Assembly: GCF_002161355.1 (NCBI RefSeq) | Contig: NZ_NFHL01000001.1 | Location: 620,001 to 684,000, forward strand | Source of the DNA: Lachnoclostridium sp. An76 | Lineage (GTDB): Bacteria > Bacillota > Clostridia > Lachnospirales > Lachnospiraceae | Direction of reading: 5' to 3' | DNA length: 64,000 bases | In this document: in pieces, positions 1 to 64,000 of the stretch | How the letters are laid out: the number at the start of each line of letters is the position of its first letter | Numbering within the stretch: the stretch's first letter is position 1 | Notes under the pieces: generated by a model | Told to the model about the DNA's origin: nothing | Seen by the model: the letters and a program-made list of their open reading frames with translations, nothing else | Database searches by the model: none | Made by a program: the position numbers and the translations under genes

Positions 1-2315
1 CTCTCGATCATGAACCGGTTATTCCCCAGGGGCTGGATCTCATAATAATCGTAAAAATCAGCCAATGTGGCGATCTGTTCGGAAGAGCGCTTCTCAAGCA
101 CCGCCTGGTACAGCTCGCCCGCCTCGCAGGCGCTTCCGATCAGAAGCCCTTCCCTGTGCTCATTGAGCAGGCTCTTCGGGATCCTGGGCCTCCTCGCATA
201 ATAGGTCAGATGAGACTCTGTAATGAGCTGGTACAGGTTATATCTCCCGATATCATTCTTCGCCAGGATAATGATATGGTGGGTCGGCATCTTGCGGATC
301 GCATTGACATTGCGGTCGCCATACCGGTTCACTTCTTTTAAGGTGGTAATATGGTCTTTTTTCAGCATTTCTACGAATTTCACGAAGATCTCCGCCGTCG
401 CCCCGGCGTCATCCACTGCCCGGTGATGGTTTTCCAGCGAGATATTCAGAGCCTTTGCCACGATATTCAGTTTATACTTGGACAGAGTGGGCAGGAGCAC
501 TCTCGCCAGCGCCACAGTGTCCACATAGACAAACCGGTCATCCAGCCCGAGGTTCCGGCAGTTCTGCCCGATAAACCCCACGTCGAACCCCGCATTGTGG
601 GCTACCAGCACGCCATCCCCCACGAATTCAAGGAACTGAGGGAGCACGGTCTCAATATTCGGGGAATCCATGACCATCTCATCCGTGATACTGGTCAGGT
701 TTGTGATCTCAAATGGGATCGGGCGCTCCGGGTTCACAAAGGTGCTGAACCGGTCCACGATCTCCCCGTTCACCACTTTGACCGCTCCGATCTCGATGAT
801 CCTGTCGCGGATCGAGCTGAAGCCCGTGGTCTCGATATCAAACACGATATACGTGTCGTCCAGGGACTGTTCCCCCGCATTGACCGCGATCTCTGTCAGG
901 TCGTCCACCACGTATCCTTCCACACCGTAAAGGATCTTAAACGGATCGTCTTTATCCAGTGTCTCTATGTAATGATTCGCCTCCGGGAATGCCTGCGCCA
1001 CCCCGTGGTCTGTGATGGCGATGGCAGGATGTCCCCAGTCATGGGCGCGCTTTACGATATTTTTCACATCAGACACGCCGTCCATATCACTCATCTTCGT
1101 ATGGCAGTGGAGCTCTACCCTTTTCAGCGGGCTGAGATCCTTCCTTGACACTGTAAAATCCCCGATCTTCTTTATCCCCGCGATGGAACCGATGGTCAGC
1201 TCTCCGTCAAATTTGTCGATGGTGGTGACGCCTTTGATCTTGACGAAAGCGCCTTTTTTGAGTTCTCCCAGGATTTCCGGGAGCTGGTCATTGCGGGCGA
1301 ACATTTTCACAGTGATCGTATCCGTAAAATCTGTGACCGAAAAGATGATGATCGTCTTTTCATTGCGGATCTCTCTTGTCTCAAAGCTGATGATCTTCCC
1401 GTGGAAGGTGATCTCTCCCATCTCTGTGACCACCTGATCCAGGGTGATGGGCTCATCGTCAAAGTTCCTTCCGTAGATCAGGTTCGGATCGTCTCCTGTC
1501 TTGACCGGGCGGTAGAAATCTTTTTTCTTAAATCCGCCCTTGCCGAACCCTTTCTTTCCTTTTTCCGAAGCGCCTGCACTGCGCGTCTGTCCTTTTCCAG
1601 CCCCTGCGCTGCTGCCGTGCCCGGCGGATGGAGCGGCGGGAGTCTTCTCTTTCCCGTCTGAGTGCGCTCCTTCTCCCGGTGTTTTCGTCTGTTCCGCTGC
1701 CGGCGTCTCGCCCCTCTGCCGTGCCCGGCGCTCGAAAATGGCATTGATCTCCTGCTGGATCCTCTGCTCGTCATACTCCCGGCTCCCTGTGCCGGAAGGC
1801 TCCCGGTAAGAGATGCGGATATCCGCTTTCATACGGAAGCGTTCTGCAAACATCTTTTCCAGATAAGCCAGGATCTCCTCCCTGCGCCCTTCTGATACGA
1901 TCGTATCCAGAAGCTCCAGGCAGACTACACTGCCTTCCTCATAATGGATCTCCGCCTGCGCGAACATGCTGGCAGCGAGCACGCTGGTTTCCCTCAGCTC
2001 CAGGATCATGCTTTCCCGGTATTCGTCCATCAGCGCCTCCGGCGTATACTGGCCTGACAGCGCGTATTCTTCTATGATCCGGATGCTCACCGGGGTTTTC
2101 GCAAAGAGCTGGTCCTTGATCCTCTGCTCCATCTGCCAGATCTGCTTCTTCTGGATCAGATGCCTGCTGAAAATATGCACATGAAGAAAATCACGGCGCG
2201 AATTCGTCGTGATCTTCTTAACCTCCACATCTGCGAACAGGATCTGTATATCATCCTCTGCCTTCAGTGTCGGGAATACATGAAAAAATACCTTATCGTT
2301 CTTCACCTGCTCCAA
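1..2315 (-). CDS. polC: DNA polymerase III alpha subunit, Gram-positive PolC type (partial, C-terminus cut by window edge)
   Basis: Replicative DNA polymerase with built-in 3'-5' proofreading. About 771 codons are visible and the frame is still open at base 1; full PolC is about 1450 residues. In order: an N-terminal domain, a charged low-complexity linker, an OB-fold segment (YGRNFDDEPITLDQV), the start of the PHP domain (ELHCHTKMSDMDGVSD), the DEDDh exonuclease inserted in PHP (YIVFDIETTGFSSIRDRIIE, then VAHNAGFDVGF and HHRAVDDA), and the resumption of PHP. The polymerase core lies outside. The start is a TTG at 2315, two bases after the ispG stop, with GGGAGAG six bases upstream; a GTG three codons later is the alternative. 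The tight spacing implies co-transcription with ispG. Confidence 0.95.
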   Translation of the reverse strand, partial: MEQVKNDKVFFHVFPTLKAEDDIQILFADVEVKKITTNSRRDFLHVHIFSRHLIQKKQIWQMEQRIKDQLFAKTPVSIRIIEEYALSGQYTPEALMDEYRESMILELRETSVLAASMFAQAEIHYEEGSVVCLELLDTIVSEGRREEILAYLEKMFAERFRMKADIRISYREPSGTGSREYDEQRIQQEINAIFERRARQRGETPAAEQTKTPGEGAHSDGKEKTPAAPSAGHGSSAGAGKGQTRSAGASEKGKKGFGKGGFKKKDFYRPVKTGDDPNLIYGRNFDDEPITLDQVVTEMGEITFHGKIISFETREIRNEKTIIIFSVTDFTDTITVKMFARNDQLPEILGELKKGAFVKIKGVTTIDKFDGELTIGSIAGIKKIGDFTVSRKDLSPLKRVELHCHTKMSDMDGVSDVKNIVKRAHDWGHPAIAITDHGVAQAFPEANHYIETLDKDDPFKILYGVEGYVVDDLTEIAVNAGEQSLDDTYIVFDIETTGFSSIRDRIIEIGAVKVVNGEIVDRFSTFVNPERPIPFEITNLTSITDEMVMDSPNIETVLPQFLEFVGDGVLVAHNAGFDVGFIGQNCRNLGLDDRFVYVDTVALARVLLPTLSKYKLNIVAKALNISLENHHRAVDDAGATAEIFVKFVEMLKKDHITTLKEVNRYGDRNVNAIRKMPTHHIIILAKNDIGRYNLYQLITESHLTYYARRPRIPKSLLNEHREGLLIGSACEAGELYQAVLEKRSSEQIATLADFYDYYEIQPLGNNRFMIE

Positions 2316-2317
2316 CC

Positions 2318-3379
2318 TTATCTCTCCCAGTTCAGAAGCTCCTGCCTCAGCGTCTCAAGCAGCTCTTCTTCCTTTACCTTTTTTACGATCTCGCCCTTCT
2401 TGATGAGCAGTCCTTCGCCGATGCCGCCGGCAATGCCGATGTCCGCTTCCTTCGCCTCGCCGGGGCCGTTCACCACGCAGCCCATGACAGCCACCTTAAT
2501 ATTGTCAAGGGGAATGTCCTGCACCATTTTCTCTACCTCATTGGCAAGGCTGATGAGATCGATCTTCGTCCTCCCGCATGTCGGGCATGACACGACCTCG
2601 ATCCCGCCTTTTCTCAGGCCCAGCGTCCTGAGGATCAGTTTCGCTGTGCGGATCTCTTCCGCCGGGTCCCCGGTCAGGGAGACGCGGATCGTATTACCGA
2701 TGCCCTCATACAGGATGATCCCCAGGCCCACGGAAGATTTCACATTGCCGGAGTACACGGTCCCGGACTCCGTGATACCTACATGGAGCGGGTACGGGCA
2801 CTCCTTCGCGATCAGCTCATGCGCCTTCACGCACATCATCACATCTGAGGATTTGATGCTCACGACCAGGTTGTCATATCCCATCCTTTCGATCATGTGC
2901 ACCTTATCCAGCGCGCTCTCCACGATCCCCTCCGCGGTGACGCCGCCGTATTTCTCCAGCAGATGCTTTTCCAGAGAGCCGCTGTTCACTCCGACCCGGA
3001 TCGGCACATTGTATTCTTTCGCCTTGTCAACAACCGCTTTCACCTTCTCTTCCGAACCGATATTCCCGGGATTGATGCGGATCTTGTCCGCCCCGTTCTC
3101 GATCGCCGCTATGGCGAGCCTGTAGTCAAAATGGATGTCCGCCACGAGGGGGATATGGATCCTGCTCCTGATCCCGCGGAGAGCTTCCGCCGCCTCCATT
3201 GTGGGCACAGCACAGCGGATGATCTCACATCCCGCTGCCTCCAGCTTCAATATCTGAGCCACTGTCGCTTCCACATCTTCTGTCCTGGTATTTGTCATGG
3301 ACTGGATCGCCACCGGGTTATCCCCTCCGATCTTTACGCCGCCGATGGAAATCTCCTTTGTCTGGTTCCTGTACATCAT
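2318..3379 (-). CDS. ispG: 4-hydroxy-3-methylbut-2-enyl diphosphate synthase (flavodoxin)
   Basis: IspG (GcpE) converts MEcPP to HMBPP in the MEP isoprenoid pathway and needs a 4Fe-4S cluster. The 353-residue length is normal for the short bacterial form. Visible signatures are the N-terminal TIM-barrel start GGDNPVAIQSMTNT, IRINPGNIG, and the cluster cysteines in SCPTCGRTKIDL and MGCVVNGPGEA near the C-terminus. The start at 3379 has AAGGAGGAAAAG just upstream. It runs directly into polC. In many Clostridia dxr and rseP precede ispG; here the upstream gene is an unrelated small membrane protein, so the rest of the MEP block is elsewhere. Confidence 0.96.
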   Translation of the reverse strand: MMYRNQTKEISIGGVKIGGDNPVAIQSMTNTRTEDVEATVAQILKLEAAGCEIIRCAVPTMEAAEALRGIRSRIHIPLVADIHFDYRLAIAAIENGADKIRINPGNIGSEEKVKAVVDKAKEYNVPIRVGVNSGSLEKHLLEKYGGVTAEGIVESALDKVHMIERMGYDNLVVSIKSSDVMMCVKAHELIAKECPYPLHVGITESGTVYSGNVKSSVGLGIILYEGIGNTIRVSLTGDPAEEIRTAKLILRTLGLRKGGIEVVSCPTCGRTKIDLISLANEVEKMVQDIPLDNIKVAVMGCVVNGPGEAKEADIGIAGGIGEGLLIKKGEIVKKVKEEELLETLRQELLNWER

Positions 3380-3446
3380 CTTTTCCTCCTTCCATCTTCT
3401 TTCTTCTCTCTTCCTTTCCTTCTATCTGCTTCTCCTTCAGGATAGC

Positions 3447-3475
3447 AGAGGAGTCCCGCCGAACGGAACTCCTCT
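3447..3475. terminator. Hairpin between small membrane protein gene and ispG
   Basis: A 12-bp stem (arms 3447-3458 and 3464-3475, one wobble) closes a 5-base loop. No T-run follows on either strand, so it is at best a weak intrinsic terminator or an mRNA-stabilising hairpin 20 bases after the stop at 3496. Confidence 0.45.
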
Positions 3476-3495
3476 CTGATCAACTCTTTGTCTGC

Positions 3496-3894
3496 CTACT
3501 TTCTTGTAAAGACCATCTGATCCCCGTACTCACGCTCTGTCAGCGTCAGGGTATCCTTCTCGATATTGTAATCATAGGATCCTGACAGAACGCCTTCCGC
3601 ATAAGCAGAATCCGTATATACAGTAAATATCTTATTTTTTGTATCCACGGTATACGACATGGGGGCAGCCTCTTCCTCTTCCCCGTCTGTACCGCCGGTC
3701 AGTGTCACTGCCCCGTCATCACCGATCTCAAGCACCGCGCCGCTGTCCTCGCTGACCCAGCTCCCTTCCAGGGGATTGCCGGTAAAAAGCTTTACGATAA
3801 AAAAGATCAATATGATGATAATGATCACCGAAGAGACAGTCAGGACCGTTCTCCAGAGAGTATTTCTTTTTTCTTCATTATTCTCGTAGATCAT
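3496..3894 (-). CDS. Small membrane-anchored protein of unknown function (possibly DUF5640-like)
   Basis: A 132-residue protein with a short polar N-terminus, one strong membrane helix (about residues 15-38, VSSVIIIIILIFFIVKLF) and an extracytoplasmic domain of alternating strands and turns. The domain has the pattern GSWVSEDSGAVLEIGDDGAVTL...YTVDTKNKIFTV...YDYNIEKDTLTLTERE, resembling small lipocalin-like domains of Firmicutes. The chosen ATG at 3894 has AAGGAAGG nine bases upstream; an in-frame ATG at 4002 lacks a ribosome binding site and would add a non-conserved-looking leader. No function can be assigned. It is divergent from the DUF368 gene. Confidence 0.7.
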   Translation of the reverse strand: MIYENNEEKRNTLWRTVLTVSSVIIIIILIFFIVKLFTGNPLEGSWVSEDSGAVLEIGDDGAVTLTGGTDGEEEEAAPMSYTVDTKNKIFTVYTDSAYAEGVLSGSYDYNIEKDTLTLTEREYGDQMVFTRK

Positions 3895-4007
3895 AAGCTG
3901 TTTCCTTCCTTTTTTCTGTCTTTCATTATACGGATTTCGCTGTGTGATGTCAACGCTCCAAAAGGGACGGATCCCCTCCCCCCGCAGATGCAGGAACTGC
4001 ATTTTAC

Positions 4008-4036
4008 TTGCAAAAACCGCAGAAAAATAGTATAAA
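4008..4036 (+). promoter_or_regulatory. Predicted sigma-A promoter of the DUF368 gene
   Basis: TTGCAA (-35, 4008-4013), a 17-bp spacer and TATAAA (-10, 4031-4036). The start codon is about 50 bases downstream. Confidence 0.6.
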
Positions 4037-4088
4037 TACTATGGTCTGTAAAATAAGTATATGAAGAAAAGAAAGGATTTACAAACAT

Positions 4089-4934
4089 ATGGACAAAAAG
4101 CCAAGCAGCAATTTTAACCCACTGCAGTTTCTGTTCCGCGTCATACAGGGCGCGCTGATCGGGCTCGGGGCGGTCCTGCCCGGCATATCCGGAGGCGTGC
4201 TGGGTGTGATCTTCGGCATCTACAAGCCGATCATGGAACTGTTATCCAATCCGTTTAAAAATTTCCGGACTCATGTGCCGAAACTGATCCCCGTATTCAT
4301 CGGCGGCGTCATCGGTTTCCTGGGCGTGGCAAATATCCTTGCCTTCTTCCTCAACAAGTACCCGGATCCGTCTGTCTGCCTCTTCATCGGCCTGATCGGG
4401 GGCATGCTGCCCTCCCTGTTCCGCGAAGCAGGCGAGCAGGGCAGGACAAAAGGCTCCTGGATCTCTCTTGTCGTATGCATGTGTGTTATTTTCGCACTGC
4501 TCATCGGACTTCAGATGACATCCGTTGAGATCGCGCCGAACTTTTTCTGGTATCTGTTCTGCGGATTCTGCCTCGCCCTGAGCGTGATCGCTCCCGGCAT
4601 GAGCTTTTCCACACTGCTGATGCCCCTCGGTCTTTACACGCCGTTCGTGGACGGGATCGGACACTTTGACATGGGAGTGCTCATCCCGGGCGGGATCGGG
4701 GCACTGGTGACAGTCATCCTGCTCGCCAAGGCGATCAACGCACTGTTTGACAATTACTATTCCATCGCCTTCCACGGCATTGTGGGCATTGTGATCGCGG
4801 CAACCGTCATGATCATCCCGGTCCAGAGCTTCCTCACCGCAGGTTCAGCTATCGTCAACCTGATCTGCATCGCGGTCGGTATCGTCTGCGCGCTGGCGCT
4901 GGATAAGTTCAACAGCCGGGTCAAAGTAGAGTAA
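4089..4934 (+). CDS. DUF368 family polytopic membrane protein
   Basis: A 281-residue protein with about eight predicted membrane helices. The N-terminal signature GALIGLGAVLPGISGGVLGVIFGIY and the related internal segment SVIAPGMSFSTLLMPLGLY form the internal duplication typical of DUF368. In some bacteria DUF368 and the related DedA-like families have been linked to flipping of undecaprenyl phosphate; for this protein that remains an inference. The ATG at 4089 follows AAAGGA. The gene is monocistronic: its stop codon touches repeat element 1, beyond which hisC converges. Confidence 0.88.
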   Translation: MDKKPSSNFNPLQFLFRVIQGALIGLGAVLPGISGGVLGVIFGIYKPIMELLSNPFKNFRTHVPKLIPVFIGGVIGFLGVANILAFFLNKYPDPSVCLFIGLIGGMLPSLFREAGEQGRTKGSWISLVVCMCVIFALLIGLQMTSVEIAPNFFWYLFCGFCLALSVIAPGMSFSTLLMPLGLYTPFVDGIGHFDMGVLIPGGIGALVTVILLAKAINALFDNYYSIAFHGIVGIVIAATVMIIPVQSFLTAGSAIVNLICIAVGIVCALALDKFNSRVKVE

Positions 4935-5537
4935 GATCTGTATTTGTGGGGGTGCCTTCCTTGTAAATGTGACGTCCGAAAACCGCCGGTTTGCTGCAGG
5001 ACGTTTTCGCGGCGGACGGGGATATGGCTCGGGTTCCGGTTCCGTAATCCGGGAAAGACGTAAAAAGAATGGGATACGGCTAAGGACAATTCCAAAGCGG
5101 AAGATTCGCCTGCGGCTCAGGCATCCGCTTTGAAATTAACGCCGCATCCCATTCTTTTAAGTCTTTCCATCAGATTACTCCAAGTCACCGTCGCCATATC
5201 CCCGTCCGCCGCGAAAGGTGCATCAAAGGGGAACGGTTTTCTGCGCGCATCCGATCGGAAGGTCCCCGCAGTCAAATGCAGAATCTCGAAACGGAACGAA
5301 AAGGGAGCTTCAGCGGCAAAGCGGAAATTTTTCTCCACCGGGAGATCCGGCGGACTTCCGGAAGAGGATTAGCCGTTCGATTTGGCCCAGCGAGCTGCGC
5401 CTCTCTTGTGATAGAATTCTGCCTGCTAGGGGGAATTTTATCTTTTGGCGGAAAAGTTCGTCTCTAGTTGTATGTTTCTGCCGGCTGGGGAGGAGGGCAC
5501 CTTTTGTCGAAGAAGTTCCCCTACAAATACTGATTTA
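4932..5537. repeat. Foldback intergenic element, copy 1 (606 bp)
   Basis: This fills the whole gap between the convergent stops of the DUF368 gene and hisC. The left end (CTGTATTTGTGGGGG) and right end (CCCCTACAAATACTG) are imperfect inverted repeats. Inside is a nested hairpin: a perfect 20-bp arm pair at 5008-5027/5194-5213, a 23-24-bp pair at 5052-5075/5146-5168, a 9-bp pair at 5093-5101/5124-5132 and a 5-bp tip at 5108-5112/5118-5122. The block from about 4935 to 5280 is nearly identical to copies 2 and 3. The block from 5280 to 5500 is homologous only to copy 3. Short ORFs here look non-coding. It probably acts as a two-way transcription terminator. Confidence 0.9.
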
Positions 5538-5538
5538 C

Positions 5539-6603
5539 CTATTGGGACAGCCGTTCCTTAAGGAACTTAAGCAGGATCTCCATCTCTTCGTCCGTGCCCA
5601 CGGTGATCCTGAGATACTGTCCGATCCTTTCATCGTCCCAGTGGCGCACATAGATATCCGCATCCCGCAGTTCCCGGAAGAGCTGCCCGCCGTCATAGCG
5701 GGGATGGCGCGCGAACAGGAAGTTTGCCTTTGAATCCGTAAACTCAAATCCAAGCTCTGCGAGTTCTTTCTTTGTCCGTTCTCTTGTCTCCTTTATCCTG
5801 CACACGCTGTCCTCAAAATAAGCGCGGTCCTCCACCGCCGCGGCTCCGCACACGAGGGCGGCGCGGCTCATGGTGTAGGAGTTGAAAGAATACTTCACAT
5901 CATTCAGGCAGCGGATCAGATCCGGATTTGAAATGGCATATCCGATCCTCATGCCCGCCATGCTCCGGGCCTTGGAAAATGTCTGGGTCACGATCAGGTT
6001 GTCGTATTTCCCGATCAGCTCCATCGCGGATCTCCCCGCAAAGTCCACATACGCCTCATCCACGATCACGATGGAATCCCGGTTATGCTCCAGGATATCC
6101 TCGATAAAATCCAGTTCCTCATAGATCGCGGTCGGCGCGTTCGGGTTGGGGAATATGATCCCGCCGTTTTCCCGGTAATAATCTTCCTTTACGATCCTGA
6201 AATCTCCGTCAAGCGCCGGGCACTCATACGGGATCCGGTACAGTTCCGCCCAGACTTTATAGAAGGAATATGTAATGTCCGGGAACAGGACCGGCTTCTC
6301 TGAATTGAAAAATGTCAGGAAACAAAGGGAGAGTACATCGTCCGACCCCACTCCCACAAACACCTGGTCTTCGCCCACTCCGTAGTAATCCGCCAGGGAG
6401 CGCACCAGCTCGCTGGACGTCGGGTCCGGGTACAGGCGGAAATCCGCCGGATCAAGGGAATCCAGCGCTGCCTGCACCCCTGGCGCAGGCGGATAGGGAT
6501 TCTCGTTTGTATTCAGCTTGACCACCTTTTCCTGCGGCTGCTCCCCGGGCACATAAGGTTCCACGCTCCGTATATTCTTTAAAAGTTCTGCTCTGACTGC
6601 CAT
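5539..6603 (-). CDS. hisC: Histidinol-phosphate aminotransferase
   Basis: A PLP-dependent fold-type I aminotransferase converting imidazole-acetol phosphate and glutamate to histidinol phosphate in histidine synthesis. The 354-residue length is typical. It shows KLNTNENPYPPAP near the N-terminus, the pyrophosphate/PLP-binding NAPTAIYEE and VIVDEAYVDFAG, the Schiff-base lysine in TQTFSKARSMAGMRIGYA, and a C-terminal arginine region (YLRITVGTDEEM). It is the last gene of the minus-strand run and stands apart from other his genes. Its TAG stop lies one base from the end of repeat element 1. HisC-like enzymes can also act on aromatic amino acids; substrate choice cannot be read here. Confidence 0.92.
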   Translation of the reverse strand: MAVRAELLKNIRSVEPYVPGEQPQEKVVKLNTNENPYPPAPGVQAALDSLDPADFRLYPDPTSSELVRSLADYYGVGEDQVFVGVGSDDVLSLCFLTFFNSEKPVLFPDITYSFYKVWAELYRIPYECPALDGDFRIVKEDYYRENGGIIFPNPNAPTAIYEELDFIEDILEHNRDSIVIVDEAYVDFAGRSAMELIGKYDNLIVTQTFSKARSMAGMRIGYAISNPDLIRCLNDVKYSFNSYTMSRAALVCGAAAVEDRAYFEDSVCRIKETRERTKKELAELGFEFTDSKANFLFARHPRYDGGQLFRELRDADIYVRHWDDERIGQYLRITVGTDEEMEILLKFLKERLSQ

Positions 6604-6717
6604 GTCTTTTCTCTCCTGTCTCCCGTTTCTATCTGTCTCTTCTCGGTCTTCTCGCTTGCCGTTTTCTCGTTTTCCGCCTTCTCGCTTTCCGCGCTCCTAT
6701 TTATGCTCTGCCGCCAG

Positions 6718-7908
6718 TTATTTTTTATACTCTGCCGCCAGTTCTTTAAATTTCGGCAGGGAATTCACGATGGTCTCATATGCCACACAGTATGCGATCC
6801 TCACATACCCCGGGCATCCGAAAGAGCTTCCCGGCACAAGGAGGATATTATACTTCTTCGCCGCCGCGCAGAATTCCTTCTCGTCCGCTACAGGGGATTT
6901 CACGAACAGGTAGAACGCCCCTTCCGGCTTGATGCACTCAAATCCCAGTTCTTTCAGCCCGTTATAAAGGGTCTCTCTGTTCCTGTCATAGAAAGAGATG
7001 TCTGTCTTCTCATTCAGGCACGCCTTCACGACCTTCTGCTGGAGAGTCGGCGCATTTACGAATCCGAGGATGCGGGTAGCCACATTTGCTGCAGAGATCA
7101 GGTTCTCGCTGTCAGCCGCCTCGTCCGGGATGACAAGGTATCCGATACGCTCGCCCGGGAGAGAGAGGGATTTGCTGTAGGAATATCCCACGACAGTATT
7201 TGCGTAGTATTTTGTCAGATACGGCACTTCTATGCCATCGTACGCAAGCTCTCTGTACGGCTCGTCCGAGATCAGGTAAATATCTGTGTTGTATTCCTTC
7301 TGTTTATTTTCCATAATGGCAGCCATCTTTTTGATGGTTTCTTCTGAGTACACAACACCTGTCGGATTGTTCGGCGTATTCACGATCACTGCCCTTGTCT
7401 TCGGTGTGATCTTTGCCTCAAACTCATCCAGCTTCGGCTGGAATGTCGCTGTATCCGGGGAGATCTCCACGATCACTCCGTCATAGTTGTTCACATAGCT
7501 TCTGTACTCTCCGAAATAAGGAGCGAACACGATCACTTCATCCCCCGGGTTCAGGAGCGCTTTGAGGATCACATTCAGGCCGCCTGCCGCTCCCACTGTC
7601 ATCGTGATATTGCGGGCAGCGAAACTTGTCCCGAACCGTCCGTTCAGGGACTCTGCCACTGCCTGGCGCACATCCTCATAACCTGCATTGCTGTTCGTAT
7701 ATCCGTGGAGCACCACCGGATCCTCCTCATTGAGAAGGTCGATGATCGCCTTCTTCACAGCTTCCGGCGCCGGCACATTCGGGTTGCCGAGGCTGAAATC
7801 AAATACATTCTCCGCGCCGTAGATCTTCGCGAGGCGGTTCCCCTCCTCGAACATCGCGCGGATCGCTGAACTGTTTGCCACCATGTTTTCCATTTTCTTT
7901 GAAATCAT
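6718..7908 (-). CDS. Pyridoxal-phosphate aminotransferase, class I (AspB-like)
   Basis: A 396-residue fold-type I aminotransferase. Visible are the substrate loop FSLGNPNVPAP, GAAGGLNVILKALLNPGDEV, the PLP-contact NTPNNPTGVVY, the aspartate/tyrosine segment YLISDEPYRELAYDG and the Schiff-base lysine in SYSKSLSLPGERIGY. It resembles the aspartate/alanine aminotransferase subgroup common in Clostridia; the amino donor is not clear. The start at 7908 follows GGAGTGACAGAAG, six bases after the DUF2156 stop. The 114-bp gap to hisC is a purine-rich GAGAA-repeating stretch on the coding strand. Confidence 0.9.
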   Translation of the reverse strand: MISKKMENMVANSSAIRAMFEEGNRLAKIYGAENVFDFSLGNPNVPAPEAVKKAIIDLLNEEDPVVLHGYTNSNAGYEDVRQAVAESLNGRFGTSFAARNITMTVGAAGGLNVILKALLNPGDEVIVFAPYFGEYRSYVNNYDGVIVEISPDTATFQPKLDEFEAKITPKTRAVIVNTPNNPTGVVYSEETIKKMAAIMENKQKEYNTDIYLISDEPYRELAYDGIEVPYLTKYYANTVVGYSYSKSLSLPGERIGYLVIPDEAADSENLISAANVATRILGFVNAPTLQQKVVKACLNEKTDISFYDRNRETLYNGLKELGFECIKPEGAFYLFVKSPVADEKEFCAAAKKYNILLVPGSSFGCPGYVRIAYCVAYETIVNSLPKFKELAAEYKK

Positions 7909-7914
7909 CTTCTG

Positions 7915-8814
7915 TCACTCCTTTTCTTTTACAACGCCCTTTTCTTCCAGGAACACCGGCCTGTATGAAAGTTTCGCCTTCCTGAGCCCTTCCGCTCCGG
8001 TGTCTTCTTCTCTGTTCACATATTTGTAATCCATACACTCATGCTGTACGAACTGCTGGTTGATCATAGGATAAGCGCCCTCCACATCAGGGAACGCCTT
8101 CTCGATGTGGACCACGAATGTATCCGGGCTCAGCGGCTCGCCTACTGTAAACGCTACGATGCGCTCTCCGATCTTCAGGACGCCTCCCTTTAATCCCAGC
8201 TCCTTGTAAAGGCGCAGGGAATTGAGCGTCACACACATCTCCGCATTCTTCTCCAGATCCTCCTCGCACCCATTCTGGTTCCGCCATTTGAGTGCCATCT
8301 GGAAACAGTCCTCCACATTATCGTCGCTTAAAGCTTCATATGTCCAGTCCGGGTACAGCGTCTTAAACTTATTGATGTGGTTCCGCTTTCCGTGGAGCTT
8401 TTTCCCTGCCAGCGTGGCAAGCTTCTCCGTCTCATAGACATAATCCGCTATATCCCGGTCATATCCGATGCTGAATCTGTCCGGATACCAGGATCCAAGC
8501 TGTTCAAACATCTCCGGGGTCACATTGTACAGGACAAACGGGCAGCCTTTTTCCTTTGTATATCCCATCAGGAATTCCAGCGCTTTCCTGACATTCTCCG
8601 GCTCGCCTGCCGGATAGGCGAACGCCAGCCCGTCATCTTCACTCTTAAATACAAGAGCATCTTCTATCACAGCGTATTTTACTTTATAATGTCTGGACCA
8701 GAGATACACATTCACAAACGTACGCTCGCAGCTCCTGCTGGGCGATTTTGCGAAGTATGATGAAATGATCTCCTTATCTTCCAGCTCCGGTCTCTTAAAT
8801 ACTGGTTCTGTCAT
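7915..8814 (-). CDS. DUF2156 domain protein (GNAT-like, related to lysyl-phosphatidylglycerol synthase C-domain)
   Basis: A 299-residue soluble protein of the DUF2156 family, a tandem acetyltransferase-like fold related to the catalytic part of MprF and to FemX enzymes. Features are an N-terminal module with NVYLWSRHYKVKYAV, a lysine-rich core (LHGKRNHINKFKTLYPDW) and the second-half segment GERIVAFTVGEPLSPDTFVVHIEKA, which resembles a GNAT acyl/aminoacyl-binding region. No membrane helices are present, so it is not a full MprF. It lies between prfA (6-bp gap) and the aminotransferase and is probably in the same operon. The substrate is unknown. Confidence 0.82.
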   Translation of the reverse strand: MTEPVFKRPELEDKEIISSYFAKSPSRSCERTFVNVYLWSRHYKVKYAVIEDALVFKSEDDGLAFAYPAGEPENVRKALEFLMGYTKEKGCPFVLYNVTPEMFEQLGSWYPDRFSIGYDRDIADYVYETEKLATLAGKKLHGKRNHINKFKTLYPDWTYEALSDDNVEDCFQMALKWRNQNGCEEDLEKNAEMCVTLNSLRLYKELGLKGGVLKIGERIVAFTVGEPLSPDTFVVHIEKAFPDVEGAYPMINQQFVQHECMDYKYVNREEDTGAEGLRKAKLSYRPVFLEEKGVVKEKE

Positions 8815-8820
8815 ATCTTA

Positions 8821-9891
8821 TCAGTCCTCCATCTTCGCCAGTTTCGCTGTCTGGTCCGCCGCGATCAGGCTGTCAATGATCTCATCCAGATCCCCGTTTA
8901 ATATAGAGTCCAGCTTGTGCAGCGTCAGCTTGATCCTGTGGTCTGTCACACGTCCCTGCGGGAAGTTGTAAGTACGGATCTTTTCCGAGCGGTCTCCTGT
9001 CCCGATCTGGCTTCTTCTCGCCTCTGCCTCAGACGCCTGCTGCTTCTCGAGCTCCAGGTCATACAGCTTGGATCTCAGCAGCCGGAACGCCTTCTCCTTA
9101 TTCTGGAGCTGGGACTTCTCCGTCTGGCTGTAGATCACGATACCCGTCGGGAAATGGGTCAGGCGCACAGCGGAATCCGTCGTATTGACACACTGGCCGC
9201 CGTTGCCGGACGCGCGCATCACGTCGATGCGGATATCTTTCTCGTCGATCACGATATCCACTTCCTCTGCCTCCGGCATGATCGCCACGGTCACAGTGGA
9301 TGTGTGGATCCTCCCGCCGCTCTCCGTCTCAGGCACACGCTGTACACGGTGCACGCCGCTTTCGTATTTCAGCCTGGAGTACGCTCCCTGTCCCGTGATC
9401 ATGAACACGCACTCCTTGAAACCGCCGATGCCATTTTCATTCAGGGAGATCAGCTCTGTCTTCCAGTGACGGCTGTCCGCATAGTGTACATACATGCGGT
9501 AGATCTCAGCCGCAAAAAGAGCCGCCTCATCGCCGCCGGCGCCTGCCCGGATCTCAACGATAACATTCTTGTCGTCATTCGGGTCTTTGGGAAGGAGAAG
9601 GATCTTCAGCTCCTGCTCCAGTTCCTCCACACGCTTCCTGGACTCATTCAGCTCTTCCTTTGCCAGCTCGCGCATTTCCTCATCAGATTCTTCCTCCAGC
9701 ATAGCAAGGCTGTCATCGATATTCTGCTTACATTTTTTATACTCATTGTACGCTTCCACGATGGGCGCAAGGTCGCTCTGCTCCTTCATCAATCTGCGGA
9801 ATCTCTGCTGGTCATCCGCCGCTCCCGGCTCTGCCAGCTCTCCCATCACTTCTTCATAGCGAACCAATAGATCATCTAATCTGTCAAACAT
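8821..9891 (-). CDS. prfA: Peptide chain release factor 1
   Basis: RF1 recognises UAA and UAG stop codons and triggers peptide release. The 356 residues carry the GGQ catalytic loop ([20 protein letters not shown]), whose glutamine is methylated by PrmC. The codon-recognition region contains PET ([16 protein letters not shown]), the RF1 PxT motif rather than the SPF of RF2. The N-terminal coiled-coil domain is acidic. It is preceded by prmC (35-bp gap), so the methyltransferase and its substrate are made together. Confidence 0.96.
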
Positions 9892-9926
9892 TTTCCTTTG
9901 TCCTTTTCTATCAAACTATACATTAT

Positions 9927-10931
9927 CTAACTATATCTTCCATACACGACCCGGTCAAGCCCTGCCAGGTCTTTTTTTACCCGGACTTCCGTATACCCGG
10001 CGCTGCGCATCATCCCGCTGACATCCTCCGCCTGGTCGTATCCGATCTCAAAGATCAGCCAGCCTCCGGGGAGCAGATGTTCCCTCGCCTCGTCTGTAAT
10101 GCGCCGGTAGAAATACAGGCCGTCCTCTCTCCCGTCCAGCGCTTCCCGGGGATCGTGCAGGCGTACCTCTTCCTGGAGCGCGTCGATCTCCGCGCTGCGG
10201 ATATAGGGCGGATTGGAAAGGATCATCCCGTACTTTCCCCGGATATTTTCAAACAGGTCTCCGCGGATGAACTTGGCCCTGATCCCCAGTGCATCAGCAT
10301 TCTGCCCCGCAATGGAGAGCGCCTTTTCCGAAATGTCCGCCCCTGTGCCTTCAATTTCCTCTGGCATACCTGCCGGATCTCCCGCATCGCGCTTTCCCGG
10401 ATCACACCTTCCCGTATCGCACTGTCCTGCATTATACCTTCCCGTATCACACTTGTCTGCATAGTGCAGGACGCTGAGCAGGATACAGCCGGAGCCTGTA
10501 CACAGATCCAGGATATGCAGCTTCCCGCCGCTCCGGGGGAGCTGTCCCTTCTTTAATATCTCCAGCGCCTGTTCCACAAGGATCTCCGTATCCTGCCGGG
10601 GAATGAGGACATTCTCATCCACCCGGAAGGTCAGCCCCATAAACTCCTGTTCCCCGGTGATATGCTGGAGCGGCACCCGCTGCTCTCTCTTTGAGATACA
10701 CTCCTCATACCGCGAGCTCTGCTGCTCTGTCATCTCCCGGTCCGGTTCCATTAGATACGACGCGCGGCCAAGCCCCGTCACATACTCCAGGAGATACCAG
10801 GCATCCAGGTCCGCTTCCGGCACACCTGCCCGCCTGAGCCTCTCTCTCCCCAGGGTGTATGCAGCTTTGAGCGTCTCTTTCTCTGCCTCATGCCCGAGGG
10901 CCTCTCTGTCCCGGTTCACGCATTCCATCAT
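9927..10931 (-). CDS. prmC: Release factor glutamine methyltransferase, with an in-frame minisatellite insertion
   Basis: An SAM-dependent methyltransferase that modifies the GGQ glutamine of RF1/RF2. At 334 residues it is longer than the usual 280-290. An N-terminal helical substrate domain is followed by IPRQDTEILVE, the SAM motif LDLCTGSGCILLSVLHYA and the catalytic NPPY (residues 240-243, LSNPPYIRSAEIDALQ). Between the first SAM motif and the acidic loop EGTGADISEKAL lies an insertion of about 37 residues (158-194) made of five-residue repeats. The ATG at 10931 overlaps the DUF1385 stop by four bases (ATGA), so the genes are translationally coupled. Methyltransferase motifs on both sides are intact, so it is probably functional. 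Confidence 0.93.
   Translation of the reverse strand: MMECVNRDREALGHEAEKETLKAAYTLGRERLRRAGVPEADLDAWYLLEYVTGLGRASYLMEPDREMTEQQSSRYEECISKREQRVPLQHITGEQEFMGLTFRVDENVLIPRQDTEILVEQALEILKKGQLPRSGGKLHILDLCTGSGCILLSVLHYADKCDTGRYNAGQCDTGRCDPGKRDAGDPAGMPEEIEGTGADISEKALSIAGQNADALGIRAKFIRGDLFENIRGKYGMILSNPPYIRSAEIDALQEEVRLHDPREALDGREDGLYFYRRITDEAREHLLPGGWLIFEIGYDQAEDVSGMMRSAGYTEVRVKKDLAGLDRVVYGRYS
10350..10460 (-). repeat. 15-bp coding minisatellite inside prmC
   Basis: On the coding strand about five degenerate 15-bp units encode CDTGR, YNAGQ, CDTGR, CDPGK and RDAGD. The period preserves the reading frame. It sits at a loop position of the Rossmann fold. Confidence 0.85.
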
Positions 10932-11845
10932 CCCAGGTTCTCCTTCTGCCAGGTCCGCCAGTCGAACACTTCTTCCACCGCCCGGATCCCGACTTCGATC
11001 ATACTGTCGTCAGGCTCCTTTGTGGTCATGTTCTGGACCCACATTCCGGGCCTGCTCAGCAGGTTTACGAGAAAATTGTCGCTGTTCCCCGCCAGCCGGA
11101 TGATCTCATAAGACACGCCCGCGATCAGAGGAAACAGGGCGATCCTGATCACGACGCGCAGGATCTGGGAATCCGTGGTGATAAAGAAACAGAAAATGAT
11201 ACTCACGATCATAACAAAGAAAAGGAAGCTGGTCCCGCAGCGCTTGTGCTGTTTGGAACTCTTCCTGACATTCTCAACGTTCAGCTCCAGCCCATGCTCG
11301 ATGCAGTTGATACACTTGTGCTCCGCGCCGTGGTACATGAATGTCCGCCTGATATCCTTTGTCCTGGATATGAAAAAAATGTACAGAAGGAAGATCGCCA
11401 CCCGGATCACTCCTTCAAATATCGTCATCGCCGCCCTGGACGATGTATGTTTCTCCACAAAACTGCTGAGGAAATAGGGGAGCACCATAAAAAGCGCCAC
11501 CGCAATGACGATCGCCACTGCCATGGTCACATACATGATCACTTTTTCCTGCTTCTCCTGTTTTGCAGCCTCGGCTTCCGTGAGCTCTTCCCCTTCTTCT
11601 TCCTCGAAAAAACTGGCGGAATACATCAGCGTCCGCATGCCGAGCACGAGGGAGTCCAGAAAATTAAAGATCCCTCTGATGAACGGGATCTTAAGGGGCG
11701 TCCGCCACGGTATGATGCTGTGGTAATCCTGCACGTCCACCGCGATCTCTCCATCAGACTTCCGCACTGCTACAGAGTACTTCCCGCCGTTCCTCATCAT
11801 GATGCCTTCCAGGACCGCCTGCCCGCCTATGTTCGATGATTTCAT
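10928..11845 (-). CDS. DUF1385 family membrane protein
   Basis: A 305-residue protein that opens with the family signature GGQAVLEGIMMRNGGKYSVAVRK. An acidic stretch (EEEEGEELTEAEAAKQEKQEK) and about four membrane helices (VTMAVAIVIAVALFMVLPYF, GVIRVAIFLLYIFFI, SFLFFVMIVSIIFCFFI, RIALFPLIAGVSYEIIRL) follow, with conserved YHGAEHKCINCIEHG between helices. DUF1385 is nearly always next to prmC/prfA in Clostridia, but its role is unknown; the YHGAEH-KC segment could bind metal (inference). Start at 11845 with AGGAGG. It lies 18 bp after the terminator of rpmE. Confidence 0.9.
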   Translation of the reverse strand: MKSSNIGGQAVLEGIMMRNGGKYSVAVRKSDGEIAVDVQDYHSIIPWRTPLKIPFIRGIFNFLDSLVLGMRTLMYSASFFEEEEGEELTEAEAAKQEKQEKVIMYVTMAVAIVIAVALFMVLPYFLSSFVEKHTSSRAAMTIFEGVIRVAIFLLYIFFISRTKDIRRTFMYHGAEHKCINCIEHGLELNVENVRKSSKQHKRCGTSFLFFVMIVSIIFCFFITTDSQILRVVIRIALFPLIAGVSYEIIRLAGNSDNFLVNLLSRPGMWVQNMTTKEPDDSMIEVGIRAVEEVFDWRTWQKENLG

Positions 11846-11863
11846 AATGCCTCCTGGTCATCT

Positions 11864-11899
11864 TAATAAAACAGGCTGAGATGCTCCCACCTCAGCCTG
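11864..11899 (-). terminator. Intrinsic terminator after rpmE
   Basis: On the minus strand CAGGCTGAG pairs with CTCAGCCTG across a 10-base loop and is followed by TTTTATTA. It ends 18 bases upstream of the DUF1385 start, so the downstream genes depend on read-through or an internal promoter. Confidence 0.85.
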
Positions 11900-11914
11900 C
11901 TCTGTCTTTTCTTC

Positions 11915-12124
11915 TTATTTAATACCGTATTTTTTGTTGAACTTGTCAACACGGCCGCGTGCCTGTGCTGCCTTCTGCTGTCCTGTGTAGAACGGATGGC
12001 ACTTGGAGCAGATTTCAACGTGGATGTTTTCCTTTGTGGAACCTGTCACAAAAGTGTTGCCGCAGTTGCAGGTCACTGTTGCCTGATGATATTCCGGATG
12101 GATTCCTTCGCGCATGATTTTCAC
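11915..12124 (-). CDS. rpmE: 50S ribosomal protein L31 (zinc-ribbon type)
   Basis: A 69-residue ribosomal protein of the large subunit. It keeps a CxC...CxxC cysteine set (TCNCGNTF and [11 protein letters not shown]), which marks the zinc-binding form of L31 that can be displaced by the non-zinc paralogue under zinc starvation. The C-terminal [13 protein letters not shown] is typical. The start at 12124 ([13 protein letters not shown]) has GAGGTGAAAATC upstream; MREG four codons in would be the alternative. It follows rho, as in many Clostridia, and is ended by a strong terminator. Confidence 0.96.
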
Positions 12125-12168
12125 CTCTCTATTTTAAAATACTATTATAGTCTCTAAACAGCTTTTAA

Positions 12169-12197
12169 ATTGTATCATAAAGTATTTTCTTTTGCAA
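12169..12197 (-). promoter_or_regulatory. Predicted promoter of rpmE
   Basis: On the minus strand TTGCAA, a 17-bp spacer and TACAAT lie between the rho stop and rpmE. A separate TATAAT occurs at 12144-12149. rpmE can therefore be transcribed without rho. Confidence 0.5.
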
Positions 12198-12204
12198 CTG
12201 TTTT

Positions 12205-13554
12205 TTAGATAAACTTCTGTCTGACCACCTGACGGACAAGCTCTGCGTTTGTCTTTGTGCGGGTGAACATATTGAGCAGATTGTCCACTGCTTCCTCTGA
12301 CTTCATACCGTTCATGGCCCGGCGCATGATATAGATCGCTTCCTGCTCTTCCTTATTTAAGAGCAGGTCCTCTCTCCTCGTGCCGGATTTCGGGATGTCG
12401 ATCGCAGGGAACACTCTCTTTTCCTGAAGCTTGCGGTCCAGGATGAGCTCCATATTTCCCGTCCCCTTGAACTCCTCGTACACGACATCATCCATCTTGC
12501 TTCCCGTATCCACAAGGGCTGTCGCAAGGATGGTCAGGCTGCCGCCCTCCCGCATATTTCTTGCCGCTCCGAAGAAACGCTTCGGGCTGTAGAGCGCTGC
12601 AGGGTCGAGACCGCCTGAGAGCGTCCTGCCGGACGGCGGCACGATCAGGTTGTACGCGCGGGAGAGCCTTGTGATGCTGTCGAGAAGGATCATAACGTCT
12701 TTCCCGTGCTCTACGAGACGTTTTGCCCTCGCGATCACCATCTCTGACACACGTTTGTGGTGCTCCGGCAGCTCGTCGAACGTAGAATGGATGACTTCCA
12801 CATTGGGTCCTGAGATCGCTTCTTTGATATCTGTCACTTCCTCCGGCCGCTCATCGATCAGGAGGATGAGGAGATGCATATTCGGCTCTGTTTTCTGCAC
12901 AGAGAGCGCGACCTCTTTTAACAGAGTCGTCTTTCCTGCCTTCGGCGGGGAAACGATCATACCTCTCTGTCCCTTTCCGATCGGGGATACCAGATCCATG
13001 ATCCTCATGGCCGTGCTGCTCCCCGGATTTTCCAGCCGGATCCTCTGGTTCGGGAAAATAGGGGTCAGGTCCTCAAAATTCTTTCTCTTCATCGCCTCTG
13101 CCGGGCGCAGGCCGTTGATCGTGGAGACATACAGAAGGGCGCTGAATTTCTCTCCCTGGGTCTTTACCCTTGTATTCCCGGTCAGGATATCTCCGGTCTT
13201 CAGCCCGAATCTCCGGATCTGAGCCGGAGATACGTAGACATCATTCTCCCCGGGCAGATAGTTGTCGCTGCGGATGAAGCCGAAACCGTCCTGCATGACC
13301 TCCAGTATGCCGTTTGCTGTATTTCCGCTGTCGAGCTGCTCGATATCCGTCTCGGATTTCTTCTCTTTCATTTCCTCGCGGACCTCTTCCTTTGCCTCTG
13401 AGGCAGCCTCCGCCTGCTCCTCCTTCGCGTCGAGCGCGAGCATGGCGTCGATCAGCTCACTTTTCTTCAATGTGGAAACACCTCTCATTTTCCTTGCCTT
13501 TGCAAGCTCTTTCAGCGTTGCCAGCGGGAGTGACTCATACTTTTCTCTTGTCAT
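12205..13554 (-). CDS. rho: Transcription termination factor Rho
   Basis: Hexameric RNA-dependent ATPase that ends transcription. The 449 residues comprise the N-terminal helix-extended-loop-helix ([28 protein letters not shown]), a short acidic/lysine insertion (about residues 45-75), the RNA-binding cold-shock-like domain ([29 protein letters not shown]) and the RecA-like motor. The motor shows the P-loop [13 protein letters not shown], the Walker B region [15 protein letters not shown] and the Q/R loops ([20 protein letters not shown]). It is a single gene with its own consensus promoter. Confidence 0.97.
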
Positions 13555-13676
13555 ATCCTTTTCCTTTCTTACATTAATAAAATGATCTGTTTTTCGTTGT
13601 CCTTATGTTTTTAAATGCTTCGGGAATTTTCGTCGGAATCGACTTCAAATCGATAAAGTGCATTAAATATGCAACT

Positions 13677-13705
13677 ATTATACATTTCACACCTGCCCTT
13701 GTCAA
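13677..13705 (-). promoter_or_regulatory. Full-consensus promoter of rho
   Basis: The minus strand reads TTGACA, a 17-bp spacer, then TATAAT: a perfect sigma-A promoter. It leaves a leader of about 115 nt before the rho start at 13554. The -35 overlaps the -35 of the divergent malic-enzyme promoter. Confidence 0.8.
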
Positions 13706-13728
13706 GTCAGGGTAGAAAGTGATATGAT
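13699..13728 (+). promoter_or_regulatory. Predicted promoter of the malic enzyme gene
   Basis: TTGTCA (13699-13704), an 18-bp spacer and TATGAT (13723-13728). It shares five bases with the rho -35 on the other strand, so the two polymerases should exclude each other. Confidence 0.65.
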
Positions 13729-13816
13729 AGTCCCAGTCCAAACGTTGCTGCGCGGACAGCAGCACCCGCGCGGACTGGCATCTACAAAACAGCAGAAAAT
13801 GAAAGAGGTAATCAAT

Positions 13817-14971
13817 ATGTCAAACAACAGTGAAAAAGCCCTTAAAATGCACGAGGAGTGGAACGGAAAACTGGAGACAACGGCAAAAGCCCATGTGGAC
13901 ACACGTGAGGACCTTGCCATTGCCTACACTCCCGGAGTTGCGGAGCCGTGCAAAGTGATCGCAGAGGATCCGGAAGCTGCTTACAAATATACGATCAAAG
14001 CAAACACCGTTGCCGTTGTATCCGACGGAAGCGCTGTACTCGGGCTCGGAAATATCGGCGCCCTCGCCGCTATGCCCGTTATGGAAGGAAAAGCTGTACT
14101 CTTCAAAGAATTCGGCGGCGTGAACGCTGTGCCGATCTGCCTGGACACACAGGACACGGAGGAGATCATCCGCACAGTGGTCAATATCGCTCCTGCTTTC
14201 GGCGGGATCAACCTGGAGGATATCTCCGCTCCCAGATGCTTTGAGATCGAGACACGGTTAAAAGAGCTCCTCAATATCCCGGTATTCCACGATGACCAGC
14301 ACGGGACAGCCATCGTCGTCCTTGCAGGTATCATCAATGCGCTGAAAGTGACCGGAAAGAAAAAAGAGGACTGCCGCGTAGTGATCAACGGCGCAGGAAG
14401 CGCGGGCATCGCCATCGCCAAACTCCTCCTCACCTATGGGTTCTCCCATATTATATTGTGCGACAGCAAGGGCATCATCTCCCGCTCAGCGGACAACCTG
14501 ACTCCGGTGAAGGAAGAGATCGCCCAGGTCACAAACCCGGAAGACCTGAAGGGCACGCTCGCGGACGCTCTGAAGGGCGCGGACATCTTTGTCGGCGTAT
14601 CCGCTCCCGGTGTGGTCACAGAGGAAATGGTCGCTTCCATGAATCAGGACGCGATCCTCTTCGCCCTGTCCAATCCGGTGCCGGAGATCATGCCTGACCT
14701 TGCAAAAGCAGCCGGAGCGAAGGTCGTAGGGACCGGGCGCTCTGACTTCCCGAACCAGGTCAACAACGTAGTCGCATTCCCGGGCATCTTCAAGGGAGCG
14801 CTGGAGGGACGCGCATCCCAGATCACAGAAGAGATGAAGCTTGCCGCAGCAGAAGCGATCGCAGGGCTGATATCTGACGAGGAATTAAATGAGGACAACA
14901 TCCTCCCGCAGCCGTTCGACCCGCGCGTTGCGGACACCGTAAGCCAGGCTGTAAAGGATCTGATCCGTTGA
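13817..14971 (+). CDS. NAD(P)-dependent malic enzyme
   Basis: Oxidative decarboxylation of malate to pyruvate. The 384 residues show YTPGVAEPCKVIAE (catalytic tyrosine and lysine region), VVSDGSAVLGLGNIG, FKEFGGVNAVPI, the metal-binding INLEDISAPRCFEIE and FHDDQHGTA, and the nucleotide loop NGAGSAGIAIAKL. This is the short bacterial form without a C-terminal phosphotransacetylase domain. The ATG at 13817 has AAGAGGT at the right distance; the open frame extends 31 codons upstream over the promoter, so the longer start is rejected. It is followed by an overlapping radical SAM gene. Confidence 0.94.
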   Translation: MSNNSEKALKMHEEWNGKLETTAKAHVDTREDLAIAYTPGVAEPCKVIAEDPEAAYKYTIKANTVAVVSDGSAVLGLGNIGALAAMPVMEGKAVLFKEFGGVNAVPICLDTQDTEEIIRTVVNIAPAFGGINLEDISAPRCFEIETRLKELLNIPVFHDDQHGTAIVVLAGIINALKVTGKKKEDCRVVINGAGSAGIAIAKLLLTYGFSHIILCDSKGIISRSADNLTPVKEEIAQVTNPEDLKGTLADALKGADIFVGVSAPGVVTEEMVASMNQDAILFALSNPVPEIMPDLAKAAGAKVVGTGRSDFPNQVNNVVAFPGIFKGALEGRASQITEEMKLAAAEAIAGLISDEELNEDNILPQPFDPRVADTVSQAVKDLIR

Positions 14972-15909
14972 CACAGGCAGATCTTGGCCGCTGGGGCGGA
15001 AGGCGTTACTATTCCCTGGACTGCTGCCTCAGGGAGACATTTGGGGAAAAGGTATACAAGATCACGCTGAACGGCGGGATGTCCTGCCCGAACCGGGACG
15101 GACACATCGGGACAGGGGGCTGCATCTTCTGCAGTGCAAAAGGCTCCGGCGATTTTGCCGGGAATGCCGCCCTCTCCGTGACAGAGCAGCTCGCCGAAGG
15201 GAAAAAAGCCCTGCTGGCAAAGCGTCCCGTGCATTCTTACATCGCATATTTCCAGGCGTTTACAAACACCTATGCGCCTGTCAGCTATCTGGAGAAGATC
15301 TTCACGGAAGCCATACAGGACCCGGACGTCAGGGCGCTCTCCATCGCCACCCGTCCGGACTGCCTGGGCAGTGACGTCCTGGAGCTCCTGGAGCGGCTGA
15401 ACCGGATCAAGCCTGTGTGGGTCGAGCTGGGGCTCCAGACGATCCATGAAGAGACCGCCCGTTTCATCCGCCGCGGTTATAGCCTGGACGTGTTTGACAG
15501 AGCGGTGGCTGATCTCCGCAGGCTGGGCATCACAGTGATCGTCCATGTGATCCTCTTTCTCCCCGGAGAGACGGAGGACCGAATGCTTGAGACGGTCGAC
15601 TATCTGAACAGCCGGGATATCCAGGGGATCAAGCTCCAGCTCCTGCACGTCCTGGAGGGGACGGATCTGGCAGGGATCTACCGGGACCATCCGTTCCACA
15701 CCCCGGACATGGAAGAGTATATCCGGATCCTGGGACGGTGCATTGCCCGCCTGAGACCGGATATCGCCGTACACCGGCTGACCGGTGACGGACCGAAAGA
15801 CCTCCTCATCGCGCCGCTCTGGACGGGCGCCAAACGCACGGTGCTGAACCGGCTGAACCAGTATCTGAAAGAAAACGATCTATGGCAGGGAAAGGAGTAC
15901 TATGGCTGA
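14968..15909 (+). CDS. TIGR01212-type radical SAM protein (YtqA/YhcC family)
   Basis: A 313-residue radical SAM enzyme. The cluster motif CPNRDGHIGTGGCIFC is the family-specific spacing, followed by ALSIATRPDCLG, LGLQTIHEETARFIRRGY and VHVILFLPGETEDRMLET, which form the SAM barrel. Members have no firmly established reaction. The likely start is TTG at 14968, which overlaps the malic-enzyme stop as TTGA; the residues after it (RWGGRRYYSLDCCLRE) match the usual N-terminus. It overlaps the next gene by eight bases, indicating a translationally coupled operon. Confidence 0.9.
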   Translation: MTQADLGRWGGRRYYSLDCCLRETFGEKVYKITLNGGMSCPNRDGHIGTGGCIFCSAKGSGDFAGNAALSVTEQLAEGKKALLAKRPVHSYIAYFQAFTNTYAPVSYLEKIFTEAIQDPDVRALSIATRPDCLGSDVLELLERLNRIKPVWVELGLQTIHEETARFIRRGYSLDVFDRAVADLRRLGITVIVHVILFLPGETEDRMLETVDYLNSRDIQGIKLQLLHVLEGTDLAGIYRDHPFHTPDMEEYIRILGRCIARLRPDIAVHRLTGDGPKDLLIAPLWTGAKRTVLNRLNQYLKENDLWQGKEYYG

Positions 15910-16414
15910 GACATTTACACTGTATAAACTGATCATCTTATATATGCTGAACAAGGTAGACTTCCCTCTCACCACCTCCCAGATCTCGGAGTTTGTGCTC
16001 GACAAAGGCTATACTTCGTATTTCAAACTCCAGGAAGCGCTCTCCGAGCTGGCTTCCTCCGGGCTGATCCGACCGGAGACGACCCACAACCGTACGCTGT
16101 ACCATCTGACCGAGAACGGCGCGGAGACGATCCATTATTTCAGCAATAAGATTTCTTCTGCCATCCGAAAGGATATCGATGATTTTCTGAAGGAAAAGCA
16201 GTATGACTTAAAGGAAGAGGTAGCAGTCAAGTCAGACTACTACCTCAACACAAACAAAGAATATGAAGTGCGGTGCCAGATCGTAGAAAACGGCTCCAGC
16301 CTCATCGATCTGAAACTCACGGTCCCGACCGAGACTGAGGCCGAAGCTATCGCAAACCGCTGGGACCTGAACAGCCAGCAGATCTATGCGCAGCTGCTTG
16401 CCAATCTGCTGTAA
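15902..16414 (+). CDS. DUF4364 family protein (winged-helix-like N-terminus)
   Basis: A 170-residue protein of a family largely confined to Clostridia. Residues 1-80 (LYKLIILYMLNKVDFPLTTS, EALSELASSGLIRPETTHNR, YHLTENGAETIHYF) have the pattern of a winged-helix DNA-binding domain like PadR/MarR. The C-terminal half is a mixed domain of unknown role. A regulatory function is an inference. The start at 15902 overlaps the radical SAM gene; it is the last gene of the malic-enzyme operon and converges on rarA. Confidence 0.85.
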   Translation: MAETFTLYKLIILYMLNKVDFPLTTSQISEFVLDKGYTSYFKLQEALSELASSGLIRPETTHNRTLYHLTENGAETIHYFSNKISSAIRKDIDDFLKEKQYDLKEEVAVKSDYYLNTNKEYEVRCQIVENGSSLIDLKLTVPTETEAEAIANRWDLNSQQIYAQLLANLL

Positions 16415-16450
16415 CACAGGATCTCAGGCAGGATCCCGGGCTCTGACAGA

Positions 16451-17776
16451 TCATTCTTTTACAGAGCCGCGGATCTTCCGAAGATATTCTTTGATATTTT
16501 TTTCATAACCGAGATCGCCGGGTTCATAGAACCTGGCGTCTTTTATTTCATCCGGCAGATACTGCTGGTCCACATAGTGCCCGGGATAGTCGTGGGCATA
16601 CTTATATCCGATGCCGTGTCCCAGCTTCTGTGCTCCCTTGTAATGCGCGTCCCTTAAATGGGACGGCACGGAAGTCTGGTACCGCCGGACCGCATCGTTT
16701 GCCGCAGTGATGGCATTGACCGCGGAATTGCTCTTTGGCGCGCAGGCCACATAGGTCACCGCCTGGGAGAGGATGATCTGGGACTCCGGCATACCGATGC
16801 GCTCCACTGCCTGGGCTGCGGACACTGCCACTGTGAGCGCCATGGGGTCTGCATTTCCCACATCCTCGGAGGCACAGATCATGATGCGCCGGGCGATGAA
16901 TTTCACATCCTCGCCTGCATAGAGCATCTTGGCAAGATAATAGACCGCTGCATCCGGGTCTGAGCCCCTCATGCTCTTGATAAACGCGGAAATGATGTCA
17001 TAGTGATTGTCCCCCCGCTTATCATAATTCACGGCGCGCTTCTGGATGCATTCCGACGCCACTTCCAATGTAATGTGGATGATCCCGTCTTCGCTGCGCT
17101 CCGTAGTCAGCACCCCCAGCTCGATCGCGTTCAGCGCATTTCTGGCGTCGCCGCCGGACAGATCCGCCAGGAACTCCAATGCATCGTCGTCGATCGCGGC
17201 ATGGAAACTCCCCATCCCTTTGTCCGTGTCATTAACTGCCCGCCTGAGCAGTGTCTTGATATCTTCTTTTTCCAGAGGTTTTAATTCAAAGACACTGGAC
17301 CTGGAAAGAAGAGCCCCGTTGACTTCAAAATACGGATTCTCGGTCGTAGCGCCGATCAGGATCACTGTCCCGTCCTCCACAAAGGGAAGGAGATAATCCT
17401 GCTGTCCTTTGTTAAAACGGTGGATCTCATCAATAAAGAGGATCGTCTTTTTCCCGTACATTCCCTGGAGATCCTTCGCCTGGCGCACGACCTCCTCCAT
17501 GTCCTTCTTCCCTGCTACTGTGGCGTTGATCTGTTTAAATTCCGCGCTGGTCGTATTGGCGATCACCTTGGCAAGGGTTGTCTTCCCCGTCCCCGGCGGC
17601 CCGTAAAAAATGACAGAACTCAGCTTGTCTGCCTTGATCGCCCGGTAGAGGAGCTTGTCCCTGCCGATGATATGCTGCTGCCCCACCACTTCCTCGAGCG
17701 TTGACGGACGCATCCTGGATGCAAGGGGAGACTCCTTCTCCTGTTCCTTTTCTCTCATATAGTCAAATAAATCCAT
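16451..17776 (-). CDS. rarA: Replication-associated recombination protein A (RarA/MgsA)
   Basis: AAA+ ATPase acting at stalled replication forks, related to clamp-loader subunits. The 441 residues carry RPSTLEEVVGQQHIIG, Walker A GPPGTGKTTLAKVIAN, Walker B ILFIDEIHRFNKGQQD and sensor 1 IGATTENPYFEVN. The C-terminal tetramerisation part includes MRGSDPDAAVYYLAKML, ASEDVGNADPMAL and HYKGAQKLGHGIGYKYAHDYPGH. It is probably co-transcribed with tcdA (36-bp gap upstream). Confidence 0.96.
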   Translation of the reverse strand: MDLFDYMREKEQEKESPLASRMRPSTLEEVVGQQHIIGRDKLLYRAIKADKLSSVIFYGPPGTGKTTLAKVIANTTSAEFKQINATVAGKKDMEEVVRQAKDLQGMYGKKTILFIDEIHRFNKGQQDYLLPFVEDGTVILIGATTENPYFEVNGALLSRSSVFELKPLEKEDIKTLLRRAVNDTDKGMGSFHAAIDDDALEFLADLSGGDARNALNAIELGVLTTERSEDGIIHITLEVASECIQKRAVNYDKRGDNHYDIISAFIKSMRGSDPDAAVYYLAKMLYAGEDVKFIARRIMICASEDVGNADPMALTVAVSAAQAVERIGMPESQIILSQAVTYVACAPKSNSAVNAITAANDAVRRYQTSVPSHLRDAHYKGAQKLGHGIGYKYAHDYPGHYVDQQYLPDEIKDARFYEPGDLGYEKNIKEYLRKIRGSVKE

Positions 17777-17812
17777 GGCTTCCTCCTTATATCCGAAATA
17801 TCCGAACCTGTA

Positions 17813-18535
17813 TCATATCCCGGCCAGAGTGCGGATCACTTCGCCCGCGATGATCAGCCCTGCCGCCGGCGGGACGAAGGAGATACTGCCGGGCACAGAC
17901 CGCCTCGCGCCCGGATCCTCCCCTGTGGCGCGCCCGGCTGTGTCCACTGGCTTTTCTTCCGAATACAGCACCTTCAAATGCAGGATCCCCCGGTTTTTCA
18001 GCTCTTTTCTCATCACCCGGCACAGAGGACACACACGCGTCTCCGACAGGTCCGCGATGCGGAACATCTCCGGGTGCAGCTTATTCCCTGTGCCCATGCT
18101 GCTGATGACCGGGATATTCTCTCTCTGTGCCAGCTCCACAAGGGCGATCTTGGCGCTCACTGTATCGATGGCATCAATGATATAGTCCGGCTTCCCGATC
18201 TGGCCGAACAGGGCGTCAATATTATCCGGGAGGACAAACATCTCATGCGTATCCACACAGATATCCGGGCAGATATCCCGGATCCGTTCTTTCATGACCT
18301 CTGTCTTATACCTTCCCACCGTACTGTGGTACGCGATGGACTGCCGGTTAATATTCGTAAGCGACACCCGGTCGTTGTCGATCAGCGTCAGCTTCCCCAC
18401 GCCGCACCGGGCAAGCGCTTCAATGCAGTGGGAGCCCACGCCGCCCACGCCGAACACCATCACCGAGGCAGAGCGGAGCCGCTTCTCTGCTTCCGCCCCG
18501 ATCAGAAGTTCTGTCCTGGAAAATTCATTTATCAT
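17813..18535 (-). CDS. tcdA: tRNA threonylcarbamoyladenosine dehydratase
   Basis: E1/ThiF-like enzyme that cyclises t6A to ct6A at tRNA position 37 using ATP. It has the adenylation motif VFGVGGVGSHCIEALARCGVG, IDNDRVSLTNINRQ, DYIIDAIDTVSAK and the CPLC motif in RVCPLCRVMRKEL. The start at 18535 (MINEFSRTELLIG) has AAGGAG six bases upstream and matches the family N-terminus; the frame extends 14 codons further without a ribosome binding site. Length is 240 residues. It lies between rarA and the deacetylase gene. Confidence 0.93.
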   Translation of the reverse strand: MINEFSRTELLIGAEAEKRLRSASVMVFGVGGVGSHCIEALARCGVGKLTLIDNDRVSLTNINRQSIAYHSTVGRYKTEVMKERIRDICPDICVDTHEMFVLPDNIDALFGQIGKPDYIIDAIDTVSAKIALVELAQRENIPVISSMGTGNKLHPEMFRIADLSETRVCPLCRVMRKELKNRGILHLKVLYSEEKPVDTAGRATGEDPGARRSVPGSISFVPPAAGLIIAGEVIRTLAGI

Positions 18536-18596
18536 CTCTTTCTCCTTACCTGTATTCCTGAGCCGTACGTGCCCCATGAGCCGCGCGCGCCCTGTT

Positions 18597-19373
18597 CTAA
18601 TCTAAAAGGAGCCGGTCAACTGTGACAAACTCGTACCCTCTCTCGCTGAGGATATCGATGATCTGAAGCGCCGCCTCCACGGATGTTCCATAACAGTCGT
18701 GCATGAGAATGATATCATTTTCTTCTGTATCCGTCACTACCTTTCTCACGATCTCCTGCGTATCCTTTGTCACCCAGTCCCTGGAATCCACCGTCCATTT
18801 CACATACAGCTTATCCGGCTCTTCCAGCCCCTGCGGGAACTCGCCGAAGGGCGGGCGCACCAGATCCGTCTCCTCCCCTGTGATCTCCCGGATCCGGCTG
18901 TCCGTCATCTCCAGCTCTCTCCACGCATCTTCTGTACTCAGGCCGGAGAGATCCACATGATGCCAGGTATGGTTCCCGATCAGATGCCCTTCCTCATGCA
19001 TCCGCCGGATGATCTCCTCCCCGCCCTCTTTCTCGATGTTCGAGCCGATGACGAAAAAAGACGCCCTGACCTCCCGCTCCCGGAGCCCGTCAAGAAGGAG
19101 GGGCGTATATTCCGGGCTGGGCCCGTCATCAAACGTCAGGGCAACCCTCGGGCGCACCCCGGAAGTTCCCTCCTGCGCCTCTTCCTGCGCCTCTGTCTGT
19201 ATCTCTTCCCGCACTTCCGCCTGCACCTCTTCCTGAACTTCCGCCCCGGCCTCTTCCCTCTCCCAGAGAGCGGATACCGGGTATGCCATGAGCACCGCGG
19301 TCAGCGCCAGGGCCTGCATCCATCTCCTGATCTCACCGGCTCCACTGATCTCACCTCTCCTGTTTTTCGCCAT
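18597..19373 (-). CDS. Polysaccharide deacetylase (NodB domain), secreted or membrane-anchored
   Basis: A 258-residue protein with an N-terminal hydrophobic segment (MQALALTAVLMAYPVSALW, signal or anchor). A glutamate-rich repetitive linker (EVQEEVQ-EVREEIQ-EAQEEAQE) and a CE4 deacetylase domain follow. The domain shows LTFDDGPSPEYT with catalytic and metal aspartates, the HxxxH-type motif GNHTWHHVD and RPPFGE. It probably deacetylates peptidoglycan or another cell-surface glycan; the substrate is not determined. It is close upstream of tcdA in the direction of transcription. Confidence 0.9.
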   Translation of the reverse strand: MAKNRRGEISGAGEIRRWMQALALTAVLMAYPVSALWEREEAGAEVQEEVQAEVREEIQTEAQEEAQEGTSGVRPRVALTFDDGPSPEYTPLLLDGLREREVRASFFVIGSNIEKEGGEEIIRRMHEEGHLIGNHTWHHVDLSGLSTEDAWRELEMTDSRIREITGEETDLVRPPFGEFPQGLEEPDKLYVKWTVDSRDWVTKDTQEIVRKVVTDTEENDIILMHDCYGTSVEAALQIIDILSERGYEFVTVDRLLLD

Positions 19374-19484
19374 GTCTTTCTCCCATCCTGTCCTTCTCCC
19401 CGGTCTGTTGACTCATTCTGATACAGGTTATGAAAGAAATCCCGTCCACATTCCACGGCGGGCGCCCGGTGATCCCGGGAAGAC

Positions 19485-19544
19485 AGTCCATCCCGCCGCA
19501 GCTCATCCGTCCGCAGTTCATCCGTCCGCAGTTCATCCGTCCGC
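19485..19544. repeat. 15-bp tandem repeat across the 3' end of the AraC gene
   Basis: Four 15-bp units (19485-19499, 19500-19514, 19515-19529, 19530-19544). The last two are identical on the plus strand (AGTTCATCCGTCCGC). The TGA stop of the regulator gene (19533-19535) lies inside a unit, and every unit carries a similar trinucleotide. Confidence 0.85.
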
Positions 19545-20378
19545 GGGCATATGCTTTTTCCGGTATTCCGACGGTCCGATGCCTTTCTGCTTCTTAAATG
19601 CTTTTGAAAAATACAGGTTATTCGCAAATCCGACGGAATAGGCTATGGCAGACACAGACAGCGAGGTCTCCTTCAGCAGGTGGCACGCCTGCTTGATCCG
19701 GTATTCCGTCAGATACTCTTTCGGCGATTTCCTCACGTAATTCTGGAAAGACCGGAAAAGGTGGCTCCGGCTGATCCCGACATAATCCGCGATATCCTCC
19801 ACGGTAATGGGATAGGAATAGTTCGTTCCGATATAGCTCTCCGCCTTCTCCACATAAGTAAGGCGGATATCCTTCTCCTGATCCTCCCGGTCCGAATAGT
19901 GCATGAACAGGGCGAGCAGGCTGTAAAGCTGCCCGGTCATGGCAACGGAAGCCTCGTAGGTATTCCCTTTCATGCTGTAAATACGCTCCAGCCCGTCCCG
20001 GATCTCCTCCACCGGGACCTTGCCTTTCAGGATGTAAGGCGTCTCCCGGCTGAACCCCGTATTGCGGATGATGGACGCCGCGTCCGCCCCCATGAATCCC
20101 GCCCAGGCATACTCCCACGGCTCATCCCGGTCCGCCCGGTACTCGAGCTCCACTCCGGGATACAGGATAAATGTATCTCCTTCGCTGAGCCGGCAGGACA
20201 CTTTCCCGGTGGAATAGTACCCGCTGCCCGACAGGATATGGTGGATACAGTAATGGTCCCTGACCCCGGGGCCCCACTGGTATTCGGGTTCGCATTTCTG
20301 GTATCCCACATTATAGACCGAAAGCGAATTCAACAGATTTTCTCCTATTTTATATGAATGTTTGTACGTATCCTGCAT
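19533..20378 (-). CDS. AraC-family transcriptional regulator, likely of the galactose genes
   Basis: A 281-residue regulator with an N-terminal cupin-type sensing domain (YCIHHILSGSGYYSTGKVSCRLSEGDTFILYPG, then EYAWAGFMG) and a C-terminal pair of helix-turn-helix motifs (ITVEDIADYVGISRSHLFRSFQNYV and SVSAIAYSVGFANNLYFSKAFKKQKGIGPSEYRKK). The start at 20378 follows AGGAGGACAGAG. It is divergent from galK, so a role as galactose-responsive activator of galKT is a reasonable inference from position. The 3' end is embedded in a minisatellite. Confidence 0.92.
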   Translation of the reverse strand: MQDTYKHSYKIGENLLNSLSVYNVGYQKCEPEYQWGPGVRDHYCIHHILSGSGYYSTGKVSCRLSEGDTFILYPGVELEYRADRDEPWEYAWAGFMGADAASIIRNTGFSRETPYILKGKVPVEEIRDGLERIYSMKGNTYEASVAMTGQLYSLLALFMHYSDREDQEKDIRLTYVEKAESYIGTNYSYPITVEDIADYVGISRSHLFRSFQNYVRKSPKEYLTEYRIKQACHLLKETSLSVSAIAYSVGFANNLYFSKAFKKQKGIGPSEYRKKHMPADG

Positions 20379-20481
20379 CTCTGTCCTCCTTCCCGCCTTT
20401 TCACCCGGCACATCACACATATTATAGGCTCACAGTTTTATCCATTGCAACATTTTTACATAAACTTGCAAACATTTTTTA

Positions 20482-20510
20482 TAGACGGAGCCCCCTTTGT
20501 GGGCTATACT
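20482..20510 (+). promoter_or_regulatory. Putative galK promoter with weak -35
   Basis: TATACT (20505-20510) is preceded at 17 bp by TAGACG, a poor -35, as expected for an activator-dependent promoter. AT-rich sequence with repeated ACATTTTT lies upstream (20449-20480), a plausible AraC-type binding region. Confidence 0.4.
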
Positions 20511-20568
20511 GAAAACAGATTACACCGCGAATCAAAAATATTATTTTCAAACTGAGGAGGATCATCAG

Positions 20569-21738
20569 ATGAAACAAAAGCTTTTTGACAAATTTGCAGA
20601 ACTTTTCGGCAGTTCAGAGGGCGCGCACTTTTATTTCGCACCGGGACGCGTAAACCTGATCGGAGAGCACACTGACTATAACGGCGGGCATGTATTCCCC
20701 TGCGCGCTTACTATGGGCACCTACGCGGCGGCAAGGAAAAGAGACGACCGCAAAATGCATTTTTATTCCATGAACCTGGATACATTCGGCGTAGTCGAGA
20801 CTTCCCTCGACGACATGACAAACAAGCCGGAATACAACTGGGCGAATTATCCCTTCGGTGTCGTATGGGCTTTTGCTGAAAAAGGCCATCCCATTGACAG
20901 CGGTTTTGACATGGTCATCTGGGGAAATATCCCGAACGGAGCCGGACTCTCCTCCTCCGCATCCCTCGAGGTGCTCACGGGAGTCATCCTCACAGACCTG
21001 TTCGGCATCACGGATCTGACAATGACAGACCTGGCCCTGATCGGACAGTATTCTGAAAATAATTTCAACGGCTGCAACTGCGGCATTATGGATCAGTTCG
21101 CCAGCGCCAACGGAAAGAAAGACAACGCGATCTTCCTTGACACAAACACGCTGAAATTCGAGTATGCGCCCATCAAACTTGACGACGCAAAGATCATCAT
21201 CACAAACAGCAAGGTAAAACACAGCCTTGTAGACTCCGCTTACAATGACAGGCGCCAGGAGTGCACGGACGCTCTCGCAGCCCTCAAGACGAAGCTGGAC
21301 ATCAATTCCCTGGGAGACCTGACACCGGAAGAATTCGAGGCCAACAAAGACCTGATCAAAGATCCGATCCAGTTAAAACGCGCAAAACATGCTGTATACG
21401 AGAACCAGCGCACGATCGATGCAGTGGCAGCGCTCAAAGCCGGAGACATCACGAAGTTCGGACAGCTGATGAACCAGTCCCACATCTCCCTGCGCGATGA
21501 CTATGAAGTATCCTGCGAGGAGATCGACATCCTGGTGGACCTTGCATGGGCGATCCCGGGCGTGATCGGATCCCGTATCACCGGCGGCGGATTCGGCGGC
21601 TGCACAGTCAGCATCGTAAAGAACGACTCTGTTGACACATTTATCGACAGCATCGGAAAGACATATAAAGAAAAAGTCGGGCATGAGGCTGAATTCTATA
21701 CCGTAGATATCGGCGCGGGCGCTTCCCGTCTCGACTGA
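20569..21738 (+). CDS. galK: Galactokinase
   Basis: GHMP kinase phosphorylating galactose at C1, the first committed Leloir step. The 389 residues contain the galactokinase signature PGRVNLIGEHTDYNGG, the ATP loop GAGLSSSASLEVLTG, CGIMDQFASANGKKD with the catalytic aspartate, and the C-terminal ITGGGFGGCTV. The ATG at 20569 has GAGGAGG nine bases upstream; the frame is open for 24 more codons across the promoter but these are not expected to be translated. It is followed by galT after 118 bp. Confidence 0.96.
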   Translation: MKQKLFDKFAELFGSSEGAHFYFAPGRVNLIGEHTDYNGGHVFPCALTMGTYAAARKRDDRKMHFYSMNLDTFGVVETSLDDMTNKPEYNWANYPFGVVWAFAEKGHPIDSGFDMVIWGNIPNGAGLSSSASLEVLTGVILTDLFGITDLTMTDLALIGQYSENNFNGCNCGIMDQFASANGKKDNAIFLDTNTLKFEYAPIKLDDAKIIITNSKVKHSLVDSAYNDRRQECTDALAALKTKLDINSLGDLTPEEFEANKDLIKDPIQLKRAKHAVYENQRTIDAVAALKAGDITKFGQLMNQSHISLRDDYEVSCEEIDILVDLAWAIPGVIGSRITGGGFGGCTVSIVKNDSVDTFIDSIGKTYKEKVGHEAEFYTVDIGAGASRLD

Positions 21739-21797
21739 TCCGGACAGCCTGCGGCCAAAAACTGTCGGCCGGAAACTGTTCATTCTATGTAATATCC

Positions 21798-21830
21798 CGC
21801 CGTGACTGCGCTGATGCGCCGGTCACGGCG
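21798..21830 (+). other. Hairpin between galK and galT
   Basis: CGCCGTGAC and GTCACGGCG form a perfect 9-bp stem around a 15-base loop that itself contains GCGC-TGAT-GCGC. No T-run follows, so it more likely affects mRNA stability or spacing than termination. Confidence 0.55.
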
Positions 21831-21856
21831 AAACAATATCTTGGAGGAAAGCCATT

Positions 21857-23347
21857 ATGATTTATGAATCTATCAAAAAACTGGTACAGTACGGGATCAA
21901 CACAGGTCTGACCCCGGAGACAGAGAGGATCTATACCACCAATCTTCTGCTCGATCTTTTTAAAGAAGACAACTACGAGGATGTCTCCTGCGATCTTGAC
22001 AATATCGTTCTGGAAGATGTGCTGAAAGACCTGCTCGACGAGGCAGTCAGAAGGGGCATCATCGAAGACAGCATCGGATACCGGGATCTCTTTGACACAA
22101 AGCTCATGAACTGTCTCGTGCCCCGTCCGGCGCAGATCCAGAGCGAGTTCTGGGAAAAATACGAGACATCCCCTGAGACTGCGACAGATTATTATTACAA
22201 ATTAAGCCAGGACAGCGACTACATACGCCGTTACCGCATCAAAAGGGACCGCAAATGGACGGTAGATACAAAGTACGGGACTCTGGACATCACGATCAAC
22301 CTCTCCAAGCCGGAGAAAGATCCAAAAGCCATCGCCGCGGCAGGCAAGGCGAAGTCCTCCTCCTACCCGAAATGCCAGCTCTGCATGGAAAACGAAGGAT
22401 ATGCGGGACGCCTGGACCACCCGGCAAGGGAGAACCACCGCATCATCCCCATCACCATCCAGGGAAAGAAATGGGGATTCCAGTATTCTCCGTATGTATA
22501 TTACAACGAGCACTGCATCGTATTTAACGGGGAACACATCCCCATGAAGATCGACCGGAACGCCTTTGCGAAGCTGTTTGACTTTATCAAACTCTTCCCC
22601 CACTATTTCCTGGGCTCCAACGCAGACCTGCCGATCGTGGGCGGCTCGATCCTGAGCCACGACCACTTCCAGGGCGGGAACTATACCTTCGCCATGGCGA
22701 AAGCTCCTGTCATCGAAGAGTTTACTGTAAAAGGCTATGAGGACGTATCAGCAGGCATCGTAAAATGGCCGCTCTCTGTCATCCGCCTCCGCGGGGAAGA
22801 CACAGAGCGCATCATCGACCTGGCGGATCATATCCTGAAGGCATGGCGCTCCTATACAGATGAAGATGCATTCATCTTCGCCGAGACAGACGGCGTGCCG
22901 CACAATACGATCACACCGATCGCGCGCATGAAAGACGGCATGTATGAACTGGACCTGACGCTGCGCAACAACATTACCACAGAGGAACATCCTCTCGGAG
23001 TATACCACCCCCATGCAAAACTCCACCACATCAAAAAGGAGAACATCGGGCTGATCGAGGTCATGGGGCTTGCAGTCCTTCCCGCCCGCTTAAAAGGCGA
23101 GATGGAACTCCTGGAAGAATACATCCTGGAAGGAAAAGATATCCGCAGCAATGAGCAGATCACGAAACATGCCGACTGGGTGGATGAATTCCTGCCCGCA
23201 TATACCGACGTCAACGCAGACAATATCAGACACATCCTGGAGCAGGAAGTCGGGAAAGTCTTCTGCCAGGTGCTGGAAGATGCAGGAGTGTATAAGTGCA
23301 CGGAGGACGGGATGGAGAAATTCCGGAGGTTCATACAGGTACTATAA
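21857..23347 (+). CDS. galT: UTP/UDP-glucose--hexose-1-phosphate uridylyltransferase, Firmicutes class II GalT
   Basis: Transfers UMP to galactose-1-phosphate. At 496 residues it is the long GalT type of Firmicutes rather than the 350-residue enterobacterial form. Visible are KCQLCMENEGYAGRL, the substrate region IPITIQGKKWGFQYSPYVYYNEHCIVF, the HxH-like catalytic block GGSILSHDHFQGGNY and a C-terminal acidic segment (NADNIRHILEQEVGKVF). A ribosome binding site GGAGGAAAG precedes the ATG. galE is not present in the window; galM is 32 kb away. The TAA stop is the first three bases of repeat element 2. Confidence 0.95.
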   Translation: MIYESIKKLVQYGINTGLTPETERIYTTNLLLDLFKEDNYEDVSCDLDNIVLEDVLKDLLDEAVRRGIIEDSIGYRDLFDTKLMNCLVPRPAQIQSEFWEKYETSPETATDYYYKLSQDSDYIRRYRIKRDRKWTVDTKYGTLDITINLSKPEKDPKAIAAAGKAKSSSYPKCQLCMENEGYAGRLDHPARENHRIIPITIQGKKWGFQYSPYVYYNEHCIVFNGEHIPMKIDRNAFAKLFDFIKLFPHYFLGSNADLPIVGGSILSHDHFQGGNYTFAMAKAPVIEEFTVKGYEDVSAGIVKWPLSVIRLRGEDTERIIDLADHILKAWRSYTDEDAFIFAETDGVPHNTITPIARMKDGMYELDLTLRNNITTEEHPLGVYHPHAKLHHIKKENIGLIEVMGLAVLPARLKGEMELLEEYILEGKDIRSNEQITKHADWVDEFLPAYTDVNADNIRHILEQEVGKVFCQVLEDAGVYKCTEDGMEKFRRFIQVL

Positions 23348-23823
23348 ATCTGGAAATCTGGATTTGCGGGGGAGCCTTCCTTGTAAATATAGCGTCCGAA
23401 AACCGCCGATGTGATTGAGTAGGGTTTCGCGGCGGACGGGGATATGGCTCAGGTTCCGGTTCCGTAATCCGGGAAAGACGTAAAAAGAATGGGATACGGC
23501 TAAGGACAATTTCAAAGCGGAAGATTCGCCTGCGGCTCAGGCATCCGCTTTGAAATTAACGCCGCATCCCATTCCTTTAAGTCTTTCCATCAGATTACTC
23601 CAAGTCACCGTCGCCATATCCCCGTCCGCCGCGAAAGGCGCATCAAAGGGCGCGGTTTTCTGCGCGCATCCGATCGGAAGGTCCCCGCAGTCAAATGCAG
23701 GATTTCTCTCCGCAGTCACCTCAGGCACCCACACACCCGCGCTGAATACGTCTTCGATTCCTACGCTTCACTGTTTTCGGACGTTTAACCACTCGGTCAG
23801 CTCCCCCCGCAAATACAGATTTA
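23345..23823. repeat. Foldback intergenic element, copy 2 (479 bp)
   Basis: It spans exactly from the galT TAA to the TAA of the convergent RCC1-protein gene, both stops being part of the terminal inverted repeat (TAAATCTG). The 20-bp arms at 23428-23447 and 23614-23633 are identical in sequence and spacing to copy 1. The left end carries GCGTCCGAAAAC and the right end its complement GTTTTCGGACG. The right third (GCGCTGAATACGTCTTCGAT onward) matches copy 3, not copy 1. The left terminus contains a short duplication (AAATCTGG twice). Confidence 0.9.
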
Positions 23824-24765
23824 TTCTATCTGGATTGGAACAAACGTATCCGAATACCGATAGATCACTTCTGATGATAAATCCCCGCCTCCGATGAGAT
23901 TTCTGATCTCCTTGTCTCCTGCCCCTTCTCCTGCTGCCATGAACGTGCCGTCTTTCAGCCTGGCAAACACAGTAAAGCAATACAGGGTATTATAATGCCA
24001 TATTTCCGGGATCTCCTGCTCCGGGCTGTTGAAACACATCCTGCCTGACCATACCATCTGCACGTTATCCAGTACTTTCACCGGCTCTCTTACAAAAGCA
24101 TCGTCAGACACAGGGGTACCGCACTGTCCCATGATATTCCACCCCCAGGTATAGAGTTCCCCGTTGACACTGATCGCTGCCCCGTTTTCACCGCCGGTGG
24201 TCACATAGATACAGTTGTCCAGAAGTTTTTGCGGGCTTACAGCACGCATTCTCCACGATTCTTCTGTTTGCAGTCCTTCCTCCCTCTGTTCTACCACGAT
24301 TCCCGAATAAGAGATATCTTCGTATCTCCCCTGCCACCAGACACTCCCGTCATTTTTCAGGTATACGATACACTTTCCGCCTGTCCTCGCATATGCCACA
24401 TTTTCTTCGATCAGGACCGGGCTTGTTACTGCCGGGAATGTCTCCTGCCCTATCATTACTTCAGGACTGCCTTCAGGATCTGAATCCTCTCCCAAAATAT
24501 GATCGATATCCGCTCCCATCCCGTACAGCTTACCGTCTGAGGTGAGGTAGATGCAGAAATACCCGTTCATTGACATATCCACTGAGACAACGTCCGACGC
24601 AATGCGGATCGGTTCGGAATAAAAGACGCCCAGTTCGTCTCTCTGCCCGTTGCCGAGCTGTCCATAATCATTGCTGCCGAATCCCCACAAAACGGATCCG
24701 CTGTCAATGTAAAACCTGTTTCCGCCTGCCGTCCTGTGTCTGAGAGCTTTCATTTTCCCTGACAT
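23821..24765 (-). CDS. RCC1-repeat protein, probably the frameshifted extracellular domain of the adjacent BlaR1-like sensor
   Basis: A 314-residue open frame of RCC1-type propeller blades: SGSVLWGFGSNDYGQLGNGQ, DGKLYGMGADIDHILGED, DGSVWWQGRYEDISYSG and NGELYTWGWNIMGQCGTP. As annotated it begins at an internal ATG (24765) with no convincing ribosome binding site and no signal peptide. It overlaps the end of the BlaR1-like gene by 62 bases in the +1 frame. The recognisable blade begins just where the upstream protein stops, after its last membrane helix. A one-base change in the TTTT run near the BlaR1 stop would fuse the two. I therefore read it as the sensor's outer domain rather than an independent protein. 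Confidence 0.75.
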   Translation of the reverse strand: MSGKMKALRHRTAGGNRFYIDSGSVLWGFGSNDYGQLGNGQRDELGVFYSEPIRIASDVVSVDMSMNGYFCIYLTSDGKLYGMGADIDHILGEDSDPEGSPEVMIGQETFPAVTSPVLIEENVAYARTGGKCIVYLKNDGSVWWQGRYEDISYSGIVVEQREEGLQTEESWRMRAVSPQKLLDNCIYVTTGGENGAAISVNGELYTWGWNIMGQCGTPVSDDAFVREPVKVLDNVQMVWSGRMCFNSPEQEIPEIWHYNTLYCFTVFARLKDGTFMAAGEGAGDKEIRNLIGGGDLSSEVIYRYSDTFVPIQIE

Positions 24766-25987
24766 TCCACAGACAGGTTCCTCCTATGACAGCGAGCGCC
24801 AGGACAGCAAAGAACACATATCCCCATTTGTTCTTTCTGGTAAAAATGTTTCGGATCCGCACTTCCACGGAACGCTTTCCCCGTGAAAAATGTGTGCCGA
24901 ACACAACTTCACTCTTTCCCCGCGCAGCAGTCTCTAAAATCGTGGATGCATAAATCTTTTTTCCCTTCAGATCAAGCTCCCGCACGACCTTTTCATCACA
25001 GATGCACTCAATGTCCTGGTATGCCGCCTTCTTCATAAATCTCAGGATCGGATTGAACCAGTACAGATCACATACGAACATGATCAGGAACTTATACCAC
25101 AGATCCCGGTTTTTAAAATGCTGGATCTCATGCCTTAAGATCATTTCCGCTTCGTCTTCATGATATTTCCTGTGGGGAAGGATGATGACCGGCCTGTAAT
25201 ACCCAAAAAGCATGGGCGTCTTTATCTCCCGGCTGAGCCTGACGCTGATCTTTCCTTTTACAGACTGCTCCGCGCATATGGAACGGATCATAGATTTGAT
25301 CCCCGCATCCCGGCACGGGACAGAGGATCCGACTGCTTTTTTCTTTAAGATCTGATACTGGACCGAGCGGATACCGAGGATCCCGGCTGCCCCTGTCAGC
25401 CAGACAAACAAAAACAGAAAGTGCCAGTCCACATCTGCTGCGCAGGAAGCCAGGCTCAGATTTCCCGATCCGTTGTCCGGGACTGCAGCATCTATTCCCG
25501 CAGTCCCGCCGGGTGTCTCTGTCTCACTGCTGCCGCTCCGGGCGGTATTCCCGGTCTGCGCCCCTTGCCCCGGCTGTAATGTATTGCCAGACTGCATTGC
25601 ATGCCCTGACTGTAACGCATCATCCGACTGAGTCGCATGCTCTGACCGTAACGTATCATCCAGCTGCGCCTCCTGCTCCGGCTGCCTCGCATCATCAGTA
25701 CCGGAAAGCTCTGCTTCCGGCTCTCCCTCAACATTTTCTTCGGACCGGGAAGATGCCTCCTCTCCACTTACCGCGATCGGGATATGAAAGGGAACAAAAG
25801 AAACCGGCGCCATGGAACTGATCGTCTGGACCGGGACCAGCAGGCGTACCGCCACGACCACCCACAGGATCTTTCTCCATCCATATCCGGTCTTACCCGA
25901 AAACCGCCCGGGTATGAGGCAGGCGCACAGGATCACCAGGTCCGCGGCCAGTGACATCACTGCCAGATAGATCAGATATTCCTTCAT
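24704..25987 (-). CDS. BlaR1/MecR1-like M56 family membrane metallopeptidase
   Basis: A 427-residue sensor protease. Helices occur near residues 3-25, 38-58, 186-205 and 373-393. The zinc site HEIQH (286-290, in MILRHEIQHFKNRDLWY) and ECICDEKVV (about 327-335) are intact. In BlaR1 systems ligand binding outside the membrane activates this protease, which leads to cleavage of the BlaI repressor. There is no penicillin-binding domain; instead the frame stops 28 residues after the last helix, next to an RCC1 frame. Residues 75-175 form an acidic, repetitive outer loop with four 12-residue repeats. The start overlaps the blaI stop (ATGA). Confidence 0.9.
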   Translation of the reverse strand: MKEYLIYLAVMSLAADLVILCACLIPGRFSGKTGYGWRKILWVVVAVRLLVPVQTISSMAPVSFVPFHIPIAVSGEEASSRSEENVEGEPEAELSGTDDARQPEQEAQLDDTLRSEHATQSDDALQSGHAMQSGNTLQPGQGAQTGNTARSGSSETETPGGTAGIDAAVPDNGSGNLSLASCAADVDWHFLFLFVWLTGAAGILGIRSVQYQILKKKAVGSSVPCRDAGIKSMIRSICAEQSVKGKISVRLSREIKTPMLFGYYRPVIILPHRKYHEDEAEMILRHEIQHFKNRDLWYKFLIMFVCDLYWFNPILRFMKKAAYQDIECICDEKVVRELDLKGKKIYASTILETAARGKSEVVFGTHFSRGKRSVEVRIRNIFTRKNKWGYVFFAVLALAVIGGTCLWNVRENESSQTQDGRRKQVLH

Positions 25988-26361
25988 TTTTTCTCCTCCG
26001 TCTGGCTGTCGATAAAGGACTGGAGACTTTTGATCTCCTCTTCGTCCATATCTTCGCCATCATACAAAGCCGCAACAAAATTGGTCAGTGAATTTCCGAA
26101 CATCCGGTCCAGGACGCTCTTCCCTTCTTCTTTCAGATATTCCTGCTTATCTGCAAGCGAATAGTAGTAATTGATCTTTCCTCTCTTTTCGCGCCTTACA
26201 AATCCCCGCTTCTCCAGCCGGGAAAGAAGCGTCAGCACAGTGCTCGGAAGGACGGACCGCCCGCCTTTCATCTTTTTCTCTATGTCAGCCCTGGAAACCG
26301 GCTGCTCGGAATCCCATATGATCATCATCAATTCCAGTTCCGCATCAGGAAGCCGCTTCAC
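25984..26361 (-). CDS. BlaI/MecI-family repressor
   Basis: A 125-residue winged-helix repressor: LPDAELELMMIIWDSEQPVS, VLPSTVLTLLSRLEKRGFVRREKRGKINYYY, then a C-terminal dimerisation helix region. The sequence SLTNFVAAL places Asn94-Phe95 where BlaI is cut by BlaR1, so the proteolytic switch appears conserved. It starts with GTG at 26361 after a G-rich ribosome binding site and overlaps the sensor gene by four bases. A dyad resembling a BlaI operator lies 24 bases upstream. Confidence 0.93.
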   Translation of the reverse strand: MKRLPDAELELMMIIWDSEQPVSRADIEKKMKGGRSVLPSTVLTLLSRLEKRGFVRREKRGKINYYYSLADKQEYLKEEGKSVLDRMFGNSLTNFVAALYDGEDMDEEEIKSLQSFIDSQTEEKK

Positions 26362-26384
26362 GTTGGCACCCCCTTTCTTATCAT

Positions 26385-26402
26385 ATTAGACAATTGTATA
26401 AT
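26385..26402. promoter_or_regulatory. Putative BlaI operator
   Basis: An 18-bp near-perfect dyad, ATTAGACAATTGTATAAT, with the ACA/TGT core typical of BlaI/MecI sites, directly upstream of the repressor gene. Expected to mediate autoregulation of the sensor operon. Confidence 0.6.
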
Positions 26403-26548
26403 ATGATTATATACTTCCCTTTATAAAAGTGTCAATCCGAATTTACCAGATCCAAATTTATCTGGATCTGCCGGATGATGCATAATGGATGATGCATAAT
26501 GATTCCAGATCCGCCGGGCGAAGCATTGCCTGCGGATCACCTGGCTGC

Positions 26549-26587
26549 AAAAAAAGATGTAAACAGAGTTTCCGCTCCATTTACATC
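26549..26587 (-). terminator. Intrinsic terminator after the XRE regulator gene
   Basis: On the minus strand GATGTAAA pairs with TTTACATC over a 16-base loop and is followed by seven T. It begins six bases after the stop at 26593. Confidence 0.85.
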
Positions 26588-26592
26588 TTCTT

Positions 26593-26820
26593 TTATTTCT
26601 TTTCTTCCTCTTCTTCATCGTCCACATATTCCAGGATATCCCCGGGCTGGCAGTGAAGCTCCCGGCAGATCGCGTCCAGGGTGGAAAACCGGATTGCCCT
26701 CACCTTCCCCGTCTTCAGATTGGACAGGTTTACATTCGATATCTCCACTCTTTCCGCCAGCTCTTTCAAAGACATCTTCCGATCCGCCATCACACGGTCA
26801 AGCCGTAAAATAATCGACAT
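26593..26820 (-). CDS. XRE/Cro-family helix-turn-helix regulator (YozG-like)
   Basis: A 75-residue single-domain regulator: MADRKMSLKELAERVEISNVNLSNLKTGKVRAIRFSTLDAICRELHCQPGDILEY covers the five-helix HTH, ending in an acidic-lysine tail (DDEEEEEKK). Small regulators of this type are commonly paired with a DUF2975 membrane protein, as here (11-bp gap). The target is unknown; autoregulation of the pair is likely. Confidence 0.9.
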   Translation of the reverse strand: MSIILRLDRVMADRKMSLKELAERVEISNVNLSNLKTGKVRAIRFSTLDAICRELHCQPGDILEYVDDEEEEEKK

Positions 26821-26831
26821 ATCCTTTCACC

Positions 26832-27461
26832 TCACAATGTCTCGTCCGATTCCTGCTGTAAGACCCGGCCATATTCAAAGACTGCGGAAAGGCAGAAAAA
26901 AACAGAACCGGGGATAAACCAGTATATGTTGAGAATATCAGATCCCTGGGCTCCGATCCCCTTGATAAAAGCAAGGAAGGGAAAAAGATTTTCTCTGACA
27001 GCCAGGAAAATCATCACAGCAATCCCCATCCGGAAGATCGCCCTGCTGTTTTCTTTTATGAACGGTGTATCAAACTTCTTGATATTGCGGAATACTTCCT
27101 TTAAATACCACAGGAAAAGCACTCCCCCTATGCCGGCTGCCGTATTGCTGAATTGCTCTGCCAGGTATACATATTTCGGCATCTGCCCCGCCGCCTCATT
27201 CAGGATGCCCGGATCAAAGCGCATCTCTGACAGCCAATACGCCATGAATCCCTCTTTTAATCCCGAAAAATATATCATTCCCTGCATACCTGCCGGAGTA
27301 TCTGTCAGGACGGCGGAAAAATCTGACGCCGGCTGGAATGCCAGCCATATCCCTGATATCAGGAGCAGGAGCCAAAACGCTGCAACTGCCCAGAATACAA
27401 CAGCAAACCCGGTTCTCAAAAAATCGCACCGCTCTTTCATGATCGTCTTTTCATCCTTCAT
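26832..27461 (-). CDS. DUF2975 family membrane protein
   Basis: A 209-residue protein with four predicted membrane helices (FAVVFWAVAAFWLLLLISGIW, AGIGGVLFLWYLKEVF, FRMGIAVMIFLAVRENLF, IYWFIPGSVFFCLSAVF). A conserved-looking FRNIKKFDTPFIKENSRAIF motif in the cytoplasmic loop is the hallmark of DUF2975. The start at 27461 follows AAAGGGG; the longer frame adds 25 residues without a ribosome binding site. Function unknown. Confidence 0.87.
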   Translation of the reverse strand: MKDEKTIMKERCDFLRTGFAVVFWAVAAFWLLLLISGIWLAFQPASDFSAVLTDTPAGMQGMIYFSGLKEGFMAYWLSEMRFDPGILNEAAGQMPKYVYLAEQFSNTAAGIGGVLFLWYLKEVFRNIKKFDTPFIKENSRAIFRMGIAVMIFLAVRENLFPFLAFIKGIGAQGSDILNIYWFIPGSVFFCLSAVFEYGRVLQQESDETL

Positions 27462-27534
27462 GATACCATCCCCTTTCTTACAGACAGTTTGTCCGCTCCT
27501 TTCGTTTCCTTTGGATGCCTTTCTTCTTATCTGC

Positions 27535-27564
27535 ATCGTATCATGAAGAATTTATTTTTGTCAA
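27535..27564 (-). promoter_or_regulatory. Predicted promoter of the DUF2975-XRE pair
   Basis: The minus strand reads TTGACA, an 18-bp spacer and TACGAT, about 75 bases before the start codon, in very AT-rich DNA. Confidence 0.65.
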
Positions 27565-27602
27565 TATTTATTTAATGTTTATCATTAATTTTTATTTGAT
27601 TA

Positions 27603-28277
27603 TCATTTAAATCCGAACTTCTCTTTTACTTCTTCCATCCTTGCGGAAAACTCTTCATAAAATCCATTTTCATCCGCCGCCATGTATGCGGTCTCGAAAA
27701 ACCTGCGGAGCACATACAGCTCCAGGATCCTTACATTTTCTTCGCTCAATGTTTCCAGCGCATCTTCACACTGGTTCAGGAAGCCGTGCCATTCCAGGAT
27801 GTAATTTTCATACCCCTTCAGGTTGGGGATGCCCAGCCACTTTTTGATCTTTATCTTGCCTCTATCCTGTTTCCGGCATTCGTGGATCTGGATAAAATAC
27901 CTGAAGCCATTTTCTTCATAATACCGTCCCAGAGGGAAAAGGCGGCACAGCCCCGGACGGCAGTCATGTACGGAACACCGCCCCTGACCGTCCAGGAACG
28001 GGCAGGCCTCCCGCTCTGCATCCATTTTCAGATTGGGAAGGATCATCCCGTCCGCCATATTGAGCTCAATCTTACCTTCTTCCAGAAGCGCCTGGAACCC
28101 TTTTTTTATCCCTTTCTGCAGTCTCCACACATCCATGGGGTCAAGGATGATGGAACTGCCCATACCGCGGCAGCACTCAGAGCACCCTTCGCAGTCACGG
28201 CAGTCCGCCCTGACCATATCCCCGAAAGAATACAGCCTGCCGTCTGATATTTCCTTCAAATCTACATTCCGTTTCAT
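27603..28277 (-). CDS. YkgJ-family cysteine cluster protein
   Basis: A 224-residue protein with the zinc/iron cysteine cluster of the YkgJ family: CRDCEGCSECCRGMGSSI near the N-terminus, then ACPFLDGQGRCSVHDCRPGLCRLFPLG and an HECRKQ motif. Members are thought to bind a metal cluster but no reaction is established. The C-terminal half is helical with many acidic residues. Start at 28277 with GAGGAACGT upstream. No clear terminator is seen in the AT-rich gap that follows. Confidence 0.88.
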   Translation of the reverse strand: MKRNVDLKEISDGRLYSFGDMVRADCRDCEGCSECCRGMGSSIILDPMDVWRLQKGIKKGFQALLEEGKIELNMADGMILPNLKMDAEREACPFLDGQGRCSVHDCRPGLCRLFPLGRYYEENGFRYFIQIHECRKQDRGKIKIKKWLGIPNLKGYENYILEWHGFLNQCEDALETLSEENVRILELYVLRRFFETAYMAADENGFYEEFSARMEEVKEKFGFK

Positions 28278-28288
28278 ACGTTCCTCTT

Positions 28289-28346
28289 TCCTTTTCTTCT
28301 ACCGGCATTATTTTTCTTCTGCCGGTATTATTCTTCTGCCGGCAAT
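28289..28346. repeat. Short tandem repeat, about 19 bp x 3
   Basis: Three degenerate units of TTCTTCTGCCGGTATTAT type lie between the YczE-like and YkgJ genes. The CCGG cores could form small alternative hairpins. Confidence 0.7.
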
Positions 28347-28367
28347 ATCATGCTTCTCTGGCAGCAG

Positions 28368-29102
28368 CTACACTTCCACACACGCCAGCCGGTTCATTTT
28401 TTCATAAAACAGGCGGTTAAACACAGAGATCACTCTTCCCACGCCGATCACTGCCAGGATCGTACCGATCCCCACGCCCGCCAGGTGACCGGCAAAAAAC
28501 AGTCCGATAAATGTACTGATCAGGATATTCACCACATCCACACAGTTTTTCGTAAACCCGACTTCTTTGCGGACACAGTCCGCGATAGCCTGCACGATCC
28601 CGTCTCCCGGATTCGGGATGATCCTCATATCCAGAGACATCGCAGCCCCGATCCCTGTAAACGCGATCGCAGTCAGGAGGACAGCCACCCTCACCGCCAT
28701 CTCTCCCGGCGTACTCTTTCCGCCGGAGGAAAGATCCGGGATCACCGCCGAAAAGACATTCAGGACACGGGTAAAGACAATACTCAGCGGGAGCTGCAGA
28801 ATGTCCATCAAAAGCACCAGCCTGCGGTTCTTCCGTCCCGCATTTTTCAATGCCTGCGCTGTCTCCTTCTCATATCTCCTGTCCCGGACCGTATGCAGGA
28901 TGATCTCCAGCACGATAAACACTGAGTACAGCCCCAGCGTCGTATTCCCAAAGCTGTATCCGAACACCTCGGAAATACTGCTGGACACAGAAATGATCGC
29001 CGATACGCCAAGCCCTGCCTTTGTATTCAGGGTAAGTCCCAGCGCCAGAAACAAAAGTCCCAGCAAATAAAAAAATGTCCTGTACACCGCTGACTGTCTC
29101 AT
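28368..29102 (-). CDS. YczE/YitT-like integral membrane protein
   Basis: A 244-residue protein with five to six membrane helices: FFYLLGLLFLALGLTLN, TLGLYSVFIVLEIIL, LLMDILQLPLSIVF, AVLLTAIAFTGIGAAM and VVNILISTFIGLFFAG. The motifs LNTKAGLGVSAI and NPGDGIVQAIA mark the YczE/YyaS family. Function is unknown; some relatives neighbour regulators of antibiotic or peptide stress. The start at 29102 has AGGAGGGGG upstream; a longer frame of 29 residues lacks one. Confidence 0.86.
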   Translation of the reverse strand: MRQSAVYRTFFYLLGLLFLALGLTLNTKAGLGVSAIISVSSSISEVFGYSFGNTTLGLYSVFIVLEIILHTVRDRRYEKETAQALKNAGRKNRRLVLLMDILQLPLSIVFTRVLNVFSAVIPDLSSGGKSTPGEMAVRVAVLLTAIAFTGIGAAMSLDMRIIPNPGDGIVQAIADCVRKEVGFTKNCVDVVNILISTFIGLFFAGHLAGVGIGTILAVIGVGRVISVFNRLFYEKMNRLACVEV

Positions 29103-29151
29103 ATGTATACCCCCTCCTGACTTGCTGATCTTCCGCTGCACACAGATATAT

Positions 29152-29180
29152 ATTATAAATACAATCCATCCTCCTGACAA
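29152..29180 (-). promoter_or_regulatory. Predicted promoter of the YczE-like gene, abutting element 3
   Basis: The minus strand reads TTGTCA, a 17-bp spacer and TATAAT. The -35 begins only 7-8 bp from the left end of repeat element 3. Confidence 0.7.
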
Positions 29181-29187
29181 GACTGGC

Positions 29188-30146
29188 AATCTGTATTTGT
29201 GGGGGAGCCTTCCTTGTGAATATAACGTCCGAAAACCGTCGGTGATTTAAGACGTTTTCGCGGCGGGCGGGGATATGGCTCGGGTTCCGGTTCCGTAATC
29301 CGGGAAAGACGTAAAAAGAATGGGATACGGCTAAGGACAATTTCAAAGCGGAAGATTCGCCTGCGGCTCAGGCATCCGCTTTGAAATTAACGCCGCATCC
29401 CATTCTTTTAAGTCTTTCCATCAGATTACTCCAAGTCACCGTCGCCATATCCCCGTCCGCCGCGAAAGGTGCATCAAAGGAGAACGGTTTTCTGCGCGCA
29501 TCCGATCGGAAGGTCCCCGCAGGCAAATGCAGGATTTGGAAACGGGGCGAGAGGGGAGCTTCAGCGGCGAAACAGGAAGATTTACCAAACGGAAGGTGCT
29601 GCGGACTTCCGGGAGGGGATTAGCCGTTCGATTTGGCCCAGCAAGCTGGGCCTCTCTTGTGATAGAATTCTGCCAGAAAGGGGGATTTTATTTTTTGGCG
29701 GAGAGGTTTCCGTCCGTGGTATGTTTCTGCCGGCTGGGGATGGGTTACCTTTTCCCGGAGAAGTCCCCCTTCCGCTGCGTTTGTAAACGCTGCATTTGTC
29801 GGGGGACCTTCCGGCTTGAGGAAACCAGAAAACAGCGAAGCGCTTTTTCCGAACATCTTTCAGCGCGGGGATATGGGTGGTTGAGGTGACTTCGGAATGA
29901 GGCTTGGAAAAAGTAGAAATCAGGGGACACGCGTTGGGATCAGAAGAGAGGGTGTCTGAGGCGGAGCCGAGTTCCTCTCTTCTGATCCCTGGTTTTAGCG
30001 TGTTCCCTGATTTCGTAGTTTTTCCTGCCTCATGGAGCGGAGCCGATGCCAGCCATATCCCCGCGCTGAATACGTCTTCGATATCTGTGCTTCACTGTTT
30101 TCGGCCGTTTATCCAACAAACTGGCTCCCCGCACAAATACAGATTA
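29188..30146. repeat. Foldback intergenic element, copy 3, composite (959 bp)
   Basis: Two foldback units in tandem. Unit A (about 29188-29560) matches copies 1 and 2, with 20-bp arms starting at 29259 and a partner at 29445. A middle block (29560-29790) matches the right half of copy 1. Unit B (about 29790-30146) has its own long palindrome: arms GGGGACACGCG/CGTGTTCCC and GGGATCAGAAGAGAGG/CCTCTCTTCTGATCCC (29937-29952 and 29974-29989), bounded by GGGGATATGG and CCATATCCCC. The right end (CGCACAAATACAGATTA) supplies the TAA stop of the DUF2325 gene. Confidence 0.88.
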
Positions 30147-30425
30147 CCCACACTTATTCACCAGAATTTCTTCCAGTGCATTTTTACTGCTCGTGTGGCA
30201 CCTTACCACATCTGCGTTGCACCTGCCTGCCTCTTCCACCGCGCAGCGGACCATTTTGTGGGATACGGTGTTCGTAAAAAGTACGATCAGGTCCGGGCTT
30301 CCGATCTGCTTGCCCAGGCTTGCGGACATCTGGGTGAATACTTTTGCCTTGCAGTTGAACCGTCTGCAGATCTGCTTATACTGACATACCATTCTGTCAT
30401 GGCCGCCTATGATCACAACACTCAT
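30144..30425 (-). CDS. DUF2325 domain protein
   Basis: A 93-residue single-domain protein with SVVIIGGHDRMVCQYKQICRRF at the N-terminus, a Rossmann-like strand-loop, and IVLFTNTVSHKMVRCAVEEA. Small stand-alone DUF2325 proteins are widespread in Firmicutes near iron or redox genes; no activity is proven. Here its promoter carries a TTAG-N6-CTAA dyad also seen at feoA and feoB, suggesting metal-dependent repression. The stop codon belongs to repeat element 3. Confidence 0.88.
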   Translation of the reverse strand: MSVVIIGGHDRMVCQYKQICRRFNCKAKVFTQMSASLGKQIGSPDLIVLFTNTVSHKMVRCAVEEAGRCNADVVRCHTSSKNALEEILVNKCG

Positions 30426-30483
30426 ATAGAACCTCCTGATGATAATGAAGATAACTGTGCCTGTTTTTGACTGGATCTCACTC

Positions 30484-30499
30484 GTTAGTTATATCTAAC
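30484..30499. promoter_or_regulatory. Putative DtxR-type operator at the DUF2325 promoter
   Basis: GTTAGTTATATCTAAC, of the form TTAG-N6-CTAA, lies ten bases downstream of the -10, where a repressor would block initiation. Matching dyads occur at 44725-44738 and 45069-45082. Confidence 0.6.
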
Positions 30500-30508
30500 T
30501 CTTTAGAT

Positions 30509-30537
30509 ATCATACACTATACAGCGGAAAACAGCAA
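30509..30537 (-). promoter_or_regulatory. Predicted promoter of the DUF2325 gene
   Basis: The minus strand reads TTGCTG, a 17-bp spacer and TATGAT. Confidence 0.6.
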
Positions 30538-30658
30538 GTGTATTTTGATATTTATTCTCAAAATTTATATTATCTCCATGCCGGCTTTGTGATTAAGTTA
30601 CAGACCGCGGCATATCTTTTCCTGTATACTTTCCTCACAACATACAGGAGGATTATCT

Positions 30659-30862
30659 ATGCCGAAACAACAAAGAAAAGCTAAGATCAACACTGAGCAA
30701 TGCGTTGCCTGCGGGTGCTGCATCAAAGTATGCCCGCGGGGCGCTGTTGCGGTCCCAAGGGGGATATTTGCCGAAGTGGACAGAGAATTGTGCGTAGGCT
30801 GCGGGAAATGCGTAAAAGAATGCCCTGCCAGCGTCATCAGTCTGGAGGTGGTCAGCATATGA
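30659..30862 (+). CDS. 2x[4Fe-4S] ferredoxin-like protein
   Basis: A 67-residue protein with two cluster motifs: CVACGCCIKVCPRGAV (CxxCxxCxxxCP) and CVGCGKCVKECPASVI. Likely a soluble low-potential electron carrier or a subunit paired with the membrane protein encoded next, with which it overlaps by four bases (ATGA). It has AGGAGG upstream. It is divergent from the DUF2325 gene across a 233-bp region containing the metal-type operator. Confidence 0.92.
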   Translation: MPKQQRKAKINTEQCVACGCCIKVCPRGAVAVPRGIFAEVDRELCVGCGKCVKECPASVISLEVVSI

Positions 30863-31440
30863 AGACAAAAAAGAAATGGTATGACTATCTGTGGATCCTT
30901 TCCCTTACCTACCTGATCCTCGGATTTTTCAACATCCTGTTCGCCTGGCTGGGACTGCTGTGCTTTTTCATCCCGCTGATCATATCTGTCGTAAAAGGGA
31001 ACAAGGCTTACTGCAACAAATACTGCGGCCGCGGGCAGCTCTTCTCCCTGATCGGCGGCAGGTTCGGGCTTTCGCGCAGGAAGGATGTCCCGGCGTGGAT
31101 GCGGTCAAAGTATTTCCGTTACGGCTTCCTCGTATTTTTCTTCGCGATGTTCTTTGTCATGCTCTGGAACACGTGGCTTGTGTTTTCCGGCGCCGGAGAA
31201 CTGAAGGAGGCGGTCACTCTGCTGTGGACTTTCAGGCTGCCGTGGCACTGGGCATACCATGGGACCCTCTTCTCCCCCGGCGTCGCCCAGTTTGCCTTCG
31301 GGTTTTACAGTGTCATGCTTACTTCCACTGTGCTCGGCCTTGTGACAATGGTGCTGTTTAAGCCACGGTCATGGTGCGTTTACTGCCCCATGGGTACGAT
31401 GACACAGCTCATATGCAAGGCCAAAGCGCCCCGTCCCTGA
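30859..31440 (+). CDS. NapH-like 4Fe-4S membrane protein
   Basis: A 193-residue protein with four membrane helices (LWILSLTYLILGFFNILFAW, LLCFFIPLIISVV, YGFLVFFFAMFFVMLW, VMLTSTVLGLVTMVLF) and cysteine motifs CNKYCGRGQLF and WCVYCPMGTMTQ, the pattern of NapH/RnfE-like electron-transfer proteins. It lacks the C-terminal dicluster domain of full NapH; that part is supplied by the upstream ferredoxin gene, suggesting a split two-subunit module that passes electrons across or along the membrane. The partner enzyme is unknown. Confidence 0.8.
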   Translation: MKTKKKWYDYLWILSLTYLILGFFNILFAWLGLLCFFIPLIISVVKGNKAYCNKYCGRGQLFSLIGGRFGLSRRKDVPAWMRSKYFRYGFLVFFFAMFFVMLWNTWLVFSGAGELKEAVTLLWTFRLPWHWAYHGTLFSPGVAQFAFGFYSVMLTSTVLGLVTMVLFKPRSWCVYCPMGTMTQLICKAKAPRP

Positions 31441-31535
31441 TCTGCAAAATGACATTTTACTTTATTTTACTCGACTGAATCCGGCAAATGTGGTAAGATA
31501 CTGACAGACAATATGAATGAGGAGGGACAATGATT

Positions 31536-32072
31536 ATGAAAAATCTGATTCGAAAAATGTTACTTGTTATGTGTGTCGCAACGTTTGCACTTGCCTTCAC
31601 TGCCTGCGGGAAGTCTGATAAGCCTGAGCCCGATGCTGTCGAGGAAGAGGATACAGCGAAAGATGAAGCGGAAGAGCCGGAAGAACCTGCGGCCGAAAAT
31701 GAAGAGGATGCTTCTGACCTCCCTGCTTCCGGCAAATATGCAACCCTCGAGGATTTTATCAATTCTGATCTGATGCAGGAGCAGTTAGACAGCCAGATCG
31801 CTTCTCTGGAAGGCACAGGCCTGACTGCTGATATTACCGCTGAGGATAACAAGCTGGTATACAATTTTACTATCACCGACCCGAACGTAGCGGCAAGCCT
31901 TGATGCTGCTGCCCTCCAGTCAAGTCTCGACTCACAGGCATCCACCTTTGAGTCCATCGCTTCCACGATCCCGCTTGCAGTGGAGATCGACAATCCTGTC
32001 GTAGTAGTGCGCTACTTAGACAGTACGGGGGCAGTGATCGTATCCCAGGAGTTTGCTCCTTCGGCTGAATGA
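31536..32072 (+). CDS. Lipoprotein with DUF4854-like domain
   Basis: About 178 residues. A lipoprotein signal peptide (MKNLIRKMLLVMCVATFALAFTACG) ends in the lipobox FTAC. An acidic linker (EEEDTAKDEAEEPEEPAAENEEDA) leads to a C-terminal domain beginning YATLEDFINSDLMQEQLDSQ, of a type common in Lachnospiraceae (DUF4854). The ATG at 31536 is preferred because its distance to GGAGGG is nine bases; the ATG at 31530 is only three away. Monocistronic with a strong terminator. Function unknown. Confidence 0.85.
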   Translation: MKNLIRKMLLVMCVATFALAFTACGKSDKPEPDAVEEEDTAKDEAEEPEEPAAENEEDASDLPASGKYATLEDFINSDLMQEQLDSQIASLEGTGLTADITAEDNKLVYNFTITDPNVAASLDAAALQSSLDSQASTFESIASTIPLAVEIDNPVVVVRYLDSTGAVIVSQEFAPSAE

Positions 32073-32106
32073 TCATCTGTAAAATCGATTTTAAAAAATC
32101 AAATGC

Positions 32107-32166
32107 AAAAAATACCCGCGTTAGACCGCCCAACACCCGGAGCGCTCCCGCGGGTATTTTCTTTTT
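32107..32166. terminator. Bidirectional intrinsic terminator
   Basis: AATACCCGCG (32111-32120) pairs with CGCGGGTATT (32149-32158) over a 28-base loop. A-run on the left and T-run on the right serve both the lipoprotein gene and the convergent GT-C-like gene. Confidence 0.85.
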
Positions 32167-32179
32167 ATTTCAGGATATC

Positions 32180-34066
32180 TTATTGCACGATATCTGGTAC
32201 AGCGGCTGGATAAATCCCCGGCGCCCGGAACATACCGCCATACAGCTCTGTCACCCTGTCACTTACTGCTTCCGGCTCGAGGATCACAATGAATTCGTAC
32301 TCCCCGGCGGCAGTTCTTACCGTCTCTTCATCCAGGTGATCTGTAACGTCCACATCCGGGGCATACAGAAAATACCTGCTCACATACTCTGCCTCACCGT
32401 ATGTCACCTGGCCGCCTTTGTCAGTCACCGCCACAAGGTATCTCCTCTGATCTTCCGTTCCGCCCGGATACCACCTGTCCCCCATGATCTTTTCTGCTTT
32501 TCCCGGCAGGGAATTTCCGTACTCCCTCTGCACTGCTGCCAGCCCGTTATATTCGGAAAATATGAAATTCAGCGCCACGACAAAGGTAACCAGCACTCCA
32601 TACTGATAACGCCGCTTCGCAGCCGGAGAAGAATATGCCCGGTAAGCCCCCGCCTCATCGATATCCACGGCAAAGGAATGCTCCATATCGACGACCGCTC
32701 TCATAAACAGAAGCCCCGCAAACAACACCATAATGCTGCACGCATATCTCTCAAAACCGGCAAGGCGCAGCGCCTCTTCTTCCGGCATGGAAAACAGGTA
32801 CAGTCCAAGGATCCCCGCATAGTATCCCACAGTCATCGCATCCCCCAGGAGCAGCGTCCGCAAAAGCCCCCATCTCCGTTTCAGGTGCAGTCGCGCGAAA
32901 ACCACTGCCCCTGCCGCAGCGAGATTACAAAGCAGGAAGACCTGGGCCGCGCGCACCGAGAGGTCCAGCGCCTCCCTCACAAAACGCCCTGCGATCACAC
33001 CGTACATACCAGCGTCCGCGGTGACAGATCCGGGATTTCCGCCTGCCGCGCTCAGGCTGAATTTCCCCTCATATCCTGCGAGCGCGGTCTCTAAATGGTA
33101 CTGCCACAGGAGATAAGGCAGGACAGCGGCAGCCGCCGTCAGGAGCGCTGCCGTCCATCCTGTCCCCTTTGACCCGGGCCGGGCGCCCTCTCCTTCACGT
33201 TCTCCCAGTGGTCTCCGTGTGAAACGGGAGAAGACATTCCTCAGATATGGGACAAAGGCAAACGCCGCGAAGATCAGGCCTGTATTCTTTACGATCCCCA
33301 GGTATCCCAGTATCACCCCGGACAGAAGGGACGCCCGCCATCTCTGCCGTCGGTACCGGTACGAACAGGCAATGGATGCCATGGCAAGGAGAGGGAGGAG
33401 AAAATCAACAAGCAGATTGTTGATCCGGATCGTCAGGTTCAGGTAAGACAGCATGGAGCACCCCATTGCGAGAAACGAATATAAAAGAAATCTCCTCCTC
33501 TCCTCCACGACGCCGAACACTGCCAGGAAACACGCAAAGATCAGGGCATTGTGCGCAAGCAGCATCACTCCCTGGGACCTGCCGAGAAACAGGCAGACAT
33601 AATAGATGAACACACTGCTGCCCGGCGGGTAATCCAGGAATGTGACCATCTCTGTATCCAGTCCCGGAAAGCGGTGTGCTGACAGGAGATATTTCACCAT
33701 GACCGCCCAGTGGGAGAAGTTATCATAGTGAAGAAGCTTCAGATGCAGGATCAGGCCTGCAAAGACGAGAGCCACAGCGCCGAAGCAGACGCCGAAAAAT
33801 CCCGGCATGTGTATCCCTGTCTTTCTCCGGAGCAGAAGGCAGAAAAAATAAGCAGAGCCTGCCAGTCCGCCTGCCAGGACCAGGTAAGCAGCGGGCCTGA
33901 GCGCCCCGAAAAGCCCTCCTGCATAGAGTATGAGGCTGATCCCTGCCATTGTAAAAACAGGCGTAAAATAAGCATGGATCTTCAGGACTCTGTGTACGGC
34001 AAATCCACAGCCCCAGACAGACAGGACAAACACTGCTGCTTTCACGACTGATCTTATCTCTTCCAA
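32180..34066 (-). CDS. Large polytopic membrane protein, GT-C glycosyltransferase-like
   Basis: A 628-residue protein with about 12-14 membrane helices and a C-terminal outer domain (about residues 510-628). After the first helices comes HYDNFSHWAVMVKYLLSAH, an acidic loop motif of the kind found in GT-C enzymes that use lipid-phosphate sugars, then FLDYPPGSSVFIYY. No family match is certain. It starts with TTG at 34066 (AAAGGAG at seven bases) and overlaps the cellulose-synthase-like gene by 13 bases, so it is the last gene of the exopolysaccharide operon. A role in chain decoration or transfer is an inference. Confidence 0.75.
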   Translation of the reverse strand: MEEIRSVVKAAVFVLSVWGCGFAVHRVLKIHAYFTPVFTMAGISLILYAGGLFGALRPAAYLVLAGGLAGSAYFFCLLLRRKTGIHMPGFFGVCFGAVALVFAGLILHLKLLHYDNFSHWAVMVKYLLSAHRFPGLDTEMVTFLDYPPGSSVFIYYVCLFLGRSQGVMLLAHNALIFACFLAVFGVVEERRRFLLYSFLAMGCSMLSYLNLTIRINNLLVDFLLPLLAMASIACSYRYRRQRWRASLLSGVILGYLGIVKNTGLIFAAFAFVPYLRNVFSRFTRRPLGEREGEGARPGSKGTGWTAALLTAAAAVLPYLLWQYHLETALAGYEGKFSLSAAGGNPGSVTADAGMYGVIAGRFVREALDLSVRAAQVFLLCNLAAAGAVVFARLHLKRRWGLLRTLLLGDAMTVGYYAGILGLYLFSMPEEEALRLAGFERYACSIMVLFAGLLFMRAVVDMEHSFAVDIDEAGAYRAYSSPAAKRRYQYGVLVTFVVALNFIFSEYNGLAAVQREYGNSLPGKAEKIMGDRWYPGGTEDQRRYLVAVTDKGGQVTYGEAEYVSRYFLYAPDVDVTDHLDEETVRTAAGEYEFIVILEPEAVSDRVTELYGGMFRAPGIYPAAVPDIVQ

Positions 34067-36006
34067 ACTCCTTCTCCTTTCCGCCTCAGGAAGATATTCT
34101 GGCGCACATCATCGTAGACGGTCCTCCACGGATCGAGCTCCCGGGGCAGGGAATGCTCTCTGTCATGGATGATCTGGAGCCAGTTCCTCTTATCCGCTTC
34201 AGTGAGCGGCATGACCGAAGCCGCATAGATCCTGCCTTTTTCATCCTGCTTCGAGTAGGCAAGCTCCGCGTCGAGCTCTGCCCTGTAATGTTCCGTCAGA
34301 ACGCGGATGCGGAATTTTTCTCCGCCTTTAAACACAGGAGAATGTTCCTCCTCTTCTGCCTCCACATTTTCTCCGCCTGATAAACGGAAGGCGATCCCCT
34401 CCTCTGACACATCCACTGTCATTCCCTTCATTCCCGCCGTTTCCGTCTTCCCTGCCCGGATCCGAACCGGCACCTCTGCCCGGATCCGTTCACTTTTCCT
34501 CTTTGCCTCTCTTCCCAGCATAAAAAACACCGCGTAGACAAGCCCGGTCAGGTTATAGCACAGCCAGAACAGGATGACGCTGCTGTATACGAGCGCCATG
34601 CCGTATTTTCCGTACGAGAACCTGATCAGCGACGCCAGTGTGAGCGCCAGAAGGATCCCGTGAGGGATCAGGAAACGCAGGGAAGCCGTCCTGCCCTTTC
34701 TCTTCTTTTTGTCCGTCACCCTGAATCTGTGCTGATGGATCCCGATGGATTCCAGAAACACCGGAAGGATCAGGTAGGGTGCAAGGATCGTATCAATGAT
34801 CTGGCTCCACCTCATATTCCTCACATTGGTGCTCAGATACCGCACGGAGATACCATACAGCAGGTGAGAGGGAAGCCAGAAGGCCAGCAGCTCCCAGAAC
34901 CCGCATTCCACCAGCCGGAAGCCAAACAGGGCGAACAGGACAGGCGACAGGATAAAGATCATCCGGCAGAGGAATGACCACCAGTACAGGTAAGCGTTCA
35001 GATAGGCAAGACGGCCTGCCGCGGGAAGTTCCCTTGTGAATATGGCGTTCGTATTCTGGATGCTCTGGATCACTCCGCGCGCCCAGCGGACCCGCTGCCG
35101 GATCATGCTTTCCACCGTCGTGGTGGAGAGCCCTGCCGCCAGGACCTCTGTGGATGCATAGGTGATATACCCCGCCTTCTGGAGCCGGAGGCTTGTCTCA
35201 AAGTCCTCTGTGACCGTCCCGTACGGGAAACCTCCGATCTCCTCAAGGGCGCTGCGCAGGATCACCGTATTGCTGCCGGTATACGCCGCGGAATTGGACG
35301 CATTCCGCATGACATTGACTTCCCTCGAAAAGAAATCCTGCTCATTGGGGATATCTTTTTCCGAGAAAAGGTTAAACTGGAACAGATCCTGGTTGTAAAA
35401 GCTCTGAGGCGTCTGCACCAGCCCCATCTTTACTTCGGGATCGAGAAAATACGGTACGGTCTTCATCAGGAACTCCCTCCTCGGTATCATATCCGCGTCA
35501 AACGTAGCGATCAGAGGGGAGAATGTATGGGCAAGCGCATTGTTATAATTGCCTGACTTTGCATGCCGGTTATCCGAAAGCCCCAGATAGCCCACTCCCA
35601 GCCGCTGTGCCAGCTCTTCCGCCTCCCGCCTGCAGCCGTCGTCGCAGAGATAGATATGGACCTTTCCCTTATCCGGATATTCCAGGAATGTACATGCATT
35701 CACCGTCTTGTACAAAAGCTCCGCAGGTTCGTTGTGAGTGGCGATGAACACGTCCACATCCGGGAACTGTTCTCCCGGCACATCCGGCAGGTCACGGATG
35801 ACCTTTTTCGCCTTCATGCGGCTTATCATAAGTTCAAACATGCCCAGTGTGGTAATGATCTCCGCCAGAACCAGAAGGATTCCGGCCGCGGCCTGAAATA
35901 CTCCATCTGTCCATGGAATTGTCCCAAACACTCTCCAGATCAGATAGATCGAAAAAAAACAGATCGCCAGCACAAAAATACGGTTTCTCTTCTTATCAGG
36001 CTCCAT
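34054..36006 (-). CDS. Cellulose-synthase-like family 2 glycosyltransferase with C-terminal PilZ domain
   Basis: About 650 residues arranged like BcsA. Two N-terminal helices are followed by a GT-A domain with FIATHNEPAELLYKTV, IYLCDDGCRREAEE, ATFDADMIPRREF, TVTEDFETSLRLQ and the processivity motif QRVRW (RQRVRWARG), then several helices and a PilZ domain with RKSER (RxxxR) and DVSEEG (DxSxxG), the c-di-GMP binding signature. It should polymerise a beta-glycan and be activated by c-di-GMP. No bcsB or bcsZ lies nearby, so the polymer need not be cellulose. Start at 36006 with GGAGG; the ATG at 36042 is less likely. Confidence 0.9.
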   Translation of the reverse strand: MEPDKKRNRIFVLAICFFSIYLIWRVFGTIPWTDGVFQAAAGILLVLAEIITTLGMFELMISRMKAKKVIRDLPDVPGEQFPDVDVFIATHNEPAELLYKTVNACTFLEYPDKGKVHIYLCDDGCRREAEELAQRLGVGYLGLSDNRHAKSGNYNNALAHTFSPLIATFDADMIPRREFLMKTVPYFLDPEVKMGLVQTPQSFYNQDLFQFNLFSEKDIPNEQDFFSREVNVMRNASNSAAYTGSNTVILRSALEEIGGFPYGTVTEDFETSLRLQKAGYITYASTEVLAAGLSTTTVESMIRQRVRWARGVIQSIQNTNAIFTRELPAAGRLAYLNAYLYWWSFLCRMIFILSPVLFALFGFRLVECGFWELLAFWLPSHLLYGISVRYLSTNVRNMRWSQIIDTILAPYLILPVFLESIGIHQHRFRVTDKKKRKGRTASLRFLIPHGILLALTLASLIRFSYGKYGMALVYSSVILFWLCYNLTGLVYAVFFMLGREAKRKSERIRAEVPVRIRAGKTETAGMKGMTVDVSEEGIAFRLSGGENVEAEEEEHSPVFKGGEKFRIRVLTEHYRAELDAELAYSKQDEKGRIYAASVMPLTEADKRNWLQIIHDREHSLPRELDPWRTVYDDVRQNIFLRRKGEGVWKR

Positions 36007-36166
36007 CTTTCTCCTCCCTCTCCCTGTCCATACATCGGTCACTTTTATCTCCGGCGAACACCCAGTTCTTCTGGATCCTGTATGACGCGAAGAACAGGGC
36101 TGTATCGCAGAAAATCTTCCACAGCGGCGTCACCGTGACAAAGCGGCTCAGCGCAAAGAGAAAAGC
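35996..36166 (-). pseudogene. GtrA-like remnant, frameshifted from the GT2 gene
   Basis: In the frame one base off the GT2 gene, the sequence after its stop reads ALSRFVTVTPLWKIFCDTAL and then ASYRIQKNWVFAG, the typical last helix and tail of GtrA membrane proteins, which are often fused to GT2 domains. Only about 55 residues remain of the usual 120. The shift lies near CTTTTCTCTTTG at 36154-36165. The frame ends in a TGA that overlaps the ATG of the next gene. Confidence 0.55.
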
Positions 36167-36852
36167 GCTTTGAGGACACTGGCACTGTCCCTGAACGGGC
36201 GGAAATGGGAGCCCGTGTTTCCGTCTTCATAGATTGTCCGTATCGGCCTGTCCACGATAGGCACTCCGTTTTTCGCGCAGGAGACCAGCATCTGTGTCTC
36301 ATACTCAAACCGCTCTCCCGGTATCTCCCGCATCAGATTCAGAAGACTCCCGTCAAACGCGCGGAGTCCTGTCTGAGTATCCCTGAGCCACTCCCCGCAC
36401 ACAAGCCAGAAAAGGAACGAGACAGCCCGGTTCCCGAAAAGAGACCGGAACGGCACTCCTTTTTCTGAAAAATCTCTCACCCCGAGAATAAGCGTCCCCG
36501 GTTCCACTGCTGCCAGTCCGAGGATATGCTCCACATCTTCCGGAGAGTGCTGCCCATCGCAGTCCACGCAGATGATACGGCTTCTCTTCCCTGTCTGCTC
36601 CTCCACGTAAGCGAACGCAGTCTTCAGCGCTCTTCCCTTTCCCCGGTTTTTCTCATGCCGCAGGACAGTGCAGCCTTTCATCTCCTCAATCCTGCCAAAT
36701 ATATGTCTGCTGGCGTCTCCGGACCCATCGTCCACCACCAGGACAGAAGCGCAGATTCTCTGCTGTAACTCCGTGATATATGCGCACAATCCGTCCCCCG
36801 GCTCCAGCGCCGGGATAATGATCCAGTTCTTCATGGTCTCACACTCTTTCAT
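36148..36852 (-). CDS. Family 2 glycosyltransferase (DPM1/GtrB-like)
   Basis: A 234-residue GT-A domain: IIIPALEPGDGLCAYI, VLVVDDGSGDAS, RHEKNRGKGRALKTAF, CVDCDGQHSPEDVEHI (metal DxD), then GNRAVSFLFWLVCGEWLRDTQTGLRAF and FEYETQMLV. This is the polyprenyl-phosphate glycosyltransferase type, which would load sugar on a lipid carrier for a GT-C enzyme such as the one at the end of the operon. The start is seven bases after the diguanylate cyclase stop. It ends abruptly at a stop just before GtrA-like sequence in another frame. Confidence 0.88.
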   Translation of the reverse strand: MKECETMKNWIIIPALEPGDGLCAYITELQQRICASVLVVDDGSGDASRHIFGRIEEMKGCTVLRHEKNRGKGRALKTAFAYVEEQTGKRSRIICVDCDGQHSPEDVEHILGLAAVEPGTLILGVRDFSEKGVPFRSLFGNRAVSFLFWLVCGEWLRDTQTGLRAFDGSLLNLMREIPGERFEYETQMLVSCAKNGVPIVDRPIRTIYEDGNTGSHFRPFRDSASVLKALFSLR

Positions 36853-36858
36853 TTCCCG

Positions 36859-38481
36859 TCACTCTTCCCTGCTCTTAAGATCCAGCAGCCTGCTCCTCGG
36901 ACAGTCCTCCCGGCATCTGATGCATTCCTTCTTCATGCAGGATATTTTTTCTTTATTGATATAACAGCGGTCCTTTCCAAGATATTTCGCGATATAGAGG
37001 GCGGTGTCCGCACACTTGTACAGCCCTTTATATGTCCGCACCTTACCGTCTATGGGGACAGCCCCGATGCTGACCGAAACTCCGTATTTCTTATAATATG
37101 TTTCGAGCCCCTCCCTGACACCGGACATTACCGCACAGAAAATTTCCTCCAGCCTCTCATCGGGAACCGGTCCTGAGATCAGCGCTGCAAACTCATCACC
37201 GCCAAGCCGTCCCAGACTGTCATCCTTTCGGAAACACTCTCTCAGACATGCCGCGAACCTCTCCAGCACCCGGTCGCCCTCAGGATGCCCCTCTGAATCA
37301 TTAACCCTTTTAAAATTGTCAAGGTCAAAGAGTACAAAGGTCCCCGCAGGGGTCTCCTGCTTCAGGAATATTTCCACCCGCTTCTCCATCCCTCTCCTGT
37401 TATAGAGCCCGGTAAGCTTATCCCGCTCTGCCTCTGTCCTTGCCCGGGACAGCTCATCCTTCATCCGGTGCATCCCTTCTGCCTGATCCAGATATCCCTT
37501 CTCCAGTTCTGATATGGCGGCCACAAATGCCTGCACCTCAGGTATCCCGGCATCCGCGGCCCCTGAGCCCGCCGCTCCCGCCAGGACCCTGCTGATGTCT
37601 TCCTTCACAGTCTCAAAATGCCGGAACAGGTATTTTTTCAGATAATAGCGCACGAGCAGGATCGCCGCGGTACTGACAGCCCCGATGCCGATGAGCCCCT
37701 CCCAGAAAGACCATGTCATATCCGCGAACACTGTATCCAACGCGGAAAAAGCGACCAGATAATACCCCTCCGTCTCCCTCACGAGGACCCTCTGATACAC
37801 TTCATTCACCCGCAGGACAGCAGCCCTTCTGTCCGCCATGGACTCCAGCAGGCCCAAAAACTCAGAAGCCGTATCAATGCCTGCCAGTTCAAAATCCTGG
37901 GCATTATTCCTCGTAAACCCGATGATCTCCCCGGTCTCTGGGTCCACTGCCATGATCCCTGTCCGGTGCTCTGTCGTCGCCTGCCGGAGTGTGGAGCGCA
38001 TCAGGTCTTCCCGGTCCATCAGCCCAAGCCTGCCGGGATCCGCGTCCACCCGGACCGCTGCGAAGCGGTCAGACTGAGCCTTTACCGTCACATGGAAGAC
38101 AGATTCCTCGCTCTCATCCCCCGTCCGGTCTTCGGTGCTCATCAGGATTTCGCCGGAATTTCCGATGACAGTGACCGCGCGGACTTCCATGAGCTCTTTT
38201 ATGATCTGAAGCTCCTCTTCGGAGACCAGTCCGGGGCCGGATGACAGGATATACTCTGCCGCCCTGGCTCTCTTTAAATAGTCTTCTTCCAGAAGCTCCA
38301 GCCTCTCCCTGTAATCTTCGGAGTTATGGGAAAGATTCTCCTCTACCCCATCCAGGAGCTGGCGTAAGTAATGGATGTTCTCCGCTCGGCTGCGGCCGTA
38401 CAGGCTGACCGTAAAGATCAGCACAGTCATGACCGCTGACATCCCGAGGACAAGCGCCAGTCTCTGATAAAGTTTTCTCAT
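36859..38481 (-). CDS. Membrane-bound diguanylate cyclase with a cysteine-rich tail
   Basis: A 540-residue GGDEF enzyme. Helix near residues 8-28, an extracytoplasmic sensing domain (30-255, dCache-like), a second helix (about 262-280), a linker and coiled coil (about 320-355), then the GGDEF domain with DKLTGLYNRRGM, FDLDNFKRVND and LGRLGGDEFAAL (GGDEF at 427-431). The product-inhibition site RKDD (RxxD) is present. The tail has four cysteines spaced CX4CX2CX3C (SCMKKECIRCREDC). It is the first gene of the exopolysaccharide operon and presumably feeds c-di-GMP to the PilZ synthase. Start at 38481 with GGGAGG. Confidence 0.92.
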   Translation of the reverse strand: MRKLYQRLALVLGMSAVMTVLIFTVSLYGRSRAENIHYLRQLLDGVEENLSHNSEDYRERLELLEEDYLKRARAAEYILSSGPGLVSEEELQIIKELMEVRAVTVIGNSGEILMSTEDRTGDESEESVFHVTVKAQSDRFAAVRVDADPGRLGLMDREDLMRSTLRQATTEHRTGIMAVDPETGEIIGFTRNNAQDFELAGIDTASEFLGLLESMADRRAAVLRVNEVYQRVLVRETEGYYLVAFSALDTVFADMTWSFWEGLIGIGAVSTAAILLVRYYLKKYLFRHFETVKEDISRVLAGAAGSGAADAGIPEVQAFVAAISELEKGYLDQAEGMHRMKDELSRARTEAERDKLTGLYNRRGMEKRVEIFLKQETPAGTFVLFDLDNFKRVNDSEGHPEGDRVLERFAACLRECFRKDDSLGRLGGDEFAALISGPVPDERLEEIFCAVMSGVREGLETYYKKYGVSVSIGAVPIDGKVRTYKGLYKCADTALYIAKYLGKDRCYINKEKISCMKKECIRCREDCPRSRLLDLKSREE

Positions 38482-38655
38482 ATGCCGCGCCTCCCTGCAT
38501 TTCCGCCACACCTGTCTCTAGGATGTGCTGCCTGATGCTTTTCTATACTCCGCCGCGCCTGCTTTCTCTGTGGCTCTGTCCAAAAACATCTTCCTCTCTT
38601 GATTTTTCACAACTGTATATATTTGATATTGACAGTTACTACAGTTTATGTTAAT

Positions 38656-38678
38656 CTGTACTTGTCAGATAAGTACAG
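38656..38678 (+). promoter_or_regulatory. Putative YtrA/GntR operator upstream of the double ABC operon
   Basis: A perfect inverted repeat CTGTACTT-N7-AAGTACAG, the arrangement of YtrA-type GntR repressor sites. TTGACA at 38628-38633 could be the -35 of the overlapping promoter. Confidence 0.65.
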
Positions 38679-38700
38679 TAATCACAAAGGAGTGAATCAG

Positions 38701-39552
38701 ATGAATCAGCATTATATATCCATACGGCATCTTTCCAAAAAGTTCAGCAAAGACTTTGTGCTGAAGGATGTAAACGCAGAACTCGGGAAAGGCGAGATCC
38801 TTGGTTTCCTGGGCCCCAGCGGAGCAGGCAAGACCACGACCATCAAGATCCTGACCGGACAGCTCCGCCCCACTTCCGGGGAGGCGGAAGTGCTCGGCAT
38901 CCCCTGTGACCATATCGATGAAAGGATCTATGAGCAGATCGGCATCGTCACGGACGTCAGCGGCGTCTATGAGAGGATGAGCGTATATGACAACCTGAAA
39001 TATTTCGCACGTCTCCTGAATGTTCCCCTCAGGGAGATCGATCCTCTCCTGAAACGGATCGGCCTCTATGAGCACCGCAAAAAGCCTGCGTCAAAGCTGT
39101 CCAAAGGACAGACACAGAGGCTGATCCTCGCCAGGGCGATCCTCCACAGGCCGAAGGTGCTCTTCCTCGATGAACCGACAAGCGGCCTGGACCCGTCCAC
39201 AGCGCTTGAGGTGCATAAGCTTTTGATGGAGTTGAGGGACGAGGGCATGTCCATCTTCCTCACCACCCACAACATGGAGGAAGCGACGAAACTGTGCGAC
39301 CATGTAGCTCTTTTAAACGAGGGTGTTATCGTGGAGTACGGCTCACCGGAAGAGATCTGCCTGAAATATAACCGGAACAAAAAGTACCGTGTCCAGCTCA
39401 CGGACGGGACCAGGCATCTCTTAGAGCAGAATTCTCAGGCAGCGGAAAAGATCGCGTCCTGGATGGCCAGCGGCCGGATCGAGACGCTCCACTCCTGCGA
39501 ACCCACGCTGGAGACAGTATTCTTAGAAGTGACAGGGAGGGAATTACAATGA
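38701..39552 (+). CDS. ABC transporter ATP-binding protein
   Basis: A 283-residue ATPase: Walker A LGPSGAGKTTTIKIL, signature LSKGQTQRLILARA, Walker B VLFLDEPTSGLDPS, switch TTHNMEEATKLCDH. It resembles exporters of the multidrug or bacitracin type. The ATG at 38701 has AAAGGAG. The frame extends 34 codons upstream across the operator and is not used. It overlaps its permease gene by four bases and is the first gene of a five-gene operon. Confidence 0.94.
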   Translation: MNQHYISIRHLSKKFSKDFVLKDVNAELGKGEILGFLGPSGAGKTTTIKILTGQLRPTSGEAEVLGIPCDHIDERIYEQIGIVTDVSGVYERMSVYDNLKYFARLLNVPLREIDPLLKRIGLYEHRKKPASKLSKGQTQRLILARAILHRPKVLFLDEPTSGLDPSTALEVHKLLMELRDEGMSIFLTTHNMEEATKLCDHVALLNEGVIVEYGSPEEICLKYNRNKKYRVQLTDGTRHLLEQNSQAAEKIASWMASGRIETLHSCEPTLETVFLEVTGRELQ

Positions 39553-40286
39553 AAATGAAACCAGTACATCTGCGGAAACTTGCCGCGATCATGGAAGTAA
39601 AAGGAAAAGCGCTGTTCAGCAAGAACTTTATCATTATGCCCATCTTTTCTCTTGGGTTTACTTTCCTTATGAAAACGATCTACGGGGCAGTCACAAAAGG
39701 CGCCTTTGATATGAGCGCCTATGCCCTTGCCCTGGGCGTGCTCATGAACCTCATGATGGTAGGCGTCTACTGTACGGCAGCTGCCCTTGCGGAAGAAAAA
39801 GAAAAAAATACGCTCCGCACGCTCATGACGTCCTCTGTAAACGGGCTGGAGTTTTTCCTGGGGAGCCTGATCCCTGTCGTCCTGATGTCCACAGTTGTGA
39901 ATGTGCTCTGCGCATTTATCGCCGGATTTGACATGGGGCTGTCCCAGTGGATCCCTTATCTCGCGATCACAGTGGCATGCTCCGCCATCAGCGCGGTCAT
40001 CGGCATGATCTTCGGTATCTTTGCAAAAACACAGATGTCCGCGGGTACGATCACAACTCCCGCTCTCCTCATCTTAATGATGATTCCCATGTTCTCCGGG
40101 TTCAGCGGGACATTGGAAAAGATTTCAGGACTTCTGTTTACCGGGATCATCTTTAACGCCATCGCAAATATCGGCAATGCCCTGCCGGCGGCAGATCTAA
40201 AAGGCATCCTTGTCCTTGCCGCGGAGTTCCTCGTATCTGTCGCCGTCTTCCTGGCGCTCTACCGGAAGAACGGGTTCGAGCGGTAA
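39549..40286 (+). CDS. ABC-2 type permease
   Basis: A 245-residue protein with six membrane helices; the EEKEKNTLRTLMTSS motif after helix 2 is characteristic of ABC-2 exporters. It pairs with the ATPase encoded immediately upstream. Substrate unknown. Confidence 0.9.
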   Translation: MKMKPVHLRKLAAIMEVKGKALFSKNFIIMPIFSLGFTFLMKTIYGAVTKGAFDMSAYALALGVLMNLMMVGVYCTAAALAEEKEKNTLRTLMTSSVNGLEFFLGSLIPVVLMSTVVNVLCAFIAGFDMGLSQWIPYLAITVACSAISAVIGMIFGIFAKTQMSAGTITTPALLILMMIPMFSGFSGTLEKISGLLFTGIIFNAIANIGNALPAADLKGILVLAAEFLVSVAVFLALYRKNGFER

Positions 40287-40318
40287 ATAAAATACATGTT
40301 GTGAGGTGATGCGGATAT

Positions 40319-40693
40319 ATGGAAATTATTTTAAGCAATGCGAGTGACCGCCCTATCTACGAGCAGATCACTTCGCAGATCAAAGAGATGATCATGAAAG
40401 GGGAGCTGAAACCGGGCGAGCCTATGCCTTCTATGCGCAGGCTCGCCAAAGACCTGCATGTGAGCGTCATCACGACCCAGAGGGCGTATGACGACCTGGC
40501 GCGGGACGGCTTTATCGTCACAGTCCCTGCCAAAGGGACCTTTGTCTCCGCGCAGAACCAGGATTTTATCCGGGAAGAGAATCTGCGCAGGGTGGAGAAG
40601 CTGCTCTCCGACGCCGCGGCGCTTGGAAGGGAAAACGGCCTCTCCCTTGATGATCTGAAAAATACACTGGAAGTCATTTACACGGAGGAGTGA
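40319..40693 (+). CDS. GntR-family regulator, YtrA subfamily
   Basis: A 124-residue protein: winged helix DRPIYEQITSQIKEMIMKGELKPGEPMPSMRRLAKDLHVSVITTQRAYDDLARDGFI, then a short C-terminal dimerisation helix pair (EENLRRVEKLLSDAAALG), as in YtrA. YtrA regulators repress adjacent ABC operons and release them under cell-wall stress. It lies inside the operon, between the two transporters, and probably binds the dyad at 38656-38678. Confidence 0.93.
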   Translation: MEIILSNASDRPIYEQITSQIKEMIMKGELKPGEPMPSMRRLAKDLHVSVITTQRAYDDLARDGFIVTVPAKGTFVSAQNQDFIREENLRRVEKLLSDAAALGRENGLSLDDLKNTLEVIYTEE

Positions 40694-40696
40694 CCT

Positions 40697-41560
40697 ATGG
40701 ATTACGCGATACAGGTAAAAAACCTGTCAAAAACATACAAAGATTTCAAACTGGACAATATCTCTCTTGACCTGCCCTGCGGGACAGTGATGGGACTGAT
40801 CGGGGAAAACGGGGCAGGGAAATCCACCTTCATCAACGCCCTTCTCAATATCACAGACTCACAGTACGATCAGGTGACCATCCTGGGGCGCGACCTGAGG
40901 ACGCAGGAAACACTCATAAAAGAAGATATCGCCGTCATTTTCAGCGATTCCCACTATGACCTGGACTTTACGCCCATCTTTGCCGGGAAAATGCTCTCCA
41001 TGATCTACAAAAACTGGGATCAGCAGAAATATCTTGATTATCTGGAGCGCTTCGGGCTCCCTCCGAAGAAACGGCTGAAAAAGTTTTCTACCGGCATGCG
41101 GGTAAAATTAGAGTTCGCAGCCGCATTAAGCCACGATCCGAAGCTGCTCATCCTCGACGAGGCGACAAGCGGGCTGGATCCGGTCGTGCGCAATGAGATC
41201 CTTGATATCCTCAGGGAATTCACTGAGGAGGAAGACCGGGCGGTCCTCATGTCCTCCCACATCACAAGTGACCTGGATAAGATCGCGGATTATATTGCCT
41301 ACATTCACGAAGGGAAGCTGTTGTTCGTCAGGACATATGACGACCTGCAGAATAACTACGGCATCATCAACTGCGGCAGACAGCTCTTTGACGCCTTAAG
41401 CCCGGATGACATCGCGGCTTATAAGAAGGAGGCGTACAGCTACCGCGTGCTGGTTACCAACAAGCAGAAGCTTAAGCGCGTTTTCTCTGACATCCACATT
41501 GAAAATGCCTCGATCGAAGATATCATGCTGTTTTATATCAAAGGAGAAAAGATACGATGA
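40697..41560 (+). CDS. ABC transporter ATP-binding protein, YtrB-like
   Basis: A 287-residue ATPase: Walker A IGENGAGKSTFINALL, a degenerate signature FSTGMRVKLEFAAAL as in YtrB-type proteins, Walker B LLILDEATSGLDPVV, SSHITSDLDKIADYIAYI. It starts four bases after the regulator and overlaps the next permease gene by four bases. Confidence 0.93.
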   Translation: MDYAIQVKNLSKTYKDFKLDNISLDLPCGTVMGLIGENGAGKSTFINALLNITDSQYDQVTILGRDLRTQETLIKEDIAVIFSDSHYDLDFTPIFAGKMLSMIYKNWDQQKYLDYLERFGLPPKKRLKKFSTGMRVKLEFAAALSHDPKLLILDEATSGLDPVVRNEILDILREFTEEEDRAVLMSSHITSDLDKIADYIAYIHEGKLLFVRTYDDLQNNYGIINCGRQLFDALSPDDIAAYKKEAYSYRVLVTNKQKLKRVFSDIHIENASIEDIMLFYIKGEKIR

Positions 41561-42201
41561 AAGGGATCATTCTGAAAGATTTATATGACAATTTCTGTAT
41601 TCCGAAAAATGCGGCCGCCTACATATTCGCCGGCCTGCTCACCATACCGGTCGGATTCCTGGTCCGTTCCGAATATTATTATATCCTGTTTTCGATGATC
41701 ATCCTGCCTCTGATCGGCGGCTGTGCCCTGGAATATCCGACAGAGCAGGAAGAAAGAGCAAATTTCACCAGGCTTCTGGCCACATTTCCCGTGTCAATGG
41801 CGCAGATCGTGACTGCAAAGTATATCCTCGGGCTCTGTTCTGCTGCAGTCTGCAACCTGTTCGCCCTGATGTGCGCCATGATCCAGGTATATGTCCACCA
41901 TACGGTCTCTCTGTCGGAAGCGCTGCGCATATGGGGCGTCGGGATCAGCATCTCCCTGATCTTCCTCTCTCTCATATATGTAGGTTATTTCCTTCTCGGC
42001 AGACGGTGGGGAACCGTCTTTTTCATCGGCGTAACAATCCTGATCGCTGCTGTATACGGAGCATCCACTGTTCTGGTAGGTATTGAGGCGGTCTTCAGTC
42101 TCAGCCCTGTACTGATACTCTGCCTGCTGCTTGCCGGAGCAGTGATGCTGGTGCTCAGCCGCTTTGCCTCAGTCAGGATCTATAAATGGAAGAATTCCTG
42201 A
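41557..42201 (+). CDS. ABC-2 family permease
   Basis: A 214-residue protein with six membrane helices (AAAYIFAGLLTIPVGFLV through PVLILCLLLAGAVMLVL). The loop LEYPTEQEERANFTRLLATFPVS is typical of the small permeases that accompany YtrB-like ATPases. Last gene of the operon. Confidence 0.85.
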   Translation: MKGIILKDLYDNFCIPKNAAAYIFAGLLTIPVGFLVRSEYYYILFSMIILPLIGGCALEYPTEQEERANFTRLLATFPVSMAQIVTAKYILGLCSAAVCNLFALMCAMIQVYVHHTVSLSEALRIWGVGISISLIFLSLIYVGYFLLGRRWGTVFFIGVTILIAAVYGASTVLVGIEAVFSLSPVLILCLLLAGAVMLVLSRFASVRIYKWKNS

Positions 42202-42238
42202 TCCTGTATCACAGTGGAAAGGAGCAGGCCCGCGCACA

Positions 42239-42613
42239 CTATGTAATACTTGCCACATGGTATCCTGCCTTTTCCACTGCATTCCGAAGGATCTCATCCC
42301 CGATCTCTCTGTCACAGGAAATGCGGGCGCTGCCCTTTGAGAGACTGACTACTGCGCTCACACCGTCGATCTGGTTCAGGATCTTCGTCACATCCATCAC
42401 ACAGTGGGCACAGTTCATTCCCGATATCTTCATTGTCCTCCGGCTGACCACACGGCCGGCCAGCTTCTTTTTCGGGATCTTCCCGCTGCCAGGGCAGCTG
42501 CCCCCGGCGGGACACCCGATGCACTTCACGCCATTCTTCTTCGCCCTGATCATGTATGCCGCCGCGCTTCCGATCAGGAGCGCCAGGATCATGATCACAA
42601 TAATGTCTGCCAT
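42239..42613 (-). CDS. FeoB-associated Cys-rich membrane segment fused to a heavy-metal-associated domain
   Basis: A 124-residue protein. An N-terminal helix (IIVIMILALLIGSAAAYMI) is followed by a cysteine cluster KCIGCPAGGSCPGSGK, as in FeoB-associated Cys-rich proteins. Next comes an HMA domain with the metal site GMNCAHCVMDVTK and the ferredoxin-like fold to the C-terminus (GYHVAS). It follows feoB, so it may take part in iron uptake or metal handling. The joining of the two modules in one chain is unusual. Start at 42613 with GGACG upstream. Confidence 0.85.
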   Translation of the reverse strand: MADIIVIMILALLIGSAAAYMIRAKKNGVKCIGCPAGGSCPGSGKIPKKKLAGRVVSRRTMKISGMNCAHCVMDVTKILNQIDGVSAVVSLSKGSARISCDREIGDEILRNAVEKAGYHVASIT

Positions 42614-42699
42614 AACAAACCACGTCCTTTCTATATCCGGCAACAGGCGGCAGACAAAATGATCCTTTTGTCCGCCGTCGGCTTGTTTATGATTTCTTC

Positions 42700-44700
42700 T
42701 TATGCTGCATGCAGGCTGTATTCTGCCGCGAATTCTTTATCAGACTTGCGTATCCTCCACACGATGATCGCCGCAAATACAAGGACTGCGATCAGTCCCG
42801 GTACAAACGCTGTACCAAGAGCGCCTGTGGTGATCAGAGTTCCGATCTGGTATACAAAGAATGCTACTGTATATCCGGTTGCAAGCTGCAGGCAGATACC
42901 GCCGAACAGCCATTTTCCGCTCTTCATCTCCGAGTTCATCGCTCCGAGTGCCGCAAAGCACGGCGGTGTATACAGATTAAACATCAGGTATGCGAGGGCC
43001 GCTGCCTTTGTGAGCGCCATAACTGTAGCCACTTCACTTCCGCTTCCAACAAGCGCCAGCTCATCTGTATCGATCAGGTTTGTAACTCCGTAGACAACCG
43101 CCAGAGTACCTACCACGTTTTCCTTTGCGATAAAACCTGTGATCGCTGCCGCCGCAAGCTGCCATACACCGAATCCGAGTGGAATGAACAGGATCGCAAA
43201 CGGATGCGCGATGCTTGCAAGGATCGAAGTGCTCTCCGCTCCTTCTTCCACGAGCTGGAAATGCCAGTTAAACGTCTGCATGATCTGTACGACTGTGTTG
43301 CACACAAGGATGATCGTTCCTGCTTTGATGATATACGCTTTTCCTCTCTCAAGCATGGACACACACGCTCTCTTCAGGCTCGGGAGCTTATATTCCGGGA
43401 GCTCGATGATAAAGAAGGATTTGCGGTATTTCTGACCTGTGATCCTCTTCACAAGCAGCGCCCCTAAAAGGACAAGTACAATACCTACCAGATACATTGT
43501 AGCAGAAACCCACCACGCATCGGCAAAAAATGCTCCTGCAAATAATGCAATGACCGGAATTTTTGCTCCGCACGGCATAAATGGCGTAAGCATCGCGGTT
43601 GTTCTTCTTTCTCTTTCATTGCGGATCGTACGGGAAGCCATAACGCCCGGGATCGCGCATCCTGTTCCGATGACCATCGGGATCACGGATTTTCCTGACA
43701 GCCCGACTCTCTTAAAGATCGGATCCAGTACGACTGTCGCGCGGGCCATATAACCGCAGTCTTCCAGAAGGGCAATGAGGAAGTACATCACCATTACGAG
43801 CGGAAGGAAGCCGACTACCGCGCCGACACCGCCGATAATGCCGTCAACGAGAAGAGCATACAGCAGTGGGTTGGCGTTTTCCATCAGACCTCCGACCCAG
43901 CCCTGGAAGGTTTCAATCCAGCCTACCAGCCAGTCTGCAATCCAGGTTCCCAGCGTTGTCTGCGATATGTAAAAAACAAGGAAGATAACCGCCGCAAAGA
44001 TCGGGATACCGATGATCTTATGGGTAATGATACTGTCGATCTTGTCCTGGAAATTCTTATCCTTTGTAAACACCTTTCTCTTTTCGACCTGCTTCACGAT
44101 CCCATTGACAAACTCAAAACGTTTCCTGTCCGCAGCTTCTACCGCTTTTTTGTCTTTCAGGTCAATATCTTCCTGCACATAGGGTGCTTTCTGGGTTTTC
44201 CCTTTTAGAGCTGCCGCCTGGGCGACCACCTCTTTGAGTCCCTCATGTCCTGAGGAAGTAGACACCGTCCTTATGACCGGGCATCCCAGCTTTTCAGCCA
44301 GGAGCCTGACATCGATCTTTGTCTGCTTCTTATCCGTAAGGTCACTCTTATTCAGGGCGACCACTACCGGGATCCCAAGTTCAAGGAGCTGTGTGGTAAA
44401 AAACAGGCTCCGGCTTAAATTCGCCGCATCTACGATATTGACGATCGCATCCGGATTTTCATGCTTCACATAACTGCTGGTAATGCTCTCCTCCGATGTA
44501 AACGGAGACATGGAGTAAGCTCCCGGGAGATCTACCGCGGTCAGTTCCTCCCCACCGTCGTAATAAGCCTTTCTGATCAGGCTCTCCTTCCGCTCTACCG
44601 TAACACCAGCCCAGTTTCCGACACGCTCGTTTCTGCCTGTCAGTGCATTATACATGGTTGTTTTGCCGCTGTTCGGATTTCCTGCAAAAGCGATTCTCAT
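42700..44700 (-). CDS. feoB: Ferrous iron transport protein B
   Basis: A 666-residue inner-membrane Fe(II) transporter with an N-terminal GTPase: G1 GNPNSGKTTMYN, G2 region NWAGVTVERK, G3 DLPGAYS, G4 NKSD. A helical spacer precedes the membrane part with duplicated gate motifs (PLVMVMYFLIALLEDCGYMARA, TGCAIPGVMASRTI, MPCGAKIPVIALFAGAFF, GFIAKENVVGTLAVVYG). It lies 80 bp after feoA, with its own TTAG-N6-CTAA dyad in between. No fused C-terminal FeoC is seen. Confidence 0.96.
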   Translation of the reverse strand: MRIAFAGNPNSGKTTMYNALTGRNERVGNWAGVTVERKESLIRKAYYDGGEELTAVDLPGAYSMSPFTSEESITSSYVKHENPDAIVNIVDAANLSRSLFFTTQLLELGIPVVVALNKSDLTDKKQTKIDVRLLAEKLGCPVIRTVSTSSGHEGLKEVVAQAAALKGKTQKAPYVQEDIDLKDKKAVEAADRKRFEFVNGIVKQVEKRKVFTKDKNFQDKIDSIITHKIIGIPIFAAVIFLVFYISQTTLGTWIADWLVGWIETFQGWVGGLMENANPLLYALLVDGIIGGVGAVVGFLPLVMVMYFLIALLEDCGYMARATVVLDPIFKRVGLSGKSVIPMVIGTGCAIPGVMASRTIRNERERRTTAMLTPFMPCGAKIPVIALFAGAFFADAWWVSATMYLVGIVLVLLGALLVKRITGQKYRKSFFIIELPEYKLPSLKRACVSMLERGKAYIIKAGTIILVCNTVVQIMQTFNWHFQLVEEGAESTSILASIAHPFAILFIPLGFGVWQLAAAAITGFIAKENVVGTLAVVYGVTNLIDTDELALVGSGSEVATVMALTKAAALAYLMFNLYTPPCFAALGAMNSEMKSGKWLFGGICLQLATGYTVAFFVYQIGTLITTGALGTAFVPGLIAVLVFAAIIVWRIRKSDKEFAAEYSLHAA

Positions 44701-44724
44701 CTTACAAATCCTCCTTCATTCCGA

Positions 44725-44738
44725 TTAGAATATACTAA
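44725..44738. promoter_or_regulatory. Putative DtxR-type operator upstream of feoB
   Basis: TTAGAATATACTAA, a 14-bp TTAG-N6-CTAA dyad, 25 bases before the feoB start. Confidence 0.6.
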
Positions 44739-44780
44739 CCTTTGTGCAAAAAAAATAGCAGTCAGATTACTATTTTTATT

Positions 44781-45014
44781 TTATATTGAAATAGCTTTCG
44801 CTAGATCAGTATCAATATTGTATCTGCCGTCTTTAATAGAGACAACACAGCCTCCCCTCACACGTGAAACAACCGTGATCGGCTCGCCGCTGTAACATCC
44901 CAGCGAAAATAAAAACGCTTCCAGTTCTTCATCATCTGTCACGATGTTTTTTACAATATACTCTTCGCCTTCCCTGGCATCCAGTAGATTCATATCAACC
45001 AGTCCTTTCGCCAT
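44781..45014 (-). CDS. feoA: Ferrous iron transport protein A
   Basis: A 77-residue SH3-like protein that supports FeoB. Core: LLDAREGEEYIVKNIVTDDEELEAFLFSLGCYSGEPITVVSRVRGGCVVSIKDGRYNIDTDLAKAI. First gene of the feo operon. Its promoter overlaps a palindromic operator, and the divergent regulator gene lies 214 bp away. Confidence 0.94.
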   Translation of the reverse strand: MAKGLVDMNLLDAREGEEYIVKNIVTDDEELEAFLFSLGCYSGEPITVVSRVRGGCVVSIKDGRYNIDTDLAKAISI

Positions 45015-45068
45015 ACTGCTGGAGACAGGGCAAACACGCCCATCTCTCAGTCACACTTCTAACCATTG

Positions 45069-45082
45069 ATAGTTTAAACTAA
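45069..45082. promoter_or_regulatory. Putative DtxR-type operator at the feoA promoter
   Basis: ATAGTTTAAACTAA contains the perfect 12-bp palindrome TAGTTTAAACTA and overlaps the -10 of the feoA promoter; it fits the pattern at 30485 and 44725. Confidence 0.68.
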
Positions 45083-45099
45083 CTTTTGTTTTTTGTCAA
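45071..45099 (-). promoter_or_regulatory. Predicted feoA promoter
   Basis: The minus strand reads TTGACA, a 17-bp spacer and TAAACT, with the operator covering the -10. Confidence 0.7.
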
Positions 45100-45133
45100 T
45101 AACTTGGGAAATATTATTTTCAGAAATATTCAT

Positions 45134-45162
45134 TTGCCCACAAAATCCGGTTGTGTTATACT
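45134..45162 (+). promoter_or_regulatory. Predicted promoter of the DtxR-type regulator gene
   Basis: TTGCCC, a 17-bp spacer and TATACT (45157-45162), 65 bases before the ATG at 45228. No TTAG dyad overlaps it, so the regulator may not repress itself strongly. Confidence 0.55.
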
Positions 45163-45227
45163 TGTTAAAGATGTTACCCTCTTTTAAGAGAGTAATGCGT
45201 ACGAATCTTACGAGCGAGGTGGACAAC

Positions 45228-45587
45228 ATGCATACGAATGAATCAGCTGAAAATTATCTGGAAACAATCCTGATCTTAAGCAAGAAGCGTCCGGTCGTAC
45301 GTTCTGTCGATATTGCCGCAGAACTGAATTTCAAAAAATCCAGTGTCAGTGTGGCAATGAAAAAACTCCGGGAAAACGGAAACATCACCGTCTCCCCGGA
45401 AGGGTATATCACTCTCACTCCATCAGGGCAGGAGATCGCGGACCGGATCTATGAGCGGCACACACTTCTCTCCTCATGGTTGGAGAGACTGGGAGTTAAC
45501 CCGGAAGTCGCAGCAGAGGATGCATGCAGGATCGAACATGTGATCAGCTCCGAAAGCTTTGAAGCGATCAAAAGGCATATCAAATAA
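45228..45587 (+). CDS. DtxR/MntR-family metal-dependent regulator, short form
   Basis: A 119-residue protein: winged helix SAENYLETILILSKKRPVVRSVDIAAELNFKKSSVSVAMKKLRENGNITVSPEGYITLT, then the metal-binding dimerisation part with ERHTLLSSWLERLGV, EDACRIEHVIS and a histidine near the end. No SH3 domain is present, as in MntR. It is divergent from feoAB and is the best candidate to bind the TTAG-N6-CTAA sites. The ATG at 45228 follows GAGGTGG; 45 upstream codons in frame cross the promoter. Confidence 0.92.
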   Translation: MHTNESAENYLETILILSKKRPVVRSVDIAAELNFKKSSVSVAMKKLRENGNITVSPEGYITLTPSGQEIADRIYERHTLLSSWLERLGVNPEVAAEDACRIEHVISSESFEAIKRHIK

Positions 45588-45641
45588 CGATCAGTCATAA
45601 AAATATATTTTCTGATCCCAAAACAAAGCTGACCCCAAAAC

Positions 45642-45672
45642 AAAACCGGCAGTCCTTCCCCTGCCGGTTTTT
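45642..45672. terminator. Bidirectional intrinsic terminator
   Basis: AAAACCGGCAG pairs with CTGCCGGTTTT over an 8-base loop with A- and T-runs on the two sides; serves the regulator gene and convergent ldh. Confidence 0.9.
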
Positions 45673-45689
45673 ATCATATCCGTCTCCGC

Positions 45690-46637
45690 TCATTCGAGTC
45701 CGATTTCTTTCAATACACTCTTCAGCTCTTCCGCTGATCCTCTTAATTTCTTTGTCTCTTCCTCATCGAAATTAATCTCCAGTACCTGCTCTGCCCCGCC
45801 TTTTCCTATTACTGCCGGTATGCTCAGGCATAAGCCGGACAGTCCGTACTCTCCATTGAGTGAAACCGAAACCGGCGCCACTGTATGGCTGTCTCTTACG
45901 ATCGCCTCCGCGATCTTTGCGGCAGCCATCCCGATGCCATAGTAAGTCGCACCCTTACGCTCAATGATCTCATAGGCACTGTCCCGAACCGCGTGGTAGA
46001 TTTCCTCCTTCTCTTTATAAAAGTCTTTGTATCCTTTCATGCGTGCAAACTCTTCCAGGCCTATCCCATAAATATTCGCACAACTCCATACAGCCAGTTC
46101 GCTGTCCCCGTGCTCACCCGCGATAAACGCATGCACATTTCTGCTGTCCACATTCAGTTTCTCACTGATCAGATATTTCAGCCTTGCAGTATCCAGCACT
46201 GTCCCGGAACCGATGACCCTCTCCTTTGGGAAACCTGATTCTTTCAGTGCCACCTGTGTCAGGATATCCACAGGGTTAGAAACAATAAGAAGGATTCCTT
46301 CACACTTCACCCTCTTGATCTCTGAGATGACGGACTGCATGATCTTCGCGTTTTTGTGTACCAGATCCAGTCTCGTCTCGCCTGGTTTCTGGTTAGCCCC
46401 CGCAGTGATGATCACCACAGATGCATCTGCAATATCCTCATAGGTTCCCGCATAAATATCCATTGCATGGGAAAACGGCAGGCCATGGCTGATATCCATA
46501 GCCTCCCCCTCTGCCTTCGGATGGTCAGCATCCAGCAGGACCATCTCTGAAAACACTCCTTTCTGCATGAGCGTATATGCGATCGTAGAACCCACGAACC
46601 CGCATCCTATGACTGCTGCTTTCTGTATATTTACCAT
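45690..46637 (-). CDS. ldh: L-lactate dehydrogenase
   Basis: Reduces pyruvate to lactate with NADH. The 315 residues show the nucleotide loop GCGFVGSTIAYTL, LDADHPKAEGEAMDISHG, the substrate arginine region AGANQKPGETRLDLVHKN, VSNPVDILTQ, and the catalytic histidine in AGEHGDSELAVW. The closely related malate dehydrogenase type is less likely given GETRLDL and the flanking sequence. A 31-bp dyad 29 bases upstream of the start is a probable operator. Confidence 0.93.
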   Translation of the reverse strand: MVNIQKAAVIGCGFVGSTIAYTLMQKGVFSEMVLLDADHPKAEGEAMDISHGLPFSHAMDIYAGTYEDIADASVVIITAGANQKPGETRLDLVHKNAKIMQSVISEIKRVKCEGILLIVSNPVDILTQVALKESGFPKERVIGSGTVLDTARLKYLISEKLNVDSRNVHAFIAGEHGDSELAVWSCANIYGIGLEEFARMKGYKDFYKEKEEIYHAVRDSAYEIIERKGATYYGIGMAAAKIAEAIVRDSHTVAPVSVSLNGEYGLSGLCLSIPAVIGKGGAEQVLEINFDEEETKKLRGSAEELKSVLKEIGLE

Positions 46638-46665
46638 ATGTTTACTCCTCCTTTATCAGATTTCA

Positions 46666-46696
46666 GATAATTCCTAGTTAAATACTAGGAATTATC
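46666..46696. promoter_or_regulatory. Large dyad operator in the ldh-ferritin intergenic region
   Basis: Perfect 12-bp arms GATAATTCCTAG and CTAGGAATTATC separated by 7 bases. Closer to ldh (start 46637) than to ferritin (46837). No T-run, so not a terminator. It does not match the Rex consensus; some resemblance to Fur/PerR half-sites (GATAAT) is seen. Confidence 0.65.
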
Positions 46697-46767
46697 CATA
46701 TCTTTATTATATAGCTGTTCCCCGAAAACACAAGACCCTTTCAGGTATTTTTTCCCAAACATAACCA

Positions 46768-46796
46768 TTGTTTTTCTCTCCCGGCAGGCTTATACT
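46768..46796 (+). promoter_or_regulatory. Predicted ferritin promoter
   Basis: TTGTTT, a 17-bp spacer and TATACT, about 40 bases before the ATG at 46837. Confidence 0.6.
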
Positions 46797-46836
46797 GTAT
46801 AAGGATCAAGCAAATACACGAAAGGAGTCCATACAT

Positions 46837-47349
46837 ATGTTAAATGAAAAAGTTGCTGAACTTTTAAACACACAGGTCAATAAGGAGTTTTATTCTGCTT
46901 ATCTGTATCTTGCATTTTCAAACTATTTTTCTGAGGAAGGTCTTAACGGATTTTCAAACTGGTATCTGATCCAGGCACAGGAAGAAAGAGATCACGCAAT
47001 GCTTTTCGTGCAGTACATGCAGAACAATGATGCCAAGATCACATTCGAAGCGATCGGGAAGCCGGAGTTCTCAGCGGAAAAACATATCGATGTCCTGAAC
47101 GCCGGGCTGAAGCATGAGCGCTATGTGACTGGCCTCATCAACAATATCTACGGAACAGCCTATGAAGTAAAAGACTTCCGCACCATGCAGTTCCTTGACT
47201 GGTTCGTCAAAGAACAGGGCGAGGAAGAGACAAACGCGAACGACCTGATCAAAAAGATGGAACTGTTCGGATCCGATCCGAAGAGCCTGTACCTGCTCGA
47301 CCAGGAAATGGCGGCGCGCACATATGCCGCGCCATCCCTCGTACTGTAA
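46837..47349 (+). CDS. ftnA: Ferritin (non-haem, FtnA-like)
   Basis: A 170-residue four-helix iron storage protein. Ferroxidase-centre residues are in place: Glu17, Glu50, His53 (QAQEERDHAM), Glu94 (KHERY), Gln127 and Glu130 (KEQGEEE). No haem-binding methionine typical of bacterioferritin is apparent. AAAGGAG precedes the ATG. It lies near feoAB, so uptake and storage of iron are encoded within 5 kb. Its TAA stop is the first three bases of the mini foldback element. Confidence 0.95.
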   Translation: MLNEKVAELLNTQVNKEFYSAYLYLAFSNYFSEEGLNGFSNWYLIQAQEERDHAMLFVQYMQNNDAKITFEAIGKPEFSAEKHIDVLNAGLKHERYVTGLINNIYGTAYEVKDFRTMQFLDWFVKEQGEEETNANDLIKKMELFGSDPKSLYLLDQEMAARTYAAPSLVL

Positions 47350-47415
47350 ATCTGTATTTGCGGGGGAGCCGCTGTTAGAGTAAAACGTCCGGCTCCCCCG
47401 CAAATTACAGATTTA
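47347..47415. repeat. Foldback intergenic element, copy 4, minimal (69 bp)
   Basis: Only the terminal inverted repeats are left. The 24-base left arm (47347-47370) and 25-base right arm (47391-47415) are complementary apart from one extra T and enclose 20 bases containing ACGTCC. Each arm begins with TAA read from its own side; these are the stop codons of ferritin and of the convergent symporter gene. It should form a very stable hairpin in either transcript. Confidence 0.92.
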
Positions 47416-48942
47416 CTCCTGCAGGGAATGTTTCTTCGTGATGGTCACCTTTTCTTCATAGCACTCGAACACTTCCTGTACTTTTTCTTTCTTCAGCTTC
47501 GGCGTGATCAGGCTGACCACCGGCACTACGATGAGACCTGCTACCATTGCCGCTGCGCCCGCGTTGATCGGGGATTCGATGTATCCGATAAACATATTGG
47601 ACACAGTCAGCCCCACTCCTGCGATGAACCCTGCCCACACGCCTGCCCGGGTCACGCCCTTCCAGTACAGCCCGTAGAGGAACGGCGCCAGGAAGGCTCC
47701 TGCCAGCGCTCCCCAGGAGATCCCCATGAGCTGCGCGATAAATGTAGGCGGGTCAAGTGCGATGACAACGGATATCACGATGAAGAACACGATCAGCGCC
47801 TGCATGGTGATGATCTGCTTCTTTTCTGTCATGTTTTTCATCACATTGTCCTTCAGAAGATCCAGTGTCAGAGTAGAACTGGATGTCAGCACCAGCGATG
47901 ACAGCGTGGACATGGATGCCGAGAGGACAAGTACGACCACGATCCCGATCAGGATGTCCGGCAGGGCTGAGAGCATATGCGGGATAATGCTGTCGTATAC
48001 AACTGCCCCTGTCGCCTTGTCGTAGATCTCCGGACCGTCGAAAAGCCGTCCGAATCCGCCGAGGAAATAGCATCCCCCTGATACGACAACAGCAAAAAGC
48101 GTGGAGATCACAGTACCTGTGTTAATGGATTTCTCATCCTTGATGGCATAGAACTTTCCGATCATCTGAGGCAGTCCCCATGTTCCCAGGGAAGTGAGGA
48201 TCACAACTCCGAGAAGGTTTATGGGATCCGGGCCGAAGAAAGAGGTAAACGCGCCCGGCTGTCCCTGTGTCACTGCCACATCGCTTGGAATCTGAGACAT
48301 CTCAGAGATCGCGTTCATAAATCCGCCCTGACCGCTCAGCACTGCGGCCACTACTGCCACGACCCCGATCAGCATGATGATCCCCTGGATAAAATCATTG
48401 ATCGCTGTTGCCATATATCCGCCCAGTATGACATAAATCGCCGTAAATGCCGCCATCACGATCACACACCATGTATACGGGATGTTAAATGCCATCTCAA
48501 ACAGCCTGGAAAGCCCGTTGTACACGGACGCTGTATACGGGATCAGGAATACGAACACGATCACAGATGCTGTGACCTTCAGCGCCTTGCTGTCATATCT
48601 CTGTCCGAAGAAATCCGGCATCGTCCTGGATCCGAGGTGCTGTGTCATGACCTTGGTCCTGCGCCCCAGTACGACCCAGGCAAGCAGGCTTCCCAGCACA
48701 GCGTTCCCAATGCCGATCCATGTGCTTGCGATCCCGTATTTCCATCCGAACTGCCCTGCATATCCGACGAATACAACCGCCGAAAAATAGGACGTACCGT
48801 ATGCGAACGCAGTGAGCCAGGGTCCTACAGACCTTCCCCCGAGCACAAACCCGTCCACACTGGCAGTATGGCGTCTGGAATAGATGCCCACCCCGACCAT
48901 TATGGCAAAGAATATTACAAGTAATACAAGTTTGATCCCCAT
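47413..48942 (-). CDS. Sodium:solute symporter (SSS family)
   Basis: A 509-residue carrier with about 13 membrane helices, LeuT fold. Features: GFVLGGRSVGPWLTAFAYGTSYFSAVVFVGYAG (TM1-2 with sodium-binding serines), RTMPDFFGQRYDSKALK, LGGYMATAINDFIQGIIMLIG, GTWGLPQMIGKFYAIKDEK and LSASMSTLSSLVLTSSSTLTLDL. Close to the PutP/PanF branch; a proline or other carboxylate substrate is possible. The start at 48942 has GAGGA; 53 upstream in-frame codons cover the promoter and repeats and are rejected. Confidence 0.92.
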   Translation of the reverse strand: MGIKLVLLVIFFAIMVGVGIYSRRHTASVDGFVLGGRSVGPWLTAFAYGTSYFSAVVFVGYAGQFGWKYGIASTWIGIGNAVLGSLLAWVVLGRRTKVMTQHLGSRTMPDFFGQRYDSKALKVTASVIVFVFLIPYTASVYNGLSRLFEMAFNIPYTWCVIVMAAFTAIYVILGGYMATAINDFIQGIIMLIGVVAVVAAVLSGQGGFMNAISEMSQIPSDVAVTQGQPGAFTSFFGPDPINLLGVVILTSLGTWGLPQMIGKFYAIKDEKSINTGTVISTLFAVVVSGGCYFLGGFGRLFDGPEIYDKATGAVVYDSIIPHMLSALPDILIGIVVVLVLSASMSTLSSLVLTSSSTLTLDLLKDNVMKNMTEKKQIITMQALIVFFIVISVVIALDPPTFIAQLMGISWGALAGAFLAPFLYGLYWKGVTRAGVWAGFIAGVGLTVSNMFIGYIESPINAGAAAMVAGLIVVPVVSLITPKLKKEKVQEVFECYEEKVTITKKHSLQE

Positions 48943-49027
48943 TTCTTTTTCCTCATCTTTCTGTTTTTCTTTCCTCTCCATCCACTGCCCCATTGCCTGT
49001 GCAGCCAGACTTCCCCGTTTGCTAACT

Positions 49028-49061
49028 CGCTTTAAAGCGCAACGCTTTAAAGCATTAAAGC
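49028..49061. promoter_or_regulatory. CTTTAAAG palindrome repeats upstream of the symporter
   Basis: CGCTTTAAAGCG (49028-49039, perfect palindrome), CGCTTTAAAGC (49043-49053) and a partial ATTAAAGC (49054-49061). They lie just downstream of the predicted -10 on the minus strand, a likely repressor-binding array. Confidence 0.55.
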
Positions 49062-49071
49062 AACTGCTCAT

Positions 49072-49101
49072 AGGATAACACGGGCTTACCGCCCGTGTCA
49101 A
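49072..49101 (-). promoter_or_regulatory. Predicted symporter promoter with a dyad in the spacer
   Basis: The minus strand reads TTGACA (49096-49101), an 18-bp spacer and TATCCT (49072-49077). The spacer contains the inverted repeat ACACGGGC/GCCCGTGT (49078-49085/49091-49098). Confidence 0.5.
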
Positions 49102-49213
49102 CTTATTTTCCTACTATTCTTTCCAGTATTTTTCCGGTATTCTTCCGGCCTGTTTCGATACCGGCCATTCTCTGGAACAGGGCTGATCCCGTCCCTGCAC
49201 CATACTGCCCTTT

Positions 49214-50791
49214 TCAGACAAACTGTTCCATCGTTTCAAACCTGAGTGATGCCAGGAATCCCATCGCAGCGGTGACCATCACACTGTACACCAGAAGGAT
49301 CGGGAAGATCAGCCCGGTATTGATAAAGATCCCGACAATGACCGCTACTCCAGCTCCCATTCCCAGGAGAGCGAACTGGACACACATCCTCAGCACGTCC
49401 TGCCCGGTCTTCCCGAAGATCTCTCCCACCAGGCACTGGGCGATCACCTTTGTATACAGCCGGTCCGCCTGGAGCACAGCATAGATCAGGATGCAGAACA
49501 CCACATACACAGGCTCCACATGCCAGAAGATCCCTACGGGGATACAGATGATGCACCCGTCCACAAGGGCTTTGACATGCTCCATCAGAGTCGCGTACCA
49601 CAGCTTCTTCATCGGGGTGTCCGGTATCAGATACAGATAGGGGTTTTTCAGCTCATTTTCCCATTTCCCGAGATACCCGCTCATCACGATCGACATGTAG
49701 GCAATGACTCCCAGCAGGAAAAATTCAGCCACTCCGGTCTCCATCGCGGCATCCCTCAGCGTATAGCAGAGGAAAAACGCAATGACCACAGCGATCAGTG
49801 TGACTTTTGAAAAAATGAAGAATTTCTCTTTTTTATATTCCAGGAGCTGTCTGTAAAAGATCGCCTTTGCGCCTTTTGCGCTGATGCGCTCGCGCACCTG
49901 CCGGAATTTTCTCTTCTTCCCGCTGATGCCGAAGACTGTCTCGCCGTTTTTCTGCCTCTTCTTTATCTCTGCATAATCGTCCGCAAATTTTGCCGCTTCC
50001 TCATAATATCCCCCGCTGCACTGCATACGGCTCACAGCTGCCACTGACACGATCACTGATGCCGCATAGAGGCAGGAACAGATTACATTGAGCAGGGTCG
50101 GCCCGAGCAGGATCAGGCGGTACGCGGCGATCTGCCATCCGATCACCGGGATCATCTGGAGCACATCCCAGTCAACAAACGCGGACGCTGATCCCACGGT
50201 CATCCCGTTCTTCCTGAAGTACAGTACGACCAGGAGAGTAAAACCGATGAGGAACACCTTGATGAACGTGCGGATCCCTTTCATCAGTTTCTCCGGCAGG
50301 CGGTCATTCGTATACAGGAATACCATGACCGAAATTTCCAAAGCCAGTTCCATCACTCCTCCGGCGAGGATGAGCAAAAGCACTTTCCACGGTGCCACCT
50401 GGAATACAGTCAGTCCTCCGATGGCAAGGACGACCCACAGTACCACGGACAGCACGTAATTCATCCAGGCCGAGTTCAGGAGCACCACCTTGGGACTGAT
50501 GGGAGCTGTAAATACAAAGTGCGCGTGGGCAGGTTTGAACAGGATCCCTTTCCTGGAAGAATATGCCATAAAGTTCCCGAGAGTAGCATAAATACACCAT
50601 GCTGTAATAATGATCAGAAGCCCTCTCACGGAATCCATACGGATACTCACAGCCAGGCTGCCCAGGGAGACCACGATGAAGATCCCGTATCCGATGGCAA
50701 AGATCAGCGCGATCAGGGTCGAGGGTTTCTGTACTGCCTTTTTCAGATTATTCACCAGGCTGCGTCTGGTAAGATACATCAGCGCTCTCAT
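49214..50791 (-). CDS. Putative ABC exporter membrane protein (ABC_export family)
   Basis: A 525-residue protein with about 12 membrane helices in two groups separated by a charged cytoplasmic region (EEAAKFADDYAEIKKRQKNG, then KKRKFRQVRERISAKGAKAIF). N-terminal YLTRRSLVNNLKKAVQKPSTLIALI and the segment ILFKPAHAHFVFTAPISPK are typical of the family of large permeases paired with a BcrA-type ATPase. It overlaps the ATPase gene by four bases. Substrate unknown. Confidence 0.85.
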   Translation of the reverse strand: MRALMYLTRRSLVNNLKKAVQKPSTLIALIFAIGYGIFIVVSLGSLAVSIRMDSVRGLLIIITAWCIYATLGNFMAYSSRKGILFKPAHAHFVFTAPISPKVVLLNSAWMNYVLSVVLWVVLAIGGLTVFQVAPWKVLLLILAGGVMELALEISVMVFLYTNDRLPEKLMKGIRTFIKVFLIGFTLLVVLYFRKNGMTVGSASAFVDWDVLQMIPVIGWQIAAYRLILLGPTLLNVICSCLYAASVIVSVAAVSRMQCSGGYYEEAAKFADDYAEIKKRQKNGETVFGISGKKRKFRQVRERISAKGAKAIFYRQLLEYKKEKFFIFSKVTLIAVVIAFFLCYTLRDAAMETGVAEFFLLGVIAYMSIVMSGYLGKWENELKNPYLYLIPDTPMKKLWYATLMEHVKALVDGCIICIPVGIFWHVEPVYVVFCILIYAVLQADRLYTKVIAQCLVGEIFGKTGQDVLRMCVQFALLGMGAGVAVIVGIFINTGLIFPILLVYSVMVTAAMGFLASLRFETMEQFV

Positions 50792-51486
50792 TGCTTCTCA
50801 CCACCTGTCATAGCGAAGAAGAGATCATCCAGGTCTCTTCCCTCTGCGTCGGATTTTGTATAGGAACCGATGATGCGTCCCTTTTCCATCACAAACATCA
50901 CATCCCAGAGTTCTTCCACCATCTCCAGCATATGTGTGCTGATCAGGACCGTCACGCCCTGATCCCTCAGGCGCAGGACCACCTCTTTGAGCATCCTGAT
51001 CGCCGCCGGGTCAAGACCTACCATAGGCTCATCCAGGAGGATCACCTTCGGCTTCACAGCGAGGGCACAGCAGATGCTCACCTTCTGCATCATCCCTTTT
51101 GACAGCTCATTCCCCAGCTTATCCTGCTTGTCATCCATCTCGAATTCCTTCAGGATCTCCTCGATCTCTTCGTCCGTAATATCGCTGCTGTATGCCATCC
51201 TGACATATTCGATATGTTCCCTCACAGTGAGCGCCTCAAACATATTCGGGATTTCCGGCACGTAGGCAAAGATCCTCTTCGCTTCAAGCCTTCTCGCAGG
51301 GATCCCGTCAATAAGGATCGTGCCTTTGTATCTGAGCAGCCCCGCGATACTTTTTATGATCGTGGATTTTCCCGCGCCGTTCGGCCCGAGGAGGATGCCC
51401 ACCTGCCCGTCCGGGACAGTAAAGCTGACTTCATCCACCGCCAGATTTTTTCCATATGATTTGCTCAAGCCCTGTATCTCTAACAT
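50788..51486 (-). CDS. ABC transporter ATP-binding protein
   Basis: A 232-residue ATPase: Walker A LGPNGAGKSTIIKSI, IFAYVPEIPNMFEALTVREHIEYV, signature LSKGMMQKVSICCAL, Walker B VILLDEPMVGLDP, STHMLEMVEELWD. The start at 51486 follows AGGAGG with a short four-base spacing. It forms a two-gene exporter with the downstream permease. Confidence 0.92.
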   Translation of the reverse strand: MLEIQGLSKSYGKNLAVDEVSFTVPDGQVGILLGPNGAGKSTIIKSIAGLLRYKGTILIDGIPARRLEAKRIFAYVPEIPNMFEALTVREHIEYVRMAYSSDITDEEIEEILKEFEMDDKQDKLGNELSKGMMQKVSICCALAVKPKVILLDEPMVGLDPAAIRMLKEVVLRLRDQGVTVLISTHMLEMVEELWDVMFVMEKGRIIGSYTKSDAEGRDLDDLFFAMTGGEKQ

Positions 51487-51589
51487 ACTGCCTCCTGTCT
51501 GTGCGGAGAGAAAAAAGCCCCGCACCACTGTACTGTTGATTTAGTACAATAATACGAGACTCTTTTCCGTTTGTCAATAGATATCTTAT

Positions 51590-52480
51590 TTACTCTTCTT
51601 CACCGCTGTAACGGTGCTCTTCATCATAAAATTTCATGAGCGCCTGTGTCCCGAGCTCACCGCATCCTTCCGCCTCAAGCTCCTCGCAGTTTGCCAGCAC
51701 CTGGCTCAGAACCCCCAGGTCGATGCCGCTTTTGTTCGCCTCGATGAGGGCCAGCTTCATATCCTTTATGAAATGCTTCATAAAAAATCCCGGCGCATAA
51801 TCCCCTGCAATGATCTTTGGCCCGTAGAGATCGAGCTGCCTGCTGCCCGCCGCCCCGGTGGCAACGGACTTCATAAATGTATCCGGGTCAAGCCCCTTCT
51901 CTTTCGCATAAGTGAGGGCTTCACACACTCCCGAGAGAGTTCCTGCGATCATGATCTGGTTTGCCAGCTTACAGTGCTGCCCGCTGCCTGCCTTACCCTC
52001 ATAATTGATATTCGTCCCCATCGCCTCAAAAAGAGGATGGCATGCTTCATAGTCCTGGCGCTCACCGCCCACGAGGATGGAAAGTGTTCCCTCTTTTGCC
52101 CCTGTATCCCCTCCGGTCACAGGCGCGTCCAGCACATGGAAGCCTCTCTTCGTGCCCTCCTCACAGATTTTCTCTGCCAGCATAGGGCTTGTGGTCGTCA
52201 TATCGATCAGATAAGTCCCGGGCGATGCGCTGTCAAGGATATTTCCGCTGTCAAAATACACTTCTTCCACATCCTGGGGGAACCCTACGATGGTGATGAC
52301 AGCATCCCTGTCCTTCACGCACTCCGCGATCGAATCATGGAACACAGCCCCCTCGCTGATCACATCTTCTACTTTTGCCTTTGTGCGCGCGTAAATATGG
52401 ACTTCATATCCCTCCTTCATGAGATTGCGGACCATGGATCTTCCCATGATCCCAACTCCGATAAACCCGATCTTTCTCAT
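51590..52480 (-). CDS. Beta-hydroxyacid dehydrogenase (2-hydroxy-3-oxopropionate reductase-like)
   Basis: A 296-residue NAD(P)-dependent reductase: nucleotide loop IGFIGVGIMGRSMVRNL, substrate motif DAPVTGGDTGAKEGTLSILVGG, catalytic lysine in GSGQHCKLANQI, C-terminal helical domain with KDMKLALIEANKSGIDLG. It could act on tartronate semialdehyde, 3-hydroxyisobutyrate or a similar acid. The ATG shares one base with the stop of the preceding gene (TGATG). It is third in a topB operon, an unusual setting. Confidence 0.9.
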   Translation of the reverse strand: MRKIGFIGVGIMGRSMVRNLMKEGYEVHIYARTKAKVEDVISEGAVFHDSIAECVKDRDAVITIVGFPQDVEEVYFDSGNILDSASPGTYLIDMTTTSPMLAEKICEEGTKRGFHVLDAPVTGGDTGAKEGTLSILVGGERQDYEACHPLFEAMGTNINYEGKAGSGQHCKLANQIMIAGTLSGVCEALTYAKEKGLDPDTFMKSVATGAAGSRQLDLYGPKIIAGDYAPGFFMKHFIKDMKLALIEANKSGIDLGVLSQVLANCEELEAEGCGELGTQALMKFYDEEHRYSGEEE

Positions 52481-53151
52481 CAGTCCGCCCTCTTCTCTAC
52501 AACTTCGCCCTGCTTCTTGTAGATGCTGTTCCCCGGGACAAACCCGCGGACAGAGGAGAGCGGATAAATATTGCTGTGGCTTCCCACAACAGTTCCCGGA
52601 TTGAGCACGCTTCCGCATCCGACTTCCACTTCATCTCCCAGCATGGCGCCGAACTTCTTCATGCCTGTCTCGATATTTCCTTCCGGCGTCTTGACAACGA
52701 CCAGTTTTTTGTCAGATTTTACATTTGACGTAATAGAGCCCGCGCCCATGTGGGATTTATATCCGAGGATGGAATCTCCCACGTAATTGTAGTGCGGCAC
52801 CTGTACTTTATTAAAGAGGATCACATTCTTAAGCTCCGTGGAATTACCGACCACAGCGCCCTCTCCGACGATGGCATTGCCGCGGATAAACGCACAGTGG
52901 CGGACCTCCGCATCCTTTCCGATGATCGCAGGGCCATTGATGTATGCGGTGGGAGCCACCTTTGCAGATCTTGCGACCCACACATTCTCCCCTCGCTTCT
53001 CGTACTCATCGCTGCTCAGCGTGTTTCCAAGCTCTACGATGAAGCTGCTGATCTTCGGCAGGACTTCCCACGGGTAAGTCACGCCTTCAAAAATATCCTT
53101 TGCGATCGTCTGATCCAGTGTGTAGAGTTCTTTTACTGTCAATGCTTCCAT
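52480..53151 (-). CDS. Left-handed beta-helix (hexapeptide repeat) protein, UDP-sugar transferase C-domain-like
   Basis: A 223-residue protein with hexapeptide-type turns: AKVAPTAYINGPAIIGKDAEVRHCAFIRGNAIVGEGAVVGNSTELKN, SILGYKSHMGAGSITSN, GAMLGDEVEVGCGSVLNPGTVVGSHS, then PLSSVRGFVPGN. This resembles the acetyltransferase half of GlmU or sugar-nucleotidyltransferases but without the nucleotidyl domain. It begins immediately after the topB stop (no gap). The acceptor is unknown. Confidence 0.88.
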   Translation of the reverse strand: MEALTVKELYTLDQTIAKDIFEGVTYPWEVLPKISSFIVELGNTLSSDEYEKRGENVWVARSAKVAPTAYINGPAIIGKDAEVRHCAFIRGNAIVGEGAVVGNSTELKNVILFNKVQVPHYNYVGDSILGYKSHMGAGSITSNVKSDKKLVVVKTPEGNIETGMKKFGAMLGDEVEVGCGSVLNPGTVVGSHSNIYPLSSVRGFVPGNSIYKKQGEVVEKRAD

Positions 53152-55245
53152 TTATTTTTCTCCTTTTCTGCCGCTTCCGGCCTTTTTATAAAAACCTGCC
53201 GCTCTGTCATAGCAGGCTCTTAGCTGATACTGGTTATTCATTCCTTTTACGCCGACAGTCCTCCTGGTGATAAAATCATCCAGCTTCTTCATGTATTCAT
53301 CCGGCGTGATACTCCCCTCTGCCACATAGGTAAGCCCCTTCTCCCAGCTTGCAGTGAGCTCCGGGTTCAGGAGCGGGCGGATGGAATGATCCACCACATC
53401 ATACACCATCTCCCCCTGGAGGGTCGGTGTGATGATCTGCGTCTTTTTATTCAGGGCAAGATACTGGATATGTATCAGCTTCTTCAGGATCTCCGCCCTT
53501 GTGGCGCTGGTACCGATGCCGCTGCCCTTGATCTGCGCCCTCAGCTCCTCGTCCTCGATGAGCTGTCCTGCATTTTCCATTGCAAGGATAATGGAACCGG
53601 AATTGTATCTCTTCGGCGGGGAGGTCTCCCCCTCCTTGATCTCTAACGACTTCACAGGGAGGACCGTCCCTTTTTTCAGCGTCTTTATCACTTCAAACAG
53701 TGCTGTATCCAGGTTCTGGTCTGCGCTTTCCCCGCTGTCCTTTTCTGCGCCAGTCTCCTGCGTACCTTCCTCCCCGGGCTCCGGCGTCCGGGGATCCTGA
53801 GAGCTTCCCTGCGCCTGCTTCCTGCCCTGGGGGATACCCGCCACTTTCAGGTAACCCTCTTCCGCCAGCACCTTAAAGCTTGAGAAAAAGCTCTCGCCCC
53901 GGATCTTCGAGACGATGGCCACCTTCTGATACACTGCCGGCGGATAGAAAATACTCAGAAATCTCCTCACGATCAGGTCATATACTTTGTGGGACACAGA
54001 CTGCAGAGAGTTGAGAGCCCCAAGCCCCTGCCCTGTGGGGATGATGGCATAATGGTCCGTGATCTGTTTGTCATTGACATACCGGGTCTTTGCCAGGCCT
54101 TTGTGTGACCCGAAGCCCAGGATGTCCTTCAGATACGGCGCGGCCATCGGATATTTGGACAGGCCGTTCAGATTCCTGCTGATCTCCTTTGCCACTGCGG
54201 TGGACAGGACTCTGGCGTCTGTCCTCGGATAAGTCACCAGCTTCTTCTCATAGAGTTCCTGGATGATCCGCAGCGTCTCATCCGGGCTGATCTTGAAGCG
54301 CTTGGAACAGTCGTTCTGGAGCTCCGCCAGATTATATAAGAGCGGGGGATTCTTTTTCTCCTTCTTCTTTTCCACAGATTCTATGACACATTGCACAGGC
54401 TGTTCTTCTGTAAGATAAGCGATCAGTTCCTCTGCCTTTTTCTTTTCCTTAAACCCATTTTCTTTATATAGGTCAAAGGATTCAAAATACCGGGATCCTC
54501 TGACCGCGCGCCACTCTCCTTCAAAGGAGTGCCCCTGGGCGTCCACTGTGCTGACCACCCGGTAGAACGGGGTTTTTACAAATTCCCGGATCTCCCTCTC
54601 CCTGCGCACGACCATGCCCAGCACACATGTCATGACCCGGCCGACGGAGATGACCGCGTATTTTTTGTGGAGATAATCCGAGATACTGTTCCCGTATTTC
54701 AGCGTCAGGAGCCGGGAAAAATTGATGCCCATCAGGTAATCCTCTTTTGCCCTTAAATAGGCCGAGGCGCTGAGATTATCGTACTCCGACAGGTCTTTCG
54801 CCTCCCGGATGCCCCTTAGGATCTCCTCCTCTGTCTGGGAATCGATCCAGACCCTGCGCCGCTTCTTCCCGGTCACATGGGCCTCCTGCTCCACCAGGCG
54901 GTAGATATACTCCCCTTCCCTTCCCGAGTCTGTGCACACATAGATCGTATCCACATCCTCCCTGTTCAGGATCGAACTTACAGTCTGAAACTGTTTCGCC
55001 ACTCCCGGGATCACCTCGTACTTAAATTCTTCCGGAATGAACGGGAGAGTCTGGAGAGTCCACTTTTTCAGCGCCGGGTCATATTCCTCCGGGTAACTCA
55101 TAGTAACCAGGTGGCCTACGCACCATGTGATGACCGCCTCATCTGATTCGAGGTAGCCGTCCCTTCGTTTTGTGTTCAGTTTTAATGCTTTTGCGAATTC
55201 CTGCGCCACACTGGGCTTCTCCGCGATATATACTGCTTTTGCCAT
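53152..55245 (-). CDS. topB: DNA topoisomerase III
   Basis: A type IA topoisomerase of 697 residues. Toprim domain: VYIAEKPSVAQEFAKAL and IYVCTDSGREGEYIYRLVE. Active-site tyrosine in LVTYPRTDARVLSTA. SKGLAKTRYVNDKQITDHYAIIPTG and IKGSGIGTSATRAEILKKL complete the core. A 45-residue acidic low-complexity linker (PEPGEEGTQETGAEKDSGES) interrupts the later part. No C-terminal zinc fingers. The setting is chromosomal with no nearby conjugation genes, so it may be the housekeeping copy. Confidence 0.95.
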   Translation of the reverse strand: MAKAVYIAEKPSVAQEFAKALKLNTKRRDGYLESDEAVITWCVGHLVTMSYPEEYDPALKKWTLQTLPFIPEEFKYEVIPGVAKQFQTVSSILNREDVDTIYVCTDSGREGEYIYRLVEQEAHVTGKKRRRVWIDSQTEEEILRGIREAKDLSEYDNLSASAYLRAKEDYLMGINFSRLLTLKYGNSISDYLHKKYAVISVGRVMTCVLGMVVRREREIREFVKTPFYRVVSTVDAQGHSFEGEWRAVRGSRYFESFDLYKENGFKEKKKAEELIAYLTEEQPVQCVIESVEKKKEKKNPPLLYNLAELQNDCSKRFKISPDETLRIIQELYEKKLVTYPRTDARVLSTAVAKEISRNLNGLSKYPMAAPYLKDILGFGSHKGLAKTRYVNDKQITDHYAIIPTGQGLGALNSLQSVSHKVYDLIVRRFLSIFYPPAVYQKVAIVSKIRGESFFSSFKVLAEEGYLKVAGIPQGRKQAQGSSQDPRTPEPGEEGTQETGAEKDSGESADQNLDTALFEVIKTLKKGTVLPVKSLEIKEGETSPPKRYNSGSIILAMENAGQLIEDEELRAQIKGSGIGTSATRAEILKKLIHIQYLALNKKTQIITPTLQGEMVYDVVDHSIRPLLNPELTASWEKGLTYVAEGSITPDEYMKKLDDFITRRTVGVKGMNNQYQLRACYDRAAGFYKKAGSGRKGEK

Positions 55246-55287
55246 ATGATGTAGTCTGATCTGTCCTTTTCCCGGACAAGAGACGCC

Positions 55288-55331
55288 GCAGGTCCACTCC
55301 CTACTATGTTATGTAAAAAGAGTGGACCTGC
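55288..55331. other. Long-loop hairpin between galM and topB
   Basis: GCAGGTCCACTC (55288-55299) and GAGTGGACCTGC (55320-55331) are perfectly complementary across 20 bases. On the minus strand the T-run (TTTTT) lies in the loop, not after the stem, so it is not a standard terminator for galM. Confidence 0.6.
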
Positions 55332-55351
55332 AGCCTTCTCGTCTGTCCGCT

Positions 55352-56404
55352 TTATTCACGTGTCAGAAAACGGTATGCTGTGCGGGTGTCGTATTTCTCA
55401 CCCTTTCTGCAGACCGGCTGCGGGAAGTTTTCATGGTGTACAGAGTCCGGATAATACTGCGTCTCAAAGCACACTGCGCCTCTCCTCATATAGGATGCGC
55501 CCTCTTTCCCCGGCTCATTGTCCAGGAAATTCGCCGTATAGATCTGGACACCCGGAAGGTCTGTGTATACTTCCATCACGATCCCGCTCTTATCTGATAC
55601 TGCTTCTGCTACTTTATCAAATCTGCCCTCATTTTTCAACACCCAGTTGTGGTCATATCCGCTGCCGAAACGGAGAGGCTCATAATCCGCGTCGATATCG
55701 TCGCCGAGCACTCTTCCTGCCCGGAAGTCCATAGGAGTGCCTTCCACTCCGCGGATCTCCCCTGTGGGGATAGACTCCGCGTCAGCCGGGGTAAAATAGT
55801 CTGCGTTTAATGTCACCTTATGATCCAGCACAGATCCGCTGTCATGTCCGTTCAGGTTGAAATAGCTGTGGTTTGTCATATTAATGACTGTATCCTGGTC
55901 CGGCACTGCCTCGTAGTGGATGGTAAGCGTATTGTCGTCATCCAGAGTGTACGTCACATGCATATCCAGGGCTCCCGGATACCCCTGGTCACCGTCCGGG
56001 CTGTGGAGCAGAAGCGAGATATGTCCGGCATCATATTCCTCCACTTCCCAGAAACGTTTGTGATAATAATCCGGGCCGCTGTGGAGGCTGTTTTTCCCAT
56101 TGTCGTTTTTCGCCAGGTCATAGTGCACGCCGTTCAGGTCAAACCCTGCCCCGCCGATGCGGTTGGCGCTCCTTCCTACCACAGCCCCAATGGCAGCATC
56201 GCCTTTTTCATATCCTGCCGCATCCCCGTATCCGAGTACCACGTCGCGCATCTTCCCCTCTTTGTCAGGGACGAAAAGATCCACCAGGACCGCGCCGTAA
56301 TCTGACACGCATGCTTTCATCCCGTTTTTGTTCTCCAGAGTGTAGAGATGGGCTTCCTTTCCGTCTGATGTCACTCCGAATCCTGTCGCTTCCTGTTTCT
56401 GCAT
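55352..56404 (-). CDS. galM: Aldose 1-epimerase (galactose mutarotase)
   Basis: A 350-residue mutarotase: SDYGAVLVDLFVPDKEGKMRDVVLGY, GAVVGRSANRIGGAGFDLNG (substrate arginine), NSLHSGPDYYHKRFWEV (histidine), MTNHSYFNLNGHDSGSVLDH (catalytic histidine) and FETQYYPDSVHHENFPQPV (catalytic glutamate). It supplies alpha-galactose to GalK but is encoded 32 kb from galKT. AGGAGG precedes the ATG. Confidence 0.95.
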   Translation of the reverse strand: MQKQEATGFGVTSDGKEAHLYTLENKNGMKACVSDYGAVLVDLFVPDKEGKMRDVVLGYGDAAGYEKGDAAIGAVVGRSANRIGGAGFDLNGVHYDLAKNDNGKNSLHSGPDYYHKRFWEVEEYDAGHISLLLHSPDGDQGYPGALDMHVTYTLDDDNTLTIHYEAVPDQDTVINMTNHSYFNLNGHDSGSVLDHKVTLNADYFTPADAESIPTGEIRGVEGTPMDFRAGRVLGDDIDADYEPLRFGSGYDHNWVLKNEGRFDKVAEAVSDKSGIVMEVYTDLPGVQIYTANFLDNEPGKEGASYMRRGAVCFETQYYPDSVHHENFPQPVCRKGEKYDTRTAYRFLTRE

Positions 56405-56566
56405 TTTGCTTTCCTCCTGAAAATCCTGTTTTGTGCCTGCCGTCTCCTGACCGGATAAGGCATCCTTCCGTTTTTAAAAACATCTGTATCAATTATACCC
56501 TTGATCTGCCTGTCTGTCCATAAGGCCATGACCCGGCGGCAGGTTATTTTTCCTGACTGTTTTTCC

Positions 56567-58693
56567 CTATTTTTTCTTCTTCCAGAATACGCCGAACACT
56601 CTTGCCAGAAGGGAACGCTTTTCCTTTTTCTCTGCGGCCGCGGAAGCCCTGTTCGCGCTGAGCGCTTCTCGCATAAATGTCTCCTGGGCGTTCACCGGGG
56701 CTCCTTCCTGGCTTTTCTTTCTGTATGTGCCGTCGCTGTCCATCTGCCTTGCCTTCACATTGTCTGACAGCATGACCTTCAGATCATGCATGAGGCGTCT
56801 CCTGATCCCTTCGTCATAGACCGGGCATGCCACTTCCACCCGCTTTTCCGTGTTGCGCGTCATCATGTCCGCAGAACCGATATAGACCTTCGCGTCCGCC
56901 CCGGCGCCGAATATGAACACTCTCGGGTGCTCCAGATACCGCCCCACGATACTCGTCACCCGCAGGTTCTCTGTCCTTCCCGGTATCCCCGGCAGGATAC
57001 AGCATATGCCGCGCACGAGAAGGTCTACACGCACCCCGGCCTGGCAGGCTTCCGCTGTCTTGCGGATAAAATCCATATCTGTCACAGAGTTCATTTTCAT
57101 GACAATGCGTCCGCGCTCTCCTTTTGCGATCTCCCCGTCCATCAGGGCGAGCACTTTCTGCTTGAGGCTTGTGGGAGACACGATCAGATGGCGGTACACC
57201 CCATCCAGATTTCCGATAGACATATTTTTGAAAAACACCGCCGCATCTTCCCCGATCTCCTGGTCCGATGTCATAAGGGAGTAATCCGTGTACATCTTCG
57301 CCGTTTTTTCATTGTAATTCCCCGTCCCGATCTGGGTGATATAGCGGATCTCATTTTTATTCCTGTATGTGACCAGGCAGATCTTAGAGTGGACCTTATA
57401 TCCCTCGATCCCGTAGATCACGCGGCATCCTGCCTCCTCCATCCGCTCTGACCACTCGATATTGTTCTGCTCGTCAAAGCGCGCCCTCAGCTCGATGAGC
57501 ACTGTCACTTCCTTGCCGTTTTCTGCCGCGGCACAGAGATATTCCACCAGACGGGCCTTCTTTGCCAGCCGGTAGATCGTGATCTTAATGGTCATCACAT
57601 CCGGGTCTGACGCAGCTTCTCTGATCAGCTGAAGGAATGGATCCATGCTTTCATACGGATAGGCGAGCAGGACATCTTTTTTCTTTACCTGCTCCATCAC
57701 ACTCCCGTCCGTAAGAGACGCCGATGGCTGCGGCGTAAACGGCTCATACGTCAGCGCTCTCTTCATAGGCTCCGGGAGCTTATCCGCGATGGAAAAGATA
57801 AACCCGAGCTTCATGGGCATCTTTGTCCGGAAAATACATTTCGGCGTGATCTTAAACCGGCTGCAGAAATATTTTTCCATCTCTTTCCCCAGAGGGGCTG
57901 CGGTCTCCAGGCGGACCACCGCCATCCTGCGCCTTTTGTGAAGGGTCTCTTTCATGATGAACCGGAAATCTTCATGGTCCTCAAACGCCTCATCATCAGG
58001 AGATACATCCGCATTCCTTGTCACACAGATATAATTTTTATCCGACACCTCGTACTTGTCAAACACAAGCTCCAGGTACTCCATGATCACCTTTTCCATT
58101 CGGATATAACGGATGTCATGCCCCGGGAGATACAGGATATCCGATATATACTGCGGGACAGGCACGATCCCGGTCATGTCATGCCCGTTCATTTTCAGAT
58201 TCGCCACCACATAGATTTCCTTGTTCAAAAGATGCGGGAACGGATGGTTCGCGTCCACGATCTGGGGAGAAAGTACCGGAAGGATCTGTTCTTTAAAATA
58301 TTTTTTCACATACTTTTTTTCCTGCTGCTCCAGATCCCTGATATCCAGTCCGCACACACCGTATGGCTGGAGCTGTTTCTTGATCTCCGCATAAGTCTTA
58401 TCCCGCTCCTTATACAGCGGGGCCACTGCCCGGTAGATCGCATCCAGCTGCTGCTCCGGGGTCATGCCGGACCGTATGTCCAGCTTTTTATTATCCACAG
58501 CAGCCATATCATACAGGCTGCCCACCCGGATCATAAAAAACTCGTCCAGATTACTCGTAAATATGGCAACAAACTTCATCCGTTCCATAAGAGGGACACT
58601 CTCGTCCCTTGCCTCTTCCAGCACTCTCTGGTTAAATCTGAGCCACGACAGTTCCCTGTTCTGCGTATAATCAAGTATCTCAGGCTTTGCCAT
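56567..58693 (-). CDS. ppk1: Polyphosphate kinase 1
   Basis: Membrane-associated enzyme making polyphosphate from ATP. The 708 residues include the N-terminal RELSWLRFNQRVLEEARDESVPLMERMKFVAIFTSNLDEFFMIRVG, the PLD-like catalytic region IELRARFDEQNNIEWSERME, the autophosphorylated histidine in YKVHSKICLV and the second site YIGSADMMTRNTEKRVEVACPV. The C-terminal 60 residues are lysine-rich. No ppx lies nearby. The start at 58693 follows GAGGAG; the frame upstream adds 24 residues without support. Confidence 0.95.
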   Translation of the reverse strand: MAKPEILDYTQNRELSWLRFNQRVLEEARDESVPLMERMKFVAIFTSNLDEFFMIRVGSLYDMAAVDNKKLDIRSGMTPEQQLDAIYRAVAPLYKERDKTYAEIKKQLQPYGVCGLDIRDLEQQEKKYVKKYFKEQILPVLSPQIVDANHPFPHLLNKEIYVVANLKMNGHDMTGIVPVPQYISDILYLPGHDIRYIRMEKVIMEYLELVFDKYEVSDKNYICVTRNADVSPDDEAFEDHEDFRFIMKETLHKRRRMAVVRLETAAPLGKEMEKYFCSRFKITPKCIFRTKMPMKLGFIFSIADKLPEPMKRALTYEPFTPQPSASLTDGSVMEQVKKKDVLLAYPYESMDPFLQLIREAASDPDVMTIKITIYRLAKKARLVEYLCAAAENGKEVTVLIELRARFDEQNNIEWSERMEEAGCRVIYGIEGYKVHSKICLVTYRNKNEIRYITQIGTGNYNEKTAKMYTDYSLMTSDQEIGEDAAVFFKNMSIGNLDGVYRHLIVSPTSLKQKVLALMDGEIAKGERGRIVMKMNSVTDMDFIRKTAEACQAGVRVDLLVRGICCILPGIPGRTENLRVTSIVGRYLEHPRVFIFGAGADAKVYIGSADMMTRNTEKRVEVACPVYDEGIRRRLMHDLKVMLSDNVKARQMDSDGTYRKKSQEGAPVNAQETFMREALSANRASAAAEKKEKRSLLARVFGVFWKKKK

Positions 58694-58783
58694 ACCGCTG
58701 TCTCCTCTCCTTTCTTCTGCGCTCTCCTGCCCGCTTCTCATCCCAATTCCAGCCCGCCGCTTCATCTCTTCCGCTCTCTGAGA

Positions 58784-59647
58784 TCATTTCTCCAGATATT
58801 CCATCAGATCGTCAAATCTTCTCTCCATATAATGGTACCCGTGCTCATAAAAAGCGTAGAGTGTTTCCTTGTTTTTTTCCAGCCTTGACACCGGCTTGAC
58901 CTGCGGTCTCAGGACAAAGATCTCGCCCCTCTTTTCCAGCTGGTCGATATGGTTCATCATCTTATTATATTCAAAGCTTCTCCTGAATATGGTCCGTACC
59001 AGATTCGGATAGGATTTGTATGCCTTCTTATATACCCTCTGCATTGCAGGGGATACGACTTTCTTCCTGTATCCCTCGTTTTTTGTCAGGATGACCACGA
59101 TCTTATCATTCCCCGTCTCCTGCGCTCTCTTCAAAGGCACGGAATCTGCCAGCCCGCCGTCCAGATAAGGCGTCTCATCCACATTCACGATCGGCGTGAG
59201 GAGAGGCATACTGCAGGAAGCCCGGCAGATCTTCATAAGCCGGCTCTTATCCTGCCTGTCATCCATATACTCCGCTTTCCCTGTCAGGCAGTTGGTCGTC
59301 ACCAGCTCGCACTTTATCTCCGAATGAAAATATGTATCAAAGTCAAAAGGAATAATTTCATTCGGATATTTGTCAAAGATCAGATCCATATTCATCACGC
59401 TGCGCTCTTTTACAAAATCCCTCAGTCCGTAATAATAATTCCCGCTCTTGTCCTGCGGTATCATACAGTCCCTTGTCCTTCCTGGCTGCCTGGACACATA
59501 GTCCACCGCATTGCACGCGCCGGCAGACACACCGATCACATGGGACAGGTACACATCCTTCTCCATAAGATAATCCAGTGCTCCGGAGGTAAAGACACCT
59601 CTTGTAGCTCCTCCCTCCAAAACAAGTGTTGCTTTCTTTATATCCAT
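58784..59647 (-). CDS. Patatin-like phospholipase
   Basis: A 287-residue serine hydrolase: oxyanion loop VLEGGATRGVFTSGALDYL, nucleophile elbow GVSAGACNAV (GxSxG) and catalytic aspartate in YLDGGLADSVPL. Close to the YjjU/RssA bacterial group. No signal peptide, so it acts in the cytoplasm, probably on phospholipids. It lies upstream of ppk1 on the same strand, with a 90-bp gap. Confidence 0.93.
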   Translation of the reverse strand: MDIKKATLVLEGGATRGVFTSGALDYLMEKDVYLSHVIGVSAGACNAVDYVSRQPGRTRDCMIPQDKSGNYYYGLRDFVKERSVMNMDLIFDKYPNEIIPFDFDTYFHSEIKCELVTTNCLTGKAEYMDDRQDKSRLMKICRASCSMPLLTPIVNVDETPYLDGGLADSVPLKRAQETGNDKIVVILTKNEGYRKKVVSPAMQRVYKKAYKSYPNLVRTIFRRSFEYNKMMNHIDQLEKRGEIFVLRPQVKPVSRLEKNKETLYAFYEHGYHYMERRFDDLMEYLEK

Positions 59648-59723
59648 AATGATGACCTCTTTTCTTAAAACATGATAACTATATTTTAGGCAGAAGAGGG
59701 AGAAAAATCAACGCCAAAAGAGT

Positions 59724-59850
59724 TAAATCTGTATTTGCTGGGGAGCCGGAGATTGGGTAAACGTCTGAAAACCGTAGTTTGATGCAGGACGTTTTCGCGG
59801 CAGGCAGGGATATGGGTGGTTGACGTAACTTCGGAATAAGGCTTGCAAGG
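59724..59850. repeat. Foldback intergenic element, copy 5, left half only (about 127 bp)
   Basis: It starts TAAATCTGTATTTGCTGGGGAG and contains the conserved ACGTCTGAAAACCG, GACGTTTTCGCGG and GGGATATGG blocks. It then continues with GGTGGTTGACGTAACTTCGG, shared with unit B of copy 3. No matching right end is found before the next gene, so the copy is truncated. It lies upstream of the patatin gene and downstream of the HEPN-like gene. Confidence 0.75.
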
Positions 59851-59865
59851 ACTTAACAGCCTTTA

Positions 59866-60378
59866 TCAGAATGTTAGCAAAAAAGCAATCGCAGCTACTA
59901 CTCCGACCGCAATAAATACAAGAGCAATAACAGCAACTCTAACTAAACAACCATTGGCAAAAGATTTTTGCTTATTCGGGTTATGACTATATTGCATATT
60001 TTTTTGATCTTTTAGCGCTTGTACCTCCTCTTCCCGACAGCCTCCATCAGCATTACTTTTTTCCAACAATGCAATCGGATCCTGCCCTGAAAAAATACGT
60101 TCATAAAAATTCCGCATATTCTTTAAATCAGATTCGCTACTTATTTGATAGTCATCTGTATCATGTGCGATCCTGTTTCTTATCCAGCGCAGATGTTTTA
60201 ACAGCTTATAATCCGTATTCCAGGAAAGAATCGAGTCTGCCCCTCTGCAGGATCGACTTTCCATATCCTCGATATATCTGCTGACTCCGTTTTTGCTGGA
60301 ATACATATCAGAACAAAGCCGATCTAATCTTTTATATTCTTCAAAAAACTCATTGTCCAATGGTCCCACTTTTCTCAC
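59866..60378 (-). CDS. HEPN-like helical protein with C-terminal membrane anchor, function unknown
   Basis: A 170-residue protein. The N-terminal 115 residues are helical and contain LKHLRWIRNRIAHD, an R-x4-H motif like that of HEPN ribonuclease domains. A charged linker (GGCREEEVQALKDQKNMQ) leads to a single C-terminal membrane helix (VRVAVIALVFIAVGVVAAIAFLL). RNase activity is an inference from one motif. Base composition is more AT-rich than the neighbours. It is ahead of the truncated repeat copy and shares the interval with tRNA-Ser. Confidence 0.7.
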   Translation of the reverse strand: MRKVGPLDNEFFEEYKRLDRLCSDMYSSKNGVSRYIEDMESRSCRGADSILSWNTDYKLLKHLRWIRNRIAHDTDDYQISSESDLKNMRNFYERIFSGQDPIALLEKSNADGGCREEEVQALKDQKNMQYSHNPNKQKSFANGCLVRVAVIALVFIAVGVVAAIAFLLTF

Positions 60379-60387
60379 CTTCCCAAA

Positions 60388-60439
60388 TCAAAAATATCCC
60401 ATGCTCCCGCCCGCACTAAAACAAGCAAAAACATGGGAT
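60388..60439 (-). terminator. Terminator downstream of tRNA-Ser
   Basis: The minus strand has ATCCCATG pairing with CATGGGAT over 28 bases, followed by ATTTTTGATTT. It starts six bases after the tRNA 3' end. Confidence 0.6.
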
Positions 60440-60444
60440 AGAAA

Positions 60445-60530
60445 CGGAGACGGAGGGATTCGAACCCTCGTGCCCCGGAGGGCAAACGCATTTCGAGTGC
60501 GCCCCGTTATGACCACTTCGATACGTCTCC
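60445..60530 (-). tRNA. tRNA-Ser (anticodon CGA)
   Basis: An 86-nt class II tRNA on the minus strand. The acceptor stem GGAGACG pairs with CGTCTCC and discriminator G. The anticodon arm is GCGCA-CTCGAAA-TGCGT with anticodon CGA (codon UCG). A long variable arm (TGCCCTCCGGGGCA) typical of serine precedes the T arm GAGGGTTCGAATCCCTC. CCA is not encoded. Confidence 0.95.
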
Positions 60531-60574
60531 TCATTTGCTGCCGTGTATATTCTTTATTTAAACACAGCTTCTAT

Positions 60575-60667
60575 ATTATAGCAGAGCTATGCATAAAAAG
60601 GAAGACCCAAATCTCAATTTGATCATCTTTCCGGCAACAGTCCAGCCATCAAGCTGTGCGGGTTTCC
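60575..60667. repeat. 93-bp direct repeat, left copy (target duplication of the IS)
   Basis: Identical to 62629-62721 over its whole length, beginning ATTATAGCAGAGCTATGC and ending GTGCGGGTTTCC; flanks differ immediately outside. Confidence 0.9.
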
Positions 60668-60703
60668 CGGGAGTTTGACAGTTTAATAATAGAAAAATAC
60701 CTT

Positions 60704-60730
60704 GCAGGCCGCATAAAACCTGCTTTTTTT
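60704..60730 (+). terminator. Terminator at the left end of the IS
   Basis: GCAGG/CCTGC stem with a 10-base loop and seven T, upstream of the transposase promoter. Confidence 0.75.
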
Positions 60731-60806
60731 GTGTCAATTTTTTAGTTTTTATATATGTTATTTTATGTTATTGTATGATATAATAAGGGATAAGGAGGGA
60801 TCAGCT

Positions 60807-62534
60807 ATGAATCTTCACATATCAAAATCAAAAAACGCAGAGTCATTTTATATCTGCAAATCTTTCGTAAAAGCAAATGGCAGTACTTCTTCTATGATTG
60901 TCCGCAAGCTGGGAACTTTAGAACAGCTTTTAGTCGAGCACGGCCCGACAAGAGATGATGTTCTTACTTGGGCAAAGAATGAAGTGAAAATAGAAACCGA
61001 AAAATATAAAAAGGAAAAAGAAGCCAAAACAGTGTTGATCCCCTTTCACGCAGACAGGCAGTTAGACTATGGCAAGCAGGTCTTTTACCGGGGCGGCTAC
61101 CTTTTTCTCCAATCGATCTATTATCAGATGCAGATGAATAAGATCTGCCGGAAGTTAAAACAAAAATATAAGTTTAAATATGACATCAACGCAATCCTTT
61201 CCGATTTGATCTACGCAAGGATCCTGGAGCCTTGCAGCAAACGTGCTTCTTACAAGACCGCATTAGAGTTTTTAGAAAAACCATCCTACAAACTTCACGA
61301 TGTATACCGTGCGCTGGATGTCCTCGGGGCTGAATGTGACCTGATCCAGGCGGAGGTCTATAAAAACAGCCATTTCATGGGTCAAAGGAATGATAAGATC
61401 CTTTATTACGACTGCACGAATTATTATTTTGAGATTGAACAGGAAGACGGCAGCAAGAAATATGGGAAGGGGAAGGAACACAGACCGAACCCGATCATCC
61501 AAATGGGACTTTTCATGGACGGGGATGGGATCCCCCTTGCGTTTTCTCTCTTCCCGGGAAATGCAAACGAGCAGACATCGCTGAAGCCACTGGAGAAGAA
61601 AGTGCTTAGTGATTTCGGATGCCAGAAATTCATTTATTGCAGCGATGCCGGGCTGGGTTCGGAATCCATCCGGGAATACAACCATATGGGGGAAAGGGCT
61701 TATATCGTAACCCAGTCGATCAAAAAGCTGAAGAAAGAAGAAAAAGAATGGGCGCTGAGCCCGCAGGGGTTTAAACGGGTCTCCGATGACGAGCCTGTCG
61801 ATATCACGAAACTTCCGGAAGATGACAAAGGGCTTTATTACAAGGATGAACCATATACCACTAAGAAACTGCACCAACGCTTGATCATCACTTATTCTCC
61901 AAAGTATGCCCTGTATCAGAAATCCATCCGTGATACACAGGTGGAACGGGCACAAAAAATGCTGGATTCGGGAAAAGCGAAAAGGAACCGTAAGAATCCG
62001 AATGACCCGGCGCGTTTTATCGGAAAGAAGGCTGTTACAAAAGATGGGGAGGCTGCGGATATCAAACAGTATCTGGATGAGGATAAGATTGCGGAAGAGG
62101 CGCAGTATGATGGGCTCTATGCAGTATGCACGGATCTTTTGGATGATGAGGTCGGTGATATTTTAAAAGTAAGTGAGGGGAGGTGGCAGATCGAGGAATG
62201 CTTCCGGATCATGAAAACAGATTTTTCTGCAAGACCGATCTATTTACGGGAAGAGAACCGGATCAAGGCACATTTCCTGATCTGTTTCCTCGCATTAACC
62301 GTCTACCGTTATCTTGAGAAAAAACTGGATTCAAAATATACCTGTGAAGAATTGCTGGATACCCTAAAAGGAATGAATTTCGCCGGGATACAGGAGCAGG
62401 GATTCATCCCGCTGTATCGGCGGGAAAAGATTACTGATGACCTTCATGAAGCCTGCGGTTTCCGGACAGACTACCAATTCATAACTAAAAGTAAAATGAG
62501 AACAATCCAGAAAAAAAGCAAAGGGAAGGAATAA
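60807..62534 (+). CDS. IS1634-family DDE transposase
   Basis: A 575-residue transposase. N-terminal DNA-binding part with SFVKANGSTSSMIVRKLGTLEQL; DDE catalytic core with first Asp in ILYYDCTNYYFE, second Asp in FIYCSDAGLGS and Glu in WQIEECFRIMKTDF (the YREK-like region of IS4 relatives). The insert between second Asp and Glu is long and lysine-rich, as in IS1634. The ATG at 60807 follows AAGGAGG; TATAAT lies at 60778-60783. Complete and without frameshift, so probably active. Confidence 0.94.
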   Translation: MNLHISKSKNAESFYICKSFVKANGSTSSMIVRKLGTLEQLLVEHGPTRDDVLTWAKNEVKIETEKYKKEKEAKTVLIPFHADRQLDYGKQVFYRGGYLFLQSIYYQMQMNKICRKLKQKYKFKYDINAILSDLIYARILEPCSKRASYKTALEFLEKPSYKLHDVYRALDVLGAECDLIQAEVYKNSHFMGQRNDKILYYDCTNYYFEIEQEDGSKKYGKGKEHRPNPIIQMGLFMDGDGIPLAFSLFPGNANEQTSLKPLEKKVLSDFGCQKFIYCSDAGLGSESIREYNHMGERAYIVTQSIKKLKKEEKEWALSPQGFKRVSDDEPVDITKLPEDDKGLYYKDEPYTTKKLHQRLIITYSPKYALYQKSIRDTQVERAQKMLDSGKAKRNRKNPNDPARFIGKKAVTKDGEAADIKQYLDEDKIAEEAQYDGLYAVCTDLLDDEVGDILKVSEGRWQIEECFRIMKTDFSARPIYLREENRIKAHFLICFLALTVYRYLEKKLDSKYTCEELLDTLKGMNFAGIQEQGFIPLYRREKITDDLHEACGFRTDYQFITKSKMRTIQKKSKGKE

Positions 62535-62558
62535 ATTACTATAGTTCGAAACAACGGA

Positions 62559-62604
62559 AAAAATCGCTGCACCCCGGTAAACACAAGGGATACAGCGATT
62601 TTTT
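62559..62604. terminator. Terminator after the transposase gene
   Basis: AAAAAATCGCTG pairs with CAGCGATTTTTT over 22 bases; works on either strand. Confidence 0.85.
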
Positions 62605-62628
62605 CTTCCAATAACTGTCAAAGACAGG

Positions 62629-62721
62629 ATTATAGCAGAGCTATGCATAAAAAGGAAGACCCAAATCTCAATTTGATCATCTTTCCGGCAACAGTCCAGC
62701 CATCAAGCTGTGCGGGTTTCC
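62629..62721. repeat. 93-bp direct repeat, right copy
   Basis: Exact match of 60575-60667. Together with the left copy it represents the duplicated intergenic sequence between tRNA-Ser and comEC. Confidence 0.9.
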
Positions 62722-62764
62722 GAATGGTTCGTCTGGACTGCTGCTCTTTCCGGCTGCATCATAC

Positions 62765-64000
62765 TTAAGATTTTTTCCGCACATATCCGGACAGCTTCAC
62801 TTTCTGTCCATCTGTCCGGACAGTGAGAGTACCATTCTCCTGGGTAGAATACACACTGCATCCCGCTTCCCTCAGCCGCTCCAAAGTCTCTTCATGCGGA
62901 TGCCCGTACCGGTTGTCCACGCCCGCGGAGATCACAGCGACTTTCGGCTGGGCTGCTTTGAGAAATTCCGCTGTAGTGGAATCGCATGATCCGTGATGCG
63001 CTGCTTTGAGCACGTCGCATTGCGGGAGTTTTCCTTCTTTATAAAGGGATTCCTCACCCTTTCCTTCCACATCCCCGGTGAGGAGCATGCAAAACTCTCC
63101 GTACGTCAGTTCCAGGACCAGCGACGCTTCGTTTCCGGGTTCTAGTTTTGTGCCCTCCACGGGACCCAGACATTTCAATTCGGTCTTTCCGGTTTTTTCC
63201 GTGATCTTATCTCCTGCCCTCATGACTGCTGTCCTTGTTCCATTTTTCCTTGCTGTCTCTGCCAGTTCCAGCAGTTTCTCATCAAGATATCCCTCTGAAG
63301 GCAGTACGAGATTCCTGATGCGGACTCCCAGGTCCTGGTTTTCGAGAAGCTCCCTGATCCCATTGATATGGTCCTCGTCCCCGTGTGTGGCAAATACATA
63401 ATCCAGAGTATCCACAGCATTCGCCAGAAGATACGGCTCGATCCGGTATATCCCCGCTGAGGACACATCACTGCTGCCGCCGTCCACGAGATAATCCTCC
63501 TGGTCTCCTCTTATATAGATGCAATCCCCCTGTCCCACATCCAGCACTGCTGCCCGGATCCCTTCTTCACTTTTACAGCCCAGACGGCAGGCTGCCGCCA
63601 TCCCCACAGCGCACACTACGAGCAGGATGCCGGGAATACGAAAGACGCCGCCTTTCCTGCCATCTTCTGATTTCTGGCGGAGATAATAAAAAATCCCGCA
63701 GAGGATCCCCAGTACCGCATAATATCCGGCCAGCCAGGCAATATCCGGTTTTCCTGTCACAAACCGGCTTCCCGGGAGCGCTCCCGCAGCACCGCAGAGG
63801 CAGTCGTACATCCAGAGCACTGCTTTGCTCGCCTGGAGCACTGCTCCGCCCAGGCTGTCAGACATAAGCGTCAGCACAGACCCGATGATGCCGGATGCCA
63901 TTGCCACGGGCATGACCGGGATCACGAAGAGATTCAGCAGCACAGAGTAAGGCGGGATCTCAAAATAGAAATACAGCACCGGGCCGAGAAGCAGGACATT
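62765..64000 (-). CDS. comEC: Competence protein ComEC/Rec2 (partial, N-terminus outside the window)
   Basis: Channel protein for DNA uptake. About 412 codons are visible and the frame is open at base 64000. The segment begins in the Competence membrane domain (EIPPYSVLLNLFVIPVMPVAMASG), has a further helix pair, and ends in the metallo-beta-lactamase domain: VLDVGQGDCIYIRG, FATHGDEDHINGI (HxDxDH), LLTGDVEGKGEE and LKAAHHGSCDS. The N-terminal OB-fold and several helices lie beyond the edge. Other competence genes are not in the window. Confidence 0.92.
   Translation of the reverse strand, partial: NVLLLGPVLYFYFEIPPYSVLLNLFVIPVMPVAMASGIIGSVLTLMSDSLGGAVLQASKAVLWMYDCLCGAAGALPGSRFVTGKPDIAWLAGYYAVLGILCGIFYYLRQKSEDGRKGGVFRIPGILLVVCAVGMAAACRLGCKSEEGIRAAVLDVGQGDCIYIRGDQEDYLVDGGSSDVSSAGIYRIEPYLLANAVDTLDYVFATHGDEDHINGIRELLENQDLGVRIRNLVLPSEGYLDEKLLELAETARKNGTRTAVMRAGDKITEKTGKTELKCLGPVEGTKLEPGNEASLVLELTYGEFCMLLTGDVEGKGEESLYKEGKLPQCDVLKAAHHGSCDSTTAEFLKAAQPKVAVISAGVDNRYGHPHEETLERLREAGCSVYSTQENGTLTVRTDGQKVKLSGYVRKKS

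Follow-up and report, generated by a model that had tools for sequence, protein, structure and literature searches.

What sets the length and the position of a long target duplication? The question is raised by an insertion sequence (IS) in the genome of Lachnoclostridium sp. An76, which lies between two copies of a 93-bp direct repeat. We analysed this locus within a stretch of 64,000 nucleotides (the window), together with the other copies found in the same genome and related elements from other genomes. An earlier note, made from the letters of the window, had described the IS as an IS1634-family element inserted recently by the same staggered-cut mechanism as Mycoplasma IS1634. The explanation which we consider probable is that a clade of the IS1634 family, found mainly in Bacillota, inserts at sigma-A promoters in a fixed orientation and thereby duplicates the promoter.

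The insertion sequence and the duplicated tRNA-Ser promoter

The intact IS (60668..62628, plus strand), delimited by ends common to its two further copies in the genome (L002 and L003) and to relatives, comprises 1961 bp and contains a single open reading frame, encoding a DDE-type transposase of 575 amino acids (60807..62534, plus strand). Its assignment to the IS1634 family was borne out by the NCBIfam model NF033559 ("IS1634 family transposase"; 361.9 bits, cut-off 100), with Pfam PF01609 matching at 44.4 bits. In the AlphaFold model of the transposase (mean pLDDT 80), the nearest solved fold is that of Tn5 transposase, a weak match (Foldseek E 3.7e-6, TM-score about 0.33-0.42). The terminal sequences of the IS are CGGGAGTTTGACAGTT / AACTGTCAAAGACAGG, the left end CGGGAGTTTGACAGTT occupying 60668..60683 on the plus strand and the right end, read on the minus strand as CCTGTCTTTGACAGTT, occupying 62613..62628. 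Both ends have TTTGACAGTT in common, six bases inside each tip; TTGACA is present within the ends, the inverted repeat of the IS being TTTGACA.

According to the family table in the consulted part of PMC2266710, IS1634-family members are 1500-2000 bp long, have ends of the form C-----YT and produce target duplications of 5-6 bp. The window IS agrees in size and ends (1961 bp; CGGGAGTT and CCTGTCTT) but not in its duplication, which is 93 bp here and 30-278 bp in relatives. We kept the family name because the same part of that source names IS1634 and IS1549 as exceptions. Inside the right end there is a strong hairpin, flanked by A and T runs and resembling a bidirectional terminator (62556..62606; z -5.7 on the plus strand and -6.3 on the minus strand), which shows compensatory changes in 6/6 consensus stem pairs among 25 relatives. 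The left end contains a small terminator-like hairpin followed by a T run (60704..60723, plus strand; -6.7 kcal/mol, z -1.3), a weak structure, with 20/200 shuffles folding equally well.

The left (60575..60667) and right (62629..62721) copies of the target duplication are identical over 93 bp, as the earlier note had claimed. Since the second-longest direct repeat family in the same 3.3 kb measures only 23 nt at 70-78% identity, the identity of the two copies is far above chance. The gene whose promoter is duplicated is tRNA-Ser (CGA), located by ARAGORN at 60445..60530 on the minus strand. At a distance of 44 bp from it lies a -10 box TATAAT (60575..60580, minus strand), which is extended by a preceding TGC, is kept in the sister species G051 and belongs to the left copy, which retains the tRNA-Ser promoter. 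The corresponding TATAAT of the right copy (62629..62634, minus strand; 6/6 at the right junction) adjoins the IS right end, and the promoter of this copy is aimed into that end. Both boxes fit the junction motif found across the related copies described below. At a spacer of 17 bp from the extended -10 box, the -35 element is TTCCTT, a poor match (2/6 positions by a count made by eye). Judging from its sequence, the 93-bp repeat, which starts at the tRNA-Ser -10 box and at the IS right end, is a promoter rather than an arbitrary target.

In G051, tRNA-Ser, the repeat region and the neighbouring gene, probably comEC-like, are contiguous, with no IS between them. When compared with a virtual IS-free site, the G051 locus gave one alignment running through the site (77% identity, 1533 columns). 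There, a single copy of the initial 56 bp of the repeat is found at about 91%, and the remainder of the 93-bp repeat and the adjoining bases are diverged or deleted. This IS-free, single-copy locus indicates that the repeat came about through the insertion, subject to the caveat that G051 is another species. It provides the empty site which had been sought in a sister strain, with 56 bp or more from the start of the repeat occurring once, and upholds the view of a true target duplication in a clostridial host. The insertion is probably recent, as proposed, both repeat copies being identical. A duplication predating the IS was rejected, G051 having one copy, and so was an assembly artefact, on account of the same single-copy state and of the long repeats found in the single-contig genomes G093 and G174. 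Another genome, G035, was considered as a nearer relative that might show the site and was set aside: its tRNA-Ser match has a different orientation, lies near a contig end and does not show the site.

Promoter register and repeat lengths among related copies

The main set of relatives comprised the best 80 of 262 loci from a contig scan together with three copies from the An76 genome (83 in all), of which 17 were left out for a missing IS end, so that both ends were recognised in 66. Right junctions were read outward from the IS (66 distinct ones, 1/67 having been removed as a duplicate), and their first six bases form the motif ATTATA, the reverse complement of the -10 box TATAAT (base frequencies A.92, T.77, T.88, A.65, T.94, A.91). 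A -10 match of at least 5/6 occurs at 51/66 right junctions; the background, taken over every position of the flanks and both strands, is 0.9%. The -35 element was scored against the textbook TTGACA, with no fitting, at spacers from 12 to 22. At spacer 17, matches of at least 4/6 were found in 29/66 junctions and of at least 5/6 in 16/66; spacer 18 gave 7 and 4, respectively, and each of the other spacers at most 3 at the level of 4/6 or better. Among the positions of their own flanks, the junctions have a median rank of 0.0007 by promoter score; 13/66 rank above 0.05 and are not promoter-like. When left ends were read outward in the same manner, the -10 box appeared in 1/66, and allowing a shift of up to 3 bases raised this to 3/66 left ends versus 54/66 right ends. 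Plain AT-richness as the source of the ATTATA motif is excluded by the background, spacer and left-end controls.

A motif of this kind could also be produced by a transposase that reads DNA words by itself, ATTATA at the cut and perhaps TGTCAA, which resembles its own TTTGACA, with RNA polymerase playing no part. The tightness of the junction motif and the occurrence of TTGACA inside the IS ends are in keeping with such reading. However, among sites with a matching -10 box, a -35 element of at least 5/6 at 17 bp accompanies 15/51 junctions but only 35/1169 intergenic -10 look-alikes (Fisher 2e-10), which means that far more than ATTATA is read. In addition, three elements (L214, L216 and own2) have ends TTCAACA / TTCGACA, yet several of their targets, small in number, carry a TTG-type -35 element. 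Word reading by the transposase therefore seems to us possible, if rather doubtful.

A second set was assembled by comparing the transposase of a streptococcal phage with 147 genomes of the host's class, 20 of which gave matches. It contains 33 places from the longer match list, three copies of a second IS1634-family element of the An76 genome and three plasmid or phage copies (39 in total), with the right end recognisable in 30/39 and L224 standing outside this analysis; scans of viral contigs for an independent set yielded no relatives. Within the window's clade, this set has a -10 match of at least 5/6 in 19/23 junctions and -35 matches of at least 4/6 in 9 at spacer 17, 3 at spacer 16 and 2 at spacer 18; 19/23 have a repeat beginning at the right end, with lengths of 14-409 bp. 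For the clade in both sets, the -10 box is matched at 5/6 or better in 70/89 junctions and the -35 element at 4/6 or better in 38/89 at spacer 17, the next spacer accounting for 9. One single distant copy, L213, has a perfect TTGACA 17 bp from CATAAT. The register and the control counts indicate that roughly three insertions out of four are at a promoter, with the register kept and the orientation always the same.

Repeats at other copies, for which the earlier note had considered that short duplications only might be found, are long and variable in 29/46 main-set loci with at least 300 bp on each side, a group that covers relatives and siblings; the remaining 17/46 have none, the siblings in the same genome being among these. 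Two further main-set loci with short flanks also carry a repeat (31 in all). Lengths in the main set range from 30 to 184 bp, with one repeat of 278 bp at a contig end (L114), and 29/31 repeats are exact, the other two being about 99% identical. At L064 (179 bp) and L114, IS left-end sequence comes again after the right repeat, which may represent a tandem insertion or an assembly loop. For the 29 main-set loci other than these two, the upstream cut lies 30-183 bp from the right end (median 86) and beyond the -35 box in every case, with a weak preference for T at -5 (.66) and -4 (.62) and for C just after the cut (.59). The left neighbour is on the minus strand, pointing away from the IS, in 26/31 repeat-bearing loci, and these 26 genes lie at a median of 48 bp from the repeat edge, a usual leader length. 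Right neighbours are on the plus strand in 9/27 and on the minus strand in 18/27, by crude gene calls (longest non-overlapping ORFs and ARAGORN).

Two loci of the wider collection deserve separate description. L200 (G129:C11:1-19800) contains three near-identical copies of one relative, spaced at about 5.9 kb and oriented alike; every copy occupies a separate promoter-like site and has its own repeat (144, 121 and 113 bp). L121, a distant copy on the Ligilactobacillus salivarius plasmid pBNS11-37kb, lies upstream of an erm(C) leader, and its 14-bp repeat, the shortest in the clade, begins at a TATAAT-type box.

Insertion itself might be less selective, with selection keeping those events which spare a promoter by duplicating it. 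Such selection would suit the finding that the duplication spans the whole region from the -35 to the -10 box in 29 main-set loci (shortest 30 bp), but it leaves unexplained why the right end keeps an exact register (51/66) and the left end falls on a -10 box in 1/66, and the 14-bp duplication survives in L121. We regard this alternative as very unlikely. From comparison of the sequences, we take four points as demonstrated: right ends are in register with the -10 box, with the -35 element 17 bp away; the orientation is fixed; the upstream cut varies; and the sister locus is free of the IS. Counted against insertion at promoters as the general explanation were the 13/66 junctions that are not promoter-like, the 2/6 match of the -35 element in the window, the 17/46 loci without a repeat, the 14 bp of L121, and the right neighbours lying on the minus strand in 18/27 by the crude gene calls.

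Copies without repeats and the proposed mechanism

The listing of repeat lengths at other copies in the An76 genome, suggested in the earlier note, gave a divided picture. The two further near-full copies of the IS (L002, 99% identical, and L003, 93% identical) have no flanking repeat; the second IS1634-family element is present in three copies with repeats of 406, 97 and 110 bp. One copy of this second element, L115 (G000:C7, about 2105-4264), measures 2159 bp compared with 2092 bp and has a short internal duplication in the transposase region.

Many insertions may make no duplication at all, the 93-bp repeat then being one outcome of an irregular reaction, or repeats may partly be assembly artefacts. 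The 17/46 informative loci without a repeat, both same-genome siblings included, can be cited for this reading, as can the observation that the right flanks of L002 and L003 have no second copy elsewhere in the genome. The flanks of these loci speak for a different origin. Among the 17 no-repeat loci with at least 300 bp on both sides, the left gene is on the minus strand in 14, and a leftward promoter (score at least 10), pointing away from the IS, lies within 330 bp of the left end in 14/17, as if two promoter insertions were involved. By the same count over all 29 loci with no repeat seen, a group that includes loci with a short right flank, the proportion is 62%, compared with 12% of 272 control windows. 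Given these leftward promoters, both halves of the no-repeat loci look like halves of promoter insertions. At L002, the sister G054 (about 96% identical) passes through the left junction without an IS, and the right flank is on a separate G054 contig, beside a run of N. In ten members of the genus, the two L002 flanks share a contig, a strand and their order, with 0.3 to 11 kb between them, which fits a deletion between two insertions. The no-repeat state is most simply read as the result of such a deletion by recombination; in drafts, misassembly is possible. Artefactual repeats are further contradicted by the long repeats in the single-contig genomes mentioned above, and we consider an irregular or artefactual origin unlikely.

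Returning to insertion at promoters, we infer the strand chemistry, the finding of sites by way of RNA polymerase bound at the promoter and the function of the hairpin as follows. In standard DDE chemistry, the 3'-OH of a transposon end joins a target strand. Combined with the junctions, this chemistry implies that the right-end 3'-OH must have joined the plus strand just 5' of ATTATA. The joined strand would be the template strand of the promoter, entered at about -7/-6, where the -10 box ends on its downstream side and where the transcription bubble would lie; at this position, the template strand is single-stranded in the open complex. The join of the left-end 3'-OH would be to the opposite strand and only loosely positioned, as a rule 30-280 bp upstream, and gap repair would duplicate everything between the two joins, promoter included. 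The left promoter copy would continue to serve the host gene, tRNA-Ser in the present case. Its counterpart on the right would be aimed into the IS, with the bidirectional-terminator-like hairpin in its path, and this hairpin may stop antisense transcription into the transposase gene.

We tentatively propose that promoter-bound sigma-A RNA polymerase acts as the target receptor and that a second join made outside its upstream footprint sets the duplication length, with no fixed stagger, a proposal that we hold with somewhat less than balanced confidence. Docking on the polymerase is the mechanism that we favour, and direct word reading by the transposase is its main rival. A promoter covered by polymerase should place the upstream cut beyond the -35 box, but the same position would follow from selection that keeps the promoter intact.

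Extent of the trait and comparison with known systems

In the phylogenetic tree, the window element falls within a clade of 30 rows (support 100/100), which comprises Lachnospiraceae, other Clostridia, Carnobacterium, Ligilactobacillus and a streptococcal phage. Among the tree rows scored at their junctions (L204, L211, L212 and L224 left out), the -10 match is 2/6 in L205 (G093), 3/6 in L122 and 4/6 in own2C, and because of these low values the description as promoter-anchored fits the 30-row clade as a group rather than every row. The more distant element of G093 has a -10 match of at least 5/6 at one of six junctions and long repeats in five of six copies (63-1018 bp, with a provisional left boundary for the two longest). 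Copies in Mycoplasmopsis gallopavonis also have long repeats (e.g., 44, 55, 125 and 256 bp), with a -10 match of at least 5/6 in 2/12 distinct right junctions and both boxes in none; one junction has a -35 element of 4/6 at spacer 17, but a -10 match of 1/6. Promoter anchoring as a rule for the whole family was rejected on the counts for the G093 element (one of six junctions) and Mycoplasmopsis (2/12).

The other distant junctions are single copies read by eye. Their repeats measure 682 bp in Aliarcobacter, about 416 bp in Persicobacter, 58 bp in Actinomyces and 24 bp in Rhodococcus; a Geobacillus plasmid copy (L125) has a 6-bp repeat, and five more distant copies, with uncertain ends, have no repeat or one of only 4-7 bp. 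The 682-bp repeat of L124 (Aliarcobacter cryaerophilus plasmid pCNAC48) is 99.9% identical, and that IS has an annotated Crp/Fnr-type gene to either side. At L134, an apparent repeat was discarded as part of a neighbouring IS fragment rather than a target repeat. In our reading, the long duplication is the more widespread trait, and promoter anchoring was gained within one mainly Bacillota clade or close to it. Of the proposal that the window IS shares its staggered-cut mechanism with Mycoplasma IS1634, the likeness in repeat length stands, but the Mycoplasma-type relatives are without promoter anchoring.

Within this clade, a promoter element sets the exact base of one cut, and variation is confined to the other; the problem of long duplications is thereby split into two halves, each open to testing. 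Should polymerase be the receptor, the clade would represent a case in prokaryotes of a transposon directed by the transcription machinery, with the host gene spared through a built-in duplication of its promoter. The right junctions of such elements would also flag promoters in uncultured Clostridia. In the titles and abstract openings of a library of open-access papers, we found no report of promoter anchoring of such IS.

Among described elements, IS1634 (Mycoplasma mycoides) and IS1549 (Mycobacterium smegmatis) resemble the window IS both in their transposase family and in their long, variable direct repeats, which range from 8 to 514 bp and for whose variable length, as the consulted part of PMC2266710 states, no model had been put forward. 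A promoter register is likewise not mentioned for them in that part of the source, and their junctions were compared here through the Mycoplasmopsis gallopavonis relatives (2/12). Members with short repeats, such as ISGka5 of Geobacillus, belong to the same family and are similar in size, but have repeats of 6 bp, as given in the consulted part of PMC8024623, compared with 93 bp. The Tn5/IS50 transposase, of the IS4 superfamily, is the nearest, albeit weakly matching, solved fold to the window transposase. Tn5/IS50 makes duplications of about 9 bp and is not known to keep a promoter register. The yeast elements Ty1 and Ty3, whose integration is steered by the transcription machinery to transcription start regions and produces short duplications, are alike in outline to the clade described here, but they are eukaryotic, depend on RNA polymerase III and are elements of another kind.
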